The notes below the pieces were generated by a model. It was not told the DNA's origin, did no database searches, and was given only the letters and a program-made list of their open reading frames with translations. Below, in pieces: positions 1 through 46,913 of a DNA stretch of 46,913 nt. This DNA is from Priapulus caudatus (Eukaryota; Priapulida; Priapulimorpha; Priapulimorphida; Priapulidae), in NCBI RefSeq assembly GCF_000485595.1, contig NW_014578320.1:75206-122118 (forward strand), in the 5' to 3' direction. Within the stretch, counting starts at the first letter, position 1. Each line of letters starts with the position of its first letter. The translations under genes and the position numbers were made by a program.

Positions 1-57
1 CCTACCGTACGACGTAGGTACGAACGGTTAACGGTAGTACTAACCTACCGTTCCGTA

Positions 58-64
58 CACACAC

Positions 65-129
<65 letters not shown>

Positions 130-154
130 GCACGCACGCACGCACGCCCGCACG

Positions 155-203
<49 letters not shown>

Positions 204-205
204 CC
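58..205. repeat. Compound microsatellite (CA)n-(GCAC)n-(TA)n
   Basis: An almost pure CA run from about 58 to 124 passes into GCAC tetramers (about 125-150), CA again, then TA to about 200. Open frames across it are translations of the dinucleotide and are not genes. Alternating purine-pyrimidine runs like this can adopt Z-DNA in principle. Confidence 0.95.
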
Positions 206-483
206 ATACATATAATATAGTAGGGTAACACATATTATGCTATTATTGATAACACCTATCGACACGAATCAATAATTAATAGTAGTTCCGCGTGCCCTTG
301 CAGGACCCATTTACCTTCAAGCGCTGAACAATCGAACAATCTTTGACTAAAGGAACGTACACATTACGCTTGTCTTCATGTTTGTGCGTGTGTGTATGTT
401 TGTGTTTATGATTATGTTTGTGTTTGTGTTTATTTATTTGTGTTGTGATTTTCTGTTTTTCTCATCTTTACGTTTGTCTTTAG

Positions 484-624
484 GTTTACGTGCTCACCAT
501 TAAGGACAACACGGCCGATGAGTTGAAACTCGAGATAGGGGATACGATGTATGACCTTCGGGGCTACATGTACACACATGGCGGCGTTATTATCGGTGTG
601 TCATCACTGTGTTCACTTCATTAG
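484..624 (+). CDS. Candidate internal exon, gene unknown
   Basis: A T-rich stretch (about 380-481) ends in TTTGTCTTTAG, a good 3' splice site, and an open frame starts directly at 484 in phase 0. It reads VYVLTIKDNTADELKLEIGD, then TMYDLRGYMYTHGG, and continues to a TAG at 622-624. The composition is mixed and protein-like, unlike the low-complexity frames elsewhere in the window. The exon probably ends earlier, at one of the GT dinucleotides near 595-600 (around TATCGGTGTG), because the last residues look intronic. It has no start codon, as expected of an internal exon. I do not recognise the family; the acidic beta-rich look suggests a globular domain but nothing more. No second exon of the same gene was found nearby, so the gene may be broken by the 53-bp satellite or run off the left edge. 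Confidence 0.4.
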   Translation, partial: VYVLTIKDNTADELKLEIGDTMYDLRGYMYTHGGVIIGVSSLCSLH

Positions 625-838
625 TAAATATCATGATTTGAGTGCCTGCAGGCTCCTTAATTACAATCACATCTGTTAACGCTGGATGGTGAAACCCGGT
701 AATTGTTACTTATGCTTAATTGGTTAATTAGTAACTAATCATGAGTTTAATTAATAATAACAACGTTAGACGAATGAATTTAGATACGGACCGTAAGCTT
801 TAATTGAAGTGCTGCGGCGATAAAAATAGATCCGAACT

Positions 839-1313
839 AGACGTGATGCGGCCATGATGCCGAGGCGCGCCGAGGATTGACACTTTGTGTCTTCCAATCA
901 CAGCCTACGCCGCACCAGTGTTTTATTTTTTAAATATGGGGATCCATTGGACCACCAAATCGCCGATCTCACGAACTGGGGCATTCTGCTAGGCTAGAAC
1001 GGTTTCCTACGATAAAGGTTGGCACAAATACGAAAATAACACGCTGAATACTACTTTAGCCCAAGGCGCTACGTCCTTATGTTGCATTTTCGCATTTCCG
1101 TAATCAGAATAAGCCCCGCCTTCTTCGTTGATGGGCATGAATGGGGCGTCAACGACGTGACCCGTTACTGCGTGTAGGTGTTTTGCTTTACGTAAATAAT
1201 GAAAAGCCCGGCAGATGCATTTCGCACCGAAGTGGAAAAATTTGTCATTTTTACCTGCTTTCGTAAGTGAACGAGTGCGTCATTCATTGAACATTAAAGT
1301 TTTTCTTAAAATT
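839..1313 (+). repeat. Dispersed repeat R1, copy 1
   Basis: About 470 bp aligning with 31018-31490 in the same orientation and, over its last ~235 bp, with 33595-33831 in reverse. Shared landmarks are GATTGACACTTTGTGTCTTC, the phrase AATAAGCCCCGCCTTCTTC, and the end GTCATTCATTGAACATTAAAG. All three copies end at or near CATTCATTGAA, which suggests a defined 3' boundary. Reading frames differ between copies and are interrupted here, so the family is probably non-coding or a decayed element. Confidence 0.75.
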
Positions 1314-1531
1314 AAATAATTCCGAAAATCGCTAACCGCGCTACTCGATTGTTTTAGCCAAATGAACGTAGCTATGTGTGTGACGTCTTGCCCGCGCGCT
1401 TTATGCTTGGCTCTACCAATAATCATAATGGATGCTGCAGCGAATACCCAAACGATTATTATACTCAAATGTACACATTTAATTGCATTCGCAGCTGAAG
1501 GCACATGAAACGAACTCCCACACGAAACACG

Positions 1532-2992
1532 GTCAGCACATACGTTACTATATAGAGTCGTACGACGTGTACACCTCACTTACCGTCAGCACATACGTTA
1601 CTATATAGAGTCGTACGACGTGTACACCTCACTTACCGTCAGCACATACGTTACTATATAGAGTCGTACGACGTGTACACCTCACTTACCGTCAGCACGT
1701 AACACGGTCAGCACATACGTTACTATATAAGAGTCGTTACGACCGTGGTACACCTACACATTTACTCGTCAGCACATAACGTTACTATAGTAGAGTCGTC
1801 GGACGTGCTACACTCACTTAGCCCGTCAGGCACGTAACGTTACTATATAGAGTCCGTATGACGTGTTTACACCGTCAACTTAACCGGTCAGCACATGACG
1901 TTATAATATAGAGTCGTAGCGACGTGTACACGCTCTCTTACCGTCAGCACATACGTTACTATATAGAGATCCGTACGACGTTACACCCTCTCACTTACCG
2001 TTCAGCACATACGTTACTTATATAGAGTCGTACGACTCGTGTAGCACCGTCACTTTAGCCGTCAGCACATACGTTACTATATAGAGTCGTACGACGTGTA
2101 CACCTCACTTACCGTCAGCACGTACGTTACTATATGGAGTCGTACGACGTGTACACCTCACGTTACCGTAGCAATAACGTTACTATATAGAGTCGTACGA
2201 CGTGTACACCTCACTTACCGCCAGCAGCATACGTTACTATATAGAGTTCGTACGACGTGTACAACGCTCACTTACCCGTCAGCACATACGTTCACTATAT
2301 AAGGTCGTACGACGCTGTACACCTCAGTATACCGTCAGCACATACGTTACTATAATAGAGTCGTACGACGCTGGTACACCTACCTTACCGCGTCAGCACG
2401 ATACGTTATCATATAAGAGTCGTACGACGGTGTACAACGGCTCACTTAGACGCGTCAGCAACCATATCGTTACTATAATACGAGTCGTACGACGTGTGAC
2501 ACCTACTTACGCGTCAGGCACATACGTTACTTATAGTAAGTCGTACGACCGTGTACAGCCCTCACTGTACCGTCAGCACATACGCTTACTATATTAGAAG
2601 TCGTACGACGCTGTACACGCTCACTAACCGTCAGCAACATACGTACTGATATAGAGTCGTACGACGTGTAACATCCTCATTAGCGCCGTCAGCACCTACG
2701 TTACTATATAGACGTCGTACGACTGGACGTGTACACCGTGCACTTTACCGGTCAGCACAATACGTTACTATATGAGCTAGAAGTCGTACGACGTGTACAC
2801 CTGCACTTAACCGTCAGCACATACGTTATCTATAATAGAGTCGTACGACGTGTACACCTCACTTACCGTCCAGCACATACGTTTACTATCTAGTAAGTCG
2901 TACGACGTGTACACCTCACTTACGCGTGCAGGCACATACGTTACTTAATAGAGTCGTACGACGTGTACACCACCTCCACTACCGTCAGCACA
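1532..2992. repeat. 53-bp satellite array, about 27 copies
   Basis: The unit begins GTCAGCACATACGTTACTAT, passes through a perfect 10-bp palindrome GTCGTACGAC, and ends CACCTCACTTACC. The first three units (1532 onward) are identical and exactly 53 bp. Later units differ mainly by one-base insertions and deletions rather than substitutions, while the palindromic core is retained in nearly all. Frames across the array are translations of the unit. The indel style looks more like consensus error than ordinary satellite divergence. Confidence 0.93.
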
Positions 2993-3002
2993 TAACTGCA
3001 GT

Positions 3003-3790
3003 CGAACTGCAGAGTATGTCGTTTGTAGACCCGATCTGTTGGTGGGGAAGCTCCAGCTGGCGAATCGGGTCTGCAAATAGATTTTTTATTACACTACGCT
3101 TTTTTTATAATGCTCGTGGGCGGATGTCGCGTGGCGTGTAGTATTGAATCCCCCGCTCGCCTCCCCCACCTCCGCTTCCCCTCCCCTCCCCACTCCTCTG
3201 CCCCTCCGCCTGCCCTTTCCCTCTCCACACGTGCCAAGACGGGTGACTATTGCGCGTCTGCCTCATCACCGAGATCTGATGCACCGTGATGGGCGGACGC
3301 TAGGCATGTTGCGTGTTAGGCGGATCATTCACGAATGTCATCTATTCAAGGTCTATGGGGGGCAGAGTGTGTGTTATTTTCACTGCTCTGAGTGGATACG
3401 GTTTGCCTATCTACGCAGCGGCTGGCTGCTTCGAAAAAGAGGAGAAAGTCTTATAGGAATAGGCCTCGATTAATATGCTAATGTCATGGAAACGTGTGAT
3501 TTGCCGGGCTCGCAGCATCGGCATTCACAAGGCACTTGAAGCGTTTCAATAAAATATAATGCTAACTAATACGAAATCTAGGTACTACCAACTTCTTAAT
3601 GTTTCTATAGCTCTCTTCAGCCTATTATATGGCCGACAGTTTCCTGTAAATTCCGTCCAAATCTACGTGCAACCGCTACGCAAAATCTACAGCTGCCAGC
3701 CGCCATTTGCTCTTCGCGCGCTCTACTGTTGCAGCGCTTGACACCTAATATATATACACTGAATATATACACTAATCATATATCAGTGCT
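3003..3790 (+). repeat. Block A, copy 1
   Basis: Direct duplicate of 6115-6830. Shared landmarks in order: GCAGAGTATGTCGTTTGTAG, a C-rich tract near 3150-3220, GATCATTCACGAATGTCATC, ACTTGAAGCGTTTCAATAAA, and GACAGTTTCCTGTAAATTCC. It ends in a TATA-rich palindromic segment. Differences from copy 2 are mostly one-base indels, which break any frame differently in the two copies, so I do not call a gene. The AATAAA inside GTTTCAATAAAATATAATGC could act as a poly(A) signal. Confidence 0.8.
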
Positions 3791-4035
3791 ATATATTAGT
3801 GTATATATATTAGTGTAAGCGTGGCCACAGTAGAGCCAAGAAAGGCAATGGCGATTGCAGCGTAGGATTTTGTAGGGTTGCGAGCGTAAGGAATTTGAGC
3901 ACGGGAATTTACAGAAACTGTCGGCAATAATAGGTGAAAGAGAGTATAGAAACATTAAGAAGTTGGTAGTACCTAGATTTCGTATTTAGTTAGCATTATA
4001 TTTTATTGAAACGCTTCAAGTGCCTGTGATCGCAT
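3530..4035. repeat. Foldback: inverted repeat of the block A 3' part
   Basis: 3530-3745 (CACTTGAAGCGTTTCAATAA to the TACTGTTGCAGCGCTT segment) reappears in reverse complement at about 3815-4030, ending TTATTGAAACGCTTCAAGTG. The centre near 3750-3815 is an AT-rich palindrome with repeated TATATACACTAATATA. Stem length is about 215 bp, with indels. Such a foldback could form a cruciform or be a trace of a snap-back duplication. Confidence 0.8.
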
Positions 4036-4047
4036 TCATATCCCGCG

Positions 4048-4160
4048 GGGCAGGAGAGAGAGAGAGAGAGAGCGCGCGCGCGCGAGAGAGAGAGAGAGAG
4101 CGCACGCGAGAGATAGAGAGAGAAAGAGAGAGTGGGGGAGACTAAATAGAGAAAGAGAGA
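4048..4160. repeat. (GA)n/(GC)n low-complexity tract
   Basis: GA dinucleotides interrupted by GCGCGCGCGC and GCGCACGCG, then degenerate GA-rich DNA to about 4160. The same tract appears in reverse as CT-rich sequence at 13610-13730, part of a larger inverted duplication. Confidence 0.85.
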
Positions 4161-4327
4161 AGATGGCATGTAGAAAGCGAGGAGGAGAAAGCATTTTGCG
4201 GCCATTAAACATTATTTTCAAAACGCATTGATTGCGCTAAAATCTGATATCTGAGCAGTGATTGGCTGACGCAGACTGGGAATAGCGGATGCGTTATTGC
4301 AGTACGTGTGGATGTGAGAGAGCTCAC

Positions 4328-4431
4328 CTTGGAGACGTTCGGGTTGTGGTAGTGAATACTGTCCATACAGTACTGAGACTGGTTCTGCTTCGGCACGTAC
4401 ATGAGGTCGTAGGACGAGACGTGAGACGCAT
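4328..4431 (-). CDS. Candidate internal exon, gene unknown
   Basis: On the minus strand a 104-bp open segment sits between a possible acceptor (TTTGCATATAG) and an excellent donor (TCCAAG|GTGAGC). The frame reads ASHVSSYDLMYVPKQNQSQY, then CMDSIHYHNPNVSK, ending in phase 0 at the donor. The Tyr-, Asn- and His-rich but non-repetitive composition looks like real protein. An inverted, indel-riddled copy lies at 13315-13430. The upstream poly-pyrimidine signal is weak, so the 5' edge is uncertain. I do not recognise the family. Possible short upstream coding sequence is lost in a TA microsatellite about 90 bp further along the minus strand. Confidence 0.45.
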
Positions 4432-4517
4432 CTATATGCAAATCATAATATGATACATATACATATGAACCAAGAGTACGCACGCAGACACACATACATT
4501 ATAACATAAGAGAAATC

Positions 4518-4572
<55 letters not shown>

Positions 4573-4600
4573 ATATATAAATAATAATTATAAATAAATA
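4518..4600. repeat. (AT)n microsatellite and AT-rich run
   Basis: Pure AT alternation from about 4519 to 4566, then imperfect TAATA/TAAATA to about 4605. The inverted copy near 13216 abuts the N gap, suggesting this tract is what broke the assembly there. Confidence 0.9.
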
Positions 4601-4690
4601 AAAAACGCAAATACCAACTGTACGGTTTTAAGGATGTTTGAAAATGCATGGATGGAGCTAGAATTAAGCTTGAGGCTGCTCATTACCAGG

Positions 4691-4863
4691 ATTCGCGCCA
4701 GCGTGGCGCCGATATAAAAAACATGCTCTCCCTCTGGGTGGAGGGATACACATCCTGATTGCTATTCTCTGAGTGGCCGCATCGCAAAAACGTTTACAAT
4801 TCGCAAACACCGAGTTGGAAAAATCTCACAACTAGTTGCTATCGGCGCCATGCTGGCGGGAAT
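4691..4863. mobile_element. Small inverted-repeat (MITE-like) element
   Basis: ATTCGCGCCAGCGTGGCGCC at 4691-4710 continuing GATA matches, in reverse, TATCGGCGCCATGCTGGCGG at 4840-4859 continuing GAAT. That gives 24-bp termini with about two mismatches around a 125-bp interior with no frame. No clear target-site duplication is visible. The size and structure suit a non-autonomous DNA transposon, but a single copy cannot prove mobility. Confidence 0.55.
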
Positions 4864-6114
4864 TAATACATGCGAAAAAATGCGTATCTGCGTCGCCCCG
4901 CGCGTACAATACGGGTCAAATGTTGAAACGTTTGCCGCCCCGCTGTCGATAACGTAAGAGCTTTGAACATATGATAATATATATTATAGAGAGAGGTTGG
5001 TAGAAATAAGAAAAATGCCTAGTTGCCTGCATGAAGTCGATCGATAGTGTAGGCCTAAACCCAGCTTAATTGCGAAAATTGTCCAATTCGCCAATTTGCC
5101 AGCATAAAGTCGGTAGCGTAAACCAAGCTTTACTATAGACATCTACTGTTACGAAAGCAATACCAGTAAGTATTGGAGTGGTCGGGAAAAATACGAGAAC
5201 CGCCAGGAAGACTTTGAATTAATTACTTCAGCAGGATGTGTTCGGAATTAGTTCCTTTATAAGCGATTAGTTTGGTGCGGCGTAACCGTTTTTATGTCTT
5301 TGTGCAAAAAAAGCTAGCGTGGCGCGTTTTTTAATTATCCGTCCGCGCGCGTTCCTTTGTTTAGTTGCTATACTTGTTTACCAGCGGCGTGGAAGTAATA
5401 CTGCTTCGCCTAAAAACACAACGATAACGTCCATGGAGATTGGAGGTTGGCACAGAAGCTAATTATCAGCAAATATTTAGGTTAAATTGACTACGTCACA
5501 AATTTTCTATGGTGTATGTTTGTAAATTGTTTGTTGCGATATTTTTTACATTAAAAGTAAGTAATAACGGGGCTAAATGTATTCTCAAATTCTTACCTGA
5601 TAAGATTGTTTCTCAACTAGTTGAAAAAAAAAACTGGGCGATGTCAGATATTTATCACGACAGTAAATGCTTGCTATGTGCTGAGTCACGAGTGTTTGTT
5701 CACAACGAACACGGAATAGCAAAATAGGAAGTATAACGCAGCAATTTAACTACAAAAAGTGAACAGAATTACTTGCATTTTGTGAAAAAGTGCACATCGT
5801 ATTTTCACTTTTTCTATTTACGGTGACGTAATCACTAGGTGCTATAATTGATGTATAAAATAGGTACAAGGAAAGGTCAGGATTATTGTGAAGGGTGGTG
5901 CCCAGATGTCGGTTAGCTACGGCATACTTATGCCACGTATAGGATGAGGGCGGCTTCAGAGTCGTTATTAGGAAAATGAAATTTCCCTCTTTTAACATTA
6001 CCAAATTGGATTTGATTTGGATAGATTAGTAGACTGTATTTTTTACATTCACAATTATTTTTTTCTTATAGCTTTTTGATTAATTGCATCTCGTTTAGGT
6101 TCGCCACTGCAGTC
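4864..6114. other. No supported gene
   Basis: Moderately AT-rich DNA. A 72-codon ATG frame at 5509-5727 (+), including KFLPDKIVSQLVEKKNWAMS, is open and not low-complexity, but it crosses an A9 run, has no recognisable domain and no second copy, so I leave it as a possible small ORF only. A short direct repeat (TAAACCCAGCTT / TAAACCAAGCTT) lies near 5050-5130. Nothing else stands out. Confidence 0.5.
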
Positions 6115-6830
6115 TACTGCAGAGTATGTCGTTTGTAGACCGATTGGTTGGTCGGTAACTCCAGCTGCGAATCCGTCTGCAAATAGATGTATTACACCTA
6201 CGCTTTTTTTATAATCTCGTGGCGGATGTCGCGTGGCGTGTATTATTGATCCCCTCCCCTCCCCTCCCCTCCCCTCCCCTTCCCTCTCCCACACGTCCCA
6301 AGACGGGAACTATTGCGCGGTCTCTCATCACCGAGATCTGATCACGTGATGCGGACGCAGCATGTTGCGTGTTAGGCGGATCATTCACAATGTCATCTAT
6401 TCAAGGTCTAGGGGGGAAGAGTGTGTGTTATTTCACTCTCTGAGTGGATACGTTGCCTATCTACGAGAGGCTGCTGCTGCTTCGAAAAAGAGGAGAAAGT
6501 CTTATAGGAATAGGCTCGAATTTAATTGCTAATGTCATGGAAACGTGTGATTTGCCGGCTCGCAGCATCGCATTCACAGGCACTTGAAGCGTTTCAATAA
6601 AATATAATGCTAACTAAATACGAAATCTAGGTACTACCAACTTCTTAATGTTTCTATGCTCTCTTTCACCTATTATTGCCGACAGTTTCCTGTAAATTCC
6701 GTCCAAATCCTACGTGCAACGCTACCAAAATCCTACGCTGCCAGCCGCCATTGCTTTCGCGGCTCTACTGTTGCACGCTTACACTAATATATATACACTA
6801 ATATATACACTATATATATTAGTGTATATA
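6115..6830 (+). repeat. Block A, copy 2
   Basis: Direct duplicate of 3003-3790 about 3.1 kb downstream. It carries a (CCCCT)n tract at 6250-6285 where copy 1 has a more degenerate C-rich stretch. It ends in the same TATA-rich segment (6783-6830), where it meets the outer end of the left palindrome arm. Here the block is not followed by its own inverted copy, unlike copy 1. Confidence 0.8.
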
Positions 6831-7254
6831 TCACAACGGCCCACGACTCCACAATCATGCACACACACACACAAACATGCGCCCCACAAACACAACACCA
6901 CACAGCACCCAGCCACACCACACCACACACACTCACGACGCATATTAATATATATACTATAACTATATATATATATAGTATATATATATATAAATGTACT
7001 GCCGTAATGTAACTCTGTGTAAGTAATTAGTTTGTAGCAGCATCAAGTGTTTCGTTTATTCCGCGCAATAAAACACCGGAACACATGACCGCGCGATATA
7101 TTCCACTTCTAATTACTTCCTAATTAAACGTGATATTTTAAACCTTGTCTCGGTGAAATCGCGATGTATCAATGTACGCTATCAGTGATGACCTGTGCGC
7201 GCATCATACACGCGCGTGTTGAAAATACGCGAATACGTGCGGCAGGCCACGATA

Positions 7255-7320
7255 CAGTATATATATATATTTCTATATCTATAAATAAATAAATAAATAT
7301 TATATAATTTTATATGTTGT
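7255..7320. repeat. TA/TAAA low-complexity tract
   Basis: TATATATA followed by (AAAT)n and AT-rich sequence. The matching place in the right arm (about 21640-21860) is interrupted by a 180-bp poly-G block that is absent here. Confidence 0.85.
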
Positions 7321-7399
7321 ATTGTACATTGCGTTTAATGTAACCAGTGGTGCTTCTAGCCAGACAGGAATGTGCGACTAATTGGCCTTGTGTTTCTGG

Positions 7400-7790
7400 C
7401 CTGTGGTTCGTTATTGTTTTTGTAATGACACGCAAAAACGTGGACTAGGGCGGCGGACTATATCTGCGTAGCTCGCGCGCGTCCCCTATATAGCCCCGCC
7501 AAGGTCCGCCGTTAATGCAAAAAAACGGCCGGTCGGATTAACTGTCCGTCGAGCTGTTTTAGAAGCGATAGAAGTAGAGAGTAGAGAATACCTACCCGGA
7601 GACGTAGAGGGATTTTACGTGAGTCATAGATCGATGAGAGAGCCAGAGAGGAAGTGTTCCGGGCCAGCGGTTTCAATATGGGACGAAACCTAGGCTGTCG
7701 TATGTAGTATGTATGTATATATTTTGTATGTGACCGAGTGACTAAATAAATCAGTCTTCAATAACAATCTGCTACGATGGATCATACTGC
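7400..7790 (+). mobile_element. LTR-like module in the left arm
   Basis: The stretch has the order of signals seen in a retrotransposon LTR: a TATA-like CCCCTATATAGCCCCGCC near 7484-7501 and a poly(A)-like ACTAAATAAATCAGTC near 7740-7757, both on the plus strand about 250 bp apart. No coding sequence follows, and I could not fix TG/CA ends or a tRNA-primer site. It may instead be the promoter and 3' end of a short host or SINE transcript. The right arm copy is 21190-21560 in reverse. Confidence 0.25.
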
Positions 7791-8330
7791 TACTACTCCT
7801 TGCTGCAATCATCTATGTATCGTATCACGCTAGCGATGGGGCGAGCGGAAACAACACACTTTCCCGTACAAACAGTATGATATGAGAGAAGGTCCTTTGG
7901 GGCTGTCATCAGGCATTGTCGTTTCAATAATTTCAAGCGCCTTTATGGGGTTAAGAGGCTCACCTCTACTGCTAACGAACGACAGTTCAGGTCAAGAAGG
8001 TAGCTAGGCTATCCGCATGTTTCTAATCGAAGTTTCTTCTTTGGCTTCTTAACCTTTGCCGTAAATTGAGAGCCAGATTCGTTCGGCGCGGATAGTGTCG
8101 CTATTGGTTTGAAGACGGCTATTGCAAAGACCTATGTTTCGCCCGGCGGAGGCATAGATGATTCAACTGCCGCCTGTATGGCACATCGGTAATAGTCTAC
8201 CACTCCGGCTGAGAGCCATTACAAGCGAAGCGGTTCGAGCGTGTGCGACGCCCTTTATTATGGAGTTTCAACGAAATCGTCGCATGTCGTCGCGGCGTGC
8301 GCGATCGGCGCGTGTGTGCTGTGTGGAGTA
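7791..8330. other. Arm interior without a supported gene
   Basis: About 540 bp with no convincing frame; matched in reverse by 20690-21190. A 131-bp stretch at 8158-8290 is open on the plus strand, but the frame runs straight into the TG tract and the right-arm copy breaks it. Confidence 0.5.
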
Positions 8331-8629
8331 TGGTTCGCGCCGGTGGTGTGTTGTGTGTGTGTGTTGTGTGTGTGTGTGTTGTGGTGTTGTGGTGTGTGTG
8401 TGGTGAGTGGTGTGTGTTGTGTGCGTGCGCGCGCGCGTGTGTGCGCGTGTGTGGGTGTGTGTTCGTGTGTGTGCGCGCGTGTGTGTGGGCGTGTGTGTGT
8501 GCGCATGTGTGTAACGCGTGTGTGTGTTCGTGTGAGTGTGCGCGCGGTTTGCGTGCGTGTGTGTGCGTGCACGATGCCGTTGCGTATGTGTGTGTGTGTG
8601 TGTGCGCGCGGCGGGTGTGTTTGTGTATG

Positions 8630-8673
<44 letters not shown>

Positions 8674-8725
8674 TGCGTGTGTATTGTGTGTGTGTGTGTG
8701 TGTGTGTGTGTTGTGTGTCGTGTGA
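8330..8725. repeat. Long (TG)n/(CG)n alternating tract
   Basis: Nearly 400 bp of TG alternation with CG inserts, which would be Z-DNA prone. Long frames on all readings (Cys/Val on plus, Thr/His on minus) are artefacts of the dinucleotide. The mirror tract in the right arm (20030-20690) is about 260 bp longer. Confidence 0.95.
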
Positions 8726-9542
8726 CAAACGAATTCAAAATGAGCGCTTAAAGATAGTGATTCAAACAAGTCTTTCTGGTCGTTCTCGTATTTTTTCCGG
8801 ACCCCTGCAAATCAAACTCACTTGTAAGTGCTTCCAATAACTGCAAGTGCCTACCAGTAGGGCTAACCATGTCTTAGAACACTCGAAATTGTTGTTTTTC
8901 TCGCGCAATATGCAACAAGCAAAGTTTTTTTGTTGACGGCGGTTGCACCTATGAGCCACTTGTTCTCGGGAGATCCGTGTCTTACACTTCTTGTAATGGA
9001 AATTGCATGAAGTTAACGTACAGAGACGGCTGGTAGCAGTCCTACAAGCCGCCTATAACGCCCCAGAATAACGACTTTGACCTTTGTCGGAATTAGATAC
9101 TTGTTGTCCATCATGATAGTTCATGAATGTTGCTTCGTTTATTGCGATAATTCTTATATACGATGACGACATAATCCTTGGCATTTTCAAGCTCAATGCA
9201 ATAAGTAGCCCATCAATGACATGTTTTGGATTTTGCATGTATTTAACTGACTGAATGATTCCTATTAACAAGTTAAGATGCTCTTACAAGCGGGAGAGCG
9301 CTGGCGGCTTTGCCATTAGGCAAAATGATGGCAACTCAGCGCATGAGGAGAAACAAGTCCCGCCGATTGACGTGAGATCAGGTCGTGGAGAGAGATGACA
9401 AACAATGGATAACCCCAGTCAAAATTAGTAGCTGAAGTTGACTGTGGAAAGAAGTCATCGAAAGGGCACGCATTAGAGTGTGGCGATGATACGGAGTGCG
9501 TTATAAACGGACGGCGCGATACAGTACGCTGGGCATTACTAG
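8726..9542. other. Arm interior without a supported gene
   Basis: Mixed-composition DNA mirrored at 19246-20030. Two minus-strand frames (9053-9271 and 9316-9558) are open here but neither is preserved in the right-arm copy, and neither shows a family I recognise. It may be intron of the gene whose exon is at 9877. Confidence 0.45.
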
Positions 9543-9812
9543 CGGTATGATACAGCACGGTAATGATACAACATGGTATGATACAGTACGGTGGATACAG
9601 TACGGTGGATGATACAGGGCACGGTATGATACAACATGGTTATGATACGTAGCGGTCGATACAGTACGGTATGATACAGCACGGCATGATACAACATATG
9701 GTATGATTAACAGTATGAATACAGCACGTTGATTACAGTATGATTACAGGCACTGGTATGATACAGTACGGCATGTTACAGTACGGTATGATACAGTACG
9801 GCATGATACAGG
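9543..9812. repeat. 15-bp tandem array, left arm
   Basis: Repeats of TACGGTATGATACAG with variants CACGG, AACATGG and GCATG; about 18 units with frequent indels. It lies directly upstream of the exon at 9877. The reverse-complement array is at 18918-19240. Confidence 0.88.
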
Positions 9813-9876
9813 CAGCGCATCGGTACAGTGATCGTACGTGTCGTCAACGAGTCATCTCTCGTCTTTCTTCGTACAG

Positions 9877-9980
9877 GTTATCCGAGGCCACTGGCGACAT
9901 AGAAGTGAAGCTATCCGTGAATGCGAATGAGCACGGCAAGGTTATCACAGGCGTGGTGTCGTGGACGTCAACGCAAGCAG
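9877..9980 (+). CDS. Candidate internal exon with strong splice sites
   Basis: A pyrimidine-rich acceptor (CTCGTCTTTCTTCGTACAG) precedes 9877, and the donor GCAAGCAG|GTAAGA follows 9980. The 104-bp exon is open in one frame, starting at 9878: LSEATGDIEVKLSVNANEHG, then KVITGVVSWTSTQA, with a split final codon (phase 1). The sequence is protein-like with alternating beta-type hydrophobics. I do not recognise the family. The mirrored copy at 18694-18802 is 109 bp and frame-broken. The last 27 bp plus the first 17 bp of intron match the unit of the 44-bp array that follows, so this exon appears to be the source of that array. Confidence 0.5.
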
Positions 9981-10960
9981 GTAAGAGCTGTCACAGCCCG
10001 TGGTGTCGTGACGTCACCAGCAGGGTAAAGATGTTGATCCAGGCGTGGTGTCGTGGACGTCACAGCGAGTAAGATGCTGTCACAGGCGTGGTGTCGTTGG
10101 ACGTCAACCGAGCAGTAACACTCTCATCAGGCGTGGGTGTGGACGTCACCAGCAGGTAAGATGTTGTCACAGGCGTGGTGTCGTGGACGTCACCAGCAGG
10201 TAAGATGTTGTCACAGGCGTGGTGTCGTGGACGTCACCAGCAGGTAAGATGTTGTCACAGGGTGGTGTCCGTGACCGTCATCGCGCAGGTAAGATGGTTG
10301 TCACAGGCGTGTGTCGTGGACGTCAGCCAGCAGGTCAGATGTTGTCACAGGCGTGGTGTCCGTGACGTCACCAGCAGTGTAAGAATGTTGTCACAGGCGT
10401 GTGGTGGCCGTGAACGTCACCAGCAAGATAAAATGCTGTACAGGCGTGGTGTCGTGGACGTTACTCAGCAGATACAGATGTTGTACGAGGCGTGGTGTCG
10501 TGCCGTAACAGCAGGTAAGATGTTGTCAGCAGGGCGTGGTGTCGGTGGACGTCCAACTACAGGTAAATGTTGTGCAGCCAGGCGTGGTGTCGTGGACGTT
10601 ACCAGCAGGTGAAGATGTTGTCACAGGCGGTGGTGTCGGTGGACACGTCAGCCAGCAGGTAAGTATGTTGGTCAGCAGGCGTGGTGTCGTGGACGTCACA
10701 CAGCAGGTAAGATTGGCGTGGTCCACAGCGTGGTGTCGTGGACGTCACGCAGCAGGTAAAGATGTTGTCACCGCGTGGTGTCGTGGACGTGTACCAGCAG
10801 GTAAGATGTTGTCACACGCGTGTGTCGTGGAACGCGGTGCCCCAGCAGGTAGATGTTGTCACAGGGCGTGGTGTCGTGGCGTACCACAGTAAGATGTTTG
10901 TCACCGGGCGTGTTGTCGTGACGCTTACCGAGCAGGTAGATGTTGTCACGGCAAAGGTAG
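9981..10960 (+). repeat. 44-bp array built from an exon end plus 5' splice site
   Basis: About 22 tandem units, with exact 44-bp spacing in the clean copies (10141, 10185, 10229). Each unit is GCGTGGTGTCGTGGACGTCA followed by CCAGCAG, then GTAAGATGTTGTCACAG. The first 27 bp equal the 3' end of the exon at 9877-9980; the remaining 17 bp equal the intron start, including the donor consensus CAG|GTAAGA, and end in an AG. Many units carry one-base indels. Frames through the array are repeat translations. Confidence 0.88.
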
Positions 10961-11545
10961 GAAGTTGTCCACAGAGCGAGCTCATACTTCGTAATGGAAG
11001 GCTAATTCAGCCATCAGATAGATACTTTTATTTAATAAGAATTTACCCCGGACAGATTCGGTGACATGGGACATGCCTCGGGCGAGCTATCAGCCACGGG
11101 AAGGCCTCATTAGTGCAAGGCAGTGAAGACAGGTTGATCACTCCCCCTATGCAAATAGTAAGAAAGACATCCAGTTAAGTGACGAAAACGCGTACGTGAC
11201 ATTGCCCTTAGAGGGATTAATCATATTTGTGTCTTACTCTGTAGGAGGCTTAATAGAATTGATTGATTTGTACGTTAGCCATCTTGGTGGGGTGTTTTTT
11301 TTCTGTCCATGACGTGATTTCGACGCTCTTCTCTTCTCTCTCTAATAAGCGTGTGCTATATAATGTGCAGACTATAGATAGTCGGGCTGTATCGTGATGT
11401 AATTACCTATATGGAGATAATAATTCACTATAGATCTGGTTGTAAATCCAAAGGAGCATGCAAATCGTGCAATGGCACTGTAGTGTTCAGTGTCCTAGTG
11501 CGTGTACTGAGACTAAACAAGATACGGACTCTTAGAACTGCATTT
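10961..11545. other. Arm interior without a supported gene
   Basis: About 580 bp, mirrored at 17215-17700. Poly-T and CT clusters near 11297-11345 would suit an intron. No frame survives in both arms. Confidence 0.5.
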
Positions 11546-12450
11546 CATGCTCGAGAGTCTAGAATCTCCCTCCCTCGTCTCTCGTTACACTGTGCACTCT
11601 CATTTTGCATCCTATCTGCGCGAGCTACGTCCTAGCTCTCAATTCTGTCTGCATATTTGTGTTTGTGTGTCTCTCTCTTGTGCTAGTCATCATCACTATA
11701 CGCTTCGATTCATATGCCTTTTGGCGTTTTGGCCGGGTATTTTCCTGCTTGCTCGACGTCTCTCGAGAAACGACCTGAGCGCTCTGTCCTGCGCGTCCTG
11801 ATACTCTGGTGTGCTCTGTCTGAGCCTATGACTGGTCTCGCGCTGTCGCTATTTATTTTGCCCCTCAGGGATTCTGGGAACTCCCTCGCAATAACGTGGT
11901 GTGTGACCTTATTCCTTTAACGCGTAGCAAACGTGTTAGGCTTGTGTGTGAGTCGTCTCCTCCCTCTCGTCTTTTCTCTCTGGTCGTTCTGTTGCCTGTC
12001 TTTGCTTCTTGGTCATCTCTGCATCTGCTCTCTGCTCTCTACTTTCCTCTGTGGTGTCTGCTCTCTCCGTCGCACGACCTGCGCTGCTCATCTCTCTCTC
12101 CCTCTCTGCTCTCCGTCTCTCTGCTGCTCTCTGTCTCACTCTCCCCCTCCTTCTCGCTCATGCTCTTCCTTGCTCCTCTCTGCTCTCTCTCCTCGTCTCT
12201 CCTCTCTGCTCTCTCTTATCTCTCTGCTGCCTCTGCTCTCTCCTCTGCGTCGTGCTTTTCCCTTCTCTGGCCGCCTTGCCTGTCTGACCGCTCCTCCTGC
12301 GCCGCTCTCCTTGGCTCTGCTGCTCTGCTCTTGCTGCTTCTACTGTCTATATCTCTCATGCTCGGCCTCTCGGTGCTCTCTGCTCTCTATCTATCTATCT
12401 GTCTCTGCTAATCTGCTGGCTCTCTGTCATGTATATACAAGCAGCTGCGT
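11546..12450. repeat. CT-rich low-complexity tract
   Basis: Strongly pyrimidine-rich DNA on the plus strand, dominated by CTCTGCTCTCT-type repeats from about 11950 to 12420. The 171- and 179-codon Ser/Leu/Cys frames and the Arg/Glu frame on the other strand are its translations. It spans the inner end of the left palindrome arm. The tract could double as an extended polypyrimidine region upstream of the exon near 12485. Confidence 0.85.
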
Positions 12451-12484
12451 GAGTCTGTCCGCCGTGGTTTGACATATTTACAAG

Positions 12485-12542
12485 GACGTCGCGAGAATAG
12501 CCGACGGGGCATTAAATATTCTGATTGCAAATTCTGGCCGCG
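12485..12542 (+). CDS. Probable short-chain dehydrogenase/reductase exon fragment
   Basis: In the frame beginning at 12485 the sequence reads DVARIADGALNILIANSGRG up to a strong donor GGCCGCG|GTAAGT at 12543. The GALNILIANSG part resembles the SDR segment G-x-L-x-x-L-[IV]-x-N-x-G that follows the nucleotide-binding beta strands and contributes to the cofactor and active-site architecture. The spacing Asp-Val...Gly-x-Leu-Asn fits SDRs. The frame is closed upstream by TGA at 12470-12472, so the acceptor should lie in 12473-12484 (TTTACAAG is possible, though weak). Only about 19 residues are visible; the catalytic Ser/Tyr-x-x-x-Lys would be on later exons, not found here. It could be a pseudogene piece. 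Confidence 0.35.
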
Positions 12543-12925
12543 GTAAGTAATGGCGGCAGCGAGGTGGCATGCGCGTGAGTTATGGCGGCAGCGGTGGCAT
12601 CCGGTGCCAGAAACGCCTTCTGCTGCCCTTCTTCCCGGCCGTCTACAGTGCTGTCGCTCTATCTCTGCCAGTCTGGCTCATTGCACGGCAGATGGCTCCG
12701 AACGGTATGACTGCTTGTCCGCTCCCTGTTCTCGTATTGCGGGGCAGTCTGCGGCGAACATGGCTGCGCAGGTGCCCGTCGTGAATCGCGTTCTAGGTAT
12801 CTAAATTCATTCACGGAAACGTTTTGCTTTCCGTGTCGCAGAAGTAATAACTGATATGTGTTTTTTTTGTTCGGTGTCGCCCCACGGGAGTTGTTTTGAG
12901 CTCGCTGCGACGCGGCGGCGACTCG
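12543..12925. other. No supported gene downstream of the SDR-like exon
   Basis: GC-rich DNA with GGCGGCAG repeats near 12550-12600. Two ATG frames (12550-12804 and 12569-12784) overlap and neither shows a family. One contains a hydrophobic stretch, LLLPFFPAVYSAVALSLPVW, that could be a membrane segment by chance. Confidence 0.4.
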
Positions 12926-13035
12926 TATGCGCGTGCTAGAGAGTGCGAGGGTGACGTGGAGCAGGGTGAGATGAGCAGGTGAGTGAGTGAGCAGGGTGAG
13001 GAGTGATGGCAGGGTGAGTGAGGCAGGGTGAGCGA
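12926..13035. repeat. GAGCAGGGTGAGTGA minisatellite
   Basis: Short imperfect tandem repeat of about 15-17 bp (GCAGGGTGAG with GTGAGTGA inserts). Each unit contains a GGTGAG that resembles a splice donor, but no exon frame accompanies it. Confidence 0.7.
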
Positions 13036-13191
13036 CTATCCACATCGACCTAACGCACTGTCCGTCAGCGTCCACCCCCACATCATCCTTACAGCATAGC
13101 TGCTGCTGCACTCCACTCACGGGCCGGCACGCCGGATGCAGGGAGCTGACCCGCGTAAGCGAGTGATTTACGGAACGCGTTTCTAAAAAAA

Positions 13192-13216
13192 NNNNNNNNN
13201 NNNNNNNNNNNNNNNN
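13192..13216. other. Assembly gap (25 N)
   Basis: Twenty-five unresolved bases following A8. The right side starts in an AT tract matching the reverse complement of the microsatellite at 4518-4566, so the join is in low-complexity DNA and its order is not assured. Confidence 0.98.
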
Positions 13217-14000
13217 TATATTATGATTTCTCTTAAATGTTATAAGTATGTGGTCTGCGTCGTACTCTTGGTTTAGTGTGTATAATGTATCCGATATTAT
13301 AGATTTGCATATAGATGCAGTCTCACGTCTCGTCCTACGGGAACCTCCTATGTTACGTGCTCCGAAGCAAACCAGTCTCATTACTGCTCATGGACAGTAT
13401 TTCACTACCACAACCGAACGTCGTTCCAAGGGTGAGCTCTCTTCACATTCCACAGCGCTACTGCAAAACGCATACACGCGATGTCCCAGTCTGCGTGCAG
13501 CAATCCAGCTGCCTCAAGATATCAGATTTTAGCGCAATGCAATGCGTTTTGAAAATAAAGTGTTAATGCCGCAAAAATGCTTTTTTTCCTCGGCTTTCTA
13601 CATGCCATCTTCTCTGTTTTCTGCTATTTAGTCTCCCCCACCTCGTCTCTTTCTGCTCTCTAGTCTCTCGCGTGCCGCCTAACTCGTGCTCGTCTGCTCC
13701 TGCGCGCGGCGCGGCGCTCTCTCTCTCTCTGCGTCTTGTGTGTGTCCGCCGGGATTCATGAATCGCGATCACCCAGACTTGCAAGACCGTTTCAATAAAA
13801 TTAATGCTAACTAAATATCGAAATGCTAGGTACTACCAACTTCTTAATGTTTTCTATGTGTGTATTCTCTTTCTCTTTTTCGACCTATTATTGCGACAGT
13901 TTCCTGTAGAATTCGTCCAATTCCTACGTGCAACGCTACCAAATCTACGCTTGCCAGCCGCCATGCTTTTTCGCTGGCTCTACTGTTGCAACGCTTGTTT
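13217..14000 (-). repeat. Inverted copy of 3810-4530
   Basis: Reading on the plus strand this is the reverse complement of 4530 down to about 3810: AT tract edge, decayed copy of the exon at 4328-4431, the CT-rich tract, then the block A 3' part (GTTTCAATAAAATTAATGCT to TACTGTTGCAACGCTTG). At about 14000 it switches to block B, whereas the source continues into the TATA palindrome. Confidence 0.82.
13315..13430 (+). pseudogene. Decayed copy of the exon at 4328-4431
   Basis: Flanked by the same ATATAG acceptor-like and CCAAGGGTGAGC donor-like sequences, but 116 bp instead of 104 bp. Single-base insertions shift the frame repeatedly, and an additional G precedes the donor. If the insertions are consensus errors this could be an intact second copy; as written it is not translatable as one exon. 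Confidence 0.55.
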
Positions 14001-15133
14001 GTACGTTTGTGGGCGCGCACAGACTAAAACTTAAAGCGTGTATATATGATGTATTTAGGCGGTAGTCCGAGCACGAACGATCCCCGCACGATCCCCGCAC
14101 GACTGCAACACGTCTTCCGTTCGCGTGGCGATGTTTCCCATCACGCCCCCGTACATCATATTATATTCCACACTGAGTCCGTGGGTCATTGAAAGCATGA
14201 CTAGCAGCCATGGACGTCTGACAAATATTCATATATGAACGCATGAAACCGTCTATCTACGTCACGCTCGTCGTTATTTCCTTCTTATTATAGAGAACTA
14301 CTCGACACACACGCTGTTCTCGTGTCGAACAGTTGCCGCGTCGAAAGCATTAATAACGTACAATGACCCCCTGCTTTGCTAGGAAAAATATAACTCGTAG
14401 GCGGGGAGGGGTGACATTTAAACTATGCTTCAATACGGCCTCGGCTACGACTCTTCTATCAGACGAAAAGCGTAGGTTATATTTAGAATATCTAGTATGG
14501 TATTATTGCGTTATTTAAACTTTTCAAACCTAGCCAACCCTTTCCAAAGCTTTTTAACCTTTTTACTTGGGTTGAGATATTTTTTACGAGCATTGGCACG
14601 AAGGAATGTACCATATGATTTTTCTGGAAAATGCAAGCTGAACACATGCAAATGCAAGTTCAACAACTTGATATCAAATATCGTATTAATATAATGCCAC
14701 CTGTTTCCTTATGGACTTTCCTTCTGTTCTTCGTTGTTTGATAGTCACCAGAGGGTATTATCGAAGTCCTAGCATCTGCAAGCTGTATAGCATTTATGCT
14801 GCTCATAGAGTTACGGTGTTTCTGTCATCTATCAGCAACAGACACATTCACAACTAGGACTAATAAGTATACGATAAACATGCTTCTAAACACGCTGAAT
14901 TCTAGCCAGGCACGAGTCAGCATTCAGCCGTCTTCGTAACGGTGTTTTAATCGTCACATTAAATCGCTTATAGTGAATATCGCGTTAATGCCAAATGTTC
15001 ATGAATGGCTTTGGATGAAGTTGTTCATTAACACAGCTTTCCGCGGTATCCACGCGCGAAATGCACAATTCAGGCGCGCGAAATGATATTATAATATAAT
15101 ATTTCGCATTACGCGCGCCTGAACTGTGCATTA
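14001..15133 (+). repeat. Block B, copy 1
   Basis: Direct duplicate of 22310-23490, from GTACGTTTGTGGGCGCGC to the CGCGCGCCTGAACTGTGCAT segment. Internal landmarks are GGCGGTAGTCCGAGCACGAA, ACTCGACACACACGCTGTTC and AGCAACAGACACATTCACAA. Differences are again mainly one-base indels. No frame is shared: the 39-codon frame visible in copy 2 is shifted here. Confidence 0.85.
15040..15133. repeat. Inverted pair of the 22-bp satellite unit, unexpanded
   Basis: CGCGCGAAATGCACAATTCA continuing GGCGCGCGAAAT faces, across an AT-rich spacer, ATTTCGCATTACGCGCGCCT continuing GAACTGTGCAT. This is a head-to-head pair of single satellite units. In the block B copy at 23400-23490 the same right-hand unit is followed by about 150 tandem units. 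Confidence 0.7.
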
Positions 15134-15144
15134 GTTCGATTTCC

Positions 15145-15245
15145 ATGCCAACAGTTAATGTTGATCGTCGGCGGATCGCCCCCGTGAACATGGAAGCAGA
15201 CGACGTGTTTTGCACGCAAGACGTCATCGACGGGTTCTATACACA
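15145..15245 (+). CDS. Possible short coding segment ahead of a CA tract
   Basis: An ATG at 15145 opens [20 protein letters not shown], then [14 protein letters not shown], before the frame enters CA repeats. The first 34 residues are of mixed composition and could be a real exon ending near a GCACGCGGGG segment. There is no clear donor and no family match I can make. Low confidence. Confidence 0.2.
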
Positions 15246-15279
15246 GGCACGCGGGGCACATGCGCCCGCACGCACGCGC

Positions 15280-15282
15280 GCT

Positions 15283-15313
<31 letters not shown>

Positions 15314-15396
15314 GCGCGCGCGCACGCATGCATGCATGCACGTACATGCGCAGGCAGGGACACACACACACTTACACACACACACATACACACACA

Positions 15397-15446
<50 letters not shown>
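15280..15446. repeat. (CA)n microsatellite with GC inserts
   Basis: CA runs at 15283-15310 and 15360-15446 separated by CG-rich GCGCGCGC and GCATGCATGCATGCA. All long frames here are dinucleotide translations. Confidence 0.93.
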
Positions 15447-15447
<1 letters not shown>

Positions 15448-15842
15448 TGTTCTGCTGGTCTATTGTTGTCCGGGCTTTTGACATTTTTTGTTTGTTTCTA
15501 ATCTTATGCCGCTATTTATATATTATGATCCGATCTATAAAAAAAACATTCAACAGCAGTTCCTAGACTTATACAGGGGTAGGATATACCACATATATAT
15601 ATAAATGACTTGTACAAACATTGTCTGAACTCGTCAGCACTGGTCTCATAACTATATACTCTAACGAGTAGACGAACTTCATCTATCGTATCCGTGCCAC
15701 GAAAGTTCACTCCTACTCTCCGTAAATAGCTTCACATTAAGCCCCTGTCCCGTCCGCAACTTAACACCAACTATGCACTACGCGCGCGCGCGCGCGTAAA
15801 AGTGTCGCGCGAGAAAACGCGTTAGTTTACGTCACACGCTGC
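15447..15842. other. No supported gene
   Basis: Mixed AT-rich DNA with a short (CG)n run at 15781-15796. No persuasive frame or splice-bounded segment. Confidence 0.5.
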
Positions 15843-15997
15843 ATGCGATATGATATGACTACTAGGCACTTAGGATATGACTACTAGGCACTTAAAAGAA
15901 AAAAAAACCCTAACCCTAACCCTAACCTAACCTAAACCCTAAACCTAACCTAAACCCTAACCCTAACCCTAAAAAAAGTAGTCATATCATATCGCAT
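15843..15997. repeat. Telomere-type tract between 20-bp inverted repeats (unit T1)
   Basis: ATGCGATATGATATGACTAC at 15843-15862 is exactly matched in reverse by 15978-15997. Between them, 15908-15976 is a mixed CCCTAA/CCTAA/CCCTAAA array of about 11 units. A second CATATGACTACTAGGCACTT-like segment repeats at 15872-15893. The centre of the arms (about 15920) falls in the array. Confidence 0.85.
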
Positions 15998-16089
15998 CTA
16001 ACTGCCGGTTGCGCATGCAGCACTCCGTATTACGCTCTGCAACTTAACGCATCGAGCACTCTACCGACAGTATAGATTCAAGCATCCAG

Positions 16090-16275
16090 ACTTATATATA
16101 TATATATATATATTGCTCTCTCTCACGCGCGCGCTCTCTCTTTTCCTCCTCTTTCACTTTCTCTTGTTCTTTCTCTTGCTCTCTTTCTTTATCGCTTTCT
16201 TCTCCTCCCCCTATCTCTCTCTCTTTCTCTTGCTTTCTCGATCGGTCTTTCTCTCTCTCCCCGCTGCTCTACGCG
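16090..16275. repeat. (TA)n and CT-rich tract
   Basis: TATATATA at 16093-16112, then CTCT/CTTT-rich DNA. The 98-codon Leu/Ser/Phe frame over it is a low-complexity artefact. Confidence 0.85.
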
Positions 16276-16740
16276 CGCCCTCTCCCAGTCTATCCACGGC
16301 TAACACATCACTCTCATCCAGTCCAACATCAATCCTACTGCGATGGCGAATGTTGACTAGCTGTTTAATTGCATCGGGCGTGTTAGCAGGCGGCGTAAGC
16401 AGAAACTAATCATGCTTCAGCTTTCCGACAGCTGCTATCGTGTGTCGGCATGCGATGCGCGTATGCGATCCGTGTTCCGTATTGTAAGGGGGGCAGGTAT
16501 ATCTCCGTCGATTTTCGCGTCTTTGTTTCACACGGATCCGCCCGTTGGCGGTATATTGATCCTGATCGGCGAAAAGAACGCGCTATCGGCCGTCAAGCAG
16601 GTGGTGCATTTGCTGCGATCTTGCAGCGAGTGTTGAACAGGCAGCGGTGAGTGCAGCTTGACGAATTTAACGGTCTGCTGAAAGCCGATGCGAACCCAAC
16701 TATGTTTTTTTTCAATAAAAATCACTAAATAATAATTGTT
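16276..16740. other. Spacer with two weak coding candidates
   Basis: On the minus strand 16283-16392 is open and reads ANTPDAIKQLVNIRHRSRID, then VGLDESDVLAVD, with normal protein-like composition but no good splice sites. On the plus strand 16412-16636 and 16450-16650 are two overlapping open frames; the second ends close to CAGGCAGCG|GTGAGT, a plausible donor. I recognise none of these. An AATAAAAATCAC near 16713 could be a poly(A) signal. Confidence 0.25.
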
Positions 16741-17086
16741 TTTATCATTTTATTACTAATCATTAGGTATTTTATCAAAAAGTTGTGTTTTTTGATAAGC
16801 TTCGAGCATTAATTAATAGGATTTAAGCTCGCCGTCCTATGTCCATACTGTGTCCGCCCGAACTCATCTTTCGCCAACTGGTTGAGGAACGTATACCGAC
16901 GACGATTGTATGACGAGAGTCCAGCCACATGCTCATGCAAAGGCACACAGCCTAACACGTTTGCTACGCGTTAAAGGAATAAGGTCACACACGTTTGTAC
17001 ACGTTTGGACTTCAATCCTGGCATATCGCACCATCTACTGGTTGGACGGGCCTCAGGTCGTTTCACGCAGGAAAATACGGCAAAAC

Positions 17087-17182
17087 AAGGCTATCATCAC
17101 TGTTTACTGCGGTAGAGTAGGCTCTGATGGATACAAGGCTATCATCACTGTTTATTGCGGTAGAGTAGGCTCTGATGGATAC
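17087..17182 (+). repeat. Perfect 48-bp tandem duplication
   Basis: Two adjacent units, 17087-17134 and 17135-17182, each beginning AAGGCTATCATCACTGTTTA and ending GGCTCTGATGGATAC, differing at one base (TTTACTG / TTTATTG). The length is a multiple of three, so an open frame through it repeats AIITVYCGRVGSDGYK twice. The left arm does not contain the segment clearly. Confidence 0.9.
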
Positions 17183-17716
17183 AAATTGGATGAAATTACC
17201 TGAATGGTTAGCGACTGACGTTTCCTGACTATAGTGCCATGCACGATTTGCATGCTCCTTTGATTTACAACCAGATCTATAGTGAATTATTATATTATAG
17301 GTATTACATCACGATAAGCGATATCTATAGTCATGGCCACATTAGATAGCACGATTATTAGAGAGAGAGAGCGAGAGAGCGTGAATAACGTATGACAGAA
17401 ACAAGATGTAACGTACAACAATAAGTTCTATTAAGCCTCTACAGAGTAATACACAAATATGATAATCCCTCTAAGGGCAATGTCACGTACGCGTTTTCGT
17501 CCACCTAACCTGGATGTCTTTCTTTACTTTTGATAGGGGGAGTGATCACTGTCTCACTGCCTTGGCACTAATGAGGCGGGTGAGTGATTAGTCGCCCGAG
17601 GCATGTCCATGTCACCGAATCTGTCGGTGTAAATTCTTATAAATAAGTATCTATCTATGGCTGAATTAGCTTCATTACAGTATGAGCTCGCTCGCACGTG
17701 ACAATCCTACCTTGCC

Positions 17717-18693
17717 GTGACAACATCTTACCTTGCTGGTAACGTCCACGACACCACGCCGGGTGCACATCTTACCTGCTGGCTGACGTCACGACACCAC
17801 GCCTGTGACAACATCTTACCTGCTGGTGACGTCCACGACACCACGCCTGTGACAACATCTTACCTGCTGGGTAAGTCCACGACACCACGCCGGGTGGACA
17901 ACATCTTAACCTGCTGGTGACGTCCACGACACACGCCTGCTGACAGCATCTTACCTGCTGCGGGGGTGGGGATACGGTCCACGACACCACGCCTGTGACA
18001 ACATCCTTACCTGGCTTTTCGTGACGTCCACGACACCCACGCCTGCTGACAACAATGCTTACCTTGTGGTAACGTCCACGACACCACGCCTTGTGACAAA
18101 GCTTACCTGTTAGTGGCGTCCACGACACACGCCATGTGACAACATCTGGACTTTTGCTGCGTGACGTCCACGACACACCGCCTGTGACAACAATCTTTAT
18201 CTGCTGGTAACGTCCCGACACCACGGCCCTGTGACAGATTTTACCTGCTGGTGACGTTCACGCCCACCACGCCTGTGCAACTCTTACCTGCTTGCGTGAC
18301 GTCCACGACACCACGCCTGTTGACAACATTCTACCTGCTGGTGACGTCACGACACACGCCTGTTGAACACATCTTACCTGCTGTGACGTCCACGACACCA
18401 CGCCTGTGATACATCTTACCTGCCTGCGTAACGGTCCACGACACCACGCCTGTGACAAACATCTTACCTGCTGTGACGTCCACGACACCACGAATATGCC
18501 TTGCTGACACATTTAACCTGCTGGTGACGTCCACGACACCACGCCTGTGACAACATCTTAGCCTGCTGTGACGTCACGACACCACGGCCTGTGACAGCAT
18601 CTTACCTGCTGGTGACGTCACGACCACCACGCCTGTGACAACATCTAACTGCTGGTGACGTCCACGACACCACGGCCTGTGACAGCCACTTAC
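17717..18693 (-). repeat. 44-bp exon-end/donor array, right arm
   Basis: Reverse complement of the array at 9981-10960, about 22 units reading, on the plus strand, CTTACCTGCTGGTGACGTCC then ACGACACCACGCCTGTGACAACAT. Indels are frequent. The units point to the minus strand, downstream of the exon copy at 18694-18802. Confidence 0.88.
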
Positions 18694-18802
18694 CTGGCTG
18701 GTGGACGTCCACGACACCACGCCTGTGATAACCTTCCTGTGCTCATTCGCATTTCACGGAACTAGTTCACTTTCTATGTCGCCAGGCTGGCCTCGGATAA
18801 AC
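18694..18802 (-). pseudogene. Mirrored, frame-broken copy of the exon at 9877-9980
   Basis: On the minus strand an acceptor TTTCTTTCGTAACAG precedes 18802 and a donor CCAG|GTAAGT follows 18694. The length is 109 bp against 104 bp in the left arm, with several indels, so the frame is lost. Splice sites are preserved, which fits either a recent duplicate or a noisy consensus. Confidence 0.5.
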
Positions 18803-18892
18803 CTGTTACGAAAGAAAGACGGAGGACTCCAAGACCTTGCGGTGCACGACACGTAACGATCACTGTACCGCATTGCCCCGCCCGCTGTTTTT

Positions 18893-19245
18893 TAATTTTT
18901 TTTTTCCATGTTTTTGGGCCGTACTGTATCATACCGTACTGTAACATTGCACGTACTGTATCATACGTGCGTATCATACTGTTTTTTTTTTTTTTGTTTT
19001 TTTTTTCTAATCATAACGTGCTTATCAATACTGTAAATCATTACCATATGTTGTATCATTTGCGTGCTGTATCATTACCGTACTGTATCGCACCGATACT
19101 GGTTATCATAACCAGGTTGTATCATACCGTGCTGATATCATACCGTTTACTGCTATCGCACCGTACGTTATCCATACCATGTTGTATCATACCGTGCTGC
19201 TATCATACCGTACTGTAATCCATTTCCCTTCGTACTGTATCGCGC
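18893..19245. repeat. 15-bp array and poly-T, right arm
   Basis: Reverse complement of 9543-9812: repeats of CTGTATCATACCGTA with variants, interrupted by T-rich runs at 18893-18905 and 18981-19007 that the left arm lacks. Confidence 0.85.
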
Positions 19246-20029
19246 CTGGTTAGAACGCCGCACTCCGTATCATGCCACATTAATGCGGCGTGCCCTTTCG
19301 ATGACTTTTCCCACAGTCAACTTCGGCTTACTAATTTTGGCGGGGTTTTCCATTGTGTGCTCATTCTTTCTTCGCACCGACCTGATTCCACGCAATCGGG
19401 GGCTTTTTTGCCTTTCATGCCGTGAGTTTGGCCATCATTTTGCCTAATGGCCAAAGCCAGCAGCGTTGTCCCGCCTTGTAAGAGCATTTAACTTTTAAAG
19501 GAATCATCAGTCAGTCAAATACATGCAAAAACCGAACATGTGCCTTGATGGGCTACTGTATTGCCTTAGCTTGAAAAAATGTGCCAGGATTCATGATCGT
19601 CATGCCGTAATATAGAATATCGAATAACAGAAAGCAATTCATTGAACATCTAATGGACACAAGTATCTAATTGCCGACAAAAGTCAAAGTGTTATTCTGT
19701 GGCGTTATAGCGGTTGTAGACTGCTACCGCGTCTCTGTTAACTGCATGCAATTTTTCCATTAAAAGAAGTGTAGAGGACAGGATTCTCGCGAGAAACACA
19801 GTGGCATCATTAGTGCAACCGCGTCAACAAAAAACTTTTGCTTGTTGCATATTGCCGGACGAAAACAACAATTGTCGAGTGTTCTAAGACATGTTAAGCC
19901 TTTACTGTAGCACGTGCAGTTATGAAGCACTACAGTGAGGATTGCCAGGGGGTCGGAAAAATACGAGAACGCACCAGAAAGACTGTTTGAAATTCACTTT
20001 CTTTAAGGTTTTCTATTGAATGTCGTTTG

Positions 20030-20058
20030 TCACACGCACTCACACACACACACACACA

Positions 20059-20092
<34 letters not shown>

Positions 20093-20690
20093 ACGCACGC
20101 ACCACACACACACACACACACACACACCACACACACACATACACAAACACACACGGCGCGCGCCACACACACACACACACATTACGCCACGCATGTCACG
20201 CACACACACGCACGCAACACGCGCGCACACACACGAACACACACGCGCGTACACACATGCGCACCCACACGCCCACACACACGCGCGCAACACCCCACAA
20301 CGACACACACCCACTCACACGCGCACCACGCGCGCGGCACGCACACACCACACGACTCACACACACACGACACACACACACACACGCCCAATACGCACGC
20401 ATGTACACGCACACACACGTCACGCAACACCGCGCGCACACACACGAACACCACACACGCGTACACACATTTGCGCACACACACACGGCCCACACACACG
20501 CGCGGCACACACACGAACACACACCCACACACGCGCACACACGCGCGCCGCACGCACAACACACACGAACTCACACACACAACACAACACACACACACGC
20601 ACACAACACACACACACACACACACAACACACGGCGAACATACTCACACACATGCACACACGCGCGATCGCGCACGCACGCACGCACGGA
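20030..20690. repeat. Long (CA)n/(CG)n alternating tract, right arm
   Basis: About 660 bp of CA alternation with CG inserts, partner of 8330-8725. The 283-, 228- and 226-codon Thr/His-rich frames here are pure dinucleotide translation and are not proteins. Confidence 0.95.
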
Positions 20691-21189
20691 TCGATTCGTT
20701 GAAATAATATATAAAGGGCGTCGGCACCACGCTCGAACCGCTTACGTTGTAATGCTCTCACGCGGGGTAGGCTATTACCGATGTGCATACAGGCGGCAGT
20801 TGAATCATCTAATGGCCTCCGCCGGGGATGGAAACAATAGGTTCGTTATGCAAATAGCGTCTTCAACATAGCGACACTATCCGCGAACGAAATGGCTTCA
20901 ATTACGGAAAGGTTAGAAGCCAAGAGAAACTGCGATTAGAACGATGCGATAGCCTAAGCTACCTTCTTTGACCTTAACTGTTCGTTTTCGTTAGCAGTAG
21001 AGGTGAGCTCTAACCCCATAAAGGCGTTGAAATATTGAAACGACAGCTGATGACAGCCAAAGGCTTCTCTCCATATATATGTTGTACTGTGAAAAGTGTT
21101 GTTGTTTCCGCTCCGCATCGTAGGCGTGATACGTAATACATTAGATGATTGCTCAGGCAAGGAGTAGAGATTGATCCATCGTAGCAGAT

Positions 21190-21560
21190 TGTTATGAAGA
21201 CTGATTTATTTAGTCACTCGGTCACATACGAAAATATATACATACATCTACATACGCAGTAGGTTTCGTCCCATATTGAAACCCGCCTGGCGACACTCCT
21301 CTCTGGCTCTCTACATCGTATATAACTCACGTAATAATCCCTCTACGTCTCCCGGGTAGGTATTCTCTACCTCTCTACTTTATACGCTTCTAAAAAACAG
21401 CTCGACGACGTTTAAAATCGAACCGGTTTTTCGTCATTACCGCGCCGGACCTTGCGGGCTATATAGGAGGACGCGGAGAGACTACGCAAATATTAATCGC
21501 GCCTACGTCCCGCGGTCATTACAAAACAATAACGAACCACCCAGGCCAGAACACAGGCCA
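21190..21560 (-). mobile_element. LTR-like module, right arm
   Basis: Reverse-complement copy of 7400-7790, with GACTGATTTATTTAGTCACT near 21200 (AATAAA on the minus strand) and GGGCTATATAGGAGG near 21457 (TATA on the minus strand). Same reservations as for the left copy. Confidence 0.25.
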
Positions 21561-21666
21561 ATTAGTCGCACCTCCTCGTCTGGCTTAGAAGCGCACCACT
21601 GGGTTAATTAGAACGCAGTACAATAACAACATATAAATTATATAAATTATTTATTTATTGAATTAT

Positions 21667-21745
21667 GGGGGGGGGGGGGGGGGGGGGCGGGGGGGGGGGG
21701 GGGGGGGGGGGGGGGGAGGGGGGGGGCGGGTAGGGGGGGGGGGGG

Positions 21746-21797
<52 letters not shown>

Positions 21798-21846
21798 GGG
21801 GGGGGGGGGGGGGGGGGGAGGGGGGGGGGGGGGGGGGGGGGGGGGG
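21667..21846. repeat. 180-bp poly-G block
   Basis: Almost pure G with a few single C, A and T interruptions, inserted between TTATTTATTGAATTAT and ATATAGAATATATATA. The left arm (about 7270-7300) has no such block at the matching place. The proline- and glycine-rich frames across it are artefacts. A sequencing or consensus artefact is more likely than a genuine poly-G of this length. Confidence 0.9.
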
Positions 21847-22139
21847 ATATAGAATATATATATATTACTGTATCTGGCCTGCGCCACGTATTTCTTGCGT
21901 TATTTTCAACACGCGCGTGTATGATTTGCGGCGCACCGGTCATCACTGATAGCGTACATTGAATACATCGCGATTTCACGAGACAAGGTTTAAAATTATC
22001 ACGTTCAATTAGGAAGTAATTACAAGTGGAATGTATTGCTGCGGTCATGTGTTCCGCGTGTTTTATTGCGCGAAATAACGAAACAACTTGGATGCTGCGA
22101 CAAAACTAATTCTACTTACACAGAGTTACATTACGGCAG

Positions 22140-22155
22140 TACATTTATATATATA

Positions 22156-22191
<36 letters not shown>

Positions 22192-22222
22192 CGTGCTTGT
22201 GTGTGTGTGTGTGTGTGCTGTG

Positions 22223-22264
<42 letters not shown>

Positions 22265-22310
22265 ATGTTTGTGTGTGTGTGTGCATGTTTTGTGCGTGTG
22301 GTGCGTTTTG
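22140..22310. repeat. (TA)n-(TG)n microsatellite
   Basis: TATATA runs to about 22188, then TG alternation to about 22295. This is the outer edge of the right palindrome arm and the junction with block B copy 2. Confidence 0.93.
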
Positions 22311-23490
22311 TACGTTTGTGGGCGCGCCAGACTAAAACTTAAAGCGTGTATATATGAGTATTTAGGCGGTAGTCCGAGCACGAACGAATCCCCGCACGAT
22401 CCCCCGCACGACTGCAACACGTCTTCCGCTTCGCGTGGCGATGTTTCCCATCCGCCCCGTACATCTCATTATATTCACACTGGTCCGTGGTCATTGAAAG
22501 CATGACTAGCAGCCATTGACGTCTGACAAAATATTCATATATGAACGCATGGAACGTCTATCGACGTCACGCTCGTCGTTATTTCACCTTCCTATTATAG
22601 AGAACTACTCGACACACACGCTGTTCTCGTGTCGAACAGTTGCCGCGTCGGAAAGCATTTATAACGCTACAATGGACCCTGCTTTGCTAGGAAAAAATAT
22701 AACTGCGCTAGGCGGGGAGGTTGTGACATTTAAACTACATGCTCTCAATTACGGCCTCGGCTACGACTCTTCTATCAGACGGAAAGCGTAGCGTTATATT
22801 TAGAAATATCTAGTATGGCTTTATGCGTTAGTTTAACTTTTCAAACCTAGCCAACCCTTTCAAAGCTTTTTAACCCTTTTGGACTTCGGGTCTGACGATA
22901 TTTTTTTACGGAGCATTGGCACGACAGGAAATGTACCATATGATGGGTTTCTGGGGAAATTGCAAGCTGAACACATGGCAAATGCAAGTTCAACAACTGA
23001 ATATCAAATATCGTATTAAGAATAATGCCACCTGTTGTCCTTATTGGATTTTCCTTCTGTTTTCTTCGTTGTGTGATATCACCAAGAGGGTATTATCGAA
23101 GTCCTAGCATCTGCAAGCTGATAAGCATTATGCTGGCTCATAGAGCTTACGGTGTTTCTGTCTCTATCAGCAACAGACACATTCACAACTAGGACTAATA
23201 GTATACGATAAACATGCTTCTAAACACGCCTGAATTGCTTAGGCAGGGCACGATCAGCATTCAGCCGTTTCGTAACGGATGTTTTAATCGTCAACATTCA
23301 AAATTCGCTTATATGTGAATAATCGCGTTAATGCCAAAATGTTCATGAATGGCTTGGATGAACGTTGGTTCATGAACACAAGCTTTCGCGTATCCACGCC
23401 GCCGAATGCACAATTCAGGCGCGCGAAATTTGATATTTAATATAATATTTCGCATACGCGCGCACTGAAACTGTGCAATTTCGCGACGCC
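22310..23490 (+). repeat. Block B, copy 2
   Basis: Direct duplicate of 14001-15133, joined on its left to the right arm and on its right to the expanded 22-bp satellite. A plus-strand frame from an ATG near 22672 reads MDPALLGKNITALGGEVVTF, then KLHALNYGLGYDSSIRRKA and stops at 22791. It is not kept in copy 1 and I do not recognise it. Confidence 0.85.
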
Positions 23491-26400
23491 TTGAACTGTG
23501 CGCATTTCGCGCGCCTGCTACTCTACATTTACCCGCGCCTGTACTGTGCATTTTCGGCCGCGCCTGAACTGTGCATTACCGCGCCTGCTACTGTTGATTA
23601 CCCGCCGCCTGTACTGTGCATTTCGCACGCCTGTACTGGCATTTCGCACGTCCTGTATACTGACTGCATTTCGCGCGCCTGTACTGTGCATTACGCGCGC
23701 CTGTACTGTGCATTTCGCGCGCCTGTACTGTACATTACCCGCGCCTGTACGTGCATTTCCGCCGCCTGAACTGTGCATTACCGCGCTGTTACTGTTGCAT
23801 TTTCGCACGCCTTGTTACTGTGCATTACCCGCGCCTGTACTGTGCATTACGCGCACTGAACTTGTGCATTACCCGCGCCTGATTATGTGCATCTTTCGCG
23901 CCGCCTGAACTGTGCATTTTCGCACGCCTGTACTGCGGCATTTTCGCACGCCGTGTTACTGAACTGCAATTTCGCTCGCGGCACTGAACTGTGCAATTAC
24001 CCGCGCCTGTGACTGTGCATTACCCGCGCCTGTACTGTGCATTACCGCGGCCTGTAGACTGTGCATTACCCGCCGCCTGAACTGTGATTTACCGCGTCCT
24101 GTACTGTGCATTTCGCGCGCCTGTCTGTGCATTAACCCGGCCTGTACTGTGCATTTCGCCCGCACTGTACTGTGCATTTACCCGCGCCTGTTATGTGCAA
24201 ATTTCCTGCGCCTGAACTGTGCATTTCGCACGCCGTACTGTGCATTCTCGCACGCCTTTAACTGTGCATTTCGCCGCGCCTGAAGCTGTGCATTACCCGC
24301 GCCTGAACTGTTACATACCCGCGCCTGTACTGGGCATTTACCCGCGCCTGCTACTGTGCCTTTCGCACGCCTGAACTGCTGCAATTTCGCCGCGCCTGAA
24401 CTGATGCATTTCGCGCGCCTGAATGTGCATTTCGCGCGCCTGAACTTGCATTCGCGCGCAGCTGAACTGCTGCAATTACCCGCGCCTGAACTGTGCATTT
24501 CGCGCGCCTGAACTGTGCATTACCCGCGCCTGTACTGTGCATTTCGCGCGCCTGAACTGTGCATTTCGCGCGCCTGAACTGTGCATTACCCGCGCCTGTA
24601 CTGTGCATTACCCGCGCCTGACATGTGCATTTCGCGCGGCCCTGAACTGTGCATTACCCGCCGCCTGAACTGTTGCATTTCGCGCGCCTGTACTGTACAT
24701 TACCCGCGGCCTGCTACTGTTGCATTCTCGCGCTCCTAGTAACTGTGCATTCGCGCGCCTGAACTGTGCATTACGCGCGCCTTACTGCTTGCATTACCCC
24801 GCGCCTGAACTGCTGCATTTCGACGCGCTGAACTGTGCTATTCGCACGCCTGCTACTGTGCATTTCGCGCACCTGAACGCGCACTCGCGTCTGACTGCAT
24901 TTACCCCGGCCGCGCCTGAACTGTGCATTACCCCGCCGCAACTCTGATTACGCGCCTGTCGTGCTTTCGCACGCCTGTGAAACTGTGCTTACCCGCGCCT
25001 GAACTTGCATTACGCCGCGCTACTGTGCTTCGCCGGCCTGACTGTTGCATTCCGCAGCGCCTGAACTGTGCATTTTCGCGCCTGCCTTAACTGTGCATTC
25101 CGCGCCTGTACTGTGCATTACCCGCGCCTGTACTGTGTTACATTTAGCCTCTTGCATAACCGCGCCTGAACTGTGCATTACCGCCGCTGTACTGTGCAAT
25201 TCGCACCCTGAACTGATGCCATTACGCGCCTGAAACTGCCTGCATTACCCGCGCCTGTACTGTGCTTTCGGCGCCTGTACTGTGCATTTTCGCATCGCCT
25301 GAACTGTGCATTACCCGCGCCTGTACGTGCATGTTCGCGCGCTGTACTGTGCATTTCGCACGCCTGAACTGTGCAATTACCCGGCGCCTTGAACTGTGCC
25401 ATTACCTCGCGCCTGTACTGTGCATTACCCCGCGTGTACTGTGGCATTTCGCGCGCCTGTACTGCTGCTTTCGCCGCACCTGAACTGTGCATTATCGCGC
25501 GCCCTGTTACTGTAGCATTCGATCGCGCGCCTGCTACTTGTGCATTACCCGCGCCTTACTGCTGCATTTCGCACGCGCTGAACATGTGCATTTCGCACGC
25601 CTGACTGGCTGCATTGCGCACGCCTTGAACTGTGCATTTCGCGCGCCTGAACTGCTGCCATTTCGGCGCCTGTACTGTGCATTTCGCGCCCTGTTACTGA
25701 TGCATTCGCCACGCCTGATACTGTGCATTATCCGCGCCTGTACGGTGCCATTCGCGCCGCCTGACTGTGCATTTCGCCGCGCGCCTGTACTGTACATTAC
25801 CCGCGCCTGTACTGTGCATTACCCGCGCCTGTACTGTGCATTTCGCGCGCCTGAACTGTGCATTTCGCCTGCGACCTGAACTGTGCATTTCGCGGCCTGA
25901 ACTGTGCATTTTCGCGCCGCCTGTGACTGTGCATTCGCGCGCCTGTACTGTGCCAGTACCCGCCTGTACTGCTGCATTACCCGCGCCGTTGTACTGTGCA
26001 TTTCGCCGCCTGTACTGCTGCATTTCAGCACGCCTGCTACCTGTGCATTAGCTTACATTCCCCCTGCCGCCTTACCCGTCGTTCCTGCGTGCTACTGTGG
26101 CATTCCCGCGCCTGAAACTGGCCATTTCGCAGCCCATGAACTGTGCATTTCGCCGCGCCTGTACATGTGCATCGTACCCTGTCTGTCTTACCTGCATTTG
26201 ACGGCTGCATCTTGCTGCTTCGCGCTGTTACTGTGCAGCCCTGTTGCAATGCGCGCGCCTGTACTGTGCATTACCCGCGGCCTGTACTTGTGCATTTCGC
26301 GCCGCCTGCACTGTGCATTCGCGCACCTGAACTGTGCATCTCGCGCACCTGCAACTGGTGGCATTTCGCGCGCGCCTGAATGGCATTTCGGCGCACCTGA

Positions 26401-26830
26401 GGCTGATGCATTTCGCGCGCCTGAACTGTTGCATTTCGTCGCGCCTGAACTGTGGTCATTACCGCGCCTGTACTGCTGCATTAACGCGCGCCTGCTACTG
26501 TGCATATTCGCGCGCCTGTCTTACTGGCATTTCGCGCTGCCTGAACTGCTGCATTTCGCCGCACTCTGAGCCTGTGCATTCGCGCGCCGAACTTGCGTGC
26601 ATTACCTGCGCGCCTGTACTGTGCATTTCGCGCGCCTGTACTGTGCATTTCGCGCACCTGAACTGTGCATTTCGCGCGCCTGAACTGTGCATTTCGCGCA
26701 CCTGAACTGTGCATTACGCGCGCCTGAACTGTGCATTTCGCGCGCCTGAACTGTGCATTTCGCGCGCCTGAACTGTGCATTTCGCGCGCCTGAACTGTGC
26801 ATTTCGCGCGCCTGTACTGTGCATTTCGCG
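23460..26830. repeat. 22-bp satellite array, about 150 copies
   Basis: Unit CGCGCCTGAACTGTGCATTT plus CG, with sub-variants CTGTACTG and TACCCGCGCC. Units are clean at the right end (26600-26830) and indel-ridden in the middle. The many 70-220-codon frames, on both strands, are translations of the unit (Cys-Ile-Ser-Arg-Ala and similar). The array begins inside an inverted unit pair (23400-23470), and its right edge, CTGTGCAACTGATGAACAAC, resembles the reverse of the left flank TTCATGAACACAAGC, so it sits inside short inverted flanks. Confidence 0.95.
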
Positions 26831-27311
26831 CTGTGCAACTGATGAACAACTTCATCAAACGCCGTATTATGCACGTAAACACAAATAAAATATATTTTAT
26901 TTTATTTGTGTTGACGTGATACAAAACGTGTGTGACAACGGGTCGTATTATTATGTAAGTGATAGTAACGCAATCCGTGCCGGGGCACCCCGTTGTCAGA
27001 AACTTATCATAAATAATTAGATGACATTACGATATTAAAATGTAATAACATTTGAAATAAAAGCTTATGTCATTTTATACTTATGATCATAGTCATATCT
27101 ATGTTATTTGTGATGCTTCTGACAACGGGCCCCAGATTTGTAGCCTAACTACGCTTGATTAGAGAGAGGTTATATGTCTCCTCATCTCTCTCCCAGAGCC
27201 GTATATAAAAAGAGTTACGACAACGCGCAATTAGAAACTATTTTGTATCCAAATGGACCCATTCCGCTGCCGCTTAAGTACAACGCTGTATGGATACACG
27301 GTACAATGGTC
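26831..27311. other. AT-rich DNA with hairpins, no gene
   Basis: AACACAAATAAAATA and its reverse complement at 26877-26914 form a 15-16-bp hairpin. TGACAACGGG motifs recur at 26931, inverted at 26988, and at 27119, suggesting remnants of a small inverted-repeat element. A TATA-like GTATATAAAAAGAG is at 27201-27215 with no obvious transcript. Confidence 0.5.
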
Positions 27312-27440
27312 CGTAGTAATTAATTAAACTAATCGTGCTTCAATAACCTAAAATTCACAGAGATTATAGCTAAGACATGTGTCTATATGTATCTAGATTT
27401 CTAGAAATGTAACTCAAATCGTTCGCGCCATATGTATGAT
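27312..27440 (+). repeat. Dispersed repeat D, copy 1
   Basis: From TAATTAATTAAACTAATCGT through TTATAGCTAAGACATGTGTC to GAAATGTAACTCAAATCGTT. Homologous stretches are at 32433-32545, 32620-32702 and 33895-34010. It ends where the Copia open frame starts, so the Copia element is truncated against it. Confidence 0.75.
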
Positions 27441-27460
27441 CGAGATGTACAGATATACAG

Positions 27461-29404
27461 ATGTATCGAGAGCGTGGCGGTGGATTGTACGCCTACAAAT
27501 TGGCGATGGGAGCCAACAAGCGTACGAAGTGCATTTCAGTGAACTTGACGACGGCAACGAAATCGGATGATTTGCAAGTGTGGCACGAGAGATTCGGTCA
27601 TCAGAACAAACGTCACGTGCAAAGATTTCTGAAATCGAATGGTGTCGAGACGAACTCAAATTTCGGTGTGTGCGAAAGTTGTGCTTACAGAAAAGCACAT
27701 CGTTTGCGATTCGGAAAACGGCCGCGCGCGTCGACAGTGCGAGAGATCGCGCATGTGGATATGTGCGGACCATTCGACGAATCTTTTTCAGGGCTGAAGT
27801 ACTTCGTGTGCTTCAAAGATGACTTCACGAGATATCGGTCGGTGTATTTTCTGAAAGTGAAAAGTGACGCGATCGTGAAGCTGCGCGAGTTTCTGGCGGA
27901 GTACAAAACACTAGGACACGTGATCAAGGAACTGCGCTGCGATAACGGTGGCGAGTTCACGTCGAATTTGTTTCGAGACGAACTTGCGAAAAACGGCATC
28001 AAGTTCTCACCATCGGAACCTCACACGCCGCAGCAGAACGGTTCAGCCGAACGAGAAAATCGAATTATCGTCGAGTCTGCGCGTGCGATGCGGTTGGCTC
28101 ATGCTGGATTCAGCAAGCGTCTGTGGGCGGAACTCACGAGCACGGCTGTATACGTGCTGAATCGTACGGGTCCGACGGGCGTCCACGGCAAATCACCGTT
28201 CGAGCTGTGGCGAGGACAGAAGCCATCCATCAAGCATCTGCGTGTGATCGGAACGAAGTGCTACGTGCATGTTCCGGACGGACAACGCAAGAAAATGGAC
28301 AGCAAAGCGGTCAAGGGATATTTGATCGGATACGACGATGATAACGGTTATCGAGTTGTAAAGGATCACAGCGGTCGCGAGATGATGCGGTCGCGCAACG
28401 TGATCTTCGAGATCGAACCGTGTGCGCAGTCGAGCATAGTGCAAGTTCCGGTTGTGTCGGAGCTAATGGAGTCGCCGGAGACGGAGTCAACGAGTAAAAG
28501 TGAGTACGATAACAGCGAGGAAGGCGAAGATGAGGTAGACGAGAAAGCCATGCCAAGGCAAAGCGGTATAGTGCTTCGTGATTGTTCGAAAATTCGCCTA
28601 CCAGCTCATCTCAAGGACTTCGCAGTGTCAGACACGAAAAATGTCGCCGCGTCGGCTTGGTGTTCCGTGATGTCGGGAGAAACGGAGCCGACAACGTTCT
28701 ACGAAGCTGAGCGTGCATCCGACGGCGACAGGTGGAAGATGGCGATGGACAGTGAGATGGACTCGCTTGCTCAAAATGGTACCTGGGAGCTGGTCGATCT
28801 GCCAAAAGGGCGCAAAGCCATCAAGACAAAGTGGGTCTACAAGCGAAAGTTGAATCCGGATGGGTCGATCGACAAGCACAAGGCACGACTCGTCGTCAAG
28901 GGTTTCGCTCAGCGCAAGGGTGTAGACTTCAACGACACGTTTAGTCCGGTGGCCAAGTCGGGCACGATCCGGATGATGCTCAGTGTCGCCGCGAACGAGG
29001 GTATGGCTTTGATGCAGTTCGACGTGTCGACGGCGTTCTTGTACGGCGAGCTAGACGAAACAATATATGTTCAACAACCAGAAGGCTACGAGGATGGTTC
29101 GGGCAAGGTGTGCTTATTGAAGCGGAGTCTGTATGGACTGAAGCAAGCACCTAGGTGTTGGAACATGCGATTTGGCTCGTTCATGGCCAAGCGTGGTTTT
29201 CGGGTCAGCAAGGCGGACCCGTGTCTCTTCATCCGGGACAACAAGCAGGGGAAGCTGCTGTTGGCGCTGTACGTGGACGACGGTCTCATCGCGGCAGACA
29301 ATGATGAGGCGGTGTTGATGTTCATTGACGAACTGCGGGACGAGTTCAAGGTCACCGTGAAGCCAGCGTCTTATTATCTGGGACTACGTCTTAATAGAGC
29401 GACG
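27461..29404 (+). mobile_element. pol: Copia-type Pol: pre-integrase, integrase and reverse transcriptase
   Basis: A 648-codon frame encoding the middle of a Copia-superfamily polyprotein. Order: HHCC zinc finger of the integrase N-terminus (His42, His47, Cys71, Cys74); integrase core with Asp100, Asp161 and Glu197 (LRCDNGGEF and PQQNGSAER contexts), which inserts cDNA into the genome; an acidic linker around 340-400; and an RNA-directed DNA polymerase domain with Asp521 in QFDVSTAFLYGEL and YVDD at 604-607. Gag and protease, normally upstream, are absent: the frame is closed just before its ATG and the upstream DNA is repeat D, so the element is 5'-truncated. It ends by frameshift near 29395. 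The base quality of this frame is far better than that of the satellites. Confidence 0.95.
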
Positions 29405-30213
29405 TGAAGATGGCACCGTCAAGATTGGTCAGGCGGCTTACGCGAGGAAAGTGTTGGAGCGTTTCAACATGGAAAACTGCAAAGCTGTGACGACGCCGAT
29501 CGTCAAGGACGGTACGGGACAATGAGAAGCTGTTAACAATGAGACTGCTTTCCCGTATCGGTCGGCAGTGGGGGCACTGATGTATCTGGCGGTTGGTACT
29601 CGGCCGGATATTGCCTACGCCGTGAGCGTCGTGTCGAGGACGCTTGAGTCGCCGGAGCAGAGTGACGTGCAGCGGGTGAAGCGTATTCTGCGCTATCTGC
29701 GTGGGACAGTGAACGTCGGCATCGAGTATAAGCCGAAGTTTAAGAGCGGTGTGCTGGAGAGTTTCAGCGATGCGGACCATGACGGGGATCTGTCAACGGG
29801 ACGTTCGACAACGGGCGTTGTGTGCCTGTACTCTGGAGGAGCGGTTTCATGGTTCAGTCAGCGTCAGACGTCAGTAGCAATTTTGACGACAGAAGCAGAA
29901 GTCGTTGCGGCGAGCGAGGCGGCGCGGGAGACAGTCTGGTTGAAGCGTCTGCTGAAGGACATCAACGGAGTCAAGGTAATTCCAGAGCTGCGAGTGGACA
30001 ATGAAGCGGCGATTCGACTAGCAGAGAATCCGGAGTACCACAAGCTAACTAAGCACATCCGTATCCGTCACTTTTTTTGTGCGCGAGAAAGAGTGCGAAT
30101 GGAAGCTGGTAGTGAAACGTGTCGATACCGAGAACCAGCTTGCGGACCTGTTTACGAGGCTGATGCATAAGCCTCGTTTGATTAAGATGTGTATTGACAT
30201 GGGTGTTAAATGA
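29397..30213 (+). pseudogene. pol: Copia-type Pol, RNase H part, broken
   Basis: Continues the preceding element in another frame. From 29397 the reading is open to an in-frame TGA at 29523-29525, resumes in the same frame through the connection domain (GALMYLAVGTRPDIAY) and RNase H, with acidic residues in SDADHDGD, TEAE and RVDNEAA contexts. RNase H degrades the RNA strand during reverse transcription. A T7 run at about 30070-30076 shifts the frame once more; the rest of the domain and its stop (30211-30213) lie in the third frame. Three breaks (29395, 29523, 30070) make it non-functional as written; the homopolymer break could be a sequencing error, the TGA is harder to explain that way. 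Confidence 0.9.
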
Positions 30214-30402
30214 TGAACAGATTTTTGTTTAGCTGCGTGCGAGCGTGAACGTTTCTTTCAACGAGTTCGACTCGATGAGTGCTCTCACCGTATTTGTGAC
30301 TTTCGAGTTTCACATGAGTTTAGCTTTCCTGCATACGTTTGCATTGTTTTCAATTATTCATGTTTTTTTTATTCAATGCTTCCTCGGTTAAGTAAAATTA
30401 GT

Positions 30403-30413
30403 ATTAGGGGAAG
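30403..30413 (+). promoter_or_regulatory. Polypurine tract of the Copia element
   Basis: TTAGGGGAAG sits directly before the 3' LTR, the expected primer site for plus-strand DNA synthesis. Confidence 0.65.
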
Positions 30414-30555
30414 TGTTGAGTTCTGATATTCTGCCATCTACTGTAGGTTGTAATACCTAATCTTACTGAAGAGCTAGTCTTCCTGTAGATATGGCGACAG
30501 TGTTAACACGGTTTTGTCTTACAAAATAAATGCCTATTTTGATAAAAACTCAACA
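30414..30555 (+). mobile_element. 3' LTR of the Copia element (142 bp)
   Basis: Begins TGTTGAGTT and ends AACTCAACA, i.e. TG...CA with 9-bp inverted ends. It contains AATAAATGCC near 30525 as a poly(A) signal. At 142 bp it is short but in keeping with small Copia LTRs. No matching 5' LTR occurs in the window, consistent with 5' truncation, so a target-site duplication cannot be checked. Confidence 0.75.
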
Positions 30556-31017
30556 GTTAGTCTGTCGTTACGTGTAAGTTTTCGTAACATGAGTTTGTTT
30601 TAACGGAGAAAGATCTTGTCCGTCACGCCCCGAGCTCTCGCTGCCAAGCGAGAGGGGCCAATTCGATTTTTTTGCATCGACTGAACCTAATCAAAATGCA
30701 ATATCTAGCGCATCGAAGAGCTCACGGGTATGTATAATGTCGGTAAACCAACGTGGAATTCGAGACACACGCAGGCTTCAGCCGCGAGCTCTAACCTACT
30801 CGCCATTAGGCCCACGTTTTTGCCTTACGATCGAACAATGGGGATACTTCCAGTCGCCGATGCGACAATACGGCGATGACGCCAGCGTGCTACTCATAGA
30901 AAGAATATTGATAGACTGTAATATAAGTGTCTTTGTATATTTCTATGGTGCTACTATGTCCCGTCGTTATTTACCGCAGAGATGCACGCGAACGATTATT
31001 ACGTATCATGGCGGCTC
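30556..31017. other. No supported gene; small hairpin
   Basis: A short hairpin CTCTCGCTGCCAAGCGAGAG lies at 30641-30660. A 244-codon ATG frame starts at 30737 and runs into R1 copy 2, but its second half is repeat sequence that is not open in the other copies, so I do not call it a gene. Confidence 0.5.
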
Positions 31018-31490
31018 GACGTATTGCGGCCATGATGCTGAAGCGCGCCGAGGATTGACACTTTGTGTCTTCCAATCACAGCCTACGCCGCATCAGTCTT
31101 TGATATTTTTAAATATGGGGACTCATTGGACCACCAAATTGCCGATCTCAGGAACTAGGGCATTCTGCTATGTTAGAACGGTTTCCTACGATAGAGTTTG
31201 CCACAAATACGAAAATAACACGCTGTTTAGCGCACTGCGCTACGTCTTTCTGTTGAATTTTTGCATCTCCGTAATCAGAATAAGCCCCGCCTTCTTCATA
31301 GATGGACATGAATGGGGCGTCACCGACGTGACCAGTTACTGTACCTACTGTCTTTCGCCAGCCTGTTTACTTTTCGTAAATAATGAAATGCCCGGCCGAT
31401 CAAACATCAAAGTGGCAAATTTTCGGAATTTTCACTTGCTGTCGGAAGTGAACGAGTACGTCATTCATTGAACATTAAAGATTTTCTTCA
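31018..31490 (+). repeat. Dispersed repeat R1, copy 2
   Basis: The best-preserved copy; aligned with 839-1313 in the same orientation. Starts at CGACGTATTGCGGCCATGAT and ends CATTCATTGAACATTAAAG. Its plus frame is open (to 31471), with several Cys/His pairs (YCTYC, CHKYENN), but copy 1 has stops at equivalent places. On the minus strand no long frame exists. Confidence 0.75.
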
Positions 31491-31509
31491 AATGAGACAC
31501 CGGCTATGC

Positions 31510-31735
31510 GCGCACCTGCCGCTAGCGGCGCTGATTGTCAACTTGGTTACTCAGCAACCCGCAAGTAGTCAGGTCCCTTAGTGCAAAATATAGGCCGAAT
31601 CGTTACAGGAGTGACAAAAGTCTCAAACTTGGCACAGTTATAGCTTATAGCAGTATATAATTATTAGAGGGGGTGCCCAATGCAGATATTCCTTAGAAGT
31701 TAATTACAGATGATTAAATGTTCGAACCACCCTAT
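31510..31735 (+). repeat. Inverted repeat F, left copy
   Basis: Matches 34350-34590 in reverse: CAGGTCCCTTAG, AATCGTTACAG, AAACTTGGCACAGTT, ATTAGAGGGGGTGCCCAAT and ATTACAGATGATTAAATGTT are all shared in order. A shorter third copy lies at 32310-32412 in reverse. The outer pair encloses about 3 kb of other repeats. Confidence 0.75.
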
Positions 31736-32309
31736 CGCGCCCTTCTGTATACAATGCCAATACATGTACCAGCTGTACAATGCGCCCAAACTGCATGCAG
31801 CGCCCCCTTTCCACACTCAGGATATACCACTGCTACAATTCTAGCACTATTTTTAAAGTGGGCGGGGTTCCGGGGAATTCCAGCAAATGGCAATCCAACG
31901 GCCGCGAAGTCGCCGCCGAACAAAACATTAGAAATTTCTATGATTTGCATGTTTATTGGTGGACAAATTTAGATGTTTTAAGCTGAATACGCAAAAATGT
32001 ATCAAAGACAATGTTCGAGAATTAGGTATATTGGCAAGCATCCCAAAAATTCATGATAAATACGTGAACTTAATTTAATAAACAGCGTAATGATTTGAAA
32101 GTAGTAAATGGGCGCACTATTTCGTATCACTATTTTTGTCAAATTTCTCATGAAATAATGGTCCGACTTTTATTATCTTTGCAGTTTTTATAGGAGTATA
32201 TAGGAGTAACGGGGTTGCTGTAAAACTTATAGTAAAAAAGCGTAAGAAATTCTTACGGAAATCAGCTTGTGGCAGTGGTAGAATTGAGCCAGAGCGATAG
32301 CGCTATCTG
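31736..32309. other. No supported gene
   Basis: AT-rich DNA between two facing F copies. Small frames at 31718-31972 and its complement are not supported. The 31700-32412 segment could be a separate element whose ends are the shared ACAGATGATTAAATGTTCGA motif. Confidence 0.5.
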
Positions 32310-32412
32310 TCGTGGAGTTTGAATGCGCCAGTACATACAGTACAAGCAGGCGCGGTAGGGGGTTCGGAGTCGGGTGGTTCGAACATTTAATCATCTGTAA
32401 TTAACTTCCGCG
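32310..32412 (-). repeat. Inverted repeat F, partial middle copy
   Basis: GGTTCGAACATTTAATCATC continuing TGTAATTAACTT is the exact reverse of the inner end of F at 31697-31728. The adjoining GCGCCAGTACATACAGTACA resembles 34340-34358, so this copy and the right F copy share an extra segment. Confidence 0.7.
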
Positions 32413-32432
32413 CGCATATATTTGCTAATATA

Positions 32433-32710
32433 TTGACTAATCGTGCGTCAATAAACTCAATATTTACAGAGACTATAGCTAAGACATGTGTCTATAGGTA
32501 TATAGAATTTTAGAAATGTCACTCAAATCATTCGCGAGATATTAGAGTTAGTACACTATCCTACGGGCCATAGCCGCGCGTATATATTAGCCTATGAGCG
32601 ATACCGTGCGTATATTTTTGGTAATTAATTAAACTATTCGTGCTTTGACAAACTCAAAATTCACAGAGATCATAGCTAAGACATGTGTTTATAGGTATCC
32701 AGAAAGACAT
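32433..32710 (+). repeat. Repeat D copies 2 and 3, tandem, with linker
   Basis: Two D segments (32433-32545 and 32620-32702) separated by a linker containing ACACTATCCTACGGGCCATA continuing GCCGCGCGTATATATTAG. The same linker precedes D copy 4 at 33832. The period is about 185 bp, so D plus linker looks like a broken tandem array. Confidence 0.75.
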
Positions 32711-32824
32711 GATACAAGATTGCGTGGCACAGCTTTGCTGTTGATCCTAAGCGCTGCGCGCGGATGAAACGCGCAGTTCCGCGGGATATGCGCACGCGAC
32801 CGCGGGGATGTTCAAGTATGAAGC

Positions 32825-32887
32825 GCTGTCCGCAGTGGAGACGTGCGCCAAATTCGAGGCCCGGCGCACGTCTCCACAGCGGGCAGC
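32825..32887. other. Strong 24-bp hairpin
   Basis: GCTGTCCGCAGTGGAGACGT plus GCGCC pairs with GGCGCACGTCTCCACAGCGG plus GCAG across a 13-base loop, with two mismatches. It lies just upstream of the LINE fragment. It could be the end of a small element or a structured RNA element. Confidence 0.6.
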
Positions 32888-32922
32888 AGATGGTCTGTAG
32901 TTTTAGAAGACAATGATTATAT

Positions 32923-33480
32923 ATGAACGATATTCTAGGAATTGGAGATTATAAAACAGTAACAAAAATCGCTCAGTCATGCTTCAGATTAGCTGAATCA
33001 AAAAGATTAGAATTTAATATAAACAAAACAAATACAATGATTATAAAATTCACAAACAAAGAAAGGATAGAGAAGGAGACCAAGGCAACCAAGGCAATAG
33101 GCAACCAAGTAATAAAAAAATTCACCAAATATTCATACCTAGGGGTTTTAATTAATGATATAGGAGGTTATAACGATATGATAAGAGTCCGAACTGTAAA
33201 ATGCTGATGATGAGCCGTTTCATGATGAGCGAAATATTATCATGAGCAGAAGAGCAAAATTATGGAAATTATACTATAGAAGCAAGAGTGAAATTATACG
33301 AATGCACAGTTTTACCTTCCTTTCTAAATAACAGTGAAACATGGACTAACTTAACTAAAGAAGAAGTAAAAATGTTGGAGAACTTCCAAAATGAGTGCCT
33401 GCGCAAAATAATAGTCAAGCAGAAAAATCTACGGAAAGGCATTGAAAGACGATGAAAATTCCAAGGAAAGATACAGTAGA
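32923..33480 (+). pseudogene. LINE (non-LTR) reverse transcriptase C-terminal fragment
   Basis: First frame (32923-33207) reads AQSCFRLAESKRLEFNINKT, then NTMIIKF and KKFTKYSYLGVLINDIGGYN: the familiar end of a LINE polymerase domain, where KT..M follows the thumb-side strand and the YLGV motif follows. After a frameshift and stop near 33207 the frame from 33279 gives KLYECTVLPSFLNNSETWTN and EEVKMLENFQNECLRKII, the conserved ETW...FE.KCLRKI-like tail seen after the RT domain. The catalytic YxDD motif and the endonuclease are missing. AT-rich codon use differs sharply from the GC-rich Copia frame, indicating a different origin. Confidence 0.8.
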
Positions 33481-33594
33481 AATAACATATAGTTTCTATA
33501 CGTAAATCGTGGTAAATACATTATTATATTGAAAATCCCCATATTTACTTACAAAACATCCAAGAAATGGCGCTGTGGCATGTAAACATTAGCT

Positions 33595-33831
33595 GTATTT
33601 TAATGAAAAATATTCAATGAATGACGCACTCGTTCATTTCCGACAGCGAGTGAAAATGCGGAAAATTTTCTTCTTCGATGCGAATTAAATGCATCGGCCG
33701 GGCATTTTATTATTTACGAAAAGCAAATAGGCCGGCAAAAACGGTAGATACAGGAACCGGTAACGTCGGTCACGCCTCATTCATGCCCATCAACTAAGAA
33801 GGCGGGGCTTATTCTGTTTACGGAGATGCGA
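33595..33831 (-). repeat. Dispersed repeat R1, copy 3 (partial, inverted)
   Basis: Reverse of the last ~235 bp of R1: TTCAATGAATGACGCACTCG to the AGAAGGCGGGGCTTATTCTG segment. The start at TTCAATGAATGA coincides with the 3' end of the other copies, supporting a true element boundary. Confidence 0.72.
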
Positions 33832-34020
33832 ACACTATCCTACGGGCCATAGCCGCGCGTAAATATTAGCCTATAAGCGATACCGTGCGTATATTTTTGA
33901 TAATTAATTAAACTATTCGTAAAATTCACGCGGATTATAGCTAAGACATGTGTTTATAGGTATCTAAATTTCTAGAAATGTAGCTCAATTCGTTCGTGAG
34001 ATATGAGAGTTAATACAGTT
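33832..34020 (+). repeat. Repeat D copy 4 with linker
   Basis: Linker CACTATCCTACGGGCCATAG at 33834 onward, then TTAATTAAACTATTCG and TATAGCTAAGACATGTGTTT, ending near the TCGTTCGTGAGATATGAGAG segment. Joined abruptly to R1 copy 3 on its left. Confidence 0.75.
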
Positions 34021-34088
34021 TCATGCTGCCTATAGCGCAATAGCGTATGCGCGAAGGGGGGGGGGGTTAACAGCTATCCCCCGGAAAT

Positions 34089-34327
34089 GCTATCCCCCGG
34101 GCGTGGAGGGACAGTACCGCAATGTGGCAGCACTAGTGTTAGGATTAGGGTTAGGATCAGGGTTAGGGTTAGGGTTAGGGTTAGGGTTAGGGTTAGGGTT
34201 AGGGTTAGGGATATAAGGCCATGTCTAGTACGGAAGTATGACTGTGGAATCTTGCTGTGGAAGATTTGGACTTTGAAGTATACGTCAACTGTATCACGTG
34301 ACTGTCCCTCCACGCCCGGGGGATAGC
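34089..34327. repeat. TTAGGG tract between 27-bp perfect inverted repeats (unit T2)
   Basis: Left arm 34089-34115 (GCTATCCCCCGGGCGTGGAG...) is matched without a mismatch, in reverse, by 34301-34327. The interior holds 34138-34210, a (TTAGGG)n array of about 11 units with two variant units at its start, then about 90 bp of unique sequence. A partial repeat of the arm start (GCTATCCCCCGG) also lies just outside at 34073-34084. A poly-G of 12 precedes it at 34056-34067. Confidence 0.88.
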
Positions 34328-34349
34328 AACACCCCTATACAATGCGTCA

Positions 34350-34590
34350 GTACAGGCGGGTGCGGTTTGAACATTTAATCATCTGTAATTCACTTTTAAA
34401 GAATGTCTACATTGGGCACACCCTCTAATATTTATAGTACTGTTATAGGCTACAACTGTGCCAAGTTTGATGCTTTTAGCTTTTCAGCTCTGTAACGATT
34501 ATAAAGCTAAGGGACCTGAACAGCTAAAGTGGTTTAACAATCACATAATTGCATTAAATAACCGAGTTGACGAATGCAGCGCCCGCGCTG
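34350..34590 (-). repeat. Inverted repeat F, right copy
   Basis: Reverse complement of 31510-31735, from GAACATTTAATCATCTGTAA to the GTTGACGAATGCAGCGCCCG segment. Together the pair bounds about 3.1 kb holding F-middle, D, the LINE fragment, R1 copy 3 and the T2 unit. Confidence 0.75.
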
Positions 34591-34699
34591 CGGATTAGTT
34601 CCTCGCCGCGGTACCTTTAATTATACCATTAAATATTCCGAAATCCCCTAACCTCAAAATTCTTCGCGGAGATAATTAGAAGTTTAGGTAAAACCCGTA

Positions 34700-34925
34700 A
34701 CCAGGGAGGGGTAGTGGGGGGTCGGCTGGATCGAAAGATCCCGCCGCGCGCGCAGCGGTGTAGTGCGCGCGGTCAGGTGATGCAGCGGTCCGCGCGCGCA
34801 AGCGTCGGTAATGCGGCGCGGAACGAGTGATATCGGTCCGAACGCGCGCAACGGTGGTATGCTGACGCGGCGGTGGATAGCGGTCCGTAACGGCGCGCGA
34901 GCGAGTGGTACGCGGCGCGGATCTA
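34700..34925. repeat. CpG-rich imperfect tandem repeat
   Basis: Three to four imperfect units of about 50 bp built on GCGGTCCGCGCGCGCAACGG and TATGCGGCGCGG. This is the most CpG-dense non-repeat-satellite DNA in the window. It may act as a small CpG island, but no first exon is evident; the open frames on both strands are composition-driven. Confidence 0.6.
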
Positions 34926-35336
34926 TTTGTTCAGTACGCAAAGCGCAAAGGGTTCCTCTGATTGAGCTGCTGTTGATTTGCACTCTGACACATCATTGTA
35001 ATATGAACGAATCAAAACAAGAGACAACGCCCATTTTGTAAATAGTGTTTTAGTTCAATATCAGTTAGTATATTAAAACACACATTTACTCATTAATAAG
35101 AATATAAGATCACTATAATCTACAATTTCTTGTGTAAGCTCGTGTTTATTTCATCTAATCTTAAGTTATTAGAGGGGTTGGGCTCTCGTAAACCTCTCCG
35201 TAACACATTAACGTACATACGTAGGTATACGTACTCGTACGAGTAAGATACCCTTCGTCTGTCGCAGGAGTAAAGATAGGCTCCGCGGCCTAATATTAAG
35301 GTACTAGAGCTAGAGGCCGATAGGGAAGTGACTAAT
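34926..35336. other. AT-rich sequence, possibly LTR-like, no gene
   Basis: AT-rich with AATAAG and TTATTTCATC elements and a terminal CCTCTCCGTAACA. The look recalls the end of an LTR, but no TG...CA partner was found. No supported frame. Confidence 0.35.
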
Positions 35337-35488
35337 ACGAGCGGCGGCCGTGTGGATCCGATTCATATGGCTATACGGACGCGGCCGTGTGGGCCGACTC
35401 AATATGGCTATACCACTGCGTCCGTGTGAATAAGATTCAATATGGCTATACGCACGGCGGCCGTAATGGCCGACTTAATATGGCTAGG
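35337..35488 (+). repeat. 45-bp tandem repeat, four units
   Basis: Units of GGCGGCCGTGTGGATCCGAT followed by TCATATGGCTATACG, with variants (GGGCCGACTCAATATGGCTA). They lead directly into the polypurine tract. Confidence 0.75.
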
Positions 35489-36425
35489 AATGAGGAAAGG
35501 GAGAAGGGAGAAGCCTGAGTGGAAGAAGGAGGAAGTGGAAGAAGGGGAGGCTGTGGGGAAGAGAAGGGAGAAGCTGGGTGGAGAAGCGAAGGGAGAAGAA
35601 AGAAGGTGTGTGAGAAGGAGGATGGGAGAAGCTGGTGTTAAAAAGAGGGGAGGAAAGGAAAAGGAAGAGGGAAAGAAGGGAGAAGTACGTGTTTGGAGAA
35701 GGAGGAGGGGGAGAAATGGCTGGAGAAGGAGAGGGAGAAGAGAGGTGGTGGAAAGGAGGGTGAGAAGGCTGGTGCGAAGAAGGAGGAGGGAGAAGGGAGA
35801 AGGTGGTGAGGGGAGAAGCTGTGAGAAGGAGGGGAGAAGGGAGAAGGTGGTGTAAGGAGGTAAAACTTAGTGGAAGAAATAGAAGGAGGGGAAAAAGCTG
35901 GTGGAAGAAGGAGGAAAGGGAGAAGTGAAGGGGAGAAAAGGAGCCTGTGCGGAGGAGAGGGATAGATGGGAAGCTGGTGGAGAAGACACGGATCGGGAGA
36001 AGGGAGAAGGTGGTGAGAATGAAGGAGAAGCTGTGGACGAAAGGAGAAGGTGGTGAGAAATGAGAGGGATGAAGCTGGTGGGAAAGGGAGAAGGTGGTGC
36101 GAGGAGGGGAAGAACTGGTAGAGAAAGAGGGGAGAAGCTGGTGGAGAAGGAGGAAAGGGAGAAAGAGGGAGAAGGGACTGGTTAGGAGAGGGAGGGGAGA
36201 AGGAGAAGCTGTGGAGAAGGAGGGGAGAAGGGAGAAGGTGTGAAGAAAGAGGAGGAGAGCTGGTGAGAAGAGAGGAAGGGTGAGATAGGAGAGAAGTGTG
36301 GAGGAGGGGAGAAGCTGGTGGATAGAAGGAGGAAAGGAGAGAAGGAGGGAGAAAGGGAGCTGGTGGAGAAGAGGGGGAGAAGGAAAGGGGATAAGGAGGG
36401 GGGAGAAGGGAGCTTGGAAGTGAGT
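35489..36425 (+). repeat. ~0.93-kb polypurine minisatellite
   Basis: Purine-rich plus strand made of GAGAAGCTGGTGGAGAAGGA and GGGAGAAGGTGGTG variants, with T only in short GCTG/GTG islands. Mirror-symmetric purine runs may form intramolecular triplexes. The 276-codon Ser/Pro frame on the minus strand and the Arg/Glu frame on the plus strand arise from the composition. Confidence 0.88.
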
Positions 36426-37689
36426 AATAAAGATAGGAATAATTGGAGATAAGAGGGTTTATTATCAATTTATGAAAAGAATATTAATATAGAAAGGGTA
36501 TTGAAATGAAAGATATATTATATATAGATTTTTATAATATAAATATATTATATATGATAATTTTATATAAATTATATAATATATAGATAAATTTCTGACA
36601 CAACAAAGAAGATTAAGACTATCAAAAGAAAACGCGCAGTATTAACTTCATCAGCAATAACGTTTTGTATTAAATCGCAACTGGTACGAACGCTAAAGTC
36701 TACAAAAAGAAGAAACAACAGTAAAATTGCACACAATAACGTGGGACTTTAGGTTGATGGGAGGGATAAAGGGCTGACTTCGACGGATACGAAGAGATGT
36801 TATGTAAAAAAGAGAACAGAGAGGGATCAAGAAGATACCAAGCAAGTAGAGATACGTATATATTTTTATAATTGTAAGGATCAAGTCAGTTTAAATTTAA
36901 TAAGTAAATAATTGCATTTTTATAACGATACATCATAATGCTTGAGAAATGAAAGGATTGCAAAAAGCTGGCTGCTCGTAGAAGAAAAACGGAAAGGCTG
37001 ACCAAGCCTACCATGGCTGCTATGCTTCGAATTGTCATATTCTGTGTCCGCCAACGCGAATGCGTTAACCAGTGCTATATCAGACCGCATAAAAAACGCA
37101 AAACCAGCAGCAGGCAACAACAAAGACTACAACCAGTCATCATCACATGACGCCACGCACAACCAACAACCGCACACAGCAGCAGCGAGCAGTCGTAACG
37201 GCCATACCGACCGAGCTAGCAGCAGCTCGTCCGCAGTGCAAGCAGCAAGTATAAGTCGTAAGGCAGCAGCATAGTTTAGTAATCGCAAGCCACAAGTAAT
37301 TGATAGAAATGGAAGCAGCAGTAGTTGTAGTAGTTGCAGCGGCAGCTAGTAAATAGTTGTAGTAAGTATAACCAGCTAAGTAGTAGCGTGGCCAACAGCA
37401 TGTAAAAATTTTGGACTAAAAACTTAATAGCGAACCTACTTTAATACGACTCCTTAATGACGCACAGCGACAAAGATAGGTAAAGATTAATTGGGGGTGA
37501 AAAAAAATAATACAGTCCAGATCATAACGATAACGTTTAAATCTATAGGATTGGTCAGTATATTATTCTATCTCGCATAAGTATAGTCTATTGGTTTTTT
37601 TCACTTAAAGTTCAACGTCAGCATCGGCTCTATTAAAAATTAAAAACACGAAAATGTCTGAAAGCAATATGAGCGAAGAATACTCACAC
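36426..37689. other. AT-rich DNA, no supported gene
   Basis: 36480-36600 is nearly all A and T. At 37032-37274 a frame opening with TTG (not ATG) is rich in Ser, Ala, Asn and Gln; low complexity and no start codon make it doubtful, though a spliced exon cannot be excluded. CAG/GCA repeats at 37180-37350 account for much of it. Confidence 0.5.
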
Positions 37690-37890
37690 TCGTGCTATAC
37701 GCACACGGCACGCACACAATACAACACACAGAAACGCCAGCGCACACGCACGCATGCACACTACACAAGGCACACACGCACGCACGCACTAACACAGAGC
37801 CAACAACACACAGAAACCCACACACACACAGTAGCACCACACACACACAAAACAAACAAACAAACAAACAACAATCAAACACACACTGCC
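37690..37890. repeat. Degenerate CA-rich tract with (AAAC)n
   Basis: CACACA with frequent substitutions, then AAACAAACAAACAAAC at 37850-37872. The 161-codon plus frame starting in it (37654-38139) continues past the repeat, but I see no recognisable domain. Confidence 0.8.
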
Positions 37891-40800
37891 AAAACACGCC
37901 CCTCGCAGTCTCACGAGAAGTTGGTCCTGTTTCTAACTTTACGTTCAGTCAAGGCTGATAATTTATCACTAGCTAACCGTTCACTGACAGAGACCAAGCC
38001 TACACTTGAGCTCTTGCGCGATAATTCACTTCATGTAAACCGATTTAATGATCGCGCCTCGGTTGTGACTTGCTTGTGCATCACCAACAGGAAAATGAAC
38101 TTGTATTTTCGCGGTTACTTTATATGGAGAGGAGAGTAACACACATGTACCAAAGAACCACATGACTTTAGAAATTATTATTATATCGCTAACGTATCAT
38201 CCTATCTAATCTTTCTCGCCTTCCCATGAAACGTTTACGCTATCGATTGTAATATGATGCCAATATAGGTCAGGTAAGGTTAACTGCGGCACGTCGGCTC
38301 CTCCAGGCCCATCCAGCACGCATTCCCCCAACACCCTGTACCTGCATGCCACCGTCTCATGCCTACGCAAGAGGGCGTACCACGGCGGCCAATTGCTCAC
38401 ACTGATTGCCGTAACACAGCGACAAATGCTTATGAGCGTACTATCCGTGACAGCACAACGTAAATTGCGATTTCACACTGACCCAGTGTTCGTAGCTCAT
38501 GGCACACATGTGTGGCTCAACACAAAGCGTCAGCGTTAAGCCCTAATGAAGCGAGGCTACCAGGCATATAAGGGAAAACACATATCGAGCAATAAAAATT
38601 AAGATAGCGATAGATCGTAGTGGTCGTGCAACTGAGAATGCGTGAATATATCAATGTAATGAGCGGCCGAATATTTCACCCGCCGTAACACGCAACAAAA
38701 ACAAACCTACCTACCCACATACCTACGACAACAGAGCCATGTAAAATAATAACCCGCAATATATTTGCCAATTAGCTACGTAGAATAGTTAGGTTTGCTA
38801 CAAAACGATTTGCTTATTCAATTCAGACTATCTGTTAGCTCGCCTGATCTTTATATAAATCTTAACACGCGCACGGTTCAGCGCGAAACACGAGTATACA
38901 CACTTTGAACCATTCGCAGCATCGAACAACGGCGGCTATCTCTTCTGCGGCCGTAACTGGCTGGGCAACGCTATTGAGACCTGCTATAGAGTTCACAAAA
39001 TCCGCCTGTAGCCTACTATAGCGTGTCATAAGGAACGCATGACGCCCACGCGCCCCGTTGTCACTTACAATCCTGTAATGATTGCAGCCTGTTACATCTA
39101 CTCATGCGATAAGAGGTCGTAAACGATCGAGCACAAAACTCGAGAGCACTGCTGCTGGCAGGAGGCACAGCGACCGTGATGTGGCAATTGGTTCGTTGGG
39201 GGTTAGTAGGCTACAGCAGATGTTGGGGGGGCGCGGCGTAATAGGTGAATCCAGAACAAATCCTCCTTCAAATTATTACAGCATAACTCATCGTTACTAT
39301 CTGGTTCTCGCTTTTTATGTACCCCTCCACCTCCCGCAAGGCTCATCCTATCGGCCATAACTAGTCATCACGTGTAATCTACTTTATATGTACTAAGATT
39401 GCAACAAAATATTTTTCTAGCCAATATGGTCATGCGCATATAACAGATCTGACCACCATGCTACAATGTAAAAAAAATTGCCCAGAAAGATTAAGAGCTT
39501 AATACTAATTAAAGTAAAGCACTGGGTCTTAGAGATTAATTATCTGACGCGTAGAGTGATGATCTCTTATCTAATGTTGAACTAACTAATGTGGCAATTT
39601 GGAAAATACTTGGCATATGGCGTGACCACATATTTTACACTATACCCTCGTGCATCGTGAATCATGGGCAGCATTCGCGCTCGCACTGCGATATCTTTAT
39701 TAAAGTGAACACTGAACGTGGATATGCTTTTCATATAACCTACGCAGTGATATCTTGTTTTTTGCTTTATATGCTATAAATTTCAACCAAAACAATATTC
39801 TGTTGCCATAACACATGGCCTGCGAAATTACTACGATCAAGAAAATTTTTTGAACGATTTGGCTCGCCAATAATGCGCTCTCATGGGATATTTGGCTTCT
39901 TGATATTTGTACACAAAACTATCTACCAAGTACCAATGAAGCCACTATATGTTGCCTAAATCACGCACGTAAAAATGTCTGAAACAATAAAAGGTTATAT
40001 TGTGGCGAAAGTAAATGATACGAAACTTGCTAGCAATAATGCTTACGCTGTTTGTCTTGCCATACTGATCAGCGCACACGCAGGCGTCGCCTTTCGCGCG
40101 CGCGTCATGTTCGTGCCACGACAGTGGCTACAGCGAAACGTGTTGCGGCATTAGTGTATGGCGCCGCGCGTTGTGCGTAAGAGTGTGAGTGAGTCCTTTA
40201 GAAGCGGCCCTAGTGCTGGCATAGACAAAACCAGAATGATGTCGGACCGAGAATCCTAACCTGTCGTGCTGATTTGTGACGCATCTCTGGTCCTCTCGAA
40301 CGAGGCGATAAGCCTCGAAGAGAACAGAGCCAGAGAGCGCCCGGTCACAAACCTTCAATAGTAACCATTATTTTATAACTAGGTGGCTTGGATGGCGAGT
40401 TTCTTATAGACAACGTGGATCGCATATTACTTTTCAATATTTAATGAACATAAAGGATTGCTGGCTCCAAATAGCAAAAGGAATTGTGGCAAATGTAAGC
40501 CAGGCTTTCACATCCACTAAATCTACCTCTGCATGAATCATGACAATGATAGTACCCTCATGTATACCTAAGCCGTAAATCCGTATAACAGTCTCGATTT
40601 AGTGATTACTAGAATCGCGTGTTCTCCATCCACTGGGTGGCGCCAGCGCCGACGGAGCGACAAAAATCTATGTCTGTCACGCCAAGGCATTTATTCTCAT
40701 TTTTATGAGATGACTTATTCATTTCATCGAATATATGATGCAAGGCGGGTAGCAGATAAGGATTTTCCGCGAGATCTAAGGCTGCGGTAGCCGGTTATAT

Positions 40801-41060
40801 GTGAATGAATAATTGCACACTATAGTAGTTGGGGATAATGGCTTGCTATGCATTCTTATTACCGTACAATTTTATTTTTTATATTTTTATAAATTGCGAT
40901 CGGTACTAACTGTGTTTATATGTATTATGTTATAACGCCGCGCTGCTGGTGGGCCCCGAGACTTGCGCCTATGCTAGGGATTGATTGTATCATGGTATTC
41001 AGTGTAATGAAAATATCGCATGTTATAACATCGACTGCTAGAATTCGATAATATCGATGC
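37891..41060. other. Largely featureless DNA, weak ORFs only
   Basis: About 3.2 kb without clear repeats or domain-bearing frames. Two minus-strand frames have ordinary composition: 38206-38400 (LGECVLDGPGGADVPQLTLP, then DLYWHHITIDSVNVSWEGEKD and stop) and 40128-40358 (RALSGSVLFEAYRLVREDQR). Neither is recognised, and neither has a duplicate to test for conservation. A small hairpin (CGAGGC GATA AGCCTCG) is at 40301-40317. Confidence 0.45.
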
Positions 41061-41465
41061 ATGAACAGATCTATCGTAACGATATGTATTTATATATATC
41101 ATATATATCATATATATATAATATACTAGTATACATATAATATATAACTTCTATACATCATAAATACCATAATTACTTACGATACCACTCGCATTATTTG
41201 ACGTATAAATATGTACGTGGCATGCATTTACTACTATTTTATCTCACCACGAGAGTTTTATGAACGCTTCGGGCACCACTCATCCTTTCTTCAGGTCATT
41301 TTCGGTTTATTAATAATATTATTCGCGGCGCGATTAGTCACATATTAGCGATATTATTCAATCATCGATATATATATCATTAAGCATACATATTATAATA
41401 TCGGAATATTTATAGATATGTTTAGGATATATATATATATGTTTACCTATTATATATAACATATG
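41061..41465. repeat. AT-rich tract with (ATATATC)n
   Basis: Repeats of TATATATCA near 41090-41125 and scattered TATATA to 41460. No gene. Confidence 0.8.
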
Positions 41466-41499
41466 ATACTAAACATAATTCAGCCCGCTAAGCCCAGCT

Positions 41500-41945
41500 C
41501 TATCGTACTTCGGGGGGGGGTTCGTTTTTACATGTTGGCGAATTGCTCGGCAGGGGCTGTACAGAGATATTGTACAGGGGGGTCTAACCGTAAACCAAAT
41601 GTTGCGAGCACGCGAAGGGGGTTTGGGGGCCCTCCCCAGGAAATTTTTAAAATTAACCGCCCCTCAATCAGCGTTTCTGCGGCGAGCAAGGGGGGGTCGC
41701 GGGACTGCACTGGACCCCCTGTAAACACGCCCTGCTCGGGCGCGAAGCGGACCAAGGCGAGGGAGCCAAGCGACTCGAGCGGGGGAGGGTTGGAGGGAGT
41801 GTTCACTGTTCAACCCCACGACGATGGAAATTTTGCAAATTATTACACTAACTATTTTTTGCAATTGGTGGGTGGGGGGGGGGAGACGGCTCGGGGGGGG
41901 GTTCGTTCGAACCCCCCCGAACCCCGCCTGGCTACGGCCGCCATA
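41500..41945. mobile_element. G-rich dispersed-repeat-like element
   Basis: Poly-G runs (41511-41520, 41690-41696, 41871-41881, 41892-41900) are spaced through unusually GC-rich sequence within AT-rich flanks. The end, GAACCCCGCCTGGCTACGGC, is preceded by an internal palindrome GGTTCGTTCGAACC. Phrases such as GACCCCCTGTAAACACGCC and CCTGGCTACG resemble dispersed elements I associate with several invertebrate genomes, but I cannot name the family. Plus-strand 182-codon and minus-strand frames here are not supported as genes. Confidence 0.35.
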
Positions 41946-42029
41946 CTACACATCCAATATATACATATACAGTCAGTATATACATATAACATATATACAC
42001 TATACGATTAAATAGTTATTTCGCGCCGA

Positions 42030-42540
42030 AAATTATACCAGTGTTCATTCTACTAGTAGTAAAGTTCATCGTACTTGTTACTTATCAAATACGTTTTGTA
42101 AGGAGGGTTTTATAGAGCGGTAAATTAATTTGACCTGACTTTCAGAGCCTGATCAATGTATATTACGAATTATTCTACAAGAATTCAGACCCCTGTATTC
42201 CCATTGGCAGCCGCGTGGGTGATTGGCTGCGAGCTTCGTAGACGTGTCGATATGTGAGCAAAATATGCGCCGGCGCACATCTATGCCTTCTTGTAGTTGA
42301 TTTTTAAGCCAAATATACTCTTCATAACGGAATTTTGCCGGGCGTAAATTGCAAGTCGTTTGAATACTTCGTCTTGCGGTAAGTAAGTGAGTAGAGCTTT
42401 CAGCTGCAGCCCACGCGTACATCACGCATGTATGACATCATAGAAATCGTGTAGTAATAGTCCTTTCCTGTCTTACGTAAATCGAGATTATAATACTTGA
42501 TACTATTATCTATGATAGTAAATTAGTATTATAATTACTA
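42030..42540. other. No supported gene
   Basis: Mixed AT-rich DNA. A 90-codon minus frame (42153-42425) has normal composition but no recognised domain. Confidence 0.4.
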
Positions 42541-42564
42541 TGCTATAAATTTAGTATTGGCTGA

Positions 42565-42870
42565 AGAGGGAGTCTGATGCTCCCCCCGGTACTGCCGGAA
42601 CGTAAGCCCTGGGTACAGTCCGGGTATACCGATAAGTACCTGTACTATCTAAATATGCCGGACCGTACCTACGGCCTACTCCACCTAACGAGTGTAGGGA
42701 AGTCTCGACTACGCTACTCCCAAACGCCTAGACCCAGCTAACGCCCAACGCCTAACCCTAACCATATAAATAGTGACCAGGGTGAACCGTCTTCGGTATA
42801 CCGGACCGTACCCAGGGTACGGTTCCGGTATGACCCTGGGGACATAAGACCCTATGAGGGTCATTAAGTA
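42565..42870. repeat. Inverted-repeat unit T3 with CCTAACCCTAACC
   Basis: Left arm about 42570-42633 (GGAACGTAAGCCCTGGGTAC then AGTCCGGGTATACCG) pairs with right arm about 42791-42865 in reverse (CGGTATACCGGACCGTACCC then AGGGTACGGTTCC). CCTAACCCTAACC lies at 42751-42763 between them. A diverged copy lies inverted at 43985-44255. Confidence 0.75.
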
Positions 42871-42984
42871 TTTACTAATAGTTTCAATTCCATTGAAAAT
42901 TGGCCGCATCCTGGACCCTAGCCCTAGCTATTCACAGCGTGCATTTACTTGGTGCAAATGCCACTTATAGGCACCATTCACGGT

Positions 42985-43252
42985 TATCACGAAGTGATGC
43001 ACATATTTCTGTGTAATCATCAACGCTGATCGCCAGATTCATCGCGTATATCAAGGAATGTCGACTGATGCAAAAAACCACTAACCCTACACCCTAAGTC
43101 ATAAAGTATAACCTCTAAACTCTTAGGTATCCACAAAGTGTGTAGCGGTTAGAGTTAGGGTTAGGGTTTTTGCATCAACCCATATAGCGGAAAGTTCGTG
43201 CATCCAGTTGCATGATACAGCAGAAATCTGGCCATCATTTCGTGATACTTAA
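42985..43252. repeat. Inverted-repeat unit T4 with facing telomere-type ends
   Basis: Arms of about 110 bp: the left runs from TATCACGAAGTGATG through ATTTCTGTGTAATCAT to TGATGCAAAAAACCACTAAC and CCTACACCCTAA (to 43097); the right is the imperfect reverse, 43144-43252, with GTTAGAGTTAGGGTTAGGGT then TTTTGCATCA. The telomere-like tracts are therefore the inner ends of the arms, facing each other around a 46-bp loop. Confidence 0.7.
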
Positions 43253-43800
43253 GGCAACGGGGTTACACGAATTCACCAAATCAGCCCCAAAGCCACCAAA
43301 TCCACCCCAACATCCACCCAATCCACCCCCAAAATCACCAAATCCACCCCAATATCCACCAAATCCACACCCCAAATCCACCAAATCCACTAAACATTTA
43401 CTCGAACTCTACTCAACTGTTACCAAAGATGATAGCAAATCCACTGAAATTCACACGCAAATACCTCTGACACTTCGCCAACAATGTTACGTTGAATGTC
43501 AGAGATGGTATCTAGGGTTAGGGTAGGGTTAGGTTAGGGTTAACTGAATTACAGTGAATTCAGTGAATTTCAGTGATTGGCGCATCATTTTGGTAAATAT
43601 GAATTAAGCGGTTCGAGTAAAATTTCAGTGATTTGGGGGTTGATTGGCTGATTTGGGGGTGGGATTTGGTGATTTGGGCGGTGGATTTGGTGCGATTTGG
43701 GGGTGGATTTGGGTGATTTGGGCGTGTTTGTGATTTTGTGGATTTGTTTGCGTTGGATTTGAGGTAGATCGGTGTAACCCAGGCCAAAGGTGCCTAAGTG
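43245..43800. repeat. Inverted-repeat unit T5: minisatellite arms, TTAGGG centre
   Basis: The left arm (43247-43460) contains CCACCAAATCCACCC-type tandem repeats of about 16-18 bp; the right arm (43545-43800) is its reverse, with GGATTTGGTGATTTGGG. Paired edges: ACTTAAGGCAACGGGGTTAC and GTGTAACCCAGGCCAAAGGT. The TAGGGTTAGGGTAGGGTTAG tract at 43513-43541 lies almost exactly at the midpoint (about 43522). Asn/Pro-rich and Lys/Ser-rich frames over it are minisatellite translations. Confidence 0.78.
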
Positions 43801-43984
43801 ATTGGCGCCCAAATTTATTTATAAGTAGCCTACAAAGTTGCTTTCAAGTGGGCGGTAAGGCTCATTTATACTATATACACGTCGAATAAAGTTCAAGTGC
43901 CTGAAAGTCACAGTGAGACAGTAGTCAGTACCCATGTAAATGTATGCAGCGTAGAGTAAGATCACGAGTTGATACTGATGCTCA

Positions 43985-44255
43985 TTAAAGGGTCTATGTC
44001 CCGCCAGGGATAACTCGCGGAGACGTTACCCTGGTACATAACGGTATACCGGAACGTACCCTGGTCACTATTGATATGGTTAGGGTTCAGGGATTAGGGT
44101 ACCGGATTAGGTTAATGTAGGCGTTAGGGAGTAGGCGTCAGGCGACTCCCTAGACATCGTTAAGTGAGTAGGCGTGCGTACGTCCGGGGCATGTTTCAGA
44201 TAGTACCGGGTACGGTTCCGGGCAGTACCATCGGGGGACATAGACCCCTCAGGCG
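43985..44255. repeat. Inverted second copy of unit T3
   Basis: Reverse of 42565-42870 with moderate divergence: GGTATACCGGAACGTACCCT continuing GGTCACTATTGATATGGTTA against the T3 sequence ACCATATAAATAGTGACCAGG. The telomere-like part is TGGTTAGGGTTCAGGGATTA through GGATTAGG at 44077-44111. The T3 pair brackets T4 and T5. Confidence 0.75.
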
Positions 44256-44297
44256 ATACTGATAGGCTAGCCACAGGCACAGCGCACTTGGGACGTC

Positions 44298-44415
44298 TCT
44301 CAATAAAAACAAACAATGGGTAAATAACACGAAATGTACTACCACACAAGTCTAATGTTTCTCTACTCCTCTTTCGGCTATCTATTCGCCCGATAAATTT
44401 CCTGTAAATGCGGTT
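44298..44415 (+). repeat. Diverged copy of the block A 3' part
   Basis: CAATAAAAACAAACAATGGG through ACGAAATGTACTACCAC, TAATGTTTCTCTACTC and GATAAATTTCCTGTAAATGC follows the order of 3548-3665 with substitutions rather than indels, roughly 75% alike. This is an older copy than those in the first 14 kb. Confidence 0.65.
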
Positions 44416-44518
44416 CAGAAGATGCCTCCTCTGGCGCAACACAAAAGTACGCACAAGTACACACACACAGCGCCGCTGTGGCAGCAAACAACAAGAATAA
44501 AAAGAGCGATGTGCTATG

Positions 44519-44681
44519 ATGTCTGCATCTCGGGCACGGTCTTCGCATTCCCTACAATGCCCGGCAAGTTTCCTAACCCTACAACCCTAACCCTTGATTT
44601 ACCTTGAGATAGACGCTGAAAATTAAAAAGCTGCCGGGCCATTTAGGAAATCGAAGACCCGTGCCCGGCAGTCGTCAGATA
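44519..44681. repeat. Inverted-repeat unit T6 with CCTAACCCTACAACCCTAACCC
   Basis: Left arm CGGGCACGGTCTTCGCATTC then CCTACAATGCCCGGCA (44530-44565) pairs with right arm TGCCGGGCCATTTAGGAAAT then CGAAGACCCGTGCCCGGCA (44632-44670). The tract CCTAACCCTACAACCCTAAC lies at 44572-44591, close to the midpoint. Confidence 0.78.
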
Positions 44682-44689
44682 TATGATCG

Positions 44690-45935
44690 GGCTATGCGGG
44701 CATTATAGCGCACTCTGATAAAAGAGGGGCAGGTAGGAAAGCAATGATTCGCAAATCGGCATCGACCGCTCGCTTGATTTCACACCGATTAGCAGCAACA
44801 AGTACTACAACCAATCCTACTCCATCTTTGTTTATATTTGAAGCAGTGGTTCTATCATCCCACCTAAATAGGCAACAGACAGCATATGTGAAGTTCTGTG
44901 TTATTATTTTTTTATATACCATTCTTTTCTACACTTCTTCTTTTCCTACTTGTCTCTTCTATTTTTAATTTCACCTTTGTCCAATCCACCTCCGAAGTAG
45001 ACATAATGGTCATTAAGCGTAAATAGAGCGCAGTCTCACAGACTTCCTCTCACTCGTGGAAAATATGCAGAGCAGCCGTAGTTCGAACTATAGTTAGATA
45101 TAGTTTTTAGAGGGCCTATAAATCGGATAATAACATAATAATCGGACAATATTTAATGGAGGTAACGGCGAGGTGTTAAAAGATTAAAATGTCACTGATT
45201 TCCAGTGTATCAAATTGTGAATAAACTTGTATAAAAATATTAGAATTACTACTAGTGGCATTGTTCTTTCAAACTTTAATCAATTGTTCCATGCAATGGT
45301 GCAGAAAACTGCTATTGCTAAAACCCGCCAATGGTATGATGGATTATCTCAGAATGTATTAGAGCAAATAATAGAATTTAAAATTTGTTAAAGTCTAGAA
45401 ATGTCTGAGGTAAAACTTGCTTAAACAATGTCCATTGATTTATTCATGGTAAGCCTTGGTTACAAATTTTTTCTGTATTTTGAAAGTGATGTTAAAACTG
45501 GTAATCTAATATTGTAACCTAATTGCTGCTTACTGGTATGTGCGATTTTTATTGGGCATTTGTCATGATTGTTAATATATTTCTGTAAAATTTCAGATGT
45601 AGTAATTACTGACACAGTGGTGAGCGATGTCAAAGGGCCGTTTTCCTAACGAGCAAGCAGGGTTCATAATACCAGGCTATGGCTGGGAAAACCCACAGCA
45701 GCAAGTATGAATAGTGGATCCTTCGAGGGCCGCTGGCGAACGGACCAAAGGGAATTGTCAAACATTCGACCTATTCCTCAGACACGGAAGGCTAAGTAAA
45801 TGTGAAATATATAAGTATGCACCCTGTCATACTTTCTTTGTATGCATGCATTGTAAGCTATATAGCTATGCACATTATTAATTATGGTAGGCAAAATCAA
45901 GCAGTAATGGTATGATATGGGATAATGCCTAAATA
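44690..45935. other. No supported gene
   Basis: AT-rich DNA. A 74-codon plus frame (44744-44968) ends in a hydrophobic stretch (FCVIIFLYTILFYTSSF) but is AT-composition driven. Nothing else is recognisable. Confidence 0.5.
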
Positions 45936-46000
45936 CAGTCCGACCCTCCTTAACCGGCGCCATCCCGATTATCCGAAAATACTCTATTAACCGGCCGCTA
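45936..46000 (+). mobile_element. Probable pogo/Tigger-like terminal inverted repeat
   Basis: CAGTCCGACCCTCCTTAACC followed by GGCGCCATCCCGATTATCCG is preceded by TA, the target dinucleotide of Tc1/mariner elements. The CAGT..ACC(T/C)TC.TTAA.CGG pattern with ATTATCCG is typical of pogo/Tigger ends. The opposite terminus was not found before the right edge, so the element is truncated or extends beyond it. Confidence 0.5.
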
Positions 46001-46880
46001 TCTCGCGTGATTGTTCATTGCTGTTTTTCATTCATTTCCCACCTAAAAATCTGGGGCTAAATACTTCACTCAAGCAACCTCGCGAGAGTGTACATCATTG
46101 AATATATCGTAAGATCGAGCACACTATCACATACACCGAAAACAAACACACTTAACCGATCACGGCCTAAAAAAAATTATGTGGTTTCCGAAGAACCGAC
46201 CGCTACCTAATGCAACAGGGGCGCGAACACCATTTGTTTTCCAATTTTCAAAAAAAAAAAATCACAAATTTATGCAAAAACAAATAAAAATCTGCATATG
46301 TCAATAATGTATGATAATTAGTCAATATGTGATATTATGTCAATAAAACAAAACAAAAAACAAGCAAACCATTTTTCAGTTTAAGTACGATGCATGTTAT
46401 ATCGCCGTATTTGACCCAAACAATCACAACCCAGGTTGTCTAACGCCAGGCTTCGAACGCGTCGATCATATATCGGCCGAGTATTGATTGATTGTCCTAG
46501 GTTCACTGCAGCGTACAGGTGAAACTCGATTTATGGCAAGGCGGGCCAGACCACTGACATTCCTGTAATACAATGTCATAGGAACAACGTTTGTCCCAGT
46601 ATATACTAGCTGTAGCTAAAACGTTAAAAAAAAATAAATCCGCTACCTACCCTAACTAATTTTTCAAGACGGCGTTTTACTCGCCGACACATCATTCTAT
46701 TTATTAGGCCTAAGAGCGAAACGCCATGTACATCGTAGGCATGTATAAATATTACGGCCATAACTTAATAATGAATATTTCAGCGAAATATAGTAGACTC
46801 ACTTGTTTGATTCTGATAAAAACTACCAAGGATAAAAAGATATTATATCAATTGTATACTATATCGAATGAACAAAAATG
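46001..46880. other. AT-rich DNA, no supported gene
   Basis: Interior or flank of the possible pogo-like element, then AT-rich sequence with a poly-A at 46249-46261. No transposase frame is visible. A TG-rich run begins at about 46876 and reaches the edge. Confidence 0.5.
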
Positions 46881-46913
46881 TGTGTGTGTTGCGTGGCGTG
46901 CGTGCTGTGTTGT

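Follow-up and report, generated by a model that had tools for sequence, protein, structure and literature searches.

In foldback elements, among them FB of Drosophila and Tetris, long arms that contain short tandem sub-repeats enclose a small middle part, and Mutator-like elements have a target-site duplication of about 9 bp. MITEs that contain tandem repeats have reportedly been described in a clam. Short interstitial telomeric tracts of rodents and primates were inserted during the repair of breaks, with telomerase implicated, as stated in the accessible part of one report (PMC2246262), which in connection with telomerase also discusses microhomology of 1–5 nt at the junctions. According to the accessible text of a second study (PMC8537989), 6 of the 27 TERC-ITSs from primates and rodents lie within transposable elements, which does not amount to an enrichment, and its authors' suggestion is that these sequences were not spread by transposons. 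The available portion of a review (PMC9693754) includes transposon remnants among the proposed origins of interstitial telomere tracts. No description of telomere tracts inside terminal-inverted-repeat elements was found among the titles and abstract openings of the literature within reach, which left out most subscription journals.

The window analyzed here is a 46,913-nucleotide (47-kb) stretch of the Priapulus caudatus genome (contig NW_014578320.1, positions 75,206 to 122,118). It contains eight clusters of TTAGGG/CCCTAA repeats, each defined by at least four matches to the telomere hexamer, which make up seven sites (one unit, T4, carries two clusters). In the whole window, TTAGGGTTAGG occurs 14 times, overlapping occurrences counted, with 0.01 expected. 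The tracts are short and partly degenerate; they are called telomere-type by their TTAGGG motif, which may not be the telomere repeat of the host itself. Each of the seven sites is enclosed by an inverted-repeat unit of 155–521 bp with terminal inverted repeats (7/7). Five of these units are found at 42.5–44.7 kb, and the other two, T1 and T2, at 15.9 and 34.1 kb, respectively. All counts that follow refer to this one 47-kb window and these seven sites, five of which are clustered within 2 kb. Similar to the break-inserted sequences of PMC2246262 and the TERC-ITSs of PMC8537989, the Priapulus tracts are short, internal, TTAGGG-type and located at dispersed sites. The inverted arms at all seven sites set them apart, as the accessible main texts of the two papers mention neither palindromes nor inverted repeats.

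The two isolated units have exact arms. T1 (15843–15997) is bounded by 21-bp terminal inverted repeats (15843–15863 and 15977–15997, 21/21 identical) that surround 67 bp of CCCTAA-type repeats (15906–15972, minus strand), including CCTAA and CCCTAAA variants. T2 (34088–34328) is bounded by 28-bp terminal inverted repeats (34088–34115 and 34301–34328, 28/28 identical), and its core of about 12 TTAGGG repeats (34138–34210, plus strand) has degenerate repeats in its left part and perfect ones in its right part. With these two tracts likewise lying between exact inverted repeats, the pattern is wider than that described in the first-pass annotation of this DNA, which had reported five consecutive inverted-repeat units at 42.5–44.7 kb, each with a TTAGGG/CCCTAA tract.

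The five units are recovered at that place by self-alignment of the sequence to its reverse complement, in the order T3, T4, T5, inverted T3, T6, and the last six clusters of the scan fall into them. The two copies of T3 are described below. T4 (42985–43247) is the unit with two tracts, a left one in the CCCTAA sense (43081–43097, minus strand) and a right one in the TTAGGG sense (43147–43168, plus strand), which are aligned with each other in the arms. T5 (43260–43780) is a foldback-like unit with arms of about 250 bp and a core at 43513–43542 (plus strand). T6 (44507–44689) has its best-matching arms at 44531–44566 and 44632–44667 and its core at 44572–44594 (minus strand). The claim that the tracts sit at or near the centers of the palindromes holds for T4, T5 and T6, in which they are nearly central (7.2, 7.5 and 15 bp from the unit midpoint), but not for T3, the tract of which is off-center by 46.5 bp in the first copy and by 21.5 bp in the inverted copy.

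The arms of T5 contain short tandem sub-repeats (TRF periods of 21 and 42–44). In this respect, and in its long inverted arms and small middle, T5 resembles foldback elements, but unlike in Drosophila FB and Tetris the middle is a telomere tract. The units as a set also share their short length, terminal inverted repeats and an internal tandem repeat with MITEs that have a tandem-repeat core. What sets them apart is the telomeric motif of all seven cores, which extends over five or six arm families.

In agreement with the first-pass annotation, the arms differ among the units. In 120 comparisons, the unit ends are unlike each other, save for a weak likeness between the ends of T1 and T6 (15843–15997 and 44507–44689; p of 0.002, uncorrected and picked from the 120). 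On these grounds the units look like several families and not one class by descent, and T1 and T6 perhaps belong to one superfamily. The window holds no further copies of the T1, T2, T4, T5 or T6 arms. Exact-pattern scans with the T3 core, the T2 arm and the T1 arm gave no match in a collection of viral sequences (viral_contigs), and the T2 arm gave none in a second collection (genome_contigs); both collections are viral or prokaryotic, so these scans are little informative. T4/T5 and inverted T3/T6 are crossed by stop-to-stop frames of 112 and 159 amino acids, respectively. They have no match in Pfam, and as the sequence there is error-rich, the frames tell little.

The association of tracts with arms was evaluated by giving each position the score of the highest-scoring inverted repeat that straddles it within 280 bp. 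The seven tract sites score 38–153 (40 for T1, 56 for T2 and 153 for T5), and the scores at 3664 random positions outside the units average 20, with the 99th percentile at 39, so the earlier assertion that the tracts lie inside palindromes beyond chance is borne out. All 36 random positions that score at least 40 derive from a palindrome at 3525–4029 or from a 22-bp satellite near 23.5 kb. At a threshold of 38, which is the lowest score of the seven telomere-type sites and makes the contrast partly post hoc, 7/7 of these sites pass, compared to 1/42 other TRF arrays and 0/52 other short tandems. The Fisher test gives 3e-9 for 7/7 versus 0/52 short tandems, 8e-8 for 7/7 versus 1/43 arrays (43 being the control count of the first run) and 5e-7 for 6/6 families versus 1/43 when T3 is counted once. 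The first control run masked short runs more strictly, which left T2 with a score of 34, below the threshold, and the control was repeated with the mask used for random positions. The controls exclude arrays longer than 400 bp (2 of 50), tandems longer than 120 bp, low-complexity units and anything that overlaps the T units.

The single control array that passes is an AT array at the center of the 3525–4029 palindrome. This palindrome is 505 bp long, has an AT-rich central repeat and no telomere tract, and carries GCATTCA (7 bp) on both sides (null P of 0.05).

Thus, in this window the link to inverted arms belongs to telomere repeats and not to tandem repeats as such. This bears on the idea that the tracts are products of ordinary microsatellite slippage that grew in the cores of miniature elements, with the telomere motif being one among many. 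Short and partly degenerate tracts fit such growth, and the existence of tandem-repeat-containing MITEs, for example those reported from the clam, is in line with it, but straddling arms at only 1/42 other arrays make the motif specific in this window, and we consider slippage growth a quite unlikely source of the pattern.

T3 is the unit that is present twice. Its first copy (42559–42862, plus strand) is foldback-like with long imperfect arms and has its tract at 42751–42763 (minus strand). The second copy (43980–44254, minus strand), identified by self-alignment, is in the opposite orientation, and its tract (44078–44113, plus strand) consists of a cluster at 44078–44100 and degenerate repeats that can be followed by eye to about 44113. 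The copies align over 253 bases with 90.5% identity without gaps, the tract occupies the matching place in each of them, and a tract-bearing stretch is identical at 29 of 30 positions.

Both T3 copies are flanked by 9-bp direct repeats that resemble target-site duplications. At the second copy, GATACTGAT is found on the left (43971–43979) and on the right (44255–44263) with 9/9 identity (null P of 0.011). At the first copy, TTTAGTATT on the left (42550–42558) and TTAAGTATT on the right (42864–42872) match at 8/9 positions, which is weak on its own (null P of 0.05–0.15). The sequences beyond the direct repeats are not alike between the two copies (p of 0.41, 0.19, 0.82 and 0.38). Different 9-bp direct repeats and unrelated flanks around the two copies argue that T3 moved as an element with the tract on board, and two insertions, each including the tract, would most simply account for this arrangement. 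A single segmental duplication as the source of the two copies is ruled out by the unrelated flanks. The pentamer AGTAT is common to both sites, inside the direct repeats, and could be either a target preference or a part of the element. T3 is similar to Mutator-like non-autonomous elements in the 9-bp direct repeats, putative target-site duplications, at both copies (9/9 and 8/9) and in its long inverted arms. At the same time, such 9-bp repeats are found at T3 only, and the likeness to Mutator-like elements consists of repeat length and arms. Compared to the TERC-ITSs, as they are described in the accessible text of PMC8537989, T3 differs in that it appears to have carried its tract to two places.

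The explanation we favor is that the units are, rather probably, several families of short non-autonomous terminal-inverted-repeat elements of the MITE or foldback type with a telomere-repeat core. The first-pass annotation had offered a class of telomere-recruiting foldback elements as one possible origin. This proposal survives in kind, given the seven of seven sites, the T3 copies that differ in their direct repeats and flanks, and the dissimilar ends of the units, but not as a single class by descent, as the units look like several families.

The main rival reverses the order of events: a pre-existing tract, prone to form G-quadruplexes, would stall the replication fork, upon which the nascent strand would snap back and copy itself, creating an inverted repeat without transposition. 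Such a process accounts for arms that vary between units and for near-central tracts. It also accounts for the flanks of T1, T2, T4, T5 and T6, where no convincing direct repeats were found. At T1 and T2, the missing direct repeats argue against transposition with a long target duplication: since the sequence there looks accurate, a direct repeat should be visible, unless the duplication is 2–4 bp or the true ends are elsewhere. Fork stalling does not account for the dissimilar flanks and the differing 9-bp direct repeats of the two T3 copies, nor for the apparent nesting of T4 in T5. On balance, we regard it as unlikely, though less so than slippage growth.

The ends of T2 display an additional feature. 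The end motif GCTATCCCCCGG recurs just beyond the left arm (34073–34090), and if the outer copy is taken as the end of the unit, AACA is found on both sides.

The nesting concerns T5, whose left arm has an outer extension into which T4 is apparently inserted. When T4 is excised, the T5 arms align further outward, a result reached by 1 of 300 controls with boundaries tuned in the same way. Judged by the outer flanks alone, the nesting is not significant, as 8% of random window pairs score equally high.

The orientation of the tracts speaks to another possible origin, the head-to-head fusion of telomere-bearing sister ends, which the first-pass annotation had also put forward, with the joined ends later internalized. 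In favor of this origin, minisatellites abound in the window, as they can in subtelomeres. However, head-to-head joining gives the order TTAGGG...CCCTAA, which is found in 0/7 units: the tract has a single sense in 6/7 units, and in T4, which alone has tracts on both sides, the order is reversed, CCCTAA...TTAGGG. The occurrence of T3 at two places with flanking direct repeats also disagrees with fused ends. Fused or healed chromosome ends are thus an extremely improbable source of the units, and sister-end fusion proper is ruled out by tract orientation. Hairpin-capped ends that were healed and later captured, a further suggestion made earlier, find no direct support in this window.

The quality of the sequence sets limits on how the arms of T3–T6 can be read. 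Over 427 aligned bases, these arms taken together show 38 mismatches and 60 gap openings (8.9 mismatches and 14.1 gap openings per 100 aligned bases), a gap-to-mismatch ratio of 1.58. Three dispersed-repeat pairs in the window have 68 mismatches and 18 gap openings in 563 bases, a ratio of 0.26. A dispersed repeat of about 220 bp is found at 1089–1312, 31260–31476 and 33597–33832 with about 87% identity without gaps and divergence of the ordinary substitution type.

Indel-rich sequence occurs in other parts of the window. A 53-bp satellite is perfectly regular at 1532–1698 and then indel-ridden at 1707–2994 (ratio of 4.73), and the satellite (1532–2994) likely marks a boundary between accurate and uncorrected sequence. 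Further on is a nested mirror structure (3525–4029, 3763–4029/6574–6831, 3817–4525/13217–13996 and 6832–11484/17228–22310), the arms of which differ mostly by short indels. The only N run of the window, 25 N at 13192–13216, lies within this structure; we take a run of exactly 25 to be the mark of a gap-filling program. The structure itself is likely composed of uncorrected or chimeric long reads used in gap filling, and indel-rich sequence together with just one 25-N run suggests that uncorrected long reads were used to fill gaps. A 180-bp stretch with 91% G at 21667–21846 may be an artefact of reads or filling.

The palindromes at 42.5–44.7 kb could have the same source, that is, chimeric or fold-back long reads that fill a gap without correction. 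The indel-rich T3–T6 arms, with their gap-to-mismatch ratio far from that of the dispersed-repeat pairs, fit such an artefact, as do the 25-N run and the large indel-rich mirror structure at 3.5–22 kb. A fold-back read, however, would also mirror the sequence away from its center, and no mirroring is found in the 150-bp flanks of 7/7 units (p of 0.22–0.99). Unrelated units that stand one after another are not expected from a read artefact, which also gives no reason for the telomeric nature of the tracts. T1 and T2 share the architecture with exact arms, and both are taken as accurate because of these arms and, in T1, an exact 22-bp tandem. Furthermore, over 4505 bases the mirror pairs at 3.5–22 kb show 168 mismatches (3.7%) and 481 gap openings, and the gap-to-mismatch ratio is lower in the T arms than in these pairs (p of 0.01). 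As the mismatch rate in the T arms (8.9%) exceeds that in the mirror pairs, part of the T3–T6 arm divergence is real. Much of it is likely error, with the arms nearer to identity than they appear. A read artefact at 42.5–44.7 kb is very unlikely, somewhat more so than slippage growth. As an account of the whole pattern, a pure read artefact is ruled out by T1, T2 and the unmirrored flanks, and the caveat stays for the divergence of the T3–T6 arms.

Returning to mobile elements with a telomere core, the following mechanism can be proposed. A transposase acting in trans would move the units by their arms, and T1, T2, T4, T5 and T6 would be elements of the same kind as T3. The core would arise from a break inside an element, caused for example by abortive gap repair or by breakage of an extruded hairpin, and repaired with telomere repeats either by telomerase or by copying. 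Transposition would then spread arms and core together. The orientation of T4 is unlike the product of direct telomerase addition to both stubs, and this unit would require a later inverted duplication of a half-unit.

A more far-reaching version of this mechanism is that telomerase generates new transposons: when terminal-inverted-repeat elements break in the middle and are sealed with telomere repeats, deletion derivatives with a telomere core would arise and multiply, and transposition would be the main source of interstitial telomere sequence in this genome, ahead of chromosome fusion or direct break repair. We put this version forward tentatively, as a doubtful possibility that we would rank only slightly above fork stalling.

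Other mobile-element sequence in the window belongs to a Ty1/copia-type retroelement, the polyprotein frames of which are located at 27440–30170 (Pfam RVT_2 and rve). Among the best 120 of 505 matches to the frame at 27503–29404, the top one has 58% identity, and the closest named relatives are from spiders, a pseudoscorpion and plant bugs (44–49% identity). In a Pfam scan of four open frames, the copia frame alone gave a match, and Rfam and tRNA scans of the window were empty.

The spread of interstitial telomere tracts by transposable elements has already been proposed, as the available portion of the review indicates (PMC9693754), and the accessible text on TERC-ITSs (PMC8537989) argues against it for a single class, 27 loci from primates and rodents. 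Here, each tract found in 47 kb lies inside an inverted-repeat unit, and it is likely that small mobile DNA elements take up fragments of chromosome-end sequence and spread them. If this is true genome-wide, mobile elements would distribute telomere sequence along the chromosomes, and an internal telomere tract in such genomes would no longer by itself point to a past chromosome fusion.
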